A DNA stretch of 48,668 bases. It comes from Chloroflexota bacterium (GTDB lineage Bacteria > Chloroflexota > Anaerolineae > Anaerolineales > Villigracilaceae). The position numbers were made by a program, and so were the translations under genes. The notes below the pieces were generated by a model that was given only the letters and a program-made list of their open reading frames with translations, was not told where the DNA came from and did not search any database. The stretch is taken from assembly GCA_005778035.1 (NCBI GenBank), contig SXKT01000038.1, positions 1 to 48,668 on the forward strand. The letters run 5' to 3'. Below, piece by piece: positions 1 through 48,668 of the stretch; position 1 is the first letter of the stretch, and each line of letters starts with the position of its first letter.

Positions 1-490
1 CAACTGCCTTGCCGATCTTGCCCATTCCTACGATCCCCAGCGCTTTTCCGCCCAATTCCATCCCCATCCAGCCGGTCGGATCCCAGGTTTTCCAGCCGCC
101 GGACCTGGCATCCTTTTCTGCCAAATTGGCTTTGCGCGTGATCATTAACATCAGCAGCATTGCAATATCGGCTGTAGCATTGGTCAACACACCGGGGGTA
201 TTTCCTACCCTAATGCCCCTGGCCATGCATTCCGCCAGATCCAGGTTATCTGTCCCCGCCGCCATATTGCTGATGACACGCAAACTGGGCATTTTGTCCA
301 ACAAGGCCGCATCCACCTTGTCCGATAACAAGGTCAGCACACCCTCAACCCGCGAAATCTGTTCAGCCAATTCTTCGGAGTTCAAACCATTTTCGAAAGT
401 TCCGACATGTACATCATATTTCGCTCTGATCGTGGCGATCCAATCATCAGGCAATGGCCTGGATAACACAATTGGTTTTACCTTCTTCAT
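1..490 (-). CDS. D-2-hydroxyacid dehydrogenase (glyoxylate/hydroxypyruvate reductase type), 3' part outside window
   Basis: The reading frame runs on the minus strand from an ATG at 490 to the window edge, giving the first 163 residues of a protein normally about 320 long. It has the catalytic-domain start, the motif VGNTPGVLTNATAD (typical of glyoxylate reductases) and, at about residues 153-161, the start of the Rossmann NAD(P) site, GIVGMGKIG. The family reduces glyoxylate or hydroxypyruvate with NAD(P)H in the cytoplasm. AAGGAG lies about 11 bases upstream of the ATG. It diverges from the FHA gene at 553. The active-site Arg, Glu and His lie in the missing part, so substrate is inferred from the family only. 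Confidence 0.88.
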   Translation of the reverse strand, partial: MKKVKPIVLSRPLPDDWIATIRAKYDVHVGTFENGLNSEELAEQISRVEGVLTLLSDKVDAALLDKMPSLRVISNMAAGTDNLDLAECMARGIRVGNTPGVLTNATADIAMLLMLMITRKANLAEKDARSGGWKTWDPTGWMGMELGGKALGIVGMGKIGKAV

Positions 491-509
491 CCTTCGTAGT
501 ACTCCTTTT

Positions 510-531
510 TGGCCATCAACCACCATGGCCA
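510..531. repeat. inverted repeat between divergent genes
   Basis: TGGCCAT and ATGGCCA form 7-base arms around an 8-base spacer. They sit in the 62-base gap between the divergent dehydrogenase and FHA genes, so an operator is possible. An inverted repeat of this length could also arise by chance. Confidence 0.25.
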
Positions 532-552
532 TTGGTGTTATGATAGGTTTAA

Positions 553-945
553 ATGAACATGCAAAATACGGACGAAAACGAAAAAACAAACCAAATCAAC
601 ATCCCGCCTGTTCCTGAGGAACTGGAATTTTCGGGTTTCCTGTTATCTACCGATTCCCAATTGTATCCGTTGCGAAAAAATGTGACCAACATTGGCCGCA
701 GTGATGAAAATGATATTGTGCTGCCAGACCCATACGTCAGCAGGCAACACGGTCAAATTCGCGCAGTTAGCGGCAGATTTATTTATTATGACCTGGGATC
801 TTCCGGTGGCAGCAAAGTAAACAATGAGCGCGCCAGCCAGGCTACATTGTCTCCCGGAGACCTGATCAGCATTGGTCGCACGACCTTGATCTTTGGTTCC
901 GACGATGAGCCGGATAGCGGCACCTCTCCCCAACCCAATATTTGA
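553..945 (+). CDS. small FHA-domain protein
   Basis: This is a 130-residue protein that is essentially one forkhead-associated domain, a phosphothreonine-binding module. The signature is GRSDENDIVLPD followed by YVSRQHGQI, supplying the Gly-Arg, Ser and His of the phosphopeptide pocket at about residues 48-67. The later Asn-Gly of the canonical fold is Gly-Gly here (DLGSSGGSKVNN). It has no signal peptide or membrane segment, so it is probably cytoplasmic. It heads a group with a second FHA gene, mtnP and a SEDS-fusion gene. The order recalls the actinobacterial FHA-FHA-rodA-pbpA neighbourhood, where FHA proteins read Ser/Thr kinase signals; no kinase is in this window. A second ATG two codons in is an equally possible start. 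Confidence 0.85.
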   Translation: MNMQNTDENEKTNQINIPPVPEELEFSGFLLSTDSQLYPLRKNVTNIGRSDENDIVLPDPYVSRQHGQIRAVSGRFIYYDLGSSGGSKVNNERASQATLSPGDLISIGRTTLIFGSDDEPDSGTSPQPNI

Positions 946-966
946 TTTGGCTATATAATTTTGCAA

Positions 967-1422
967 ATGGGAATCTTTTTGCTATTTTTGCGGGCTGCAG
1001 AAACTGCGTTTTTATATGCGTTTTTACTGCTCGTCCTTTATCTCCTTTGGAAATTTTATTCCGATGGCGCGGCCATCCCAAATCCATTTGCGCACAGGCC
1101 AGAGTTGATACTCAAGTCGGATGAAGGCAATGAGATCGAATTCTCCTCTGCCAAATATGCGGCGATGGATGTGATCATGGTTGGAAGGGGTGAGCAAAAT
1201 CATCTTATACTGCCCTCCAGCGCAGTCTCTTTAGAGCATGGCAAGATCAGCTATGAACGAAACCAGTGGTGGGTGGAAGACAATCACTCCCGAAATGGGA
1301 CCTACCTGAACGAAACGAAACTGACCACAAAAACCGCCATCCTGGATGGAGACATTTTGCGGTTTGGTGACCAAACCTTTAAAACACACATCATCGAACG
1401 GAGAACAATATGGAAAAAGTAA
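967..1422 (+). CDS. membrane-anchored FHA-domain protein
   Basis: The protein has 151 residues from the ATG at 967; a TTG two codons upstream is an alternative start. Residues about 5-28 form one hydrophobic segment, and the rest is a cytoplasmic FHA domain with VGRGEQNHLIL, SLEHGKI and SRNGTYLN, so Gly-Arg, His and Asn-Gly are all retained. This matches the layout of FhaB-type proteins: a short N-terminal anchor and one FHA domain that docks phosphothreonine peptides at the membrane. It overlaps the mtnP start by 13 bases, implying translational coupling. It most likely recruits phosphorylated partners near the cell-wall machinery encoded at 2254; this role is inferred from context. Confidence 0.85.
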   Translation: MGIFLLFLRAAETAFLYAFLLLVLYLLWKFYSDGAAIPNPFAHRPELILKSDEGNEIEFSSAKYAAMDVIMVGRGEQNHLILPSSAVSLEHGKISYERNQWWVEDNHSRNGTYLNETKLTTKTAILDGDILRFGDQTFKTHIIERRTIWKK

Positions 1423-2273
1423 CGATCGGAATTATTGGAGGCTCTGGCCTTTACGGTATGAAGGACTTGAAAAAAATCGATGAATTGGATGTTGATACCC
1501 CGTTTGGAAAAACATCCTCTCCGATTGTGATCGGCGAAATGGACGGAACCAAGGTAGCCTTTCTTGCACGGCACGGCATCGGTCATTTCATCAATCCAAC
1601 CGAAGTGAACTACCGCGCCAATATCTATGCGCTTAAAAAGATCGGTGTTAGCCAGCTGGTTTCAATCAGCGCGTGCGGTTCACTCCGCGAAGATTACAAA
1701 CCGGGTGATATCGTCATCCCGGACCAGATCTTCGATTTCACCAAAGACCGTGCCAGAAGTTTCTTTTCAAACGGGCTGGTAGCCCATATTGGTGTCGCTA
1801 ACCCTTTTTGTGCAGACCTTAGCCAAAAAGCGGTCGACGCAGTTAGCAAAACGGGCGCAACCGTTCATGCTGGTGGAACATTAATAACCATCGAAGGACC
1901 CCGCTTCTCAACCAAGGCAGAATCAAACACATTCCGCGCCTGGGGTATGTCGATCATTGGCATGACAGCATCCCCTGAAGCCTTTTTGGCGCGTGAAGCT
2001 GAAATGTGTTATTGCACAATGGCCCATGTCACCGATTATGATGTTTGGCACACTTCCAACGAACCGGTCACCGTCGAAATGGTCATTCGGACCCTCACCA
2101 ACAATACTGTCATCGCTCAGCAATCTGTGCGCAATTTGCTGGCAGGCATCGTGCAGCAACCATCCTGCTCTTGCCAGAGCGCTTTGGCAGATGCGCTGAT
2201 CACCAACCCATCCGTCATATCCGCACAGACGAAACAAGACTTGTCGATCCTGATTGAAAAATATATTCATTAA
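1410..2273 (+). CDS. mtnP: S-methyl-5'-thioadenosine phosphorylase
   Basis: This 287-residue protein is of normal length for the MTAP branch of the PNP/MTAP family. It cleaves 5'-methylthioadenosine with phosphate to adenine and 5-methylthioribose-1-phosphate, the first salvage step for polyamine and SAM by-products. Visible motifs are IGIIGGSGLYGM at the N-terminus, TPFGKTSSP and LARHGIGHFINPTEVNYRAN (phosphate and subunit contacts), TIEGPRFSTKAES, and GMTASPEAFLAREAEMCY, which contains the nucleoside-contacting Glu. It overlaps both neighbours, the FHA gene by 13 bases and the SEDS fusion by 20, so the four genes appear to form one coupled unit. An exact substrate preference (MTA versus inosine-type) cannot be read with certainty. 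Confidence 0.93.
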   Translation: MEKVTIGIIGGSGLYGMKDLKKIDELDVDTPFGKTSSPIVIGEMDGTKVAFLARHGIGHFINPTEVNYRANIYALKKIGVSQLVSISACGSLREDYKPGDIVIPDQIFDFTKDRARSFFSNGLVAHIGVANPFCADLSQKAVDAVSKTGATVHAGGTLITIEGPRFSTKAESNTFRAWGMSIIGMTASPEAFLAREAEMCYCTMAHVTDYDVWHTSNEPVTVEMVIRTLTNNTVIAQQSVRNLLAGIVQQPSCSCQSALADALITNPSVISAQTKQDLSILIEKYIH

Positions 2274-4677
2274 TTTGGCGCGCAAATCCATAAGCCGGTT
2301 GCGATCGCCGCTATTCCTGTTCGTGTTCGCGGCCGGTTTTTTATTTATTTACTCGCTGATCCTCACGTTTAGCGCGACCTTGCACCTTCAGCAATTTCCA
2401 AATGGCCTTCAGTGGAAGCATTGGATAGGGTTTGCGGGGTGGGTCATACCGGCATATTTTTTCACCCGCTTTACCTATCGCCGAACTCCGATCTTCGCTT
2501 CACTCCTATTCCCGATCAGTTCCTTCTTGTCTGGAATTGGCATTATGACCATCTGGCGGATCAACAGCGATTTTGGCTTTCGCCAATCGATCCTGTTTGC
2601 AGCCGTAAGCCTTTTTGTGCTTGGTGCGATCTCCGGCAACATTGGCCTTGAACACATCAGGCGGTATTTGGGCTGGTTATTGGCAGGCAGCCTGTTATTG
2701 ACCATCGCTACCTTGTTCGTTGGCACCAATCCATCCGGCTATGGAGCGAATCTTTGGCTGGGTTGTTGTGGGATCTATTTGCAACCATCCGAACCACTCA
2801 AATTGTCATTTTTATTAATACTCACGAACTTGGCGGCGGTAGATACCCAAAGATCGCCTTGGTCAATTCCATTGGGCATCATTGCTGTGTTATCAGTTGG
2901 CGCTATTCTGGCCCAAAAAGACATCGGAACCAGCATGGTTTTTCTGGCAATGGCCGGCGGAATTGCGGTGTACAGATGGAATAAGTGGCAGACCCTGGCC
3001 ATTGAAGCAAGCCTGCTCGCCATGGGGTTGGCCATTGCTACCAATTTTGTTCCGCTCGTACGCCAAAGGTTCGAAACATGGTTAAACCCATGGCAAGATG
3101 TAAGCGGCAACTCATACCAAACCATCCAATCGATGATCGCCATCGCGAATGGCGGATTAAATGGACGAGGGCCAGGATTGGGTTTTCCAACAGTCGTACC
3201 GGTTGCTCATTCCGATTTTATTTTTACCGCTATCAGCGAAGAGCTTGGCATCATTGGCGCTCTTGCGGTATTGATGCTTTTCTTTTTACTGGTATTTATC
3301 GGTTTTGAGATCGCCAAATTTACCCCGGACCGCTGGGAAAAATACATCGCGGCAGGCGTTTCAATCTATTTGGGCGCCCAGGCATTGACCATTATCGGCG
3401 GCAACCTCAATCTCATACCGCTTACCGGCGTTCCTTTGCCTTTTTTGTCGTACGGGGGTTCATCCCTGGCTGTGTCTTATGGCATGGTCTTGTTGCTCTA
3501 TTTTATTGGGTCCCGGCCTCCAGCCGCAGCCTTGGCTCCAACTCCATCCAGCAGCGAAAAAGGACTCTTTTTCCTCTTTGCCAGTGGGTTTCTCGTCTGC
3601 GCTTTCGGTTTGGGATACTGGGGAGTCATTAGGAATGACCAACTGCTGAAGAGAACAGAGAACCCGCGCAGGGGAATTTTGGAATCTGTAGCACAACGCG
3701 GCGCGATCCTCGACCGGGCAAACGGGGCGATCGTATCCAGCATCGGCTCCCCGGGAAGCTACCAACGCAAGATCTGGATCCCATCACTTTCTCCTATTGT
3801 TGGGTACAACATACCCTTTTTTGGCCAAACCAACATTGAAGCAGCCTACGATGATCCTTTGCGAGGCGAACGTGGATACCCAGACCTGCAACTTTGGTGG
3901 AGCCATCTGGTGTATGGAAGGCCTCCTAATGGGATCAACATCCGGACCACCATCGACGCAGGACTGCAAAAAAAGTTGGTCGCATACTATGGCAACAGGG
4001 TCGGTGCGGGGATTTTGTTAAACGCCGCCAGTGGCGAACTATACGCATTGGTTTCTACCCCTTATATAAGCAATGATCAATTAGGCGCAGGTAAGGCACA
4101 ACTCCCCGAAGTTGGTGGTCCTTTGCTCAATCGTATTTCCATGGGCGTCTATCCAACCCGGATATTGAGAAATATGGCATCCGAGATCGCGCCAAAAGCC
4201 CAGGGCACTGGCCAACTTGAAGCTGAAAAATGGATCGAGACCCAACTAAAGGCAAACACTCCAAAAATTGGATTCGATGAATTGGCTTACGTTGAACCGG
4301 GTACTTTTACGCCCCTCATGGCAGCCAGGCTATTTTCAGCCATCAGCAATGCCGGCACCTGCGCAGGGCTGCAATTTGTTAGCGCGGTAGAATCACCCAC
4401 TGAAGGTTGGGTGATCTTGCCGGCATCACAGATGACCCCTGAATGTATCCCGCCTGTTAAGGCGGCTTCCTTTGCGGAAAAACATTCCACCTCCAGCAGC
4501 CTGTTTTGGAGCGCAACCGGGTATGATACCAAAACCAACACGACCTTTTATGTTGCCGGTACAATGCCTGAATGGAATGGGACACCGCTTACGTTACTGG
4601 TATTTTATGAAAAACCCTACTCAAGTGGGGTGAAACTTGAATTGGACAGGTTATTTTTGGAATTATTGACACAATAA
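2254..4677 (+). CDS. SEDS (FtsW/RodA) glycosyltransferase fused to a degenerate class B PBP domain
   Basis: The 807-residue protein has two parts. Residues about 1-430 form a multi-pass SEDS domain with all hallmark motifs: LQPSEPLK, QKDIGTS, SYQTIQSMIAIANGGLNGRG, AHSDFIF (conserved Asp) and PLPFLSYGGSS. SEDS proteins polymerise glycan from lipid II. Residues about 460-807 resemble PbpA-type class B PBPs (RGAILDR, IVGYNIPFFGQ, IEAAYDDPLRG, TIDAGLQ, SGELYALVSTP). Where the Ser-x-x-Lys motif should follow 'YP' the sequence reads YPTRILRN, and no SxN or KTG motif is visible, so transpeptidase activity is probably lost. The start is TTG at 2254, overlapping mtnP; TTG at 2275 is an alternative. 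A terminator follows. Confidence 0.88.
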   Translation: MKNIFINLARKSISRLRSPLFLFVFAAGFLFIYSLILTFSATLHLQQFPNGLQWKHWIGFAGWVIPAYFFTRFTYRRTPIFASLLFPISSFLSGIGIMTIWRINSDFGFRQSILFAAVSLFVLGAISGNIGLEHIRRYLGWLLAGSLLLTIATLFVGTNPSGYGANLWLGCCGIYLQPSEPLKLSFLLILTNLAAVDTQRSPWSIPLGIIAVLSVGAILAQKDIGTSMVFLAMAGGIAVYRWNKWQTLAIEASLLAMGLAIATNFVPLVRQRFETWLNPWQDVSGNSYQTIQSMIAIANGGLNGRGPGLGFPTVVPVAHSDFIFTAISEELGIIGALAVLMLFFLLVFIGFEIAKFTPDRWEKYIAAGVSIYLGAQALTIIGGNLNLIPLTGVPLPFLSYGGSSLAVSYGMVLLLYFIGSRPPAAALAPTPSSSEKGLFFLFASGFLVCAFGLGYWGVIRNDQLLKRTENPRRGILESVAQRGAILDRANGAIVSSIGSPGSYQRKIWIPSLSPIVGYNIPFFGQTNIEAAYDDPLRGERGYPDLQLWWSHLVYGRPPNGINIRTTIDAGLQKKLVAYYGNRVGAGILLNAASGELYALVSTPYISNDQLGAGKAQLPEVGGPLLNRISMGVYPTRILRNMASEIAPKAQGTGQLEAEKWIETQLKANTPKIGFDELAYVEPGTFTPLMAARLFSAISNAGTCAGLQFVSAVESPTEGWVILPASQMTPECIPPVKAASFAEKHSTSSSLFWSATGYDTKTNTTFYVAGTMPEWNGTPLTLLVFYEKPYSSGVKLELDRLFLELLTQ

Positions 4678-4682
4678 AAAAA

Positions 4683-4710
4683 CCGCCGATGGCGAAGATC
4701 GCATCGGCGG
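4683..4710. terminator. bidirectional intrinsic terminator
   Basis: CCGCCGATG and CATCGGCGG form a 9-bp GC-rich stem, with an A-run before it and TTT after it. It separates the convergent SEDS-fusion gene and ferredoxin gene and can serve both. Confidence 0.8.
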
Positions 4711-4728
4711 TTTGAAGACCAGGATTTT

Positions 4729-5121
4729 TTACTTGCCGTAACCAGGGCCTTTGGTATAAAAATCGGCATTGGCTTTAATGGACCCTGTCAGGTCCACCAC
4801 TTCGCCAGCAGCCAATTGCTTGGTTGAGGATAGCTGCACAGCTTTTCCGTTATGGTCGGTACCGCTGTAATTGCCGGTTAGACCCAGTTCATTTACAAAC
4901 TCGCCGCCTCGGGCTTTGAAGTTGGCAGGAACATCATCAGCCGGGAAGATGGCATTGTACGGGCATTCCGGTACGCAAGCGCCGCAGTCAATGCAGGTAT
5001 CGGGGTCGATGTAAAAGGTGGGATAACTCTCCTGCGGATTGCCTGGGGTGATGCATTCCACTGGGCAAACATCCACACAACCACCATCCCGTAAACATAA
5101 ACTCGTTATTACATGTGCCAT
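4729..5121 (-). CDS. two-cluster ferredoxin (FdxA-like) with C-terminal extension
   Basis: This is a 130-residue soluble electron carrier. The N-terminal half carries Cys9, Cys15, Cys19 and Cys23 (ending CPVECI) and a second set, Cys43-x2-Cys46-x2-Cys49-x3-Cys53-Pro, as in 7Fe/8Fe bacterial ferredoxins such as FdxA. Residues about 65-130 are an extension without cysteines that I do not recognise. It is divergent from the molybdenum-hydroxylase gene group, making it a plausible electron partner; that is inference from context. GGAG lies upstream of the ATG, and a TATAAT box is further upstream at 5153-5158. Confidence 0.9.
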   Translation of the reverse strand: MAHVITSLCLRDGGCVDVCPVECITPGNPQESYPTFYIDPDTCIDCGACVPECPYNAIFPADDVPANFKARGGEFVNELGLTGNYSGTDHNGKAVQLSSTKQLAAGEVVDLTGSIKANADFYTKGPGYGK

Positions 5122-5152
5122 ATCGCTCTCCTTTTGGTTTGGTCGATACCAT

Positions 5153-5158
5153 ATTATA
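5153..5158 (-). promoter_or_regulatory. -10 box for the ferredoxin gene
   Basis: A perfect TATAAT on the minus strand lies about 32 bases upstream of the ferredoxin ATG. No convincing -35 box was found at 16-18 bases. Confidence 0.4.
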
Positions 5159-5253
5159 CTATTTTTATCCGATTAAAACCTGACATATGTCCCTTTTTTA
5201 TTTCGACCCCTATTTGGGCAGGATTTTCATCGCCTTTTTATTAATCGGTCTTG

Positions 5254-5259
5254 TATAAT
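5254..5259 (+). promoter_or_regulatory. -10 box for the molybdenum-hydroxylase gene group
   Basis: A TATAAT on the plus strand lies 32 bases before the ATG at 5292, back to back with the ferredoxin promoter in the same 170-base gap. The -35 region is weak. Confidence 0.4.
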
Positions 5260-5291
5260 AAAAGTTACTATTTTAATTTATTGGAGTGGCT

Positions 5292-6032
5292 ATGAATTTT
5301 GAATACTTTAGGCCAGAAAGCAACACCCAAGCAGCTACGTTATTGGAAATGCCCGGTTCCATCGCCTCCTACGGTTTGTCTCCTGCTATCGACCGTACAT
5401 CCACCGCGCGGATCGTAGACCTGCAGAGCTGCGGCTCCTCGGCCATCCGAATTGAAGCGGGAAAATTGGTTACCGGTGCATGTACAACCCTTCAAAGCAT
5501 GTTGGAAAGCGATCTGCTACCCAAATCTCTGGCTGACGTGATCAGGCTGGAAGATCGCCAAAACCTTAGGAACATGCGCTCGATCGCGGATGTGATCTTA
5601 TCCGGGGATGGAAAGTCGCCATTGCTTACAACTTTAATGTCACTGGATGCCCAAGTGACCCTCTATCCTTCCAACACCGTCACTCTTGGTGACTATGTAG
5701 CCAATGGCAGGCAAGGATTGATCACCGACGTATCCATTCCGCTTGATGTGCAATTCGCGTTTCAGTCCCTTCGTCGAACCCCCCAGGATGTTGGTATTGT
5801 GATCGCAGCGATGGCAAAGTGGAAAACCGGCAGGGTTCGTTTGACATTGGGTGGCACAGGAATTACCCCTACTTTGGTTGTAGATGGCATTGGCAGTGAT
5901 GGCATTGAAAAGGCCGCAAGCAGCGCGTATGGCCAGGCAGCCGACCCCAAAGCAAGTGCCGAGTATCGATCTGCCATGGCCAGGCAGCTAACACTCCGTT
6001 GCGCTGAATCACTCGCTGACCTCGCTGGGTAA
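5292..6032 (+). CDS. degenerate FAD-type subunit of a molybdenum hydroxylase (YgfM-like)
   Basis: The protein has 246 residues, a little short of the usual 260-290 for CoxM/XdhB/YgfM-type FAD subunits. The fold is recognisable from the opening FEYFRPESNTQAATLL, the mid-region NLRNMRSIADVI aligned with the NxRNxxTIGGNI block, and the C-terminal LTLGGTGITPTLV. Both flavin-contacting glycine motifs are gone: the AGGT-type loop near residue 30 reads SYGLSP and the TIGGN loop reads SIADVI. FAD binding is therefore doubtful and a structural role more likely. ATG at 5292 is preferred over GTG at 5286 because GGAG sits 5 bases before the ATG. The M16C protease starts 2 bases after its stop. Confidence 0.75.
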   Translation: MNFEYFRPESNTQAATLLEMPGSIASYGLSPAIDRTSTARIVDLQSCGSSAIRIEAGKLVTGACTTLQSMLESDLLPKSLADVIRLEDRQNLRNMRSIADVILSGDGKSPLLTTLMSLDAQVTLYPSNTVTLGDYVANGRQGLITDVSIPLDVQFAFQSLRRTPQDVGIVIAAMAKWKTGRVRLTLGGTGITPTLVVDGIGSDGIEKAASSAYGQAADPKASAEYRSAMARQLTLRCAESLADLAG

Positions 6033-6034
6033 AA

Positions 6035-8929
6035 ATGAGCTTTACCTTACTTCGCGCCCAACAAATACCTGAGTTAGCGGCAACGGCCAGAATTTACATT
6101 CATGATGGCACCGGTGCGAGGCTGTTGACGGTATCCAATTCGGACGAAAACAAATGTTTTGGCGTCAGTTTTCGCACTCCAAACCAAGATTCCACCGGAG
6201 TAGCCCATATTTTGGAGCACTCCGTATTGTGCGGTTCCCAGAAGTATCCCGTTAAGGAACCATTTGTTGAGATCATCAAAAGTTCATTGCAGACGTTTGT
6301 AAACGCGTTTACCTACCCGGATAAAACATGCTACCCATGCGCCAGCACAAACCTGCAAGATCTGCGTAATTTGATCGATATATACCTGGACGCGGTTTTT
6401 TTCCCCAACATCACCGAACTGACCTTTAAGCAAGAAGGTTGGCATTATGAGGTTGAATCACCTTCAGGCCCGTTGAGCTTCAAAGGCGTTGTTTTCAACG
6501 AAATGAAAGGCGCGTATTCCTCTCCCGATGACCTGCTAGGCGACAAGTCCCGCCAGTCGCTGTTCCCGCAAAACACGTACCGATTCGACGCAGGCGGAGA
6601 TCCACAATTCATCCCCGACCTAACCTACGCGCAATTTAAGGCATACCACCAAACTTTTTACCACCCCAGTAATTCCTACATCTTTTTTTACGGCGATGAC
6701 CCTGAAGAGCAACGCCTGCAGTTACTTGAACCGGTGCTCTCAAGGTTTTCCAAGATCAACCCTCAATCCGCGATAGAAAACCAACCCGCCTTTACGACCC
6801 CCTCGACGTATCACTACGTTTACGATAGCGGAGAGTCAGCAGATGCCAAAGCGCATTTGACCATAAACTGGAAGCTAACCGCCGCAACAGACCTTGGTTC
6901 ATCTTTGGCATTCTCACTGATCGACCATCTTTTACTGGGCACGGCTGCCGCTCCGATCAAGCGGGTACTCACCGAAAGCGGCTTGGGTGAGGAAGTGATC
7001 GGTGGTTTCGATGACCAATTGAAGGAAACCATTTTTTCAATTGGGTTGAAAGGTATCCAGCCAGAAAACCTTGCCAAAGTGGAAGCCCTCATCCTTAAAA
7101 CCTTGGAAGAAACCGTTCAAAATGGTTTGGATCCTGAAAGTGTCAGCGCAAGCTTAAACACCCTGGAATTCCACATCCGGGAACAAAATTCCGGCAGATT
7201 CCCCCGCGGTTTGGCTTTGATGTTAGGCGCGCTTTCTACCTGGCTTTACGAAGGTGACCCGATCGAGGCGATCAGCTACGAGGCAAGCCTTGCAGAACTT
7301 AAGTCCTTTGCCCTGCAAAAAGGCGCGATCGAAACCAAGATCAAACAATGGTTGATCGACAACCAACACCGCACTACTGTTCAGTTATTACCCGATGAGA
7401 AGGAAGGAAAACGGCGAGAATCGCTTGAAACCGACCGATTAGAAAAAGTAATGGCTGGCCTTACCCCAGCAGAGTTGAGATCGATCGCCAACGATGCCGA
7501 TCTTCTCAAACTTCACCAGGATACTCCCGACAGTGACGAAGCATTGGCAAGCATCCCAAGTTTGTCATTAGCCGATTTGGATAGGTCGATCAAGACCTCT
7601 CCTTTCGCGGAACATGGCCTTGGCGGCAACAAGGTTTTCCACCAGGTGTTGGAAACGAACGGCATTGCATACATCGACATCGGTTTTGACCTTTCAGGCG
7701 TACCATCCAGGTTGTTGCCATACCTTGGATTGCTCGGGAAACTGCTGACCGAGCTTGGTACCGAAAGTTATGATATGCTGCGATTGACCCAAAAGATCGG
7801 CCAGGACACGGGCGGTTTGAGGGCGAGCCAATTTATCAGCGAGAAATATGACCGGTCTGGCCAGGCCAAATTCAGCTTCATCCGTGGCAAGGCGCTTCAG
7901 CATCAGATCGGCGCAATGCTCGATCTCGTTTTGGAGATCAGCCAACACGCGAAGCTCGACCAAAAAGAACGGTTTTTGCAAATAGTTGCCGAAAGACGAT
8001 CGGCGTTGGAAAGCGGCCTGATCCCTGGCGGGTCAAATGTGATCCATCAAAGATTAAAGGCTCACTTTTCCCAGGCAGATAGGGCACTCGAAGAGATCTC
8101 TGGGATCAACCAGATCTTGTTTTTGCGCCAACTCTCGGACATTGCCACTAAAGATTGGGATGCGATACTGTCTGACTTGCGCAACCTGTTTGGCAGCATC
8201 TTTAGCAAGAATAACGCGATCGCCAATGTAACCATTGATGAGCACAACTGGCCAGCGGCAGCTGCCGAGTTGCAAAGATTTTTTGCCAGCCTTCCTGACC
8301 AACAGATCCCCAACCAAAAATGGGATCTTCCCGCGTTGCCACGCCACGAGGTTTTCACACTGCCAAGCCAGGTAAATTATGTCGGCAGTGCGATCGACCT
8401 TTATGGCAATGGATACTCCCTGGATGGCAACATTCACGTGATCAACAATTACCTGCAAACCACGTACCTTTGGGAGAAAGTGAGGGTCCAAGGCGGTGCG
8501 TACGGTGGATTTAGCGCTTTTGACCCGATCACCGGCATCTTTGACTTCCTCAGCTACCGCGACCCCAACGCTAAAAAGACGTTGGAGACATATGACAAAA
8601 CCGGTGAGTTCTTGCAAAAGCTTGAAATTGGCGACAGTGAACTTGAAAAAACCATCATTGGCACCATTGGAGATGTGGACACCTACCTGTTGCCAGATGC
8701 CAAAGGGTGGCAATCGTTTACCCGATCACTCCTTTCGCTTTCCAATGAAGAACGGCAGAACAGGCGTGACCAGATCTTCGCTTCAGATGGAGCAGATTTT
8801 GGCAAATTTGGCCAGGTGCTTCATAACACTTCAAATACCCAGCATGTTGTCGTTTTAGGTTCCGTAAATGCCGCAGATGAACTAAACCAGCTGCATGGCG
8901 AAACCGTTGTTGTAACCAAACTCTTATAA
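6035..8929 (+). CDS. M16C zinc metalloprotease, presequence-protease (PreP/Cym1) type
   Basis: The 964-residue length is typical of the M16C single-chain family with two peptidase-like halves and a hinge. The inverted zinc motif HxxEH is His58-Ile-Leu-Glu61-His62, inside GVAHILEHSVLCGS, and the downstream GVVFNEMKGAYSSP supplies the third zinc-ligand Glu. The family degrades unfolded peptides, such as cleaved targeting or signal peptides, in a closed chamber. There is no signal peptide, so it is probably cytoplasmic. It lies between two subunit genes of the molybdenum hydroxylase with gaps of 2 and 14 bases, so it is very likely co-transcribed with them. A functional link is unproven. Confidence 0.9.
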   Translation: MSFTLLRAQQIPELAATARIYIHDGTGARLLTVSNSDENKCFGVSFRTPNQDSTGVAHILEHSVLCGSQKYPVKEPFVEIIKSSLQTFVNAFTYPDKTCYPCASTNLQDLRNLIDIYLDAVFFPNITELTFKQEGWHYEVESPSGPLSFKGVVFNEMKGAYSSPDDLLGDKSRQSLFPQNTYRFDAGGDPQFIPDLTYAQFKAYHQTFYHPSNSYIFFYGDDPEEQRLQLLEPVLSRFSKINPQSAIENQPAFTTPSTYHYVYDSGESADAKAHLTINWKLTAATDLGSSLAFSLIDHLLLGTAAAPIKRVLTESGLGEEVIGGFDDQLKETIFSIGLKGIQPENLAKVEALILKTLEETVQNGLDPESVSASLNTLEFHIREQNSGRFPRGLALMLGALSTWLYEGDPIEAISYEASLAELKSFALQKGAIETKIKQWLIDNQHRTTVQLLPDEKEGKRRESLETDRLEKVMAGLTPAELRSIANDADLLKLHQDTPDSDEALASIPSLSLADLDRSIKTSPFAEHGLGGNKVFHQVLETNGIAYIDIGFDLSGVPSRLLPYLGLLGKLLTELGTESYDMLRLTQKIGQDTGGLRASQFISEKYDRSGQAKFSFIRGKALQHQIGAMLDLVLEISQHAKLDQKERFLQIVAERRSALESGLIPGGSNVIHQRLKAHFSQADRALEEISGINQILFLRQLSDIATKDWDAILSDLRNLFGSIFSKNNAIANVTIDEHNWPAAAAELQRFFASLPDQQIPNQKWDLPALPRHEVFTLPSQVNYVGSAIDLYGNGYSLDGNIHVINNYLQTTYLWEKVRVQGGAYGGFSAFDPITGIFDFLSYRDPNAKKTLETYDKTGEFLQKLEIGDSELEKTIIGTIGDVDTYLLPDAKGWQSFTRSLLSLSNEERQNRRDQIFASDGADFGKFGQVLHNTSNTQHVVVLGSVNAADELNQLHGETVVVTKLL

Positions 8930-8943
8930 CCAAGGAAACAAGC

Positions 8944-11841
8944 ATGGAAATCAAATTGGTCATTAATGGCATCGAAAAAAATTATCCCGCCCAGGCCGGG
9001 GATTCATTGTTCAAGGTATTGCGCGAGAACGGATACTACGGCATCAAATTTGGGGATGAAGGAGGCCAGGCGGGCTCCGATACGGTACTGCTGGATGGTC
9101 GCCCTGTCAACTCCGGATTGATGCTTGCAGCGCAGGCGGAAGGCCACAAGATCGTCACCATTGAGGCTTTGGGAGAAAACCCCGACAAGGGATGGAAACC
9201 CAATGAAGGTTTGCACCCACTCCAACGCGCGTTCATCGATCATGGCGCTATCCAATGCGGTTATTGCACCCCTGCGCAGATCTTGGCGGCAAAATCGCTT
9301 TTAGACAAAAACCCCAACCCGAACGAACAGGATGTCCGGGAGGCCTTGAATGGTGTGCTTTGCCGTTGTACAGGGTACGAAAAACCTGTCAAGGCTGTTT
9401 TGTCTGCCGCGGCCGAAATGCAAAAAAACGGTAGCGAAGTATTGCCGCAGGAAAGTTTGCCACAAATGATCACCGCGATCGGCAAACGAGAAAACAAGGT
9501 CGTTGGAAAGCCCGAACAAAAATTGGACGCGGTAAAACTTGCTCAAGGGAAGACCGCTTTTACCGCAGATTATCTGCCAGCAGGCGCATTGTACGCCAAG
9601 GTGTTGCATTCACCCCACGCCCATGCCGAGATCCTTACCATAGACACAAGCGCTGCAAAAGCATTGCCAGGCGTAGAGGTTGTACTCACCTGGAAAGATC
9701 TTCCCAGGGTTGTCTATTCCACTGCCGGCCAGTCCGACCCCATCCCTGGCCCGTTGGATAGCTTTTCATTGGATCATACGGTCCGATTCGTTGGCGACCG
9801 GGTTGCCATCGTTGCTGCCACAAGCGCGGAAGTTGCGGAACAGGCGCTGCGCTTGATCAAGGTAGAGTACCAGCTATTGCCCGCCGTGATAGACATGGGC
9901 GAGGCAATGTTGGAAGGCGCACCCCAGATACACACCGAAGCTGAATACCTGAATTTTGCCGATTCTGACCCCAGGAAGAACCTTGCGGCTGAAATACGGA
10001 TCGATATTGGCGATGTAGAAAAAGGATTTGCCGAAGCCGACAAGGTTTTTGAGCACGAATACACGGTTTCCAAGGTCCAACAGGCACACATCGAACCACA
10101 CGTCTGCATCACATATTGGGATGAAGATGACAGGCTGACGATCAAAACATCCACCCAGGTGCCGTTCCATATTCGCCGCGTTTTGGCACCGGTTCTTGGT
10201 TTGCCGGTCAAAAAGATCCGCGTCATCAAACCCCGCATCGGCGGTGGTTTTGGCGGCAAGCAAGAGATTTTGATCGAAGATGTGGCCGCCCATGTGACCA
10301 TTGTGACTGGAAAACCCGTCATTTACGAATACACCCGCGAGGAAGAATTTATCGCCGCCCGTTCACGCCACCCAATGCGAATCCGTATGAAAACCGGAGT
10401 GAAGTTGGATGGCACCATCACTGCCAATGCGATGTACGCGTTATCCGACACGGGGGCTTATGGTTCCCATGCGCTCACCGTAACTGGAAATACCGGCCAT
10501 AAATCTCTGGCCTTATATGTGGGTGATGGTCCTTATCGAAAAAATCCCAATATCCGCTTTTACGCCGACATTGTTTACACCAACACACCGCCGGCCGGCG
10601 CGTTTAGGGGTTACGGTGTACCGCAAGGGTACTTCCCGTTGGATCGGCATTTGGAAAAGATCGCCGCGGAAATTGGGATGGACCCGATTGAATTCAAGCT
10701 GAAGAACACCATTCATGAGGGTGAATACCACCCATTCAGCACAGCATGGAATGAAGGCCGCGAACCCCGCCCTGAGATCATCCATACCGTCGGGCTTTCC
10801 AAATGCGTTGATGCGGGCAAAAAAGAGATCGATTGGCAGCAAAAACGAGCCAACGCAAATTGGCAAGTTGTACCGGGACACCCCCACTTGCGCAAAGGTA
10901 TTGGCGCGGCATTGGTAATGCAAGGTACCGCCATCCCTTATTTGGATATGGGCGGCGCTTCCATCAAGATGAACGACGATGGATCTTTCAACCTTCACAT
11001 CGGCGCCACGGACCTCGGAACAGGCTCCGACACGGTCCTCTCCCAAATGGCAGCGGAGATCCTGGGGGTGAACACCGATGACATTATTTGTTACTCTTCC
11101 GATACGGATATGACCCCGTTCGACAAAGGCGCGTATGCCTCAAGTACAACGTATGTCTCTGGCAGCGCGGTTTGCAAAGCCGCTGAAATGGCCGCAAAAC
11201 AGATCAAGGAACGCGCCGCCAAGATGATCAATGAGCGAACCGGCAAAACCTATTCGTCCGATCAGATCACACTGGCAAATGGGCAGGCAATCGCATCGGC
11301 TGGTGATATGGTTACCCATGCCGAGGTTGCGTTGAACACATTGCACCACAGCGAACAATTCCAGGTCATGGGCACGGGATCCCACGTTTCCCCATCCTCA
11401 CCGCCGCCGTTTGCCGCACAATTTGCGGAAGTGACCGTAGACACTGTCACCGGGGCATACACTGTTGATAAACTGGTAATGGCGGTGGACTCAGGCATCA
11501 TCATGAATCCGATGACAGCTTCAGGACAGATCGAGGGCGGCATGATCCAGGCGCTTGGCTACGCGGTTTGCGAAGAAATGACTTACGACGCCAACGGCAA
11601 GCCATTGGAAAAGGATTTTGTCGATTACCACATCTATGCTGCCAACGAGATCCCCGAAATGCGGACCATTTTTGTTGAGACCAACGAACCCAGCCACCCA
11701 TTTGGTGTCAAAGCGGTAGCCGAGATCCCAATGGACGGTGTGGCTCCCGCAGTGGGCAATGCCATCTTCCACGCCACCGGCGCAAACATCGATACTCTGC
11801 CAATGACTCCTGAAAAGATCTGGCGGGCGTTGCAAAATTGA
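8944..11841 (+). CDS. molybdenum hydroxylase, Fe-S and molybdopterin domains fused (XdhD/YgfN-like)
   Basis: This is a 965-residue member of the xanthine-dehydrogenase family in the fused architecture of E. coli XdhD (about 956 residues). Residues 1-160 are the Fe-S region. The four cysteines of the ferredoxin-type [2Fe-2S] site are replaced by Asp38, Ala43, Asp46 and Gly58, whereas the cofactor-proximal cluster is intact (Cys105, Cys108, Cys140, Cys142). Residues about 180-965 hold the molybdopterin domains, with IGGGFGGKQE, PPAGAFRGYG, DLGTGSDT and the candidate catalytic Glu927 in KAVAEIPMDG. It should hydroxylate a heterocyclic or aldehyde substrate, but which one cannot be read. XdhC at 13208 fits a sulfurated Mo cofactor. 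The FAD partner is at 5292. Confidence 0.9.
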   Translation: MEIKLVINGIEKNYPAQAGDSLFKVLRENGYYGIKFGDEGGQAGSDTVLLDGRPVNSGLMLAAQAEGHKIVTIEALGENPDKGWKPNEGLHPLQRAFIDHGAIQCGYCTPAQILAAKSLLDKNPNPNEQDVREALNGVLCRCTGYEKPVKAVLSAAAEMQKNGSEVLPQESLPQMITAIGKRENKVVGKPEQKLDAVKLAQGKTAFTADYLPAGALYAKVLHSPHAHAEILTIDTSAAKALPGVEVVLTWKDLPRVVYSTAGQSDPIPGPLDSFSLDHTVRFVGDRVAIVAATSAEVAEQALRLIKVEYQLLPAVIDMGEAMLEGAPQIHTEAEYLNFADSDPRKNLAAEIRIDIGDVEKGFAEADKVFEHEYTVSKVQQAHIEPHVCITYWDEDDRLTIKTSTQVPFHIRRVLAPVLGLPVKKIRVIKPRIGGGFGGKQEILIEDVAAHVTIVTGKPVIYEYTREEEFIAARSRHPMRIRMKTGVKLDGTITANAMYALSDTGAYGSHALTVTGNTGHKSLALYVGDGPYRKNPNIRFYADIVYTNTPPAGAFRGYGVPQGYFPLDRHLEKIAAEIGMDPIEFKLKNTIHEGEYHPFSTAWNEGREPRPEIIHTVGLSKCVDAGKKEIDWQQKRANANWQVVPGHPHLRKGIGAALVMQGTAIPYLDMGGASIKMNDDGSFNLHIGATDLGTGSDTVLSQMAAEILGVNTDDIICYSSDTDMTPFDKGAYASSTTYVSGSAVCKAAEMAAKQIKERAAKMINERTGKTYSSDQITLANGQAIASAGDMVTHAEVALNTLHHSEQFQVMGTGSHVSPSSPPPFAAQFAEVTVDTVTGAYTVDKLVMAVDSGIIMNPMTASGQIEGGMIQALGYAVCEEMTYDANGKPLEKDFVDYHIYAANEIPEMRTIFVETNEPSHPFGVKAVAEIPMDGVAPAVGNAIFHATGANIDTLPMTPEKIWRALQN

Positions 11842-11851
11842 AAGGAACTGC

Positions 11852-13207
11852 ATGAGCGTTACCAATGAGCCGATCTTCGTAACCGGCCACCTCAACCCAG
11901 ATACAGACTCGATCGCAGCCGCGATGGGGTACGCCTGGCTATTGCGGCAACGGGATGGCGTCAATTCGATCGCTTCTCGCGTGGGTGCGGTTAACCCCCA
12001 AACAGCTTTTTTATTAAAAAAACTGGAACTGGACCCGCCGTTATTGCTCAGTGATGCCTCACCCCGGTTTGAATCGGTAATGCGCTCGCTGGATACCGTT
12101 TCACCAGATTCTCCCCTTTCAGACGCCTGGGCGCTAACGACCCGAACCGGCGGTATAGCGCCTATCATCACGGAAGATGGCTATCCGTACGGCATGATCG
12201 ATGGCGTTAGTTTGTTCAACTTTTTCCGAAAAATCATCGGCCCGCGGTTGGATATGTCTGACCACCGTATTGCGGATATCATGTCTGCTCCGTGCAAGGA
12301 TGCAGCCGATACCAACGTCCCCAAATTTGTTTTTGGCGCCCACATTCGCGACTCCTTGAATAAGATCTTGCGCGAGGAACACAATGATTTCTTTATTGTG
12401 GATGAAAGTGGCCACTACAAAGGCATTTGCCACCAAAGGGATGTTCTAAACCCGCCGCGATTAAAGATCGTAATGGTTGATCACAACGAACCGCGGCAAT
12501 CGATCGCCTCCTTGGACGAAGCCGAATTATTGGAGATCCTGGACCACCATCGGTTGGGAAATCCATATACCCATGCCCCCATCAAGGTCACAGTGGATAC
12601 CGTGGGCTCAACCAGTACACTGGTCTCGGAACTAACCAGCGATGCGGGCTTGTCTATGCCTTCCCAAATCGCGGGAATGTTGCTGGGCGGATTGTTGGCC
12701 GACACCCTCATCCTTACCTCGCCAACCACTACCCAGCGAGACAGAACTGCAGCAGAACGGCTGGCGAGATGGGCTTTTGTGGGTAATGGTCCTCTAAAAG
12801 GGTATGACATTCAAAAATACGGCATGGAAGTACTCAGTGCCGGCGCTGGGCTCGCCAACCGCGACCCACATGACGTGGTAAGTACCGATATCAAATCGTA
12901 CGAATCCAATGGCTTCAAATTCGCTGTTGCCCAAGCAGAAGTTACCGACCTGATGCAACTTGCAGAACACAGGGAAAAACTGCAGCAAGCGCTAAATGAA
13001 TTGGCCAAAGCCCGGGTTTTGGATTTTGCGATCTTGCTGGTAACCGATGTTGTGCGTGGCTCCAGCCGGGTATTTGTATCGGAGCCAACGCCGCCAGTGA
13101 TGGCAGAATTGCCGTTTCCACCTCTGCCAGATGGCACGCGAGACGCCCCAGGCGTGGTTAGCCGTAAAAAACAATTATTGCCGGCGATTCTCGGGTTAAT
13201 AGAATAA
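11852..13207 (+). CDS. ppaC: CBS-domain family II (manganese-dependent) inorganic pyrophosphatase
   Basis: The 451-residue DHH-family enzyme hydrolyses pyrophosphate in the cytoplasm. Metal motifs are GHLNPDTDS at residues 12-20, MVDHNE and DHHRLGN (the DHH motif). The C-terminal DHHA2 domain has the substrate-binding SRKKQ near residue 440. Between the first and second metal motifs, about residues 65-205, lies a pair of CBS domains, making this the nucleotide-regulated subclass (AMP/ADP inhibit and ATP activates in known members) without room for a DRTGG domain. It starts 10 bases after the molybdenum-hydroxylase stop, and its own stop directly abuts the xdhC-like ATG. It may simply be a housekeeping gene carried in this transcript. 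Confidence 0.92.
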   Translation: MSVTNEPIFVTGHLNPDTDSIAAAMGYAWLLRQRDGVNSIASRVGAVNPQTAFLLKKLELDPPLLLSDASPRFESVMRSLDTVSPDSPLSDAWALTTRTGGIAPIITEDGYPYGMIDGVSLFNFFRKIIGPRLDMSDHRIADIMSAPCKDAADTNVPKFVFGAHIRDSLNKILREEHNDFFIVDESGHYKGICHQRDVLNPPRLKIVMVDHNEPRQSIASLDEAELLEILDHHRLGNPYTHAPIKVTVDTVGSTSTLVSELTSDAGLSMPSQIAGMLLGGLLADTLILTSPTTTQRDRTAAERLARWAFVGNGPLKGYDIQKYGMEVLSAGAGLANRDPHDVVSTDIKSYESNGFKFAVAQAEVTDLMQLAEHREKLQQALNELAKARVLDFAILLVTDVVRGSSRVFVSEPTPPVMAELPFPPLPDGTRDAPGVVSRKKQLLPAILGLIE

Positions 13208-14020
13208 ATGCAACCCAACCTATACCCTGAGATCTACGCGCTTGGCAAGGCAAATGAATCTTTTGCCGTATGCACCGTTGTGGGCGCCGCGGGATCATCT
13301 CCACGGCACGCAGGCGCAAAAATGGTCGTTCGCCCCAACGGCAGCATCATTGGCACCATCGGTGGCGGAGAAATGGAACACCGGGTGATCAAGAGTGCAC
13401 TTGGCTGTTTAGAGACCGGTAAGGCAACCTTGTTGGAATATCACCTGAATGACCTGGAGAAAGGTGACCCAGGTGTTTGTGGAGGCCAAGTGACGATCTT
13501 CATTGAACCAAACCTGCCAGCCCCCAAGTTGATCGTTTTGGGTGCCGGGCACGTTGGCAAAGCGCTTGCCAAATTGGCCAAATGGCTTGGTTTTTGGGTA
13601 GCCATTAGCGACGACCGGGCTGATCTATGCACCCCCGACTTGGTTCCAGATGCGGACGCCCACATCGTTTGCCCAATGACTGACCTGCCTAACCACATCA
13701 ACCTGGACAAACAAAGTTACTTGCTCTTAACCACCCGTGGTGTAAAGATCGATATTCCTGGCCTCCCGGCGTTGTTAGAGAGCCAAGCCGGGTTCATTGG
13801 CGTGATCGGCTCTAAAAAAAGGTGGATCACAACCCGAAACGAGTTGGTGTCTCGCGGCATATCCGATAATTTGATCTCCAAAGTTCGCTCCCCAATAGGC
13901 ATCAACATTCACGCCGAAACCCCAGAAGAAATTGCGCTTAGCATCATGGCTGAAGTGTTAATTTTCAAAAATTCTACCCAGGGGGAATTGATGGACATCA
14001 ATTCCAAATTGGGCAAATAA
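13208..14020 (+). CDS. xdhC: XdhC/CoxI-family molybdenum-cofactor maturation protein
   Basis: The protein has 270 residues in two domains. The N-terminal XdhC/CoxI domain has VCTVVGAAGSSPRHAGAKMVV and GTIGGGEMEHRVI. The C-terminal Rossmann domain starts near residue 108 with LIVLGAGHVGKALAKLAKWLG and ends with GVIGSKKRW and RSPIGINI. Family members bind the Mo cofactor, help its terminal sulfuration and deliver it to xanthine-dehydrogenase-type enzymes. Its presence as the last gene of the run supports the idea that the XdhD-like protein is a live, cofactor-loaded enzyme. The ATG follows the ppaC stop with no gap. Confidence 0.92.
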   Translation: MQPNLYPEIYALGKANESFAVCTVVGAAGSSPRHAGAKMVVRPNGSIIGTIGGGEMEHRVIKSALGCLETGKATLLEYHLNDLEKGDPGVCGGQVTIFIEPNLPAPKLIVLGAGHVGKALAKLAKWLGFWVAISDDRADLCTPDLVPDADAHIVCPMTDLPNHINLDKQSYLLLTTRGVKIDIPGLPALLESQAGFIGVIGSKKRWITTRNELVSRGISDNLISKVRSPIGINIHAETPEEIALSIMAEVLIFKNSTQGELMDINSKLGK

Positions 14021-14024
14021 ACTC

Positions 14025-14030
14025 TATAAT
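14025..14030 (+). promoter_or_regulatory. -10 box for the SPFH gene
   Basis: TATAAT lies just after the xdhC stop and 34 bases before the SPFH ATG, which has AAGGAG at good spacing. The -35 box is weak. Confidence 0.4.
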
Positions 14031-14064
14031 GAATATGGTAATTATCAATTTCAAGGAGTGAACA

Positions 14065-15123
14065 ATGGCCAGAGTTTTCGACGTAATTGAATATCGCAAT
14101 GAAATGGTGGATGAGATTGTGCACCGTTTTCCGGATGACAACTCTATCGGCGATTACCGAATCGGCTCCCAGCTGATCGTCAGGGAAGGTCAATCGGCGG
14201 TGTTTTTTCGGAATGGTTTGGCGTTGGATGTATTCAAGCCAGGCACCCACACCCTCGTAACCGGGAACATCCCCAAACTGGTAGACCTGTTAGGCAAGCT
14301 CTTCAATGACCGAACACCCTTCCCCGCGGAAGTGTATTTCGTATCGCTCAAGGAATTCGCCAACAAAAAATGGGGAACACCCCAACCGATCATCGTTCGA
14401 AACCCCGGCGTTGGACTGGGCGTAGCCTTGCTGCAAGGTTTTGGCACCTACTCTTTCCAGGTTTCAGACCCGCAATTGTTGGTCACCAACATCGTTGGAA
14501 AAACCGGCAGTTTCAAAGTCTCTGATATTGAAGACCGCATCCGCACGATGTTGCTCTCAAAATTGCAAGACCTGCTGGGAGAAACCGCCCAAAAGCGCAA
14601 TATCCTGGAGATGATCGGCCTTACCGAAGAATTGAGTGCTGGCGTTAGGGCCAAGGCCATGGAAGACTTTGCCGCGCTTGGCCTGACTTTAAAAACCTTT
14701 TACATCGGCAACCTAAAACCGTCTGATAAGTCGGCTCAGGAATTGCGTGATATGGGCATGCTGGATATGAATGTTTACACCCAGTTGCAAGCCGCAGACG
14801 CCATGCGCGACGCCGCAAATAACGCCAACGGTGGTGCTGGCCTTACTGCCGGAATTGGCGCAGGCATGGGAATTGGCAACCTAATGGGGCAAGCGTTACA
14901 AGGTGGCATGCAGACAACCAGTAACCAGGCTGCCGCCGGTGCTGCGGCGAGCAATAGCGCAACCATGCCAGATGTTATGACACCCTCGGAAGCCGCCGGA
15001 TTTTTGAAAGTATCTGAGGAAGATGTGTTGGCTGCCATTAACGCAGGCGACCTAAAAGCCAAGAAACTCGGCAATGCGTGGAGGATCAGCAAATCCGCTT
15101 TGGAGCAATTCCTGAACGGGTGA
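14065..15123 (+). CDS. SPFH/band-7 protein (YdjI-like) with C-terminal excisionase-type helix-turn-helix
   Basis: The protein has 352 residues. Residues about 25-240 match the soluble YdjI-like SPFH branch: SQLIVREGQSAVFFRNG, FKPGTHTL, TGNIPKL and AEVYFVSLKEFANKKWGTPQPI. A flexible Gly/Ala/Met-rich linker spans about 250-300. Residues about 305-352 (MTPSEAAGFLKVSEEDVLAA, then KKLGNAWRISKSALEQFL) are an excisionase/MerR-like winged helix that would bind DNA or a nucleoid partner. YdjI relatives usually end in a zinc ribbon, so this ending is unusual. SPFH proteins form oligomeric membrane-associated scaffolds in stress and phage-shock responses. A strong terminator follows. Confidence 0.85.
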   Translation: MARVFDVIEYRNEMVDEIVHRFPDDNSIGDYRIGSQLIVREGQSAVFFRNGLALDVFKPGTHTLVTGNIPKLVDLLGKLFNDRTPFPAEVYFVSLKEFANKKWGTPQPIIVRNPGVGLGVALLQGFGTYSFQVSDPQLLVTNIVGKTGSFKVSDIEDRIRTMLLSKLQDLLGETAQKRNILEMIGLTEELSAGVRAKAMEDFAALGLTLKTFYIGNLKPSDKSAQELRDMGMLDMNVYTQLQAADAMRDAANNANGGAGLTAGIGAGMGIGNLMGQALQGGMQTTSNQAAAGAAASNSATMPDVMTPSEAAGFLKVSEEDVLAAINAGDLKAKKLGNAWRISKSALEQFLNG

Positions 15124-15150
15124 TCCCCCGATCCCAATATCCAAACTCAA

Positions 15151-15181
15151 AAAGAGTCCGAGGAAAACCCTCGGACTCTTT
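15151..15181. terminator. bidirectional intrinsic terminator
   Basis: AAAGAGTCCGAGG and CCTCGGACTCTTT form a perfect 13-bp stem with a 5-base loop. It lies between the convergent SPFH and SCP2 genes. Confidence 0.85.
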
Positions 15182-15186
15182 GTTGG

Positions 15187-15561
15187 TTAGTTGACCAATG
15201 TTTTAAGGTATGGCAACAACCGCGCCAAGGCTGCCAAATCCCCGTCGATCCGAATATCACCGGCCATAAACGCGGCCATCGGATTCACTTCCCCTGTTAC
15301 GATCCGTGGCAACAGATCAGCCTCTGCTTCAACGGTAACATCAGGGTTTGCCACTCCTTCCTTTTCATACGAAAAAAGTCCCTTGACCACCCTAAGGCCA
15401 AATACGTTCGCAGGCACGCCGATGATCTTGACATTCGCGGTTATGCTCACCGTGGAAAATTGTTCCCCAAGATCCCTTCCATCGAATTTGTTCAGAATTT
15501 CTTCCAGGTTGTATCCACTCATCGGCAATAAAGTTCCTTTCGTATCCAACATTATATTCAT
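15187..15561 (-). CDS. SCP2-domain (sterol-carrier-like) protein
   Basis: This is a 124-residue single-domain protein. The SCP2 fold shows as a hydrophobic core followed by NPDVTVEAEADLLPRIVTGE and AAFMAGDIRIDGDLAALARL, the typical ending in which an Asp-led helix closes the lipid pocket. SCP2 proteins bind lipids or fatty acyl groups; no catalytic residue is visible. It is isolated, facing the SPFH gene across a shared terminator and diverging from a small membrane-protein gene. The start may be ATG at 15561 or the one three codons later. Confidence 0.85.
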   Translation of the reverse strand: MNIMLDTKGTLLPMSGYNLEEILNKFDGRDLGEQFSTVSITANVKIIGVPANVFGLRVVKGLFSYEKEGVANPDVTVEAEADLLPRIVTGEVNPMAAFMAGDIRIDGDLAALARLLPYLKTLVN

Positions 15562-15604
15562 AAACCTGAAACAGAATGCGATTTTAAAGCCGTGAAAGTG
15601 GTTA

Positions 15605-15613
15605 TGCTATAAT
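15605..15613 (+). promoter_or_regulatory. extended -10 promoter (TGC-TATAAT)
   Basis: A perfect TATAAT is preceded by TG plus one base, an extended -10 that can work without a good -35. It lies 34 bases before the ATG at 15648. Confidence 0.5.
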
Positions 15614-15647
15614 TTTTTTAACCAATACCAAAATACAAGGCTTGCCG

Positions 15648-16043
15648 ATGGAATCGAACAAAAATAACAATAACACCCAATGGATCGTTGCTGCCGTGAC
15701 CGTGTTGATCTTGGCGTTGCTGGGGTTGGCCATCTTTGGCCTTACGGTAAACCCCGCGCTAACCACCAACATCCGCGATATATTCATCATCTTCCTGGCG
15801 TTCGAATCGATCATCATCGGCGCCTCGCTGGTGGTATTGGTTGTTCAGGTCAGCAAGCTGATCAACCTGTTGAATAACGAGGTAAGGCCGATGTTGGAAG
15901 CCACCAACGAAACTGTGAACCATTTGCGCGGAACAACCAAATTCCTGGGCGAAAATTTGGTTGAACCTGTTGTAAAATTAAATAGTTATATGGCAGGTTT
16001 TCAGAAAATGTTAGACCTGATCAACTTTTCAAAAAAACAATAA
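15648..16043 (+). CDS. small two-helix membrane protein, unknown function
   Basis: I do not recognise a named family with confidence. The protein has 131 residues: a polar Asn-rich start, a hydrophobic segment at about residues 11-35, a second at about 45-75, and then an amphipathic helical tail (LLNNEVRPMLEATNETVNHLRG) resembling DUF948-type proteins. It lies 28 bases before a YtxH-like gene, and the two may act together as envelope-stress proteins, as DUF948 and YtxH proteins often do. ATG at 15648 is preferred over a TTG two codons upstream. Confidence 0.7.
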   Translation: MESNKNNNNTQWIVAAVTVLILALLGLAIFGLTVNPALTTNIRDIFIIFLAFESIIIGASLVVLVVQVSKLINLLNNEVRPMLEATNETVNHLRGTTKFLGENLVEPVVKLNSYMAGFQKMLDLINFSKKQ

Positions 16044-16071
16044 ACCACGTTGAAGAAAGGTAGGAACGACG

Positions 16072-16416
16072 ATGTCTGATCATGATGAATTTGGAGCTTT
16101 TTTGGTCGGCTTTATAGTCGGCGGTTTGACAGGCGCGGTCGCTGCCCTATTATTGGCCCCGCAATCTGGTGAGGAAACCCGTGCTGTGATCCGTGAAAAA
16201 TCGATCGAGCTGAAGGACCAGGCAAAGGTAGAGGCCGACAAAGCTTTGCGCCAAGCCGAGACCCTTGCGGCTGACGCCAAGGAAAAAGTACAGGATTACT
16301 CCCGCAAGGCAGTGAAGCAGGGCGAAGAACTATTGGAAACCGCCAAATCCAAGGCAAAGAGCATAGCTGCCAAAAAAGAGCCCCCTGTCGAGATGGATGT
16401 ATCTGGCGAGATTTGA
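16072..16416 (+). CDS. YtxH-like general stress protein
   Basis: The protein has 114 residues. An N-terminal glycine-rich transmembrane segment at about residues 8-28 (FLVGFIVGGLTGAVAALLLA) is followed at once by PQSGEETR, the YtxH signature. The rest is a long Lys/Glu/Ala-rich helix (residues 40-105). YtxH proteins are membrane-anchored general-stress proteins of unknown mechanism. A good ribosome-binding site (GGTAGGAA) precedes the ATG, and the gene is likely co-transcribed with the membrane protein before it. An intrinsic terminator follows 31 bases after the stop. Confidence 0.88.
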   Translation: MSDHDEFGAFLVGFIVGGLTGAVAALLLAPQSGEETRAVIREKSIELKDQAKVEADKALRQAETLAADAKEKVQDYSRKAVKQGEELLETAKSKAKSIAAKKEPPVEMDVSGEI

Positions 16417-16447
16417 TCCCGCCAGCCGAATCCCATTTTTGATCATC

Positions 16448-16480
16448 AAACCGTCGCGAATATCGCGACGGTTTTTGTTT
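16448..16480 (+). terminator. intrinsic terminator after the YtxH-like gene
   Basis: AAACCGTCGCGA and TCGCGACGGTTT form a 12-bp stem with a 3-base loop, followed by a T-rich run. Confidence 0.85.
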
Positions 16481-16493
16481 GGCAGGGTCGCTA

Positions 16494-16502
16494 TGCTAAA
16501 AT
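16494..16502 (+). promoter_or_regulatory. extended -10 placing +1 at the start codon (leaderless)
   Basis: TGC-TAAAAT is followed by exactly six bases and then the ATG at 16509. The usual -10 to +1 distance puts the first transcribed base on the A of ATG, and no ribosome-binding site precedes it. Confidence 0.5.
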
Positions 16503-16508
16503 GAATTT

Positions 16509-17225
16509 ATGGAAATACAGGTAGCCATCGCCAAGGTTGAAAGAACAAATCCCGACGGGATCACGGATTCTTTTGAAGCTGTGGAACGGCCCAATGGTGG
16601 ATTGTCGGTGATACAGGCAAGCAGCCACTCCACCAGCCATTCCCAGATCTCTTCCGCGCAAACCGCTGTGCGCAGGTTGGCCAATCATCTTTCTACTGGC
16701 GTTCGCGATAGCGCAGCCGCTCGGGCAGTTTCCGATTCCCTGTTTACCGAGTTTCAGGGGCGTGTTGAATGTTCTGCCGTTACCACCTCGGTGGACTTGG
16801 CAAGCAATACGCTTGTTTTGTGCGTAAATTCAAATTGCCCCATTTTGCTAGTCGAAGAAGGATTGATCAAGCGGATCGATCAGGCAGGAACCAAGTTGGG
16901 TGCCGGCCGAAATATCAAACCGATCGTTACCGAGATCCCGTTGGCGGAAGACCTCCTCGTCATTCAGTTTAGCGAAGGGGTGTTTGAAGCCGGCAATGAG
17001 TATGGCGACAAGAATGATCTCGCGATTACCCTCCAGGCCCTGTTGGAAGACGCCGACCCCACCCTTCAGGAGCTGTGCGACGCGCTGATCGCCCAATCGG
17101 TTCGCTTGGAGCGCAACCGACCCGCCAACGATCTAACGGTGCTGGCATTAAAAGTTGTTGGCGCCGCTCAGTCCGGCTTTCGCAAAATGAACATTACCAT
17201 CCCGTACCTTCCATTTAACCCTTGA
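16509..17225 (+). CDS. SpoIIE-type PP2C phosphatase-like protein, probably inactive
   Basis: The 238-residue protein keeps the shape of a SpoIIE/RsbU-type PP2C phosphatase: an N-terminal DGITDSFEAVERPNGG, a central FSEGVFEAGNEYG in place of FSDGVxEAxN, and a closing NDLTVLALKV in place of DDxTvvvl. The metal-binding GDxxGxG block is replaced by QASSHST, and the Asp of FSDG is Glu. With most metal ligands lost, it is likely a pseudo-phosphatase that binds a partner rather than dephosphorylating it, although the final Asp remains. It is probably monocistronic, from its own leaderless-type promoter, between the YtxH terminator and secD. No regulatory domain is attached. Confidence 0.65.
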   Translation: MEIQVAIAKVERTNPDGITDSFEAVERPNGGLSVIQASSHSTSHSQISSAQTAVRRLANHLSTGVRDSAAARAVSDSLFTEFQGRVECSAVTTSVDLASNTLVLCVNSNCPILLVEEGLIKRIDQAGTKLGAGRNIKPIVTEIPLAEDLLVIQFSEGVFEAGNEYGDKNDLAITLQALLEDADPTLQELCDALIAQSVRLERNRPANDLTVLALKVVGAAQSGFRKMNITIPYLPFNP

Positions 17226-17281
17226 TCCCAGCCATCACAGCCAGGCCCCCAAGCATTTCTTTTCATCCCTAATAATAACGG

Positions 17282-17287
17282 TATAAT
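17282..17287 (+). promoter_or_regulatory. -10 box for secD-secF
   Basis: TATAAT lies 59 bases before the secD ATG. The -35 region is poor. A terminator-like hairpin lies between this box and the gene. Confidence 0.4.
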
Positions 17288-17304
17288 ATTGGTTTGCAAT
17301 TACG

Positions 17305-17328
17305 CCAACCACTGGTTGGACTTTTTTT
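17305..17328 (+). terminator. terminator-like hairpin in the secD leader
   Basis: CCAACC and GGTTGG pair around a 3-base loop and are followed by AC and then seven T. It could end upstream transcription or act as an attenuator of secD-secF. The stem is only 6 bp. Confidence 0.45.
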
Positions 17329-17346
17329 GAAAACGGAGAACGCCAA

Positions 17347-18708
17347 ATGAAACGCAGGCCTATCACCATGTTGGTCTTCATTCTGGTACTGGTCGCTGTG
17401 TCGATCTGGATCAACCTGAGTGAATCAATACAAATCACCAACCCTTTCAATTCCACTACTCTTTATGCAAGAAATGTTGCCATCCAGCTCGGCCTGGATC
17501 TGCGCGGCGGTTTGCAAGCCCTTTTGGAAGTCCCTGAAGGTGTTGCTGTAACCGCGGAGGACCTGAACACCACCAAGACCATTTTGGAAAACCGTGTGAA
17601 CGCCCTGGGTGTTAGCGAAGTAACCATGCAGGTTGCACCCCCACGCCGTATCGTGGCTGAATTCCCGGGCGTAAATAACCCTGAGCAGATCGTTGCTTCG
17701 GTTAAGCAAACCGGTTTGCTGGAATTTGTAGACATGGGCGACACCCGGTTGCCGGATGGAACGACCATCCTTACCGACCAAGGCGCCCCTGGAACTGCAA
17801 CCCCCGCCGATGACACCACAACCCCCATGGAAGAACGCGTATGGCCAACCGTACTTACCGGTACCGCCCTGCAAACTGTTGGCGTTCAACCAGGCACTAC
17901 CGGCGGTTACGAGATCGCCTTCAGCCTCAAGCCTGAATCCTCACAAATTTTTGCGGATTACACTTCCAAGAACGTCGGCAAGATCCTTGCCATCGTTTTG
18001 GATAAAAAGATCATTTCAGCCCCTTCGATCAATTCTCCCATCACCGAAGGATCTGGCGTGATCACAGGTGATTACACCGCCCAAAGCGCGAATGAATTCG
18101 CCGTCCAACTTCGCTATGGTTCATTGCCAGTGCCGATCGAGATCGCCGAAAGCCGCACCGTCGGCCCGACCCTGGGCGCTGAATCGGTACGAAAAAGCGT
18201 GCTCGCCGGCATCATCGGCCTTACTGTTGTGGTACTGTTCATGCTTCTGCATTACCGCTTGCCTGGCCTGGTGGCCGACCTTGCGTTGCTGACGTACGCA
18301 TTGTTTTCCCTCGCGCTGTTCAAGCTGATCCCCGTTGTCCTCACACTGCCGGGCATTGCCGGCTTCATATTGAGTATTGGCATGGCTGTAGACGCGAACA
18401 TTTTGATCTTTGAGCGCATGAAGGAAGAATTGCGTTCTGGCAAAAACCTGCGCCAGGCCATCGACCTGGGCTGGCAGCGCGCCTGGCCATCCATCCGCGA
18501 TTCCAACCTGTCCACATTGATCACCTGCGTCATCCTGTACATATTTGGCAGCTCCTTCGGCGCAAGCATGGTAAAAGGCTTCTCGGTTACCTTGGCATTG
18601 GGTGTATTGGTCAGTTTGTTCACCGCCATCAATGTAACCCGCACCTATCTGCATACCCTCATGGATAATATCACCTCGATCGACCATCCCAAATGGTTTG
18701 GCCTGTAG
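17347..18708 (+). CDS. secD: protein translocase subunit SecD
   Basis: The protein has 453 residues. Residues about 7-25 are the first membrane helix, followed by the large external P1 region opening with LGLDLRGGLQALLEV (conserved D-LRGG motif) and containing NRVNALGVSE. The C-terminal five-helix RND-like domain has VGPTLGAESVRKSV, IGMAVDANILIFERMKEEL and SFGASMVKGFSVTLALGV. SecD with SecF uses the proton gradient to complete protein export through SecYEG. It is somewhat short compared with the 600-residue proteobacterial form, as is common outside Proteobacteria. Its stop lies 10 bases before secF. Confidence 0.95.
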   Translation: MKRRPITMLVFILVLVAVSIWINLSESIQITNPFNSTTLYARNVAIQLGLDLRGGLQALLEVPEGVAVTAEDLNTTKTILENRVNALGVSEVTMQVAPPRRIVAEFPGVNNPEQIVASVKQTGLLEFVDMGDTRLPDGTTILTDQGAPGTATPADDTTTPMEERVWPTVLTGTALQTVGVQPGTTGGYEIAFSLKPESSQIFADYTSKNVGKILAIVLDKKIISAPSINSPITEGSGVITGDYTAQSANEFAVQLRYGSLPVPIEIAESRTVGPTLGAESVRKSVLAGIIGLTVVVLFMLLHYRLPGLVADLALLTYALFSLALFKLIPVVLTLPGIAGFILSIGMAVDANILIFERMKEELRSGKNLRQAIDLGWQRAWPSIRDSNLSTLITCVILYIFGSSFGASMVKGFSVTLALGVLVSLFTAINVTRTYLHTLMDNITSIDHPKWFGL

Positions 18709-18718
18709 GAGTTAGACA

Positions 18719-19678
18719 ATGAACATCATCAAAAATCGTTACCTGTATTTTCTGATCTCCTTTCTGGTGATCATCCCAGGCTTGGTCTTCATGGGCATCC
18801 ATTGGAGCCAAAACCCCGCGGAAGGGGTATTGCCACTGGGCATTGATTTCACCGGCGGCTCCCTTCTCGAGGTCCAATTCGCCGATGGCACCCAACCCGA
18901 AGCCACTGTCGTCGCTGAGATCTACAACAATCTGAGCGATGCCGATAACGAGATCAGCGCTCCGATCGTTCAGCTATTGGGAACAGATGCCATTTCGGTC
19001 AAATCCAAAGCGATGAGCGATGCCAAAAAAGGTGAGATCATCGCGGCATTGACTGAGAAAACTGGCACGCAAGTGACCGTTCTCAACTTTACTTCTGTTA
19101 GCCCGGCAGTTGGCCAGGAAGTAGCCCGCGCCGCCGCTGGCGCGGTTGGCATGGCCGCGATCGCGATCCTGATTTATATTTGGTTCGCATTCCGCTCCGT
19201 TCAGCATGCCATCCGTTATGGCACGGCCGCAATTTTGGCCATGCTTCACGATGTACTGGTGGTGGTTGGCGTTGAAGCTATTTTGGGCGTGACATTGGGT
19301 TGGGAAGCCGATTCTCTCTTCCTCACCGCTGTTCTTACGGTCATTGGCTTCTCAGTGCACGATACGATCGTAGTATTCGATCGTATCAGGGAAAACCTTG
19401 GCATTTACCGCAAAGTGGAATTTGAAAAAGTGGTCAACCACTCCATCATGCAGACGCTGGACCGTTCCATCAATACCCAGCTAACGGTTATGTTCACCTT
19501 GTTCGCAATGGTGCTCTTTGGTGGAGATTCCATCCGCCATTTTGTGATCATCCTTCTGGTCGGTGTGTTCAGTGGAACCTACTCCTCCATCTTCAACGCG
19601 GCGCCGATCTTGGTGGTATGGGAAAACAAGGAATGGAACAATTGGTTCCGTAAATCCCCCGCCGGCGAGACCGCTTAA
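18719..19678 (+). CDS. secF: protein translocase subunit SecF
   Basis: The 319-residue partner of SecD is of normal length. It has the first membrane helix at about residues 8-28, [14 protein letters not shown] at the start of the external loop, [18 protein letters not shown] entering the membrane domain, [16 protein letters not shown], and [17 protein letters not shown], the D-R-x-RE motif of the proton path. A SecF-only reading is clear because SecD is a separate gene immediately upstream. It is followed by an intrinsic terminator shared with the convergent tRNA-Gln gene. Confidence 0.96.
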
Positions 19679-19707
19679 GCCTGGAAACGGTACATACTTT
19701 ATCAACA

Positions 19708-19738
19708 AAAAAACGCCCGAAAAATCGGGCGTTTTTTA
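19708..19738. terminator. bidirectional intrinsic terminator
   Basis: An A-rich stem with core ACGCCCGA and TCGGGCGT encloses a 4-base loop and is flanked by A6 and T6. It serves secF on the plus strand and tRNA-Gln on the minus strand. Confidence 0.85.
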
Positions 19739-19741
19739 TTG

Positions 19742-19812
19742 CTGGGGGCAAAGGATTCGAACCTCTACTAGATGATCCAGAGTCATCTGTCCTGCCATTA
19801 GACGAGCCCCCA
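19742..19812 (-). tRNA. tRNA-Gln, anticodon CUG
   Basis: Read on the minus strand, the acceptor strand TGGGGGC pairs with GCCCCCA. The anticodon arm is GATGA, loop CTCTGGA (anticodon CTG, reads CAG), TCATC. The T arm has the TTCGAAT loop. The discriminator is G, and CCA is not encoded. It diverges from glnS, whose product would charge it. Confidence 0.92.
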
Positions 19813-19840
19813 AGGGTTATCGTTACCTTGAGCGGAGAAT

Positions 19841-19869
19841 ATTCTACCACGCGCGTGGGATGCTGGCAA
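19841..19869 (-). promoter_or_regulatory. tRNA-Gln promoter
   Basis: On the minus strand TTGCCA, 17 bases, then TAGAAT. The predicted start lies about 22 bases before the tRNA. The spacer contains the perfect 12-base palindrome CCACGCGCGTGG (19847-19858). Confidence 0.6.
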
Positions 19870-19907
19870 GCCAAAACCGGCATAATTTTCCTTTCCGGTT
19901 GCTGGGG

Positions 19908-19913
19908 TATAAT
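19908..19913 (+). promoter_or_regulatory. -10 box for glnS
   Basis: TATAAT lies 37 bases before the preferred glnS ATG at 19951, in the gap shared with the divergent tRNA-Gln promoter. Confidence 0.45.
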
Positions 19914-19950
19914 ATTTATTCATACTTATTTTAGGAATCGAACGTTCATT

Positions 19951-21627
19951 ATGGAAAATATCCCCTCATCAACTGGCACAGATTTCATTCGCGAAGCCGT
20001 GGCGGAAGACCTTCGCTCCGGCAGGTTCTCAAAGATCCGCACACGCCTGCCACCAGAACCCAATGGCTACCTCCATATTGGCCATGTTAAAGCCTTTTTG
20101 ATCGATTATTTTGTTGCGATCGAGAATGGTGGCGAATTGGTATTGCGCTTTGACGATACCAACCCAGCCAAAGAAGAGTTGGAATTTGTCCATGCTATCC
20201 AGGAAGATGCCGCCTGGTTGGGCATCCAATGGGTAAAGGTTACCTACGCGTCAGACTATTTTGGCAAGCTGTACGAATGGGCCATAAAATTGGTCAAATT
20301 AGGCTTGGCCTATGTGGATGACCAAACCCCCGAAGAAGTAAGCAAAAACAGGGGAACTTTGACGGAAGCAGGCAACCCAAGCCCGTGGCGGGGCAGGAGC
20401 GTAGAAGAGAATCTGGACTTGCTCGAGCGCATGAAAAAAGGCGAATTCCCCGATGGCAGCAGAATATTGCGCGCCAAAATCGATATGGCTCATCCCAATA
20501 TGGTTATGCGCGACCCGGCCATGTACCGTATCATCCACGAACCACCCCACCACCGCACTGGCCGCGAATGGTGCATTTATCCGATGTATGACTGGTCTCA
20601 CGGCCAAAATGACTCGATGGAAGGGATCAGCCATTCCCTGTGCTCGATGGAATATGAGATCCATCGCCCGTTATACGAGTGGTTCTTGCAGCAACTGGGC
20701 GAGTTTATGCCCCGCCAGATCGAATTTTCCCGCTTGAATCTATCGTACGCCATGATGTCGAAACGTAAATTGCGCAAACTGGTTGAAACCGGTTTGGTAG
20801 AAGGCTGGGATGACCCCCGGCTGACCACCCTGCGCGCGATGCGCAGGCGTGGCTATACACCAACCGCCATCATCGATTTCATCCGCCGCATTGGTGTCGC
20901 CAAAAACACAAGCTGGATCGATTATGCCTTGCTGGAATCTTGCGTTCGTGATGATCTGAATAAACACTCGTTGCGCAAAATGGCAGTGATCGACCCGATA
21001 AAGGTCGTCATCGATAATTACCCTGATGGATTGGTAGAAGAGTTGGAAGCGGTGAATAACCCGGAAGACCCTGAAGCCGGCAGCCGAAAGGTCAATTTTT
21101 CAAAAATTCTGTATATCGAGCAGGAGGACTTTAGGGAGTCTCCGCCACCCAAATACTATCGTTTGTATCCTGGCAACGAGGTTCGTTTGCGCTATGCCTA
21201 TTTCATTCGATGCGAAAGTGTTACCAAGGATGAAGCCGGCAATATTGTTGAGGTCCATTGTACTTATGACCCAAGCACCAAAGGCGGAGACGCACCCGAC
21301 GGGCGCAAAGTAAAATCGACCATTCATTGGGTTTCGGCGGCACATGCACTGCACGCCGAGGTTCGAGAGTATGACCGGCTGTTCACAATTGAAAATCCCG
21401 ATGATGCAGAGGATACCGCCAGTGTCATCAATCCTGCCTCGTTGGTGATAAAGCCGAACGCCAAGGTGGAAGCCTCCCTGGCCGGCACTGCCAACGGAGA
21501 CAAGTTCCAATTTGAGCGAATTGGTTATTTTTGCACCGACCGCACATCTGCTCCTGGCAAGTTGGTCTTCAATCGAACCGTCACCCTCAAGGATTCCTGG
21601 GCCAAGATCGAAAAGAAGCAAAATTAA
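19951..21627 (+). CDS. glnS: glutaminyl-tRNA synthetase
   Basis: The protein has 558 residues from the ATG at 19951, preferred because it follows the TATAAT box at 19908 and begins at the usual N-terminal [17 protein letters not shown]. It is a class I synthetase: the HIGH motif is in [15 protein letters not shown], the KMSKS loop reads [11 protein letters not shown], and C-terminal beta-barrel domains follow. It attaches glutamine directly to tRNA-Gln, so this organism need not rely only on the Gln-amidotransferase route. A tRNA-Gln gene lies divergently 139 bases away. The gene ends at a strong terminator shared with gltX. Confidence 0.96.
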
Positions 21628-21648
21628 GCATTCTCAATGCAAATAAAC

Positions 21649-21683
21649 AACAAGCGGTCGGAAAAATTCTCCGACCGCTTGTT
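21649..21683. terminator. bidirectional intrinsic terminator
   Basis: AACAAGCGGTCGGA and TCCGACCGCTTGTT form a perfect 14-bp stem between the convergent glnS and gltX genes. Confidence 0.9.
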
Positions 21684-21703
21684 ATTTGAATGATCACTGA
21701 AAA

Positions 21704-23179
21704 CTAAAGACTATCTACGGCCCTGGCGACCCTGGCCAAAACGGTATCCCTTCCAACGATCTCCATCGATTCAAACAAGGGGGGCGATACCTTTTGCCCT
21801 GATATGGCTACGCGCAAAAAGCCAAAGACCTGGTTGGGTGACAACTGTTTTTCTTCAATATATTTTCGCATTGGCTCTTCTACCGTGGAATGGGAAAAGG
21901 ACGGCAATCCTTTCAGGATCTCCAATACCTCGGCTCCCATTTGTTTAACCTGTTGCGCCGCCATCCCTTTGGGAAGCAGCTCTTCTGCCGGGGGTGTGGC
22001 AACCTCCTTGAAGAACCACGCCGCAAACGGTACACAATCATCCAAGGTTACCAATCGCTCCCGGATGATCGGGATGATCATTTGCAGTTTTCCCTCGTCT
22101 ACAACCAGGCCTTCGCGTTCCAAATACGGCCTGATCCTCTTCGCCAGATCCCAAGCCTCCAATCGCCGAATATGTTCGCCATTAAAGTGGTCAAGCCGGG
22201 CAAAGTTGATCGCCGCCGGCGAAGCGTTTAATTTGTCGATATCAAACTTGTCGATCATCTCGGACAGGGTCAGCACGTCTTCTGTTTCTCCCGCGCCCCA
22301 GCCCATCAGGGCGGTCCAATTGTTCAAACCCTCGGGAATAAAACCCAATTCTGACATGCCGGTGACAAAAATGGAATAGCCATCTTTGATCGCATCTTCC
22401 TTTTCGCGCTTGGACATCTTGCCTTTGCCGCTTGGTTTTAGGAACACCGACAAATGAACCCAAACGGGCTCTTGCCAACCGAAAGCGCGAATTATATTGG
22501 CGTGCAATGGAAATGTACCCAGCCATTCAGAACCGCGAAAGACATGCGTGATCTCCATCAGGTGGTCATCCACCATGGCGGCAAAATGATAGGTCGGCCA
22601 TCCATCCGATTTGATCAGCACAGAATCATCGAGGGTGGTGTTGTCTACCGTTATTTCACCCCGCAGATGATCGCTGACCGTGGTTTTCCCTTCCTTGGGC
22701 ATCCGAAAACGGATGACGTGTTTTTCGCCCGAATCCACCCGTTTTTGGGCTCCCCCAGGGTCCATCCCTCTGCAATGGCCATCATAGCGTGGCTGAACCT
22801 TGTTTTTCATCTGTTCTTCTCGAACCGCGGCAAGGCGTTCAGGGGTACAGAAACAAGGATACGCGGATCCTTTGTCGATCAACTTCTGAATGTACTCATC
22901 GTAAATGGCTTTTCTATCTGTTTGGCGGTATGGGCCGTATGGGCCACCAATATCGGGGCCTTCGTCATACTCCAGACCCAACCAGCGCAACCCATCGATC
23001 AATTCCTGCTCGGCGCCAGGCACATACCTTTTTTGGTCTGTATCTTCAATGCGCAATATGAATTTGCCGCCGGTCTTTTTGGCCAACAAATAATTGTAGA
23101 GGGCTGTTCGGGCGCTGCCAAGGTGCATGTGCCCAGTAGGAGATGGTGCAAAACGAACACGGGCGGGTTTCAGATCCAC
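21704..23179 (-). CDS. gltX: glutamyl-tRNA synthetase
   Basis: The protein has 491 residues from GTG at 23179, chosen because GGAGG sits five bases upstream and because the product then begins just before VRFAPSPTGHMHLGSART, as in the family. The longer frame from TTG at 23209 overlaps rodA and has no ribosome site. The HIGH motif is HMHLG and the KMSKS loop is KMSKRE. The zinc-type CFC and later Cys lie near residue 120. It charges tRNA-Glu. It is the last gene of the mreB-to-rodA block, 19 bases after the rodA stop, so translation capacity may be co-expressed with shape genes. Confidence 0.95.
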   Translation of the reverse strand: MDLKPARVRFAPSPTGHMHLGSARTALYNYLLAKKTGGKFILRIEDTDQKRYVPGAEQELIDGLRWLGLEYDEGPDIGGPYGPYRQTDRKAIYDEYIQKLIDKGSAYPCFCTPERLAAVREEQMKNKVQPRYDGHCRGMDPGGAQKRVDSGEKHVIRFRMPKEGKTTVSDHLRGEITVDNTTLDDSVLIKSDGWPTYHFAAMVDDHLMEITHVFRGSEWLGTFPLHANIIRAFGWQEPVWVHLSVFLKPSGKGKMSKREKEDAIKDGYSIFVTGMSELGFIPEGLNNWTALMGWGAGETEDVLTLSEMIDKFDIDKLNASPAAINFARLDHFNGEHIRRLEAWDLAKRIRPYLEREGLVVDEGKLQMIIPIIRERLVTLDDCVPFAAWFFKEVATPPAEELLPKGMAAQQVKQMGAEVLEILKGLPSFSHSTVEEPMRKYIEEKQLSPNQVFGFLRVAISGQKVSPPLFESMEIVGRDTVLARVARAVDSL

Positions 23180-23184
23180 AAGAT

Positions 23185-23189
23185 CCTCC
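23185..23189 (-). promoter_or_regulatory. ribosome-binding site that fixes the gltX start
   Basis: GGAGG on the minus strand, five bases before GTG at 23179. It argues against the longer TTG start at 23209. Confidence 0.7.
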
Positions 23190-23198
23190 AAAAGGGAG

Positions 23199-24323
23199 TT
23201 AGATTTCAATTACATTTCGGCGCATTACAACGCTTTGAACCAAGCCAATCGCCATCAGATTGGCCAGCAATGAACTGCCGCCATAACTTACAAATGGCAA
23301 TGTCAGCCCGGTTGCGGGCAACATGTTCAAGTTTACACCAAGATTCACAAACGCCTGAAAGGCGATGAGTGTCGCAACTCCATAGGAGATGAGCGAGCCG
23401 TAAATATCGCGTGAAAGCCGGGCGGCACGCACACATCGAAAAACAACGAACAAGATCAACAATATGATCAGCATTGCTCCAACAAAACCCAGCTCGTGGG
23501 CGGTAGTGGAGAATATAAAATCGGACCACCTCACTTTGAGGAAACGCAATTGCACCTGGCTTCCTTGCCCATACCCTTGTCCAAAAAAACCGCCTGAGCC
23601 GATCGAGATGAGGGCTTGGTTAATATTAAAGATCTCGCCATAACGGGCATTTGGATCCGGGGCGACAAAATTCATGATCCGGTCGAGTTGGTATTGCTGG
23701 ATGATCTCGTACTGAACCAAAATTGGAAAAGTAACCGCGAGGATAAGCGCGCCAACAATGGCGTACGTAGCCAACAAGCGAATGGAAACGCCTGAAAACC
23801 ATAACAAAACAAACCACAGCACCAGCAATACGATCGAGGTACTCAAATTGGGTTGCAAGATCACCCAAACTGTGATTCCCATCGCCATCAAAAAACTGCG
23901 CAAGATCCAGCGGGTCTCGTGCATTTGATGGAAATGGACCACAAAAAAATGCGACAGTGTCAAAATTAATACGATCTTGGCAAATTCGGATGGTTGAATG
24001 AACACCAAGGTGGTTTGAAACCAACGCGCAGAACCAAACATGGCCGCGCCAATAACGTTTAGGGCTAACAGGACCAAAATAATGCCAATATAGAGTGTGT
24101 TGCTGAGGCTTGACCATACCCGGTAATCAATATTGGCCATGATCAACATCGCAACCAAGCCAATGCCGGCAAAGATCATTTGCCGCTCTACCAAAGGAGT
24201 GGTTTCGGTCAATTCAATATTGCCGGCAATGGCAGATCGGATCATGGTCACGCCCAAGATAACCAGGATGACCACCGCCCCAAGCAACCAAAAATCAAAG
24301 AAACGCCAAAGGCCGCTTTTCAT
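23199..24323 (-). CDS. rodA: rod-shape SEDS glycosyltransferase RodA
   Basis: The 374-residue protein has about ten membrane helices, a typical RodA length. Motifs are FIQPSEFAKI, FNINQALISIGSGGFFGQGYGQG, VRWSDFIFSTTAHELG (conserved Asp) and LPATGLTLPFVSYGGSS. The block usually written LQPDLGT reads LQPNLSTS here, an Asp-to-Asn and Gly-to-Ser change in a normally conserved loop. RodA polymerises peptidoglycan for side-wall growth with PBP2, whose gene (mrdA) lies upstream in the same block. It follows minE by 40 bases. The FtsW alternative is less likely given the mre/mrd context. Confidence 0.92.
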   Translation of the reverse strand: MKSGLWRFFDFWLLGAVVILVILGVTMIRSAIAGNIELTETTPLVERQMIFAGIGLVAMLIMANIDYRVWSSLSNTLYIGIILVLLALNVIGAAMFGSARWFQTTLVFIQPSEFAKIVLILTLSHFFVVHFHQMHETRWILRSFLMAMGITVWVILQPNLSTSIVLLVLWFVLLWFSGVSIRLLATYAIVGALILAVTFPILVQYEIIQQYQLDRIMNFVAPDPNARYGEIFNINQALISIGSGGFFGQGYGQGSQVQLRFLKVRWSDFIFSTTAHELGFVGAMLIILLILFVVFRCVRAARLSRDIYGSLISYGVATLIAFQAFVNLGVNLNMLPATGLTLPFVSYGGSSLLANLMAIGLVQSVVMRRNVIEI

Positions 24324-24363
24324 GAATTCTTACCTTCGTAAATTTTGTTCTGGATGAATGAAA

Positions 24364-24621
24364 TTACTGCTTTTTTCCTGAATGCGGCCTAATGGGAATA
24401 TCTGCCACCAATTTTTGCGAACGGCCTTGCTGTTCGATCTCGATCCGCACACTGGAAGGGTCTATGTCAATGTGTTTAGAAATGGCATTGATGATGTCAT
24501 CCTTCAGTAATTCAATGGTCGCGGAATTCAGGTTGACCCGGTCGTGGATGAGGACAAGTTGAAGGCGGTTTTTGGCGTGATTGGCGGAAGGCTTACCAAA
24601 AAGGTTGTCAAGAAAACCCAT
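24364..24621 (-). CDS. minE: cell-division topological specificity factor MinE
   Basis: The 85-residue protein starts at the ATG at 24621, two bases after the minD stop. It begins MGFLDNLFGKP, the membrane-targeting amphipathic start, followed by NRLQLVLIHDR (the MinD-contact strand or helix) and LLKDDIINAISKHIDIDPSSVRIEIEQQ, the conserved topological domain. MinE stimulates MinD ATPase and drives MinCD away from mid-cell. A longer frame upstream runs into minD and can be ignored. With minC and minD it forms a complete set. Confidence 0.94.
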   Translation of the reverse strand: MGFLDNLFGKPSANHAKNRLQLVLIHDRVNLNSATIELLKDDIINAISKHIDIDPSSVRIEIEQQGRSQKLVADIPIRPHSGKKQ

Positions 24622-24623
24622 CG

Positions 24624-25418
24624 TCAATTCCCTTTCCCTATTTGCATCAACTTGTCCCACAATGTATCCACATCCAATTTCATGAACGGAACTTGTTCTC
24701 CGCAAAGCCGCTTGGCGATATTGCGATACGCGACGCCCGAACGCGACTTTCCTTCGATGGCCAAAGGTACGCCTTTATTGGCAGCGATGATGGTGTTTTC
24801 GTCTTCTGGAACGATGCCGATCACTTCTACGCGCAATAGATCGTAGACATCGGCAACAGAAAGCATATCTCCACGCTGAACCATATTTTGCTTAATACGG
24901 TTCAAAATCAAATATGGCGGTTTTTTCTCTTCTGCTTCGATCAGTCCAACTACCCGGTCAGCATCACGAACGGCCGACATTTCAGGGTTGGTAACGATCA
25001 CGATAATGTCGGCTGGGGCAATTGAGTTTTTAAACCCACGCTCGATACCTGCCGGCGAATCGATGATGATCCAGTCAAATTCAGCCCTTAGTTCGTCGCA
25101 AAGTCGGATCATGTCGCTGGGGGAAACGGCGTTTTTGTCGCGTGTTTGTGCCGCGGGTATCAAAAATAATTCCGGAAATCGCTTGTCGCGGATCATCGCC
25201 TGGCGGATACGGCATCGGCCTTCCACAACATCCACAATGTCGTATACGATCCGATTCTCCAAACCGAGGATCACGTCCAGGTTGCGCAAACCAATATCGC
25301 CATCAATACAGACAACTTTTTTCCCATCATTGGCAAGCGCTACCGCAATGTTGGCTACGGTGGTGGTTTTCCCTACACCGCCTTTTCCGCTGGTTACTGT
25401 TAAAACATTTGCCGCCAT
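24624..25418 (-). CDS. minD: septum-site ATPase MinD
   Basis: The 264-residue protein starts at the ATG at 25418, with GGAG eight bases upstream. The deviant Walker A motif is SGKGGVGKTT near residue 10, and switch motifs CIDGDIGLRNLD and IIDSPAGIE follow. The C-terminal amphipathic membrane helix is short (MKLDVDTLWDKLMQIGKGN). MinD-ATP binds the membrane, recruits MinC and is released by MinE, so division is restricted to mid-cell. The minC stop lies 25 bases upstream. Confidence 0.95.
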   Translation of the reverse strand: MAANVLTVTSGKGGVGKTTTVANIAVALANDGKKVVCIDGDIGLRNLDVILGLENRIVYDIVDVVEGRCRIRQAMIRDKRFPELFLIPAAQTRDKNAVSPSDMIRLCDELRAEFDWIIIDSPAGIERGFKNSIAPADIIVIVTNPEMSAVRDADRVVGLIEAEEKKPPYLILNRIKQNMVQRGDMLSVADVYDLLRVEVIGIVPEDENTIIAANKGVPLAIEGKSRSGVAYRNIAKRLCGEQVPFMKLDVDTLWDKLMQIGKGN

Positions 25419-25443
25419 TGTGTTCACTCCAAATTCATCATAA

Positions 25444-26121
25444 TTAAATCGGTTTCCAGGGTTCGGCAACCAGCTGCCCGTCTACAATCTTTACCATTTC
25501 CGGTTTGGCGGTATCCTTGGTCTTTGGAGGGGATACCGCGATCAATTCGCCTATGCGCAATTGGGTAGGATGCAGATCCAAAGCGCAAATGGCCACGGCG
25601 TTATCGCCTTCCTTGCCGGCATGCACAAATCCACGCACCCGACCCCATACCATAATGCTACCGCCGGCGATCACTTCGGCGCCTGAATTGACATCACCGA
25701 GGATCACCACATTGCCCGCATGCTCAATTCTGGCACCCGATCTGAGGGTTTTGTCGATCCACAACGCATGGCTTGCCAAATCTGCCGCAGCTTCGCTTTT
25801 GGGGTACCGTTTTACAGGGACAGGCAATTGGGTGGCCAAACCCAATAATTGGGCAGAATTGACCGTTACAGCCGATGTGCTGAGAACTGTGTCCAAATTC
25901 ACACCCAGGTCGGCCAGTTTGTCGCGCAAGGTGCCAACTTCGCGGGATTTTAAAGACCGGTCGCCCACATCAACAACGAATCGGGCGCCTTTGAAAAAGG
26001 CTTGTTGCTTTTCCACCTGGGAATAGAGCGATTGGCTGAGCACATTCCAATCCGCCTCGCCGAAGGTCACCAAAAGGCCTTCTTTTATACCCTTGATCTG
26101 CACCAATGAGGATTCTGCCAT
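25444..26121 (-). CDS. minC: septum-site determining protein MinC
   Basis: The 225-residue protein starts at the ATG at 26121 (MAESSLVQIKGIKEGLLV). The N-terminal domain that blocks FtsZ assembly covers about residues 1-110. The C-terminal beta-helix that binds MinD covers about 125-210 and shows the repeated glycine pattern NVVILGDVNSGAEVIAGGSI followed by VWGRVRGFVHAG. The length matches the family. It lies 23 bases downstream of mrdA, which links division-site control to side-wall synthesis in one transcription unit. Confidence 0.93.
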   Translation of the reverse strand: MAESSLVQIKGIKEGLLVTFGEADWNVLSQSLYSQVEKQQAFFKGARFVVDVGDRSLKSREVGTLRDKLADLGVNLDTVLSTSAVTVNSAQLLGLATQLPVPVKRYPKSEAAADLASHALWIDKTLRSGARIEHAGNVVILGDVNSGAEVIAGGSIMVWGRVRGFVHAGKEGDNAVAICALDLHPTQLRIGELIAVSPPKTKDTAKPEMVKIVDGQLVAEPWKPI

Positions 26122-26144
26122 ATCAATAAAAATTATAGCATCAA

Positions 26145-28475
26145 TCAATTGCCCAACTTTGCCTGGTCAATTTCTTTTAACTCAAAATACGCATCCAATA
26201 CTCGGCGCACCACCGGGCCCGCGACACTTGCACCTTCTCCGCCATTGTACATAAATGCCACAACGGCGATCTCTGGAGCATCAAATGGGGCATACGCCAC
26301 TGTCCAGCTATGGGTTGGCCAGTTTCCAAAAGTACAACGATTGTTCTTTTGCGCCACGTCATCACAATATTCCGCCGTGCCGGTCTTTCCGGCAGCCGGG
26401 ATCTCGAACGGCGTAAAGATGCCTTCGTAAACCCCTGTGGCCTTAAACACCGCGTTCAAGGTTCCGGTTGGAGATGCCTCGATCGCCAGGCGCATGCCTT
26501 CTTGGATGCTTTGCACAACGAATGGAGAAACAGTTTTTGTGTTTTCGGTTGCCGTACAATATGCCCCATCGCAAAGATAATCCTTGATCATCGGGTCGCG
26601 GGTAATATCCCACTTCATGTTATCTACATGCGGTGATACTTGCCACCCGCCTAACCGCTCTAAAACCTGTCCATTGGTATCAACCCCGCACCAACCGGCT
26701 GCGCTTTTGCCATCTTGTGCTTCGAGCTGGCATTTGGAAAATTGAACCTGGTTGGTAATGCCATATCCGGTATCGCACCAAAGTTGTTCACCTTGCTCGT
26801 TGGTGAGTTTGTCCTGGCATTGGCGATATAAATTTCCGTCAAAATCTCTCCACACTTGCACCACTTTGCCTTCATCATCCAGGATCTCGCGGATCAGGGT
26901 AGGTTGCATCAATTTGCCGTCGTTGGCAATGGTTGATGCGGACATCAACACCTGCAATGGTGTGGCGATCACGTAGCCTTGCCCCACACTGGCGATGTAC
27001 GTATCACCCGTAGACCAATTTTCACCGCGGTTGATACGCTTCCATTGTGGATATGGAATGAGCCCTTTGGCTTCTCCTAGTAATTCCAAATAGGGTGGTT
27101 CATCGTAGCCCAAAGCACGGGCATATTCCCTCAACCGCTCAATTCCAAGCCCCTGTTTGATCTCATCCTTGTAACCACCACCCAGTTTGTAAAAACAAAC
27201 GTTGCTGGAATATGCGATGCAGCGCAAGAAATCGATCGTTCCAAAACCGTCCCGATTCCAATCCACAAAGGTGCGCTCGTTGCCGGGATCACTGGGTGAA
27301 AAGGATTCTGTCAGGCGCAGTTCGCCTGGAGCCTGAATCACCTGATCCAATGTAACGATGCCTTCGTTGAGGGCTCCGGTTGCGGTGGCCAACTTAAAAA
27401 CCGAACCTGGAGGAAATTGGTCGGACACCGCATGGTTCAACAACGGTTTGGCCGGTTCTTCAAACAATTGGTTGTAATAATAAGCCGGTATCACCCGGGC
27501 GAAACGATTATTTTCGTACGTGGGGTACGATGTCATGGCAAGGATCTCGCCAGTGGTGGGATTCATGGCGATTACAGCCGCAGTGGTGATGCGGATCTCA
27601 TTGAAATACGTATTCCAATAATCGATCTCCCCCAGCATGGCAGCTTCGGTAGCCTTTTGCAGCCGCGTATCGATGGTGGTGACCAGGTTTAAGCCTGGCT
27701 TTGCATCCAGCGGCGGAGCCAGGTTGCGTATCTCCTGTCCTGCTACATCCCGCTCTACAACGCGCTTTCCCGGAACACCGATCAACAGGTCCTGGAAAAA
27801 TGCTTCCAATCCAGAGTAACCTACCTTGTCCCGGTTAATTTGGAACCCTTGTTTGGCATACAGTTCCTGGTCTCGCGATGGGATTGGGCCGAGGAAACCA
27901 ATGATATTGGATGTGAGCGAGCCGGTTGGGTACTCGCGGATCGGGTCAACCTCTATCTGTACTCCCGGCATATCCATTGATCTCTCATTTACGATCAACG
28001 CGGTTTCCTCACTCACGTTGCATGCCACGCGCACAGGGCTGTATGGCGCCAATGAATTTTGGAGGTCTACAAATTGGGCGATGCCGGGTCCGGGGACGCA
28101 CGCCGATACCAGTTTTGCCTCATCCAATGTGCCATTATTTACGGGAACATTGATAATGGCGGACAATTTACGAAAAACCTCCTGAATGTCGCCTTCATCA
28201 TTGGGCAGGTCGGCGGGGGTGATGATCACGTTATACGAAGCGGCATTGCGGGCCAGGATACTGCCGTTCCGATCGTAAATAATGCCACGGCTGGGCGGAA
28301 TACTGATCTCAAGGGTCCTGTTTTCATCAGCTTGGGCAGCCCTGATGTTGTATTCCAGGAACTGCAACGTAACCAACTTGAAAACCAAGGCGCCCACACT
28401 CAGCAAAATAATGGCGACAAAAACCGTCGCGCGCCAATTTTGAATTTGGAATTTGGGTGAAAAAGTAAAATTCAT
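26145..28475 (-). CDS. mrdA: penicillin-binding protein 2 (class B transpeptidase) with Cys-rich insertion
   Basis: The 776-residue protein starts at the ATG at 28475, whose ATGA overlaps the mreD stop. One membrane helix lies at about residues 15-37, then the PBP-dimer region (SRGIIYDRNGSILARN). The transpeptidase motifs are complete: Ser358-Val-Phe-Lys, Ser423-Ser424-Asn425 and Lys697-Thr-Gly. It cross-links side-wall peptidoglycan outside the membrane with RodA. Between SxN and KTG, residues about 550-645, is an insertion with six cysteines (553, 567, 582, 596, 635, 640), and two more follow KTG (704, 714). PBP2 is usually 600-650 residues long, so the insertion largely explains the extra length. 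Confidence 0.94.
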   Translation of the reverse strand: MNFTFSPKFQIQNWRATVFVAIILLSVGALVFKLVTLQFLEYNIRAAQADENRTLEISIPPSRGIIYDRNGSILARNAASYNVIITPADLPNDEGDIQEVFRKLSAIINVPVNNGTLDEAKLVSACVPGPGIAQFVDLQNSLAPYSPVRVACNVSEETALIVNERSMDMPGVQIEVDPIREYPTGSLTSNIIGFLGPIPSRDQELYAKQGFQINRDKVGYSGLEAFFQDLLIGVPGKRVVERDVAGQEIRNLAPPLDAKPGLNLVTTIDTRLQKATEAAMLGEIDYWNTYFNEIRITTAAVIAMNPTTGEILAMTSYPTYENNRFARVIPAYYYNQLFEEPAKPLLNHAVSDQFPPGSVFKLATATGALNEGIVTLDQVIQAPGELRLTESFSPSDPGNERTFVDWNRDGFGTIDFLRCIAYSSNVCFYKLGGGYKDEIKQGLGIERLREYARALGYDEPPYLELLGEAKGLIPYPQWKRINRGENWSTGDTYIASVGQGYVIATPLQVLMSASTIANDGKLMQPTLIREILDDEGKVVQVWRDFDGNLYRQCQDKLTNEQGEQLWCDTGYGITNQVQFSKCQLEAQDGKSAAGWCGVDTNGQVLERLGGWQVSPHVDNMKWDITRDPMIKDYLCDGAYCTATENTKTVSPFVVQSIQEGMRLAIEASPTGTLNAVFKATGVYEGIFTPFEIPAAGKTGTAEYCDDVAQKNNRCTFGNWPTHSWTVAYAPFDAPEIAVVAFMYNGGEGASVAGPVVRRVLDAYFELKEIDQAKLGN

Positions 28476-28978
28476 AGGTCGTCGGCCTGGGGCGTTGCCC
28501 ACATTGCAAAGTCACGCATCACCGAGTTGACGGGGATGGCAACCAGCATATTTAGTAATGTTGAGGGTAAAAAAACGGATCCAGCCATCATTAGGATATC
28601 AAGGCCAAACCCTGATTGGAACCAAAGGTACAAGATCGTCACCGCGCCATCTATCAGGCTGGCGATCAAAATTGAAAACATCAATGCGATCACCGGTACC
28701 TGCCACGTTCCACGGGCAACTTTCCTGGCCAAATAAGCCGAGCCAACAAATACAACCAAAGGGATCATAGGTGGAATGGCGGAAATGTAGCTGAAAAACA
28801 AGGTGGCAAATACAGCCCAATACAAATGGTAACGGTCGGTTGAATTTAAACTCCAGCTAACCAAAATAAGCAGGGTAAGATTTGCAAAACCGGAGAGGAC
28901 CTGCAACTCATTCAGGATGGAGGTTTGCAGTATCAGCGCCCCCAACAGTAGAGGTGCCATCATTAAGGTGCGCATCAT
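28472..28978 (-). CDS. mreD: rod-shape determining membrane protein MreD
   Basis: The 168-residue protein is very hydrophobic with five or six membrane helices, the expected size and profile of MreD. Sequence similarity in this family is weak, so the call rests on hydropathy and position between mreC and mrdA. MreD is an integral part of the elongasome linking MreB/MreC to the wall synthases. It overlaps both neighbours by four bases (ATGA-type junctions), which implies coupled translation. Confidence 0.85.
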   Translation of the reverse strand: MMRTLMMAPLLLGALILQTSILNELQVLSGFANLTLLILVSWSLNSTDRYHLYWAVFATLFFSYISAIPPMIPLVVFVGSAYLARKVARGTWQVPVIALMFSILIASLIDGAVTILYLWFQSGFGLDILMMAGSVFLPSTLLNMLVAIPVNSVMRDFAMWATPQADDL

Positions 28979-29808
28979 TGCCCCGTTGTTAATGGCGTGA
29001 TGTCGATGGACTTAAAGTTGCGGATGACCATAACCAATTTGAGGTTCCTAAAATCCACGACCGGTTGAACCGTGGCCTCCTGGAACAGGTCTGAGTCTTT
29101 TTTCTTAACATTGATGATCTGACCGATGATGAGGTCGGATGGATATCCACCGCTAATGCCACTGGTCAGTACCACTTCACCAGGCTCAACGATGATATCC
29201 TGGCTAAGCAGCTCGATCAGCAAATCGCCGTTGGGAGAACCCCTCAATACGGCGTCCCTTTGGGCTTTGTCCAGCCGAATATTGACCACCGACGCGGAAT
29301 CAGTAATGAGCTGCACCCTCGCGGCATCGCTGATCACAGCATCCACCCTGCCAACAAGGCCTTGCTCGGTGACGACCGGCATTCCCTTGAGAATTCCATG
29401 ACTGGAACCTTTATCGATGATCAGATACCTCAAAAACGGGCTTGGATCGCGGCCAATAACATTGGCTGCCTGGAAGGTATTTTCAGGGTTGGTGCGTGAG
29501 TATTTAACCAGCGCGGCAAGGATCTCCCCTTCTTCGACGCTTTTCTGCAAGGTGACGACATCTGCCTGCAACCTTGCCAGTTCGGACTCTAATTGGGCGT
29601 TGCGTTGCCGCAAGGTTACAACATCTCTCGGGATGGTAAAAAATTCCTTGAGCACTACAAATCGGGAATATACAAATTCCTGTGCATCGACCATGCCCGA
29701 TGTGATGGAGATTGAAATGCTGCCCAATCCACCGCTAAGCGCAAGAATGATGAGGCCGAGGGACAAGCCGATGATGATGGCGGGTTGAAAATTTTGGTTT
29801 TTTTTCAT
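28975..29808 (-). CDS. mreC: rod-shape determining protein MreC
   Basis: The 277-residue protein starts at the ATG at 29808. It has one N-terminal membrane helix (about residues 9-30), a coiled coil at about 55-95 (RQRNAQLESELARLQADVVTL), and the extracytoplasmic beta-barrel domain with GRDPSPFLRYLIIDKGSSHG and GLVGRVDAVISDAARVQL. MreC scaffolds PBP2 and activates it. It follows mreB by 22 bases. The ribosome site is weak, suggesting coupling to mreB translation. A longer frame upstream overlaps mreB and lacks the MreC signature, so it was not used. Confidence 0.93.
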   Translation of the reverse strand: MKKNQNFQPAIIIGLSLGLIILALSGGLGSISISITSGMVDAQEFVYSRFVVLKEFFTIPRDVVTLRQRNAQLESELARLQADVVTLQKSVEEGEILAALVKYSRTNPENTFQAANVIGRDPSPFLRYLIIDKGSSHGILKGMPVVTEQGLVGRVDAVISDAARVQLITDSASVVNIRLDKAQRDAVLRGSPNGDLLIELLSQDIIVEPGEVVLTSGISGGYPSDLIIGQIINVKKKDSDLFQEATVQPVVDFRNLKLVMVIRNFKSIDITPLTTGQ

Positions 29809-29830
29809 TTTTGGCCCAACAAACGGGCAA

Positions 29831-30901
29831 TTACCCGGAATGCCGGGTAGAACCGCGCTCCAAGCCGACCAAATAATGGCGCATTCGTTCAAAATCGTTC
29901 AACACCACACCCGTACCACGCGCCACACACGTCAGCGGGTCTTCGGCCTGCCAAACCCTCAAATGGAGTTCATCAGCCAAACGATCTGCAAAGCCTTGCA
30001 GCAACGCGCCGCCACCCGCCAGGCATATTCCCGTGTCCATCAGGTCGGAGATAACCTCCGGTGGCACCTCATCCAGAGCGTCGCGAATGGTATCGATGAT
30101 CACCTGAATTGAACCACTTAGGGCATCCCTGATCTCAACGGAGGATACCTCCAGCGATTCTGGCAAACCTGTAACCAGGTTTCTGCCACGAGCTTCGACG
30201 GTTTTTTCTTGCGGCAAGGGATACGCTGACCCAATTGCCACTTTAATTTGTTCGCCAACTCCCTCGCCGATCAGCAAGTTGTACTTGTTGCGGATGTACT
30301 GGACGATGTCCTGGTCCATTTCATCGCCGGCAACCCGCAAAGATCGCGAAACCACAACACCACCCATGGCTACAATAGCTACTTCGGTGGTACCACCGCC
30401 AATATCAACCACCATCGAACCACGTACATCGCCGATCGGCAAGCCAGCACCTAACGCGGCAGCAATTGGCTCTTCGATCAGGTAAGCCTCTCGTGCGCCC
30501 GCAGAACGTGCGGCATCGTAAACTGCCCGTTTTTCAACTTCTGTTACACCGGCCGGTATGCCAATAACCACTCTGGGCTGGGGCAACGGGACAATGGTTT
30601 GTTCATGCACCTGGTTGATAAAGTAAGTAAGCATTACCTGGGTTACATCAAACTCAGAAATAACCCCGTCGCGCACCGGCCGCAAGGTAAGAAAATTCCC
30701 GGCTGTCCGGCCAACCATCTCCTTGGCTTTTTGGCCAACGGCCAGCGGTTCGCGGGTGCGTTTATCGATCGTAACCCAGGATGGCTCGTTGATGACGATG
30801 CCCCTGTTACGAACATATACCAAAGTATTCGCGGTTCCAAGGTCGATCCCTATATCAAGGGAAAACCTACCAAGCAACCAACTGATAGGATTGAATGCCA
30901 A
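29831..30901 (-). CDS. mreB: actin-like rod-shape protein MreB
   Basis: The 356-residue cytoplasmic actin homologue has phosphate-1 motif DIGIDLGTANTLVYV, phosphate-2 motif VDIGGGTTEVAI and adenosine motif GICLAGGGALLQG. MreB filaments guide the wall-elongation machinery encoded downstream. The start is set at TTG 30901: GGAG lies 7 bases upstream and the product then begins LAFNPISWLLGRFS, close to typical MreB starts. ATG codons at 30937 and 30934 overlap a strong extended -10 box, so transcripts from it would lack them. If another promoter is used, the 368-residue form is possible. It diverges from degV. Confidence 0.94.
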   Translation of the reverse strand: MAFNPISWLLGRFSLDIGIDLGTANTLVYVRNRGIVINEPSWVTIDKRTREPLAVGQKAKEMVGRTAGNFLTLRPVRDGVISEFDVTQVMLTYFINQVHEQTIVPLPQPRVVIGIPAGVTEVEKRAVYDAARSAGAREAYLIEEPIAAALGAGLPIGDVRGSMVVDIGGGTTEVAIVAMGGVVVSRSLRVAGDEMDQDIVQYIRNKYNLLIGEGVGEQIKVAIGSAYPLPQEKTVEARGRNLVTGLPESLEVSSVEIRDALSGSIQVIIDTIRDALDEVPPEVISDLMDTGICLAGGGALLQGFADRLADELHLRVWQAEDPLTCVARGTGVVLNDFERMRHYLVGLERGSTRHSG

Positions 30902-30908
30902 ATTGCTA

Positions 30909-30912
30909 CTCC
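30909..30912 (-). promoter_or_regulatory. ribosome-binding site favouring the TTG start of mreB
   Basis: GGAG on the minus strand, seven bases before TTG at 30901. The upstream ATG codons at 30937 and 30934 have no such site. Confidence 0.5.
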
Positions 30913-30935
30913 GTGCTCCAATATTTAACTTCATC

Positions 30936-30944
30936 ATTATACCA
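30936..30944 (-). promoter_or_regulatory. extended -10 promoter of the mreB block
   Basis: TGG-TATAAT on the minus strand is a perfect extended -10 and would start transcription near 30929. The -35 region (TTAAAA-like) is weak. It is the only clear promoter I see upstream of the nine-gene run. Confidence 0.5.
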
Positions 30945-31077
30945 TTGGATGAAATTCGTTTTTTAACCACCACGGTGGCTGGTATATGGCTAACTCCGGC
31001 CAAGGCACCTGTAGTAAAATGAACCCTTATCGCAATCATAGTGTTTTATTCATTATTTCCACATTCCCGGAGGAACC

Positions 31078-31932
31078 ATGTCAAAAGTCGCAATCGTAAC
31101 GGACAGTACCGCCTATTTACCGCAAGAAATTTTATCCCAGTACAACATCAGAGTTGTACCGCTCTCTGTCATTTGGGGCAGCGATACCTATGAAGATGGC
31201 GTTGACATTACCCCGGCCCAGTTTTATAAAAAACTGGCCGAAAGCAAGGTCAGCCCAACCACCTCTCAGGCGACTCCCGGCTACATGTTGAAGACCTTTA
31301 ATTCTTGCTTGCAGGAAGGCTACGAAGTATTCGGCCTTTTCATCTCATCCAAACTTTCGGGCACTCTGGCTTCGGCCATGCAGGCAGTAGATATGCTTGA
31401 GACCGGCAAGGATAAGATCCACCTATTCGATTCATCCACAACTTCAATGGGTCTGGGATTTCAAGCCCTCGCTGCCGCCCGCGCCGCAAAGGATGGAGCA
31501 TCTGTTGGGGATATTCAGGCTGTGGCAGAAATGGCCCATGCCAACACCGGTGTATATTTCGTTGTAGATACCCTGGAGTACCTGCACCGCGGCGGGCGTA
31601 TCAATTCTGCCAAAAAGTTCCTTGGCACCGCCCTGAATCTCAAACCGATCCTGACCATTGCTGATGGCAAGATCGAGGCGGTTGCCAGCGTGCGAACCAA
31701 ATCCAAGGCGGTGGATAAAGTGATCGAGCTGATCGAGGAAAAAGCCGCCGGCAAAGGCAATATCCGCCTTGCCACCATGCACGCCAATGCCTTCGAAGAC
31801 GCCAAATCTGCGCTGGACAAGACCGCTGAGAAGCTATCTGTCGTCGAGCGCATCTACTCGGAAGTAAGCCCTGTGATCGGTGTACACACCGGGCCCGGCA
31901 CGGTTGGCCTGGCTTACTCGTTGGAAGTTTAA
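31078..31932 (+). CDS. DegV-family fatty-acid-binding protein
   Basis: This 284-residue single-copy DegV domain is full length. Motifs are VAIVTDSTAYLPQE, NIRVVPLSVIWG with YEDGVDITPAQFY, SPTTSQATPG (fatty-acid carboxylate pocket), ISSKLSGT and GRINSAKKFLGTALNLKPIL. In Firmicutes such proteins (FakB) present fatty acids to the kinase FakA for phospholipid synthesis; no FakA-like gene is in this window. A strong GGAGG precedes the ATG. It diverges from mreB and ends at its own terminator. Confidence 0.92.
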   Translation: MSKVAIVTDSTAYLPQEILSQYNIRVVPLSVIWGSDTYEDGVDITPAQFYKKLAESKVSPTTSQATPGYMLKTFNSCLQEGYEVFGLFISSKLSGTLASAMQAVDMLETGKDKIHLFDSSTTSMGLGFQALAAARAAKDGASVGDIQAVAEMAHANTGVYFVVDTLEYLHRGGRINSAKKFLGTALNLKPILTIADGKIEAVASVRTKSKAVDKVIELIEEKAAGKGNIRLATMHANAFEDAKSALDKTAEKLSVVERIYSEVSPVIGVHTGPGTVGLAYSLEV

Positions 31933-31952
31933 TTCTCGAAAGTGATTTTGGT

Positions 31953-31991
31953 AAAAACCCGTTGGCGAATAGGCTTGCCAACGGGTTTTTT
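31953..31991 (+). terminator. intrinsic terminator after degV
   Basis: AAAAACCCGTTGGC and GCCAACGGGTTTTT form a 14-bp stem with a 10-base loop and a T-run. Confidence 0.85.
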
Positions 31992-32005
31992 GTTGCCGCA
32001 CCCGT

Positions 32006-32011
32006 TATAAT
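32006..32011 (+). promoter_or_regulatory. -10 box placing +1 at the udk start codon (leaderless)
   Basis: A perfect TATAAT is followed by exactly six bases and then ATG at 32018. There is no ribosome-binding site. The -35 is not evident. Confidence 0.5.
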
Positions 32012-32017
32012 TTGATC

Positions 32018-32641
32018 ATGTCCATTCTTCGAACACCAATCATCCTGGGAATCGCTGGCGGTTCCGGTTCTGGTAAAACAACCGTTTCGCAGGCCATCTT
32101 AAACAAGGTCGGCCCAGATAAGATCGCCTATATACCACACGATGCCTATTACAAAGACTTATCTGGACTGCCGCCAAACCTGAAAGCGGAAGTCAACTTT
32201 GACCACCCCAATTCGTTGGAAACCGAATTGATGGTTCGCCATGTTCAATCGCTGCGCGATGGGGCCGCAATTGAAATGCCCCATTACGATTTCTCGACCC
32301 ATAGCCGGACAACCGAGACGATCAAGATCCTGCCCCACCCGGTCATCATCGTTGAGGGGATCTTGATCTTTTCAGATGCCGATTTGCGCAAGTTGTTCGA
32401 TATAAAGATCTTCGTTGATACGGATGCGGATCTGCGATTTATTCGGCGATTGAAAAGGGATATTGAAGACCGGGGCCGAACCCCCGACTCGGTCATTAAA
32501 CAATACCTCAACACAGTACGGCCCATGCACCTGGAGTTTGTAGAACCTTCCAAGCGCTACGCCGACCTGATCATCCCTGAAGGCGGTTACAATACAACAG
32601 CGCTGGAAATGGTAATAGCGCGCGTTCAGGAATTAATCTAA
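32018..32641 (+). CDS. udk: uridine kinase
   Basis: The protein has 207 residues from the ATG at 32018. The P-loop is GGSGSGKTT at about residues 14-22. Other family blocks are IPHDAYYKDL, NFDHPNSLE, MPHYDFSTHSR (nucleoside-binding), VIIVEGIL and RRLKRDIEDRGRTPDSV (lid). It phosphorylates uridine or cytidine with ATP or GTP in pyrimidine salvage. No ribosome site precedes it, and the TATAAT box six bases upstream predicts a leaderless message. The cyclophilin gene follows by 20 bases and has its own ribosome site. Confidence 0.94.
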   Translation: MSILRTPIILGIAGGSGSGKTTVSQAILNKVGPDKIAYIPHDAYYKDLSGLPPNLKAEVNFDHPNSLETELMVRHVQSLRDGAAIEMPHYDFSTHSRTTETIKILPHPVIIVEGILIFSDADLRKLFDIKIFVDTDADLRFIRRLKRDIEDRGRTPDSVIKQYLNTVRPMHLEFVEPSKRYADLIIPEGGYNTTALEMVIARVQELI

Positions 32642-32661
32642 ACACACAGGAGAGTTGTACT

Positions 32662-33165
32662 ATGGAATGGAATACCCCCCCGGCGATGTCGATCGACACT
32701 AAAAAGAAGTACACCGCCACCTTCGTCACGGATAATGGCGAAATGACCTTTTCGCTGACTGCGGACAAAACCCCCATCACCGTGAACAATTTTGTTTTTT
32801 TGGCCAAGCAAGGTTTTTACGATAACACTATCTTTCACCGTGTGATCGCCGATTTTATGGCCCAGGGTGGCGACCCCACCGGAACTGGAACAGGCGGGCC
32901 AGGTTACCGCTTCAAAGATGAGTTTGTCTCCAGCCTAAGGCACAACAAACGCGGCATCCTCTCGATGGCAAACGCTGGCCCTGGCACCAATGGTTCCCAA
33001 TTTTTCATCACCCACGTAGAAACCCCCTGGTTGGATGATCGCCACACCGTATTCGGCGCGCTTATCGCAGGGGAGGATGTTTTGATGTCGATCAAGCCAC
33101 GTGACCCAAGCAAGATCGGTTCACCTGCGGTAAAGATCCATACCATCAAGATCTCGGAAGCATAA
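32662..33165 (+). CDS. cyclophilin-type peptidyl-prolyl cis-trans isomerase
   Basis: The 167-residue cytoplasmic cyclophilin has no signal peptide. The active-site signature is FHRVIADFMAQGGDP, followed by GTGTGGPGY, MANAGPGTNGSQFFIT and WLDDRHTVFG. It speeds proline isomerisation during folding. AGGAG lies about nine bases before the ATG. It is likely co-transcribed with udk and with the VTT-family gene whose ATG comes nine bases after its stop. Confidence 0.95.
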   Translation: MEWNTPPAMSIDTKKKYTATFVTDNGEMTFSLTADKTPITVNNFVFLAKQGFYDNTIFHRVIADFMAQGGDPTGTGTGGPGYRFKDEFVSSLRHNKRGILSMANAGPGTNGSQFFITHVETPWLDDRHTVFGALIAGEDVLMSIKPRDPSKIGSPAVKIHTIKISEA

Positions 33166-33174
33166 ACATCGCCC

Positions 33175-33720
33175 ATGTGGCAAAAAATTAAAAATGCCTT
33201 GATACCCGCACTCGGGTTGATCTTGATGGCCGGGCTAAGCATTGCTATCTATCAACTTCGGGACCAAACTGCCCAATTGGCAGCATGGGGGTATCCGGGC
33301 ATTTTTTTACTTTCCATTCTTGCAAACGCAACCATCATTCTGCCCGCCCCGGGCATTGCGTTGGTTTTCGCGCTCGGCAGTGTACTGAATCCGGTTATCG
33401 TTGGTGTTGTAGCTGGTATTGGCAGTGCCATCGGTGAAGTATCCGGTTACATCGCCGGTTCTACAGGGCAGGGAATGCTGACCAAAACGGACACCTATAA
33501 AAAGATCCATCCATTCGTTGAAAAATACGGCGGTGTTGCGATCTTTGTCTTGTCTGTCATTCCCAACCCGTTTTTCGACCTTGCCGGCATTGCCGCCGGG
33601 GCGTTAAAGATCCCGTTGCGCCAATTCTTCTTTTGGTGCGCGGCTGGCAAAATTGTCAAAATGTTGCTCATTGCCCTTGGCGGGGCAAGTACGCTGGATT
33701 GGCTGTTGGCTTCTCAATAA
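33175..33720 (+). CDS. VTT/DedA-like membrane protein
   Basis: The 181-residue integral membrane protein has about five hydrophobic segments. Features of the VTT (SNARE-associated/DedA/YqaA) family are GIFLLSILANATIILPAPG with two re-entrant stretches, GSAIGEVSGYIAGS (the conserved Glu-x-x-x-Gly-Tyr) and FVLSVIPNPFFDLAGIAAG. The family includes lipid scramblases and flippases for undecaprenyl phosphate or phosphatidylethanolamine. The exact lipid cannot be read from sequence. It appears co-transcribed with the cyclophilin gene. Confidence 0.85.
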   Translation: MWQKIKNALIPALGLILMAGLSIAIYQLRDQTAQLAAWGYPGIFLLSILANATIILPAPGIALVFALGSVLNPVIVGVVAGIGSAIGEVSGYIAGSTGQGMLTKTDTYKKIHPFVEKYGGVAIFVLSVIPNPFFDLAGIAAGALKIPLRQFFFWCAAGKIVKMLLIALGGASTLDWLLASQ

Positions 33721-33774
33721 GACATATTGCCCAACTTCTTACAAATGTCATACTTGAAATACCCACGCCAAGAT

Positions 33775-33780
33775 TATAAT
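33775..33780 (+). promoter_or_regulatory. -10 box for the CBS-ACT gene
   Basis: TATAAT lies 31 bases before the ATG at 33812, which has GGAGG at good spacing. TTGAAA is present upstream but only 15 bases away. Confidence 0.4.
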
Positions 33781-33811
33781 AATTACACAACTATATCCAC
33801 GGAGGTATCCT

Positions 33812-34450
33812 ATGCTTGTTGGCGATAAGATGTCCAAACCGGTCATTTCAATTTCACCTGATATGCCCATCTCAGATGCACTCATCCTGATGAAAAAAGA
33901 AAAGATCAGGCGCGCCCCGGTGGTTAAGGATGGCAAATTGGTTGGCATTGTTTCCGACAAAGACCTTTTGAATGCTTCTCCTTCCCCTGTTACCACGCTT
34001 TCGATATGGGAAATGAACTATCTGCTCAGCAAGATCACCGTCAGTGAAGTGATGACCTCAAATGTACTGACTGTGACTGAAGATACCCCCATCGAGCAAG
34101 CGGCCCGTATCATGGCAGACAACAAGATCGGCGGTTTGCCGGTAATGAAGGATGGCCATTGTGTCGGCATCATCACCGAAACCGACCTGTTCAAGGTCTT
34201 TTTGGAATTGCTCGGCGCCCGCGAGAGCGGGATTCGCGCTACGGTGGTCATCGAGGACCAACCAGGTTCCCTGGCAAAGATCACCGAACATATTGCCGAA
34301 AAGAAAGGCACTTTTGTCTCACTCGGCCAGTTCAAGGGTAAAAAAGAAGGTACCCGTATCGTCACATTTAAAGCTGCCGGCCTGAGCATGGATCAAATTC
34401 GGGAATGCCTGTCCCCGGTTGTTCTCGAGATCATCGATCTGCGTTCCTAA
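33812..34450 (+). CDS. CBS-pair plus ACT-domain regulatory protein (AcuB-like)
   Basis: The protein has 212 residues: CBS domain 1 at about residues 5-55 (MSKPVISISPDMPISDALIL, with LVGIVSDKDL), CBS domain 2 at about 78-130 (VLTVTEDTPIEQAARIM, with GIITETDLF), and an ACT domain at about 143-205 (ATVVIEDQPGSLAKI). CBS pairs bind adenine nucleotides and ACT domains bind amino acids, so this is a ligand-sensing protein without an enzymatic part. AcuB proteins of Bacillus share this layout, and I use that name only as a likeness. It ends at a terminator shared with the convergent rluB-like gene. Confidence 0.9.
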   Translation: MLVGDKMSKPVISISPDMPISDALILMKKEKIRRAPVVKDGKLVGIVSDKDLLNASPSPVTTLSIWEMNYLLSKITVSEVMTSNVLTVTEDTPIEQAARIMADNKIGGLPVMKDGHCVGIITETDLFKVFLELLGARESGIRATVVIEDQPGSLAKITEHIAEKKGTFVSLGQFKGKKEGTRIVTFKAAGLSMDQIRECLSPVVLEIIDLRS

Positions 34451-34466
34451 TTTTTCTGCGGAAAAA

Positions 34467-34494
34467 AAAATAGGGAGCTTGCGCTCCCTATTTT
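34467..34494. terminator. bidirectional intrinsic terminator overlapping the convergent gene's stop codon
   Basis: AAAATAGGGAGC and GCTCCCTATTTT form a 12-bp stem with a 4-base loop. The TAG stop of the minus-strand pseudouridine synthase (34488-34490) lies inside the stem. Confidence 0.85.
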
Positions 34495-35330
34495 GATTTA
34501 ATTCCACGGATAAATTTTTTGGCCATTTCTTTCTTGCTTGGCTTTGGTTCTGCCGGCGCGGCGGAACGTGGCGCCCTTTTGACGAATGTTTTTTTAAATG
34601 GCGCCGGCCGTACCTCTTCCTTGTTTAATTCTTCCACTTCCAGGCTGGTCAATTCACGCCACTCACCGGGTTTTAGGGTCCCAAGTTTTAAACTGCCGAT
34701 CCGAACACGCAATATTCGCACAACCGGCAACCCTAATAAAGCGGCAATTTCTCGGATCTGGCGCTTGCGGCCTTCCTTCATGATCACCACCAACCAGGCG
34801 CCTTTGCCTGCCAAGCTACGCACTCGTACGGTGCAAGGTTGGGTTTTGTACCCATCGGTTAACACCACCCCACGTTTCCAGGTTTCGATCTGCTCGTTAT
34901 CGGGTTGGCGCGCTACCAGTACCTGGTACTCCTTGGTGTGCCCGTGCGAAGGATGGGTCAGCTTTTGGGCAAGATCCCCATCATTGGTCATGAGTATCAG
35001 TCCTTCGCTCTCAAAATCCAGCCTTCCAACAGGGTATAACCGTTCTGCGGAAGGGATCAGGTCGCGAACGGTCCTGCGCTCGTCGCCTTTTTCATTTTCC
35101 ACTGTCGATAACACATACCTCGGTTTATTGAGCGCGAAATAAACCTTTTTTTCCAAGCCCTTGATCACACGATTGTCGACAGTAATATGGTCCTTGTCAG
35201 GATCGGCTTTTTGGCCGATCACAGCAATTTTTCCATTTACCTTGACCCGTCCGGCTATAATGTACTCTTCGCAATCGCGGCGAGAAGCAATCCCTGCCTG
35301 GGCCATCACTTTTTGAATTCGTTCTTCCAT
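34488..35330 (-). CDS. rRNA pseudouridine synthase, RluB/RsuA type
   Basis: The 280-residue protein begins with an S4 RNA-binding domain (residues 3-48: IQKVMAQAGIASRRDCEEYI). The catalytic domain carries the GRLD motif with catalytic Asp (YPVGRLDFESEG), preceded by YFALNKPRYVLST. It ends in a basic Lys/Arg/Pro tail of about 45 residues. It isomerises a uridine in 23S or 16S rRNA; the exact site cannot be assigned. A perfect TATAAT lies seven bases upstream of the ATG with no ribosome site, so the message is probably leaderless. It is convergent with the CBS-ACT gene and divergent from the HAD gene. Confidence 0.9.
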   Translation of the reverse strand: MEERIQKVMAQAGIASRRDCEEYIIAGRVKVNGKIAVIGQKADPDKDHITVDNRVIKGLEKKVYFALNKPRYVLSTVENEKGDERRTVRDLIPSAERLYPVGRLDFESEGLILMTNDGDLAQKLTHPSHGHTKEYQVLVARQPDNEQIETWKRGVVLTDGYKTQPCTVRVRSLAGKGAWLVVIMKEGRKRQIREIAALLGLPVVRILRVRIGSLKLGTLKPGEWRELTSLEVEELNKEEVRPAPFKKTFVKRAPRSAAPAEPKPSKKEMAKKFIRGIKSK

Positions 35331-35337
35331 GGATGAT

Positions 35338-35343
35338 ATTATA
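35338..35343 (-). promoter_or_regulatory. -10 box placing +1 at or next to the start codon (leaderless)
   Basis: TATAAT on the minus strand is followed by seven bases and then the ATG at 35330. No ribosome-binding site lies between them. Confidence 0.45.
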
Positions 35344-35421
35344 ACCTACCCACCCACCGATTCTTACCGTACTCCTGTATGGTAGGATTAACTCCATTCC
35401 ACGAAAGGTTTTTTTTCAACA

Positions 35422-36246
35422 ATGATAAAAATGGTGGCCATCGATCTGGATGGCACATTGTACAACAGTAAAAAAGAGATCACTGCCCCGGTAAGGCAAG
35501 CCCTAATGGTCGCGATCGATGCCGGCCTGGAGATCGTGATCATTACCGGCAGGGGAATGCTCGGCGCGGAGTTCGCCTTAAACCAGCTGGGGATAGACCT
35601 GCCCTACATCAGTTCGGCAGGGGCATCCATCCGCAGCGGTAAAGGTGGCAAATCGATCGGTTCCTGGCCATTTTATTCCCCTGCAGAAATGGATAAGTTG
35701 ATCGGTCATTGTGAACGATTTGACATTGCCATGCTGGGCGAATCCACATCAGGTTCGATGATCTGGTACGGCAGCGAAAAACGGTATGGTATATTGGACC
35801 CCAAGACCCGGGCAGAGATCGAATTGGGATTGGTTAGCAATGATCCCAGAAAAGATCTCGACCAACCCCTCTTAAAAATAACCCTTGGGGCAGACCTGCC
35901 ATTACTAAGGCGCACTTGTGAGTTTATGGAACAAGAATGCCCGTCTTTGTTTTATGTGGTCTCAAGCCACATTTATATGGACGCAACCCACAAGCAGGTC
36001 AATAAAGGTTTTGGGCTGCTGCAGTACGCGGCATATAAAAATGTCGAAGCGGCCGAAGTAGCAATGATCGGCGACCAGGAGATCGACCTGATGGCATTTG
36101 AAGTGGCCGGACTGTCGATCGCGATGGAGAATGCGGTGCCTGCCGTAAAATCAGCCGCTGACCTGGTCGCGCCATCCAACGATGAAGATGGTGTTGCATG
36201 GGCTTTACAAAAAATTCTTTCGGATAACAACAATGGCCATATCTGA
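35422..36246 (+). CDS. HAD-superfamily (Cof-type) phosphatase
   Basis: The 274-residue protein has the HAD catalytic motif AIDLDGTLYNS (nucleophile Asp and the following acid), then ITGRG, a Cof-type C2 cap domain, a Lys in the HKQVNKGFGL block (motif III), and the metal-binding IGDQEIDLMAFEVAG. Such enzymes remove phosphate from sugar phosphates, flavin or nucleotide substrates, and the substrate here is not readable. The methyltransferase-glycosyltransferase gene starts inside its last codons (14-base overlap), so it may serve the same sugar pathway as the next two genes. Confidence 0.92.
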   Translation: MIKMVAIDLDGTLYNSKKEITAPVRQALMVAIDAGLEIVIITGRGMLGAEFALNQLGIDLPYISSAGASIRSGKGGKSIGSWPFYSPAEMDKLIGHCERFDIAMLGESTSGSMIWYGSEKRYGILDPKTRAEIELGLVSNDPRKDLDQPLLKITLGADLPLLRRTCEFMEQECPSLFYVVSSHIYMDATHKQVNKGFGLLQYAAYKNVEAAEVAMIGDQEIDLMAFEVAGLSIAMENAVPAVKSAADLVAPSNDEDGVAWALQKILSDNNNGHI

Positions 36247-37657
36247 CAAACAAGCTGAGCATTTGGCAAAACGGGCAGCGCATTGGAACGCGATCTCCAT
36301 TCAGAAATATGACGGTAGCCTATTCAGCAAAGCCTATCATCACAGGCTGGGTGAATTATACAAATACCAGGTCGGCGCCGGCTTGCGTGTATTGGAGATC
36401 GGCTGCGGCCAAGGCGCTTTGCTCGCCTCGTTGAAGCCATCCCGCGGGGTGGGTGTTGATATCGCTTCCGAGATGGTTTCAGCTGCGGTCAACAAATATC
36501 CCCATTTGCACTTTATGGTCGCTGACGCCCACTCCTTCAAACTGGATGAAACTTTTGATGTGATCATCCTCTCCGATCTTATCAACGATGTTTGGGATGT
36601 ACAATCCATTTTGCTGCACATCCGCCAATACTGTACCCCATCCACCCGGATCATATTTAATTATTACAGCCGTGTTGTGCAGCCTTTGCTAAGCCTTGGC
36701 TCCAGCATGGGCCTGGCGCAAACACTGATGGCCCAAAACTGGTTTACCCCCGCCGATTTGGAGAATATTATTGCCTTGGCTGGCTACGAACAGGTGTCCC
36801 ACTCGCAAGAGATCCTGTTGCCTGTTCCTTGGATCGGCACTTTTTTTAATCGGTTTTTGGTAAAGGTTTGGCCATTTTCGGCCTTCGCGTGGACCAACCT
36901 GACAATCGCCCGCCCAGTTAGCACAGATGCCCAGCCAGAATTATCGGTGAGTATCGTTGTGCCCGCACGCAATGAAGCCGGCAACATCGAAAATGCCTTT
37001 ACCCGATTGCCGAAATTTGGCAAAAGCCAGGAGTTGATCTTTGTTGAAGGAAACTCCACGGATGATACGTATCAGGTGATTGAAGCCGCAATTGCCAACC
37101 ACCCTGAAACAAAGGCCAGCCTGTATAAACAGCCCGGAAAAGGCAAGGCAGACGCAGTACGGGTAGGCTTTGATAAAGCAACCGGCGACATCCTGATGAT
37201 CCTCGATGCCGACCTGACGGTTCAGCCAGAAGACCTGGGCCGATTTTACAACGCCATCCGGGATGGCAAGGGCGAGTTCATCAATGGGGTGCGCCTGGTG
37301 TACCCCATGGGAGACCAAGCCATGCGCTTTCTAAACCTGGTCGGAAACAAATTCTTTAGCCTGGCATTCACCTGGCTGCTTGGCCAACCCATAAAAGATA
37401 CCTTGTGCGGCACCAAGGTGATCAGCCGGGAGAATTACCAAAAATTGGCAGCCAATCGGGCTTATTTTGGCGAATTCGATCCATTCGGAGATTATGACCT
37501 GATCTTTGGAGCCAGCAAACTGAACCTGAAGATCATCGATATGCCGATCCGGTATCAGGACCGTACCTATGGCAGTACCAATATCGACCGATGGCGCCAC
37601 GGGGCATTGCTATTTAAGATGCTCTTCATTGCGGCAAAAAGGTTAAAATTCACCTGA
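36233..37657 (+). CDS. SAM methyltransferase fused to a family-2 glycosyltransferase
   Basis: The protein has 474 residues from the ATG at 36233. Residues about 1-215 are a class I methyltransferase (VLEIGCGQGALLASL, the SAM loop; GVGVDIASEMV; FDVIILSDLIND). Residues about 230-474 are a GT-A glycosyltransferase 2 domain (VSIVVPARNEAGNIENAF, FVEGNSTDDTY, KGKADAVRVGFDKATGDIL, the metal-binding ILDADLT, and DTLCGTKV), resembling polyprenol-phosphate sugar transferases such as dolichol-phosphate mannosyltransferase. No membrane helices follow, so it is likely a soluble or peripheral enzyme. The fusion suggests linked sugar transfer and methylation in a cell-surface glycan pathway. Its stop overlaps the wecB start (TGATG). 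Confidence 0.88.
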   Translation: MAISDKQAEHLAKRAAHWNAISIQKYDGSLFSKAYHHRLGELYKYQVGAGLRVLEIGCGQGALLASLKPSRGVGVDIASEMVSAAVNKYPHLHFMVADAHSFKLDETFDVIILSDLINDVWDVQSILLHIRQYCTPSTRIIFNYYSRVVQPLLSLGSSMGLAQTLMAQNWFTPADLENIIALAGYEQVSHSQEILLPVPWIGTFFNRFLVKVWPFSAFAWTNLTIARPVSTDAQPELSVSIVVPARNEAGNIENAFTRLPKFGKSQELIFVEGNSTDDTYQVIEAAIANHPETKASLYKQPGKGKADAVRVGFDKATGDILMILDADLTVQPEDLGRFYNAIRDGKGEFINGVRLVYPMGDQAMRFLNLVGNKFFSLAFTWLLGQPIKDTLCGTKVISRENYQKLAANRAYFGEFDPFGDYDLIFGASKLNLKIIDMPIRYQDRTYGSTNIDRWRHGALLFKMLFIAAKRLKFT

Positions 37658-38775
37658 TGAAAAAGATCAAAGTACTTTCTGTCATTGGCACCCGGCCCGA
37701 GGCTGTAAAAATGGCTCCTTTGGTTAGCAGGTTGGCCGAACATGGCATGATCTAGCCGGTGGTTTGCGCGACAGGGCAACACCGCCAAATGCTGGACCAA
37801 GTGCTGGACTTATTCAAGATCAGGCCCGATTTTGACCTGAACCTGATGCAACCGAACCAATCTCTTGCGCAGATCACCGCCAACATCTACCAACAACTCG
37901 ATCCGGTGTTGCAAAAAGTTCGCCCCGATTGGGTGCTTGCCCAGGGAGATACAACCACGGTGATGGTTGCCTCGGTTTTGGCATATTACCATAAAATAAA
38001 ATTCGGCCATGTAGAAGCCGGACTTCGTACCGGTGACATTTATGCGCCGTTTCCTGAAGAGGTCAACCGTCGCATTGCGGGTGTAGTGGCAAGTGCGCAT
38101 TTTGCGCCAACCGAAACCTCGCGCGCCAACCTCCTGCGGGAAAATGTTCCCGCTGAAAGAATCTTTGTAACCGGTAATACCGTCATCGATGCCATTCGGC
38201 AGGTTGCCCAATTGCCTTGCCCGCCACAAATACAGCAGCTGGCTGCCCAATTGGAAGGCAAAAAGGTCATCATGGTCACTGCCCACAGGCGAGAGAATTT
38301 TGGCCAGCCACTGTCAGAAATATTCCATGCCCTTCGCGACATTTCTGCCCATTATGGCAGCACGGTCCATATTGTTTACCCCGTCCACCTCAACCCCAAT
38401 GTTCAAGAACCAGCCCATGCTATTCTGTCTGATGACCCCAACATCACCCTTTTACCGCCATTGGATTACCTGCCCATGGTTCATTTGATGAAAATGAGCC
38501 ATTTGGTTCTCACCGATAGTGGCGGCCTGCAAGAAGAAGCCCCTGGTTTTGGCATCCCTGTATTGGTCTTGCGCGACGTGACCGAAAGGCCAGAAGGCGT
38601 CGCCGCCGGTACGGTTCGGCTTGCAGGAACAGACCGCCAAAAGGTTTTCTCAATGGCACGCACCTTGTTGGATAACCCGGACGAATACGCCAAAATGGCC
38701 AAATCTGCCAACCCGTATGGAGATGGCCACGCTGCCGAGCGCATTACCAACCACATTATCAAATTGTCTGCATAG
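37657..38775 (+). pseudogene. wecB: UDP-N-acetylglucosamine 2-epimerase interrupted by an in-frame TAG
   Basis: The full frame from the ATG at 37657 would encode 372 residues, normal for the non-hydrolysing 2-epimerase making UDP-ManNAc for surface glycans. It opens VLSVIGTRPEAVKMAPLVSR, but codon 33 (37753-37755) is TAG. It then continues in the same frame as PVVCATGQHRQMLDQVLDLF and on through GDTTTV, GHVEAGLRTGD, FPEEVNRR, VTAHRRENFG and LTDSGGLQEEAPGFG, all intact. A single CAG-to-TAG change would explain it. Restart at GTG 37759 would remove the UDP-binding N-terminal strand, so activity is doubtful. Assembly error, a recent null allele or suppression are all possible. Confidence 0.85.
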
Positions 38776-38790
38776 GCAACCGGCAATTCC

Positions 38791-40530
38791 ATGGAAAGAG
38801 CCCTCCTTTACGACATGCGCCACAAGGTTTGGTTGGAATTTTCTGGCCTGATGCAACAGTGGTTACCCAAAAACGCGCAGGAATACAAGCTTGCCTTTGA
38901 ACGCGCTGAACAAACCGCGATGAAACAGAACGCCTGGGTTGTGGCAGCCATCCCATACGAAGCAGCGGAAGCCAACCTTCCCTGGAAAAATGTTAAACCC
39001 GCCAATTTTTCAACACCCTTTACCTGTTGGATCGCCATTTTTGCGAATGCCGAGCAACGCGCGCAAAACCCATGTTCAAGCGGCCCGGCATTGCTATATA
39101 ACCTGGCCCCACAAATGAGCCGGACAGAATACCAACAGGCATTTGGGGATGTTAAAAATAACATTGCGGCTGGAAATACCTACCAGGTGAACCTGACCAT
39201 GCGCTTTTTGGCAACCTTGCAAGGGTCGCCAGAGCACCTTTTCTCGAACATGGTTGCCGGCCAGGGCGTTTGTTACGGCGCTTTTTTGCGTTTTGGGGGC
39301 AAAACCGTCTGTAGTGCGTCACCCGAATTATTCTACGAAAAAATCGGCAAGAAGGTTGAATGCCGGCCAATGAAAGGCACGGCCCGTCGCGGACGCTTTT
39401 TGGCGGAAGACGATCTGGCTGCCAGATCCTTGCGCGAATCAACCAAGGACCAGGCGGAGAACGTGATGATCGTGGATATGGTGCGCAACGACCTCGGCCG
39501 CATCGCCGAGCTTGGCAGCGTGCATGTGCCATCGCTCTATGATGTAGAACGCTATCCCACTGTTTTACAACTCACCTCCACAGTAAGGGCAACCACGCCT
39601 GCCAACAACGCCGAGATCTTTTTTGCGCTATTTCCTTGTGCATCGATCACTGGCGCTCCCAAGATCAACACCATGAAGATCATCAACAAATTGGAATCCG
39701 ACACAAGGGACTTGTATTGCGGCAGCATCGGCTTCATTCGCCCAAATGGCGATTCCCAATTCAATGTGGCGATACGAACGGCGGTCATCGATGACGCCAC
39801 CGCTACCCTTGCCTACGGGGCCGGCGGCGGTGTCGTCTGGGATTCTTCGGAAGAGGGTGAGTATGATGAGCTGTTGATGAAGACGAAAGTACTGACCCAA
39901 CCGCCAGCTACCGTTCGGCTGAAGGAAACCCTTTTGTGGGAGGGGCAAAAAGGGTTTTGGCTGCAGGACCAACATTTGCAACGCCTGGCGCGCTCCTGCC
40001 AATATTTTGGCTACCCATTTGACCATTCCGCCGTTTTGGCAGGCCTGATGGCCAGCGTTTTAGGCAAAGAAACGGATGTGTTAAAGGTGCGCCTGCTGTT
40101 AGACCAATATGGGCGAACTGACATCGAGGTGATGCCGGTAGTTGAGGACCCGGTTGGCCAGCCGGTACTGTTACAGCTTACAAGCGAACCGATCGATGAA
40201 AAGGAACGCTTGTATTTCCATAAAACCGACCAATGGGAAAAATTATTTCCCCAACGGGGGGCTTCGCCCACACAAGACTATATATATTACAACCGCCAAC
40301 GCCAGGTCACCGAAACCGCGATTGCAAATCTGATCTTCGTGAAGGATGGCGTTGAATACACGCCAGCCTTGCAATGCGGTCTTTTGGCTGGCACATACCG
40401 AGAGCACCTACTTGCTCAAGGTGATCTGGTGGAAAAGGTGATCACCGTGGAAGAACTGGGGGGCTTTGACGCGGTTTACGTCATCAATTCCGTTCGAGGC
40501 AAAAGAGAGGCGATCATCGCCCCCTTCTGA
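38791..40530 (+). CDS. aminodeoxychorismate synthase component I fused to aminodeoxychorismate lyase
   Basis: The 579-residue protein is bifunctional. Residues about 1-370 are the chorismate-binding PabB domain (RTEYQQAFGDVKNNIAAGNTY, CRPMKGTARRG, AENVMIVDMVRNDLGRI, FPCASITGAPKI, YGAGGGVVWDS). Residues about 375-579 form a class IV PLP-dependent lyase, PabC-like (LLWEGQKGFWLQDQHLQRL, then RQVTETAIANLIFVKDG and CGLLAGTYREHLL). With a separate glutamine amidotransferase (PabA, not in the window) it would turn chorismate into 4-aminobenzoate for folate. PabB-PabC fusions are known in several bacteria. It follows wecB by 15 bases. Confidence 0.92.
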   Translation: MERALLYDMRHKVWLEFSGLMQQWLPKNAQEYKLAFERAEQTAMKQNAWVVAAIPYEAAEANLPWKNVKPANFSTPFTCWIAIFANAEQRAQNPCSSGPALLYNLAPQMSRTEYQQAFGDVKNNIAAGNTYQVNLTMRFLATLQGSPEHLFSNMVAGQGVCYGAFLRFGGKTVCSASPELFYEKIGKKVECRPMKGTARRGRFLAEDDLAARSLRESTKDQAENVMIVDMVRNDLGRIAELGSVHVPSLYDVERYPTVLQLTSTVRATTPANNAEIFFALFPCASITGAPKINTMKIINKLESDTRDLYCGSIGFIRPNGDSQFNVAIRTAVIDDATATLAYGAGGGVVWDSSEEGEYDELLMKTKVLTQPPATVRLKETLLWEGQKGFWLQDQHLQRLARSCQYFGYPFDHSAVLAGLMASVLGKETDVLKVRLLLDQYGRTDIEVMPVVEDPVGQPVLLQLTSEPIDEKERLYFHKTDQWEKLFPQRGASPTQDYIYYNRQRQVTETAIANLIFVKDGVEYTPALQCGLLAGTYREHLLAQGDLVEKVITVEELGGFDAVYVINSVRGKREAIIAPF

Positions 40531-40593
40531 TTTTGTAACCTTTTGGTGCGGGTTGAATCAAAAAGGCACAACAATCACTTAGGAGTAACTTCA

Positions 40594-40977
40594 ATGGAAA
40601 TGATGATCGACTTCCCGGGCGGAGCACGTGTGGATGCCCACTTTGGTTCCTTTACTGTCAAAACCGACCAACCGCCGGCTGCAACCGCCCCCACACCTTT
40701 CTCTGTTTTTCTATCCTCAATTGGCACCTGCGCAGGCATTTACGTATTGGGCTTTTGCCAGCAACGCGGTTTACCCACAGATGGCATCCGTATCCTGCAA
40801 CGGATTCACCCCAACTTTACCGGAATGATCGAAAAGATCGACCTTGAGATCCAGGTCCCTCCCTCTTTCCCTGAAAAATATCGTGATTCCCTGATCAGAA
40901 GCGCTGAATTATGCGCTGTAAAAAAGCACCTTGAAAATCCTCCCAAGTTCAACATCACTACGGCTGTCAGTGGATAA
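40594..40977 (+). CDS. OsmC/Ohr-family protein (YhfA-like)
   Basis: The protein has 127 residues from the ATG at 40594, with AGGAG eight bases upstream. The longer frame from 40543 has no ribosome site and was not used. The fold shows as PFSVFLSSIGTCAGIYVLGFCQQRG, with a first Cys in the central helix, and RSAELCAVKKHLENPP with the second. The spacing fits the OsmC superfamily, whose members reduce organic hydroperoxides through paired cysteines. Whether it is a peroxidase or a YhfA-type protein cannot be settled. A terminator follows. Confidence 0.85.
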   Translation: MEMMIDFPGGARVDAHFGSFTVKTDQPPAATAPTPFSVFLSSIGTCAGIYVLGFCQQRGLPTDGIRILQRIHPNFTGMIEKIDLEIQVPPSFPEKYRDSLIRSAELCAVKKHLENPPKFNITTAVSG

Positions 40978-41004
40978 ATAACCCTATATAGAAGAATTTT
41001 GAAA

Positions 41005-41040
41005 ACCCGTCAGTCTAATTTTCCTGACGGGTAGTTTTTT
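41005..41040 (+). terminator. intrinsic terminator after the OsmC-like gene
   Basis: ACCCGTCAG and CTGACGGGT form a 9-bp stem with a 10-base loop, followed by a T-rich run. Confidence 0.8.
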
Positions 41041-41067
41041 TAAAGGCAGGCTGTGGTTTTTTCAAAG

Positions 41068-41073
41068 TACAAT
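41068..41073 (+). promoter_or_regulatory. -10 box placing +1 at a GTG start codon (leaderless)
   Basis: TACAAT is followed by exactly six bases and then GTG at 41080, the preferred start of the permease gene. This is the weakest of the four leaderless candidates because the -10 is imperfect and the codon is GTG. Confidence 0.35.
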
Positions 41074-41079
41074 TTAGGC

Positions 41080-42333
41080 GTGCAACCTAACATCGTCGCA
41101 GATCCCCAAGTACGCCGTAACAATTTCAGGTACGTCCTCATCGATGCGGTCGGCGTCAGCATTTCCAATGTGGCGGCCCCTTTCCTGCCGGTCTTCCTCA
41201 CCCGCATGGGTGCCAGCAATTTTCAGGTTGGCTTGCTTTCCACCATGCCGGGCATTACAGGTTTGCTGTTGGCCATGGTGGTTGGCCGGTTTTTACAGGG
41301 GCGGAAAAACATCATCCCATGGTATGGCACCTCAAGGTTGTTGGTAATATCCAGTTATGCCTTCACCGGTATCATCACGTTATTGTTTCCTTCCGATAAC
41401 GTCATTCTGGCAACCCTGATGGTAATGGCATTGGCCTCCATTCCCCAGATCGCGCTTTCAATCGCCTTCAATGTGGTGATGAATGCAGTTGCAGGCCCCG
41501 AAGGACGCTACGACCTGTTGAGTAAACGCTGGGCTGTGTTTGGTTTTACCTCGGTGGTGTTTACGTTCTTCATTACCCGCATTATCAATCTGGTCCAATT
41601 CCCGATCAACTATGGCCTGATGTTCCTCGGTTTGTCATTTGGCGGGCTGATCTCGTATGTATTCTCACGCAAGATCACCATACCAGACCAGGAGGTGATC
41701 GTTGCTCCAAAAGGCCAACCGCTGCTCGAAAATATTTGGGACACAGCCAAAACCATCCTCGCCGCACCACGGGTTGTCTCTTTCTCTGGCAAACGATTTG
41801 TATACCTGAGCGCCATTTTTATGAGCGGGCCGATCTTGCCACTTTATTTTGTAAACGTTGTAAAAGCCACCGACAGCCAGATCGGTACCATCAATATGCT
41901 AATGACCATCCTGATGCTTGTTGGTTATGTTATTTGGCCCAGGGTATCGGCCAGGTGGGGTGGCAGGGTGGTGTTATTGATGACCACCGCCGGCATGATC
42001 AGCTACCCGGCTTTGGTGGCATTTCAAACCGATGTGAATTGGATCTACGGCTACGCGGTCATCGCTGGTTTGTTCCAATCGGGGTTGGACCTGGTATTTT
42101 TTGACGAGTTGATGAAGACAGTTCCGGTCAGGTATTCAGCCATTTTTGTATCGGTAGCCCAGCTAATGCAATATATGTCAACCATGATCGCACCCATGAT
42201 CGGCACTACCATCGCGGATAATTACAGCCTGGCCACCGCTTTATTGGTTACAGCGGTGATCAGGCTGTTTGGTTTTGGCTTATTCCTGCTGCCAGAAAAA
42301 TGGGCGGAAAAAACCGAAGCGCTACCGGGTTAA
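41080..42333 (+). CDS. MFS transporter
   Basis: The 417-residue membrane protein has about twelve hydrophobic segments, typical of the major facilitator superfamily. The N-terminal half shows FLPVFLTRMGASNFQVGLLST (loop after helix 1) and MVVGRFLQGRKN (the loop 2-3 region). The C-terminal half includes ATDSQIGTINMLMTILMLVG. No substrate-specific motif is visible, so an exporter role is only a guess. GTG at 41080 is preferred for its -10 spacing, while GTG at 41053 would give 426 residues. It is convergent with metG, with one base between the stops and no terminator. Confidence 0.85.
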   Translation: MQPNIVADPQVRRNNFRYVLIDAVGVSISNVAAPFLPVFLTRMGASNFQVGLLSTMPGITGLLLAMVVGRFLQGRKNIIPWYGTSRLLVISSYAFTGIITLLFPSDNVILATLMVMALASIPQIALSIAFNVVMNAVAGPEGRYDLLSKRWAVFGFTSVVFTFFITRIINLVQFPINYGLMFLGLSFGGLISYVFSRKITIPDQEVIVAPKGQPLLENIWDTAKTILAAPRVVSFSGKRFVYLSAIFMSGPILPLYFVNVVKATDSQIGTINMLMTILMLVGYVIWPRVSARWGGRVVLLMTTAGMISYPALVAFQTDVNWIYGYAVIAGLFQSGLDLVFFDELMKTVPVRYSAIFVSVAQLMQYMSTMIAPMIGTTIADNYSLATALLVTAVIRLFGFGLFLLPEKWAEKTEALPG

Positions 42334-42334
42334 C

Positions 42335-44122
42335 TTACTTCCCCAATTTTTGGCGTTCTTCTTCTGCTACTTTCTCATCCAGTTTTTTGATCAAGGGTTC
42401 AGGGGCATTCAGTACCTGGCCGGGTTTTAATTGGCTTTCCTGCCAAAGCAATTGTTGGCCTTGGGGGGCCTCATATCTTAGCACGCTATGTTCGCCCAGG
42501 CCATCGGCTACAGATTCCACGAATTGCTGGCCAAACAAGCTTGTGTCATAGCCAAAAATATTGTGCAGTTTCTCTGATGTATACGGAAGGATCGGGGCAA
42601 ACAGGATCTTGAGCGTATCGATCGCGTGCAGTGCGGTGTAAACAGTTAACGCTGCTGCGTCGCGGTCTTCCTTGATCTGCTTCCACGGTGCGTTGGCATC
42701 GATATATCGGTTTACTTCCGTTGCCAATTTCATCGCTTCAGAGAGGGCGTTTCGCAAATGGACAGCCGAATATTCTGCCTCCACCAACTTAAAGCCACTC
42801 TTGATGGTTTCAAGCAGATTTCGGTCTGCTTCGCGCAGGTTTGAAACCTCGATCTCAGGCACTTGGCCATCCCAATTTTTGTAGGCAAAAGAGAGCATGC
42901 GGTTGGCAAGATTACCCCAGGTGGCAAGCAGTTGGCCATTATTCAGCGATACAAATTCAGCCCAGTCCCAATCACTGTCTTTATTTTCTGGCATGTTGGC
43001 AGTTAGGTAAAATCGCAATGCGTCGGGGTCATAGCGCTCCAAAAAGTCTGCTCCCCAAACACCCCACCTTCGGCTGCCACTGATCTTCTGCCCTTCCATA
43101 TTCATAAATTGGTTGGCAGGCACATCGTATGGCAGGTTGAGTTTTACGCCTGTTTCACCAGAGAACACTTCGGCGAATTGCTCCCCCACGCCCATCAGCT
43201 CGGCGGGCCAAAGGCTTGCGTGAAAGAAAATATTATCCTTGCCAATAAAGTAATACTGGCGTGCATTCGGAGAGACCCACCATTCCTTCCAGTCACCACC
43301 GGTCAGCAAAGACCATTCGATGGCTGCCGACAAATAGCCTATGACAGCCTCGAACCAAACATACAGGCATTTTCCATCCCACCCTTCAACAGGCACAGGG
43401 ATGCCCCATTCGAGGTCGCGCGTGATCGGCCGTGGCTTTAGCCCTTCCGATTCGATCTTGCCGAGCGATTCTCCGAGAACGGTATCGCGCATATAGCCAG
43501 ACCGGTCTTGAAGAAATTGTTTTACCTTCGGCTCCAATGCCGAAAGATCTATGTAAAAATGTTCAGTATCCCGCAGTTCAGGTGTAGAGCCATCCACCTT
43601 CGACCTGGGTTCGATCAACCGGGCGGCCTCCAGCACATTGCCGCAACCATCGCATTGGTCGCTACGGGCTTCTTTATAACCGCATATGTAGCATGTCCCT
43701 TCCACAAAACGGTCTGGCAAGAATTTATTCGCCTGGGGAGAATACCATTGCGGCTCTACCTTGGTAAAAAGGTAATTGTTCTGTTTTAAAGCCAGAAAAA
43801 TGGACTGGGAAACCTTAAAGTGGTTGCTGGTGTGGGTGGAGGTGAAACAGTCAAAGGTTATGCCCGCTTTTTGGAACAGTTCCAAAAAGCCGGTATGATA
43901 TTTTTTATAGACAGATTCTACCGTCACGCCTTCTTTTTCGGCGGCAATGGTAACCGGTGTTCCGTGAGAATCTGTTCCGCTAACCATCAGCACATGGTTG
44001 CCTTTAAGGCGGTGGAAACGCGCAACAATATCACCTGGCAGATGCGAACCGGTGATGTTTCCTACATGAATTTCAGCATTGGCATAGGGCCATGCGATTG
44101 CGATCAGGATATTTTCAGCCAT
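42335..44122 (-). CDS. metG: methionyl-tRNA synthetase
   Basis: The 595-residue class I synthetase starts with ILIAIAWPYANAEIHVGNITG, whose HVGN replaces HIGH. The zinc knuckle is Cys-x2-Cys ... Cys-x2-Cys (CYICGY, then QCDGCG) at about residues 145-165, and VWFEAVIGY lies in the methionine pocket region. The KMSKS loop reads QKISGSRRWGVW, so the second Lys is Gly while the first is kept. It lacks the C-terminal tRNA-binding EMAP-like domain. It activates methionine for initiator and elongator tRNA. GAGG lies eight bases before the ATG. It follows the sigma-factor gene by about 87 bases. Confidence 0.94.
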   Translation of the reverse strand: MAENILIAIAWPYANAEIHVGNITGSHLPGDIVARFHRLKGNHVLMVSGTDSHGTPVTIAAEKEGVTVESVYKKYHTGFLELFQKAGITFDCFTSTHTSNHFKVSQSIFLALKQNNYLFTKVEPQWYSPQANKFLPDRFVEGTCYICGYKEARSDQCDGCGNVLEAARLIEPRSKVDGSTPELRDTEHFYIDLSALEPKVKQFLQDRSGYMRDTVLGESLGKIESEGLKPRPITRDLEWGIPVPVEGWDGKCLYVWFEAVIGYLSAAIEWSLLTGGDWKEWWVSPNARQYYFIGKDNIFFHASLWPAELMGVGEQFAEVFSGETGVKLNLPYDVPANQFMNMEGQKISGSRRWGVWGADFLERYDPDALRFYLTANMPENKDSDWDWAEFVSLNNGQLLATWGNLANRMLSFAYKNWDGQVPEIEVSNLREADRNLLETIKSGFKLVEAEYSAVHLRNALSEAMKLATEVNRYIDANAPWKQIKEDRDAAALTVYTALHAIDTLKILFAPILPYTSEKLHNIFGYDTSLFGQQFVESVADGLGEHSVLRYEAPQGQQLLWQESQLKPGQVLNAPEPLIKKLDEKVAEEERQKLGK

Positions 44123-44209
44123 TTGTGGACCTCAGTAAGTGCGAATGCGCGCTGATAGAAGCCGCGAACCTATACAGGTTGGGTTATGATTTTACTATAA
44201 TTGGGCGGT

Positions 44210-45376
44210 TTACATGAATTCGCGCAGCTCTGATGAGCGCTTGGGGTTGCGCAAATGGCGCAAGGCGATCGCCTCGATCTGCCGAATACGCTCTCGTGTC
44301 AGGCCAAATTTCAGGCCCACTTCTTCTAACGTATAAATGCGTCCATCCAACAGGCCAAAGCGCATCTTGATGATCTTCATCTCGCGGGCTGGCAAAGAGG
44401 ATAGAACCTCGCTGATCTTCTCTTTGAGCAAGTTTTGGTACACCACCTGGGTAGGTGTGGGTGTAATGTCGTCTTCAATGAACATTCCCAGGTCCGATTC
44501 GTCATCATCGCCCATCGGGCTATCGAGCGACAACGGCAACCAGGATACTTTCATGCTCCATTGAAGCTTTTTCACCGGAATATTCAGCTCCTCAGCCAAT
44601 TCTTCGATGGTAGGGGTCCGGCCTAATTTTTGTTCCAGCTCGTGGTTTTTTTTATAAATGTTTCGGATCCGGTCAGACATATGTACTGGCAAACGAATGG
44701 TTCGAGAATGATCGGCTATGGAGCGGGTGATGGACTGTCGGATCCACCAAGTGGCATACGTTGAGAAACGAAAACCCTTCTCGTGGTCGAACTTGCTAAC
44801 GGCTTTCATTAATCCCAAATTGCCTTCCTGGATCAAGTCGATCAGGGCAACTCCATGGTTGGCATATTTTTTGGCAACACTGATCACCAGCCGGGTGTTG
44901 GCCTTGATCAGATGGTCCCTTGCCGCTTGGGCATCGACAATTTTCGACTCAAGTTCATCGCGGTCATCCAAATCCATGTCGGTTGAAAGCTGTAATTTGC
45001 GGGTAGCGTTCGCGCCATCCCTGATCCTCACCGCGATATCGATCTCCTCTTTGTGGGAGAGGAGCGGTACTTTTGACATTTCCTTGAAGTATAGGGTTAG
45101 CGAGTCTTCACCGCTGATGCCATCATCTACGCTGGTATCGGAGGCTGGCATTTCAACCTCAGCCCCCAACGATTGAACCGGGTCATCCTCTTTTTCAAGG
45201 TCAAAAAACTCCACACCGCGTTGGCGCAACGCATGGAGGATCACACTTCGTTTTTCCACGTCAAAGTCGGAGGCGATCTCCAGAACATCATCAGATGTGA
45301 GGTAACCCTGAATACCGGCGCGTTCCATGAGCAAATTCATGATCTCGGCGTGCTTCAAACGTTGCGATGATGACAC
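44210..45376 (-). CDS. rpoD: primary-type RNA polymerase sigma factor
   Basis: The 388-residue protein starts at GTG 45376 with GGAGG six bases upstream. Region 1.2 starts near residue 85 (SLTLYFKEMSKVPLLSHKEE). Region 2 contains NTRLVISVAKKYANHGVALI, DLIQEGNLGLMKAVSKFDHE and FSTYATWWIRQSITRSI, which recognise the -10. Region 4 contains LREREx-type sequence (FGLTRERIRQIEAIALRHL), which recognises the -35. The size matches compact SigA-like factors rather than the 600-residue proteobacterial form. The N-terminal 80 residues resemble a reduced region 1.1. It is transcribed with the yceD-like gene 42 bases upstream. Whether it is the housekeeping or a paralogous group 2 factor cannot be told from one copy. 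Confidence 0.9.
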   Translation of the reverse strand: MSSSQRLKHAEIMNLLMERAGIQGYLTSDDVLEIASDFDVEKRSVILHALRQRGVEFFDLEKEDDPVQSLGAEVEMPASDTSVDDGISGEDSLTLYFKEMSKVPLLSHKEEIDIAVRIRDGANATRKLQLSTDMDLDDRDELESKIVDAQAARDHLIKANTRLVISVAKKYANHGVALIDLIQEGNLGLMKAVSKFDHEKGFRFSTYATWWIRQSITRSIADHSRTIRLPVHMSDRIRNIYKKNHELEQKLGRTPTIEELAEELNIPVKKLQWSMKVSWLPLSLDSPMGDDDESDLGMFIEDDITPTPTQVVYQNLLKEKISEVLSSLPAREMKIIKMRFGLLDGRIYTLEEVGLKFGLTRERIRQIEAIALRHLRNPKRSSELREFM

Positions 45377-45418
45377 TCATTACCTCCTTCAGCCTGAATA
45401 AATTTGTAGGACCTGAAA

Positions 45419-45925
45419 TTAGTTGCCGATGATATTTCTTAGTTCTGATAATGGACCCGATGGCCCTTGCCGATGGCCGCAATCTGATTGGTTCAAATTG
45501 ATCCCGCACTCTATGCACAAGCCCTTGCAATCGGCCATGCAAACAGGCCTGATCGGGAATTCCAAGATTGCGAACTCGCGGAATAATTCTTTGAAGTCGA
45601 TCTGGGCGTCATCAGGAACAAGCAACCCAGATTCAGTGATATTCTCTTCTTTGAAGGCGAAAAATTCGGAGAATTGCCATTGGACCGCTTGTTGGTACTC
45701 CGTCAAGCATTTCACACATTCCAGTGGCGTATTGGCCTCAAAGTTCCCTTCTGCCAACAAACCTTGGGCGGCACGAGAGATCGTTATTTCCCCGCGTACC
45801 AAATTGAGGCTCAGGTCATCATCCTTGTATTGGGCAAACTCAAAGTCAAACTCACGTGTATACCCCACCGTGGCATTGATGATGAATCCTACATTGATCC
45901 GAAGGCGATTTTTTAGGGTTTCCAC
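45419..45925 (-). CDS. YceD/DUF177-family protein
   Basis: The 168-residue protein is translated from GTG at 45925. It has the DUF177 signature: LECVKCLTEY (first Cys pair) and a C-terminal CMADCKGLCIECGINLN ending in another Cys-containing stretch. In E. coli the homologue (YceD) is tied to 23S rRNA accumulation and usually precedes rpmF (ribosomal protein L32). Here no rpmF follows; the sigma-factor gene comes next. The promoter at 45966-45994 is strong. The cysteines may bind zinc, which is inferred from spacing. Confidence 0.9.
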   Translation of the reverse strand: METLKNRLRINVGFIINATVGYTREFDFEFAQYKDDDLSLNLVRGEITISRAAQGLLAEGNFEANTPLECVKCLTEYQQAVQWQFSEFFAFKEENITESGLLVPDDAQIDFKELFREFAILEFPIRPVCMADCKGLCIECGINLNQSDCGHRQGPSGPLSELRNIIGN

Positions 45926-45965
45926 AGTATTCTCTTAACAAAGGCTTAGCCTCAATTGATGTGCC

Positions 45966-45994
45966 ATTTTAACATGTCAAAGGGTGGTCGTCAA
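45966..45994 (-). promoter_or_regulatory. promoter of the yceD-like/sigma-factor operon
   Basis: On the minus strand TTGACG, a 17-base spacer ending in TGT, then TAAAAT. It combines a near-consensus -35, ideal spacing and an extended -10, and is the best-formed promoter in the window. The predicted start is near 45959, 34 bases before the GTG. Confidence 0.7.
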
Positions 45995-46049
45995 CTTGCC
46001 CACCTTTAAAAAATGCCAGCCAATGGTCATGACCCCCATAAGAATCATT

Positions 46050-46091
46050 AAAACACGCCAACTGCCCGATCAACACCCAGGTGTTTGGCAG
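46050..46091 (-). terminator. possible terminator after the polyprenyl synthase gene
   Basis: On the minus strand CTGCC and GGCAG form an outer stem around the inner pair AACACC/GGTGTT, with a short T4 run after it. The run is weak. Confidence 0.4.
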
Positions 46092-46112
46092 TAAGAAACG
46101 CGAAATTTTGGA

Positions 46113-47078
46113 TCAATACGATCGATCAGCCACGTAGTGGGCAAGATCTGTGAGCAATACGTGTTCGTGGGTACCTTCGAAGGTGCTAATGCTTTCCAGC
46201 GCCTTTTCGATGTGTTCATTTGCCTCGTCATACGAATAACGAATGGCATTGCTGGAGGAAATGGTTTGCACCAAGGCTTCCATTTTTTCGCGGTTGCCCC
46301 AACCGCCATCCGCCAGAGTAAGAACGCCTGGGTCATCGGGGTATCGTTCAGCATAGTAAATGGCCGGCAAGGTGACCAGCCCGTTGAGCAGGTCTGAACC
46401 GACGGGTTTTCCGACCTTGACCTGGTCGCCATTGAAATCCAGGATGTCATCCATGATCTGGAACGCCATCCCCAATTCGTAGCCGTATTTTTTTAACGCG
46501 CTTCGTTGTTGTTCATCTTCGGTGCCGATCAGGGCTGCCCCCAACGAGCTGAGCTCGAAAAGGGATGCGGTTTTCGCGTAAATCCGCTGGTAGTAATTTT
46601 TGCGGTCGATCAGCCCTTTTGACGCGAACATTTGGGTGATCTCGCCATTTACGATCACAGTAAGGGTTTCGGCGAAGAATTTCATCAGGGGCAAATGGTC
46701 GATATCGGCTGCCAGTTTAGCGGCCCGACCAAACATAAAATCGCCCGTAAGAACTGTGGCTGCGGGAGACCATCTGGCGTTGAGGGTGGGAATACCCCTG
46801 CGCAACAAGGCGCCATCGATCAGGTCGTCGTGCACCAAGGTGGCTGTGTGAAGCATTTCTATGGCAGCGCCCAGGGTGGTCAGTTTTTGCTTGTTTGCCG
46901 AAAACAAGCCACCCACGAGAAAAACGATGGTAGGGCGCACCCTTTTGCCGCCGGCAGAAAGCAAATGAATCAACGCGGCGCGCAGGTCCGGGTGGTGTTC
47001 CGATCCGGCCTGCAATTGCATCATCGCCTCTACGGCTTTTATATCTTCACTTACGTAACTAAAGAACGTGTTATTCAA
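46113..47078 (-). CDS. long-chain polyprenyl diphosphate synthase
   Basis: The protein has 321 residues from TTG at 47078, chosen because GGAGG lies seven bases upstream and the TTGA overlaps the tatD stop. The Asp-rich motifs are LVHDDLIDGALLRRG and FQIMDDILDFNGD; GGKRVRP near residue 50 and a later Lys/Gln-rich segment complete the prenyl-transferase set. It adds isopentenyl units to make a long prenyl chain for menaquinone or a similar quinone. Chain length cannot be read reliably from these motifs. Transcription comes from the tatD side, with the phosphomutase gene further upstream. Confidence 0.9.
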   Translation of the reverse strand: MNNTFFSYVSEDIKAVEAMMQLQAGSEHHPDLRAALIHLLSAGGKRVRPTIVFLVGGLFSANKQKLTTLGAAIEMLHTATLVHDDLIDGALLRRGIPTLNARWSPAATVLTGDFMFGRAAKLAADIDHLPLMKFFAETLTVIVNGEITQMFASKGLIDRKNYYQRIYAKTASLFELSSLGAALIGTEDEQQRSALKKYGYELGMAFQIMDDILDFNGDQVKVGKPVGSDLLNGLVTLPAIYYAERYPDDPGVLTLADGGWGNREKMEALVQTISSSNAIRYSYDEANEHIEKALESISTFEGTHEHVLLTDLAHYVADRSY

Positions 47079-47926
47079 AGATCTTCCTCCCACGCAAACA
47101 GGCGGGCGGCATTCTTTGCCGTTATTGTTGCTGCCTCTTGCGGGTTTATTCCAAATATGGTTGCTATGGCATTCGCCACATATTGAACATAAGCCGGCTC
47201 ATTTCTTTTTCCCCTAAACGGCACTGGCGCTAAAAACGGGGAATCCGTCTCGATCAATATTCTGTCCAACGGAATAGATTTTACCACTTCCACTTTCTGT
47301 TCCGCGCTTTTATATGTCACAGGTCCCGTCACCCCAATGTAAAAACCAAGGTCAAGGGCTTGCTGTGCCACCAATGTACTGCCGCTAAACGAATGGAAAA
47401 CCCCTGGCCTTGAAGCGATCTCGCTTCCATCGTGCTTTAAATCTTCAACCCATTCACGGATGATCGGCAGCAAGGTGGCAGAACAGCTGCCTTCAGAGGC
47501 GTCGGCATGTTCTCTCATATGCAATATCACCGGCAGCCCAAGCCTCGCGGCGAGTCCTAATTGCTCCCGCAAGGCACTTTCCTGGGTGGCAGGCGGTACG
47601 TCTTTCCAATAATGATCCAGCCCGATCTCGCCAATGGCGACGATCTTGGGCGACGCATGCCTGGCCCGATCTTCTTCAACCAGGCGGATCAGCTCCGACG
47701 CCGACCCCATGTTCCAGGACGTCGCGTCGTTAGGATGTACACCAACGGCTCCGTATACGGCCGGGTTTTCGGCTGCCAATTGCACGAGCCGCCGGGCAGA
47801 CTCCAAATGTATGGCCGGCACCAGCATCTTTTCTACCCCAGCCATTTGCGCCCGACCGATCACTTCTTGCCGGTCGTCGCCAAATCGGTCCAGGTCCAAA
47901 TGGCAATGTGTATCGGTTAATCGCAA
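47075..47926 (-). CDS. tatD: TatD-family metal-dependent deoxyribonuclease
   Basis: The 283-residue amidohydrolase-fold protein carries DTHCHLDLDRF (metal His pair), IGEIGLDHYW (metal Glu), ILHMREHADA (metal His), FHSFSGS and ETDSPFLAP (metal Asp). TatD proteins are 3'-5' nucleases tied to DNA repair and quality control. A 25-30-residue insertion around RARHASPKI and the stretch after DVPPAT makes it slightly longer than the usual 255-265. Its stop overlaps the start of the polyprenyl synthase gene, and the phosphomutase stop lies eight bases upstream. Confidence 0.92.
   Translation of the reverse strand: MRLTDTHCHLDLDRFGDDRQEVIGRAQMAGVEKMLVPAIHLESARRLVQLAAENPAVYGAVGVHPNDATSWNMGSASELIRLVEEDRARHASPKIVAIGEIGLDHYWKDVPPATQESALREQLGLAARLGLPVILHMREHADASEGSCSATLLPIIREWVEDLKHDGSEIASRPGVFHSFSGSTLVAQQALDLGFYIGVTGPVTYKSAEQKVEVVKSIPLDRILIETDSPFLAPVPFRGKRNEPAYVQYVANAIATIFGINPQEAATITAKNAARLFAWEEDL
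47086..47090 (-). promoter_or_regulatory. ribosome-binding site that fixes the polyprenyl synthase start
   Basis: GGAGG on the minus strand inside the tatD 3' end, seven bases before TTG at 47078. Confidence 0.6.
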
Positions 47927-47934
47927 AAAGGCCT

Positions 47935-48668
47935 CTACGAGATCCCTGCGATCTTCAATCCATCCGCAAGGATCGCCTTAACCTTGTCGCCATGGCGTGT
48001 TTCGCAATACACCCGCAAGATCGGTTCCGTCCCGCTAAAGCGGATCAATAACCAACCGCCATCCTCCAATCGGAATTGGAAGCCATCGATGGTAACAAGC
48101 TCCTTGACCTTAAGCCCGCCGATGGTGACAGGGTTGGCTGCCAGCACCATTTGCTCGCGGTCTTTTCGGTCACCCGAGAAGGGAGAATCGACCCGGTCGT
48201 AAAAGAATTCTCCGCCAACCTGCTTGAACAGCATCGCCAGCAGTTCCGTCGGTTTTTTGCCAGTCCGCACCATAAAATCGAGGAAGTACAGGCCTGCCAA
48301 AATACCGTCACGCTCCGGTACGTTCTCACGGAAGGCATACCCTCCGCTTTCCTCACCGCCAACAAGGGCATTGGTTTCGGTCATTTTTGGCGCGACATAC
48401 TTGAACCCAACGCCGGTCTCATGCACCGGTACGCCGTATTGTTGTCCCAAAATGTTCAACATGCCAGTGGTAGAGAGGGTCTTGACGATATCGCCACGCA
48501 TGCCCCGGATCTCCAACAGGTAATAGGCAAGCAGGCCAAATACACGCAACTGGTTTACAAACTGGCCATTTTCATCACCAACGCCAAGCCGGTCCGCGTC
48601 GCCATCGGTGATCAGCAATACGTCGGCATGGTTGTCAACCGTCGCCTGTAGCCCAACATCGATGTTGG
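47935..48668 (-). CDS. phosphoglucomutase/phosphomannomutase, C-terminal part (5' end outside window)
   Basis: Some 243 codons of an alpha-D-phosphohexomutase run off the window edge. The visible part starts within domain 2, with the metal-binding DGDADRLGV, and continues through [10 protein letters not shown] (sugar recognition, domain 3) to [14 protein letters not shown] (phosphate-binding loop, domain 4). The catalytic serine loop of domain 1 lies outside. The enzyme interconverts hexose-1- and 6-phosphates for glycan precursors. The visible part continues without interruption from 48668 to its stop at 47935. Confidence 0.93.

Follow-up and report, generated by a model that had tools for sequence, protein, structure and literature searches.

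The gene at positions 2254..4677 (+ strand) of the window, the whole 48,668-nucleotide stretch of Chloroflexota DNA analyzed here, encoded a SEDS polymerase fused to a class B PBP (bPBP) half that had lost its catalytic motifs; this half probably serves as the polymerase's own non-catalytic activator, with the glycan being cross-linked in trans. SEDS polymerases require their bPBP and, to our knowledge, activation and cross-linking reside in the same active partner in the known systems, so that the two functions are hard to separate. In the present protein, the switching-on of a polymerase seems to have been separated by nature from the cross-linking of the wall, and evolution kept the result across many families. 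The chances are slightly better than even that a large part of one class (probably Anaerolineae) runs one of three SEDS polymerases permanently uncoupled from transpeptidation by its partner, with the natural pseudo-PBP being a dedicated β-lactam-insensitive activator and another enzyme performing cross-linking in trans. Single-ORF SEDS-PBP fusions (PMC10449877) and engineered dead bPBPs were already known; no natural catalytically inactive SEDS partner was found in the literature searched, which covered open-access and not subscription papers.

The fusion was a single unbroken frame of 807 amino acids with a TTG start (possible alternative starts: 2275, 2299, and 2323), and its anatomy as a SEDS protein joined to a dead PBP, proposed in the initial annotation, was fully borne out. 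The SEDS (FtsW/RodA-type) glycosyltransferase half (residues 1-418; 2254..3507, + strand, as for all parts below) matched FTSW_RODA_SPOVE (PF01098) at residues 105-418 (E = 1e-62). D321 in HSDFIF (3214..3216), the putative catalytic Asp, which we take by motif to correspond to RodA D255/FtsW D275, was invariant in 46/46 fusions, as was E180. FtsW D275 has been described as a putative catalytic residue (PMC7614612). Two arginines that are otherwise conserved in SEDS were replaced in the window protein (Ile at 349 and Asn at 386), which formed long branches in the tree together with its sister; both points count against the reading proposed above. The two halves were joined by a variable linker (residues 419-432; 3508..3549), with the lowest mean top-residue frequency of the regions (0.44), which was followed by the PBP transmembrane (TM) helix (residues 433-459; 3550..3630; a helix in the AlphaFold2 model), a PbpA-type pedestal/dimerization domain (residues 460-562; 3631..3939), which gave a sub-threshold match to PF21922 at residues 482-562 (E = 1.3e-4), and a degenerate transpeptidase domain (residues 563-807; 3940..4674). 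No match to the Transpeptidase family (PF00905) was found in the 807 residues. When intact PbpA from Clostridia was used as the guide for locating motif positions, ILRN occupied the former SxxK position (residues 637-640; 4162..4173), Ala-Thr-Gly the former KTG position (residues 754-756; 4513..4521), and the SxN region was deleted. The only S..K strings in the fusion were SSEK at 433 and SGVK at 791, both off the active-site position; KTG and KSG were absent, and the scan detected no other usable SxxK or KTG in the PBP half.

A one-chain AlphaFold2 model using 46 homologues (mean pLDDT of 88.7 and pTM of 0.87) confidently predicted an FtsW-like half and a half resembling M. tuberculosis PbpA. 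Residues 72-424 of the model were aligned with FtsW (8p1u; Z = 35.4, rmsd of 2.8, 328 residues), and residues 474-807, from the pedestal onward, with PbpA (3upn; Z = 31.2, rmsd of 3.1, 327 residues); Z values of the PBP half against the PbpA structures (3upn, 4jbf, and 4mnr) were 29-31, and the profile match to 4mnr had an E value of 1e-56. In the model and the 3upn alignment, the PBP half had the architecture of a class B PBP (TM helix, pedestal, and transpeptidase fold) with part of a lobe, that of SxN, missing. The fusion was similar to RodA-PBP2 and FtsW-FtsI (6pl5, 8tj3, 8bh1, and 8p1u) in the conserved SEDS Asp and in the TM helix and pedestal of the bPBP, but differed in being one polypeptide, in having a partner without transpeptidase residues, and in its reduced transpeptidase domain. 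Although M. tuberculosis PbpA and its relatives have the same fold and belong to the same sequence family as the PBP half, their structures include β-lactam acyl-enzymes, whereas the fusion has lost SxxK, SxN, and KTG.

The same fusion was present in most of 60 relatives searched, the nearest one found (L007 of genome G005) being 44% identical, while a few in the same order had separate SEDS and PBP frames. In a wider survey, the class and phylum were searched with the PBP half as the profile, and loci were fetched and their motifs classified, only for genomes in which the best match reached the PbpA-type N-terminus. Both halves were present at 118 loci (113 from Chloroflexota, the same phylum, and 5 from Clostridia). 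The PBP half was dead in 65 fusions and in 15 loci with separate genes, and intact in 38 loci, all with separate genes; no fusion was intact. These counts apply to the loci so selected rather than to the class as a whole. The catalytic motifs were lost in all 65 fused homologues. Homologues with intact SxxK/KTG, named in the initial annotation as counting against an inactive PBP half, did exist in other lineages, but PbpA was always a separate gene there, indicating that the ancestor was active and leaving the claim unrefuted. Six of the genomes sampled within the same class (G089, G093, G118, G121, G139, and G156) retained an intact separate PbpA, and a fused dead copy occurred in G185, placed in another class. 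An oddity of the family of the window genome was rejected because the state was order-wide and was shared by most of the sampled class members having this type of gene. Small complete Chloroflexota genomes (0.9-2.2 Mb), which resembled the wall-less Dehalococcoidia, yielded no match. A separate PbpA relative of 380 amino acids (L093 1628-2767, genome G065), in which SxxK was gone and KTGT retained, is likely an intermediate of inactivation.

In trees built from SEDS and the PBP part upstream of SxxK, the dead forms grouped. Constraining all dead rows together gave a likelihood slightly above that of the free tree (p-AU = 0.59). The AU test did not reject a single origin of death that included G185; the PBP may have been inactivated only once, in which case the G185 copy would be due to transfer or to deep descent. 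The fused/separate state switched 7-8 times on the tree, versus 2-3 times for intact/dead, suggesting that a PBP, once dead, is readily fused to or split from its SEDS partner. Since some dead PBPs were separate genes, fusion was unnecessary for the dead state, and fusion as the cause of the loss had no support from the tree; an independent-pairs test of fusion versus death contained too few independent changes. The gene order FHA, FHA, phosphorylase, SEDS, and PbpA was also found in some intact loci (e.g., L108), indicating that dead and intact forms occupy the same locus.

In the window, this locus comprised an FHA-domain protein gene (553..945, + strand; PF00498, E = 2e-17), with homologues in many orthologous loci, a second one with a hydrophobic N-terminus (961..1422, + strand; PF00498, E = 3e-16), and a purine-nucleoside/MTA phosphorylase-like gene (1410..2273, + strand; PF01048, E = 3e-48), which overlapped the start of the fusion by 20 bp. 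A phosphorylase gene was beside the SEDS gene (e.g., at 1410-2273 of the window and in L079, L086, L108, and L112) in 44/65 fused dead, 13/15 separate dead, and 5/38 intact loci, some of which were incomplete. Elsewhere in the phylum, the orthologs of the fusion were neighboring SEDS and PbpA genes, that is, a SEDS protein with its cognate bPBP. The data did not support the earlier description of the fusion as a second, specialized system; an FHA/SEDS/PbpA locus occurs phylum-wide, and the fusion is the form that it takes in this class. The fused dead form was one of three SEDS genes in all 12 inventoried genomes that carried it and were at least 97% complete. In the closed single-contig genome G018, two of the three SEDS genes each had an intact PBP gene within ~5 kb, and the third was the fusion; a lone bPBP and two class A PBPs were also present.

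A built-in activator combined with cross-linking by another enzyme was the mechanism with the best support, and we infer the following course. The PbpA part (TM helix, pedestal, and emptied transpeptidase shell) would dock on the SEDS half in the way that PBP2 docks on RodA, and would hold it in a polymerizing state while being itself unable to form an acyl-enzyme. Glycan strands would be cross-linked in trans, most likely by an intact MecA/PBP3-type bPBP, or alternatively by class A PBPs, PBP2/FtsI, or YkuD L,D-transpeptidases. The TM segment of PBP2 suffices to stimulate RodA, and polymerization is also carried out by a synthetic RodA-PBP2 fusion (PMC10449877); FtsW requires complex formation with its PBP (PMC9426605). 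Natural single-ORF SEDS-PBP fusions, with the Rhodococcus RHA1 genome as the reference, were mentioned in the former study (PMC10449877) and, as here, have SEDS and PBP in one ORF; unlike here, their PBP part was treated in that text as a transpeptidase. The fusion may also be likened to B. subtilis PBP2B S309A, a catalytically dead bPBP that supports division in a structural role when PBP3, a MecA-like bPBP, is present to supply the activity (PMC5656894); however, S309A was made in the laboratory as a point mutation in a separate protein, whereas the dead state of the fusion is natural and conserved. In S. aureus, aberrant septa appear upon loss of PBP1 activity, suggesting that such uncoupling would be harmful without a substitute enzyme. 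The proposed mechanism predicts that a TM helix and pedestal are enough as an activator, and makes the necessity of coupling polymerization and cross-linking in one complex directly testable; the fusions are also compact one-chain, presumably β-lactam-insensitive proteins for structural work.

As to the substitute enzyme, the lone bPBP of the window genome (L036; G000:C30:39419-41395; 744 amino acids) was of the MecA_N type with intact motifs, and may be regarded from its sequence as a candidate cross-linker. Of the 40 dead genomes, 38 had a recognizable MecA_N bPBP, compared with 18 of the 40 intact ones (Fisher p = 1e-6), a lineage-confounded difference; within the same class, the numbers were 38/39 and 4/6, respectively. 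There were 2-10 YkuD L,D-transpeptidases per dead genome and 0-10 per intact genome (none in 16/40), which was likewise lineage-confounded. Because intact genomes also ranged up to 10 copies, an expansion of YkuD was rejected as an explanation and is permissive only. Since the loss may have happened once, the MecA_N and YkuD associations are not independent.

Alternatively, the transpeptidase shell may be a non-catalytic scaffold or sensor that recruits partners (conceivably class A PBPs, a MecA-type PBP, or FHA proteins) or binds stem peptides/nascent wall, with activation of the polymerase being secondary, which we consider rather unlikely. The retained shell fold, the conserved N626, R627, and Y633, the FHA genes nearby, and the structural role of B. 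subtilis PBP2B independent of catalysis (PMC5656894) are consistent with such a function, as is a conserved Cys pair. The SxN lobe was deleted in 52 dead rows including the window and retained in 32, in which S and N of SxN were never both kept. The former SxN read xC[P/Q/T/S] in 32/32 of these lobe-keeping PBPs (e.g., L044, L054, L073, and L112); the central Cys was present in 32/32, and 30/32 had another Cys upstream of it, an arrangement shared by some intact PbpA. The pair looks like a retained disulfide, which points to maintenance of the fold, not of catalysis, and counts in favor of the built-in activator as well. On the other hand, no partner was identified, and the conserved residues also occurred in intact PbpA, so that no new role is needed for them.

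Retention of a fold also bears on whether the PBP part is a passenger being lost from a SEDS half that works alone. This is unlikely, although the transpeptidase part was relaxed, the SxN lobe was deleted in the 52 sequences, and motif erosion appeared stepwise, as in L093 with KTGT but not SxxK. Conservation of the pedestal (0.69) matched that of SEDS (0.70), compared with 0.48 for the remaining transpeptidase part, and the model was well packed. The dN/dS values (NG86) were 0.08-0.27 in the dead transpeptidase part, with synonymous sites saturated in some pairs. For the pedestal, the values that could be computed were 0.04-0.22. One SEDS value, that of pair L086/L087, looked like an out-of-frame artefact and was excluded. 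Transpeptidase pN exceeded pedestal pN in 9/9 dead pairs versus 1/4 intact pairs. Purifying selection acts on the dead half, but is more relaxed in the transpeptidase part than in SEDS and the pedestal, and the low dN/dS together with the faster pN in dead pairs indicates that the fold was kept and catalysis was not, in favor of a built-in activator. Separate dead PBPs persisted as genes in 15 loci, which also speaks against a decaying relic.

It is very improbable that the domain still transpeptidates with another residue as the nucleophile: S601 and Y633 were fully or nearly invariant, but are located upstream of the SxxK site and were also present in intact PbpA, while the remnant had no conserved Lys or Cys and the SxN lobe was gone in the family type of the window. 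An assembly or annotation artefact has a negligible chance despite the fragmented, 64% complete assembly of the window genome, since the nearest relative and dozens of further independent genomes, including single-contig G018, have the same architecture.

The window also contained a normal RodA/PBP2 pair, as the initial annotation had noted: RodA, the second SEDS gene of the window (23199..24323, - strand; PF01098, E = 1e-81), and a PBP2-type bPBP (26145..28502, - strand; PF00905 and PF03717) with intact SVFK/SSN/KTGT motifs, alongside MreC and MreB. Genes for MinC and a MinD-like ATPase were located between PBP2 and RodA in this Mre cluster (23199-31039). At 36182-37657, a methyltransferase and a family 2 glycosyltransferase were encoded in one frame, which overlapped the preceding HAD-hydrolase gene.

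Follow-up and report, generated by a model that had tools for sequence, protein, structure and literature searches.

Enzymes of the xanthine oxidase family carry electrons along a chain that is treated as fixed, linking the molybdenum (Mo) site, a proximal [2Fe-2S] cluster, a distal [2Fe-2S] cluster, and FAD. The best full-length solved relative of the protein described here is the Desulfovibrio gigas aldehyde oxidoreductase MOP (1sij), which likewise combines Fe-S and Mo domains on a single chain but differs in keeping both [2Fe-2S] clusters and in oxidizing aldehydes, with ~28% identity in the fold alignment. MOP lacks a flavin subunit and relies on an external carrier. For the Mo subunit, the best sequence match is 4-hydroxybenzoyl-CoA reductase (1rm6), a xanthine oxidase family enzyme acting as a reductive dehydroxylase; unlike the present protein, it retains both [2Fe-2S] clusters, and its flavin subunit carries an additional [4Fe-4S] cluster. 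In Escherichia coli, XdhD (YgfN) with a co-purified ~30-kDa protein, putatively YgfM, converts urate to yanthine with NADH, and its Glu606 is proposed from a predicted structure to orient urate (Li et al. 2025, PMC12507026). The same work places a putative F420-dependent reductase in Chloroflexota SsnA clusters in place of YgfK/UacX, and its main text makes no mention of [2Fe-2S] clusters (PMC12507026). In the literature searched, we found neither biochemistry on any Chloroflexota member nor a description of the cluster loss reported below.

The window, a stretch of 48,668 nucleotides from an Anaerolineales bacterium of the Chloroflexota, encodes an XdhD-like protein in an intact open reading frame, with these features:

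8944..11841, + strand: XdhD-like molybdenum hydroxylase with fused Fe-S and Mo domains, 965 aa (Pfam, NCBIfam)
9055..9117, + strand: emptied distal [2Fe-2S] site, residues 38-58, with D38, A43, D46, and G58 for the four Cys (alignments, class tallies, dN/dS)
9256..9369, + strand: intact proximal [2Fe-2S] site, C105 at 9256-9258, C108 at 9265-9267, C140 at 9361-9363, and C142 at 9367-9369 (sequence)
10753..10755, + strand: Glu604, aligned with E. coli XdhD Glu606 (alignment)
11722..11724, + strand: Glu927, Mo-site glutamate conserved across the xanthine oxidase family (alignment)

Pfam matches comprise Fer2_2 (residues 72-152, 98 bits), Ald_Xan_dh_C, MoCoBD_1 (263 bits), and MoCoBD_2 (227 bits), and the Pfam search returned no Fer2. 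The top NCBIfam match is TIGR03313, at 722 bits below its curated cut-off of 1101.9. With its Mo-binding domains, Mo-site Glu, and proximal CGYC ... CRC motif, the protein is, by sequence, a member of the xanthine oxidase family, but it lacks the four-Cys distal ferredoxin-type [2Fe-2S] site. The first-pass annotation had claimed this combination of a lost distal site, an intact second set of Cys, and an intact candidate catalytic Glu927, and each part is borne out. Ortholog alignments place the canonical distal Cys columns at the four substituted residues, the proximal Cys lie within the Fer2_2 match and probably hold a [2Fe-2S] cluster, and the Glu927 column is invariant in one alignment and Glu in nearly all filled rows of another.

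The E. coli XdhD/YgfM system resembles that of the window in its fused Fe-S and Mo domains, its separate FAD subunit, the equivalent glutamate (Glu606/Glu604), an SsnA pathway in the genome, and D-A-D replacing the first three distal Cys. It differs in that both Cys sets were lost, in a separate lineage, and in working with YgfK, whereas in the window protein the proximal set persists, and an F420-dependent LLM gene lies beside SsnA in its genome.

To place the emptied site in a wider context, orthologs were sought in the genomes of 100 relatives, all sampled from Chloroflexota. XdhD orthologs are present in most of these, and the named contigs of the group belong mostly to Anaerolineales and Anaerolineae. 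Among 165 aligned sequences, a few of them duplicates or near-duplicates, 96 have lost the distal Cys and kept the proximal ones, 52 (a count that includes the outgroup sequences) have all eight Cys, 6 have lost both sets, 2 have lost the proximal set and kept the distal one, and 9 are incomplete. The distal-lost, proximal-kept class is nearly all Anaerolineales, and eight-Cys relatives of the window protein exist within the same order. Proximal Cys are retained in 96/98 Chloroflexota sequences with a D-x-D type distal loop, the exceptions being L044 and L168. The 96 aligned orthologs in the distal-lost, proximal-kept state come from dozens of independent genomes, which rules out a frame or assembly error as the cause of the missing Cys. 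Nor has the distal site been rebuilt within the N-domain, which has 4 to 6 Cys in the distal-lost class versus 8 to 11 in the eight-Cys class. Cys in the FAD subunit, considered as substitute ligands, are enriched but scattered and do not supply four conserved ligands.

The emptied loop is itself conserved, with a D-E-x-G-x-[STA]-G-x-D motif across the class. Pooled over 39 independent pairs of the distal-lost clade, dN/dS is 0.074 in the distal loop, 0.058 in the proximal region, and 0.061 in the Mo domain, which implies constraint on the loop even without its cysteines. A clade with the proximal set only, held by purifying selection, thus exists, as the first-pass annotation had anticipated for a genuine loss. 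The class has Asp46 in 96/96 sequences, Asp38 in 94/96, and Ser/Thr43 in 95/96, and these oxygen-donor residues would suit a loop that uses D38, S/T43, and D46 to coordinate a different metal or an atypical cluster. We regard this as improbable, as residue 43 is Ala in the window protein, Gly predominates at the fourth position, and another clade has S-T-A-D. The AlphaFold model (mean pLDDT 71.6) falls below 50 in the distal loop and gives no usable loop geometry.

Four states are found within the family: both clusters, proximal only, distal only, and none. On the main tree, built from the Mo domain alone with the trait's own columns left out, 6 changes of distal state and 5 of proximal state are required. 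The free tree scatters the Anaerolineales D-x-D proteins over several places, hinting at several independent origins, but the AU test does not reject a single one (p 0.62), and the tree constrained to one D-x-D origin is better than the free tree by 10.6 log units. Separate losses are seen in E. coli (both sets), in L218, L224, and L236 (both, with S-T-A-D), in L094 and L221 (proximal only), and in L044 and L168 (proximal after distal). Three fragments too short for the Mo-domain tree (L185, L186, and L189) have also lost the distal site (D-S/T-D-S) and are separate on the N-domain tree only. Most proximal losses repeat the same replacements, with Ser for Cys105 and Asp/Glu for Cys142.

Two of these groups are described here in their own right. 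L094:71-3115 and L221:7481-10537 keep the four distal Cys and have lost the four proximal ones (SNVD and SDSE), the reverse of the window. L218, L224, and L236 form a distinct group without either cluster (STAD and S-[SA]-[CD]-E).

The E. coli sequence has SGYNDP and no cluster Cys, as the first-pass annotation had stated. Its sister in the tree, the XdhD-like protein L192 of Cetobacterium somerae, resembles the window protein in pathway context (beside SsnA) and domain order, but differs in having all eight Fe-S Cys. The E. coli loss is therefore separate, a shared origin with it is unsupported, and the window state is no step towards E. coli XdhD. The proposal that the window state represents an intermediate fails on that route and holds within the Anaerolineales branch, where L044 and L168 went on to lose the proximal set. 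The XdhD family is a natural series of eight Cys, distal lost, proximal lost, and both lost, in which the role of each cluster, and the urate-to-yanthine reduction of E. coli, can be approached experimentally. This bears on gut urate breakdown.

The likely chemistry was approached through gene context, for which the following neighbours are relevant:

4729..5121, - strand: FdxA-type ferredoxin, divergent from the FAD subunit (NCBIfam, Pfam)
5286..6032, + strand: FAD-type partner subunit (TIGR03312/PF00941-like), both FAD-binding loops lost (NCBIfam, Pfam, alignment, fold prediction)
6035..8929, + strand: PreP-type M16 peptidase between the FAD subunit and XdhD (Pfam; upstream neighbour in 37 loci)
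11852..13207, + strand: DHH/CBS inorganic-pyrophosphatase-like protein (NCBIfam, Pfam; near XdhD in 67 loci)
13208..14020, + strand: XdhC-family Moco maturation protein (NCBIfam, Pfam; same-strand neighbour in 61 loci)

In relatives, a compact locus runs in the order SsnA, Fno, CofE, CofD, CofC, F420-dependent LLM reductase, FAD subunit, XdhD, DHH pyrophosphatase, XdhC, and a second XDH small subunit, and SsnA is present in 80/101 relatives. In the window this operon is dispersed, with an SsnA-npdG-CofE-F420 LLM cluster on another contig of the same genome (G000). CofD was not found in G000, which is 64% complete, or in the closest relative, G005, which leaves the F420 pathway of the window only partly documented. 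All 89 filled rows of the distal-lost class have Glu in the Glu604 column, where the alignment is gapped. Taken with the SsnA/F420 context and urate reduction by E. coli XdhD, this residue suggests that the window protein is probably a urate-type reductase in an F420-linked pathway, in which electrons would enter Mo rather than leave it. The first-pass annotation had the enzyme possibly handing electrons to an outside carrier, which presupposes oxidation; gene context and Glu604 favour the inward direction.

We propose that the gene product is a working XdhD-type reductase of anaerobic Chloroflexota that receives its electrons through the proximal cluster only, and put the probability of this reading at roughly 0.45. 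In an Anaerolineales bacterium whose ancestor lost the distal [2Fe-2S] cluster, the enzyme would reduce an oxopurine, probably urate, with its Mo site and proximal cluster kept, and the latter would most likely be the sole relay bringing dehydroxylation electrons to Mo. Certain observations argue against this reading. The urate assignment draws on context and one residue, and the protein scores below the TIGR03313 cut-off. In addition, a proximal-only relay does not explain the persistence of no-cluster and distal-only members, several with a flavin subunit. The same members qualify the earlier picture of a shortened wire, which stands as regards the distal loss but not as a general account, since others lost the proximal set first or lost both.

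The source of electrons turns on the flavin partner. An FAD subunit was detected in 46/53 distal-lost genomes, nearly every sequence of the class retains its first glycine loop, and the subunit is under purifying selection (dN/dS 0.17). Relaxed selection on it after distal loss is not seen, the FAD/Mo rate ratio being 2.4 versus 3.05 in eight-Cys loci. The window subunit departs from this pattern in that both glycine-rich FAD loops are absent, whereas an FAD-wired xanthine dehydrogenase would have a partner with intact loops. Its sole NCBIfam match is TIGR03312 (61.5 bits, below the curated cut-off of 241.5), and its predicted fold (pLDDT 89) has flavin subunits of Mo hydroxylases as top PDB matches. 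Among the sequences compared, both loops are gone only in the window genome and in G005 (L240:6361-7098), and the subunit is still encoded in both. If the proximal cluster is the sole relay, the retained flavin subunit would serve most relatives as electron source, through a longer jump or shifted docking. The loss of the loops in the window calls for another donor there and in its closest relative, for example ferredoxin or an F420/NADPH-system carrier.

It is also conceivable, though somewhat unlikely, that the flavin still feeds the enzyme without using the distal position, either with FAD docked nearer the Mo domain or by tunnelling over ~20 angstroms from FAD to the proximal cluster. The constrained FAD subunit and glycine loop of the class agree with this, as do canonical FAD loops in the flavin subunits beside the cluster-free L224 and L236 and in E. 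coli YgfM; a flavin subunit was not found near the cluster-free L218. The window and G005, with both loops lost, do not fit. By a rough estimate, flavin-to-Mo tunnelling across both missing sites, as in E. coli, would be far too slow under canonical docking, which also counts against a feeding flavin. The missing loops, together with the repeated cluster losses in the family, might instead be read as decay, or as a turn to non-redox function with the retained Cys as structural remnants. Strong purifying selection over the whole protein, intact Mo-site motifs, the retained XdhC gene, and the 96 orthologs make this highly improbable.

A further reading is that the Fe-S wire is unused in turnover throughout the family. 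In that case two substrates would oxidize and re-reduce Mo at one site, for example with xanthine donating electrons and urate accepting them, in a redox-neutral hydroxyl transfer (xanthine becoming yanthine), and the clusters would erode freely, being kept only where they aid folding or Moco insertion. Such a reaction requires no wire, the losses, several of them separate, follow no fixed order and include proximal-only and total loss, and E. coli XdhD is reported active without cluster Cys. However, NADH was present in the published E. coli assay, the window's clade shows almost no variation in the proximal set and has a conserved flavin subunit, and no report of the exchange reaction (xanthine + urate) was found in the literature searched; we therefore consider this explanation rather unlikely. 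The broader idea that XdhD-type enzymes need no Fe-S wire, with Mo regaining electrons at the substrate site or straight from flavin and the clusters lost in any order, appears unlikely as well. Distal-only and cluster-free members, one of the latter reported active, suggest that the wire may be dispensable in the family, and the NADH activity of E. coli XdhD without cluster Cys may indicate a bypass of the usual wire. If true, the xanthine oxidase family would include a class that dispenses with long-range electron transfer, perhaps acting as a xanthine/yanthine transhydroxylase. The conserved and repeated cluster losses make the electron route to Mo a testable question.

Of the other genes around XdhD, the PreP-type M16 peptidase is probably unrelated to the system. 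The FdxA-type ferredoxin is a possible electron carrier through a weak link; it occupies this position only within the window's own genus and at one distant locus, and is ruled out as a general donor. The DHH/CBS pyrophosphatase-like gene downstream of XdhD is without an obvious role in purine breakdown. The window also encodes an 807-aa protein (2254-4677) with an FtsW/RodA-like membrane domain followed by a PBP-like part, as judged by eye, and a similar 802-aa open reading frame, also identified by eye, lies upstream of the FAD subunit in G005 (L240:3088-5496). Two unusual arrangements were seen in relatives. L078:16162-18171 is a single open reading frame joining an F420-dependent LLM oxidoreductase to a UbiA/MenA-like prenyltransferase, and L083:12490-13947 is a second XDH small subunit that inverts the usual XDH domain order, starting with the FAD domain and ending with the two [2Fe-2S] domains.
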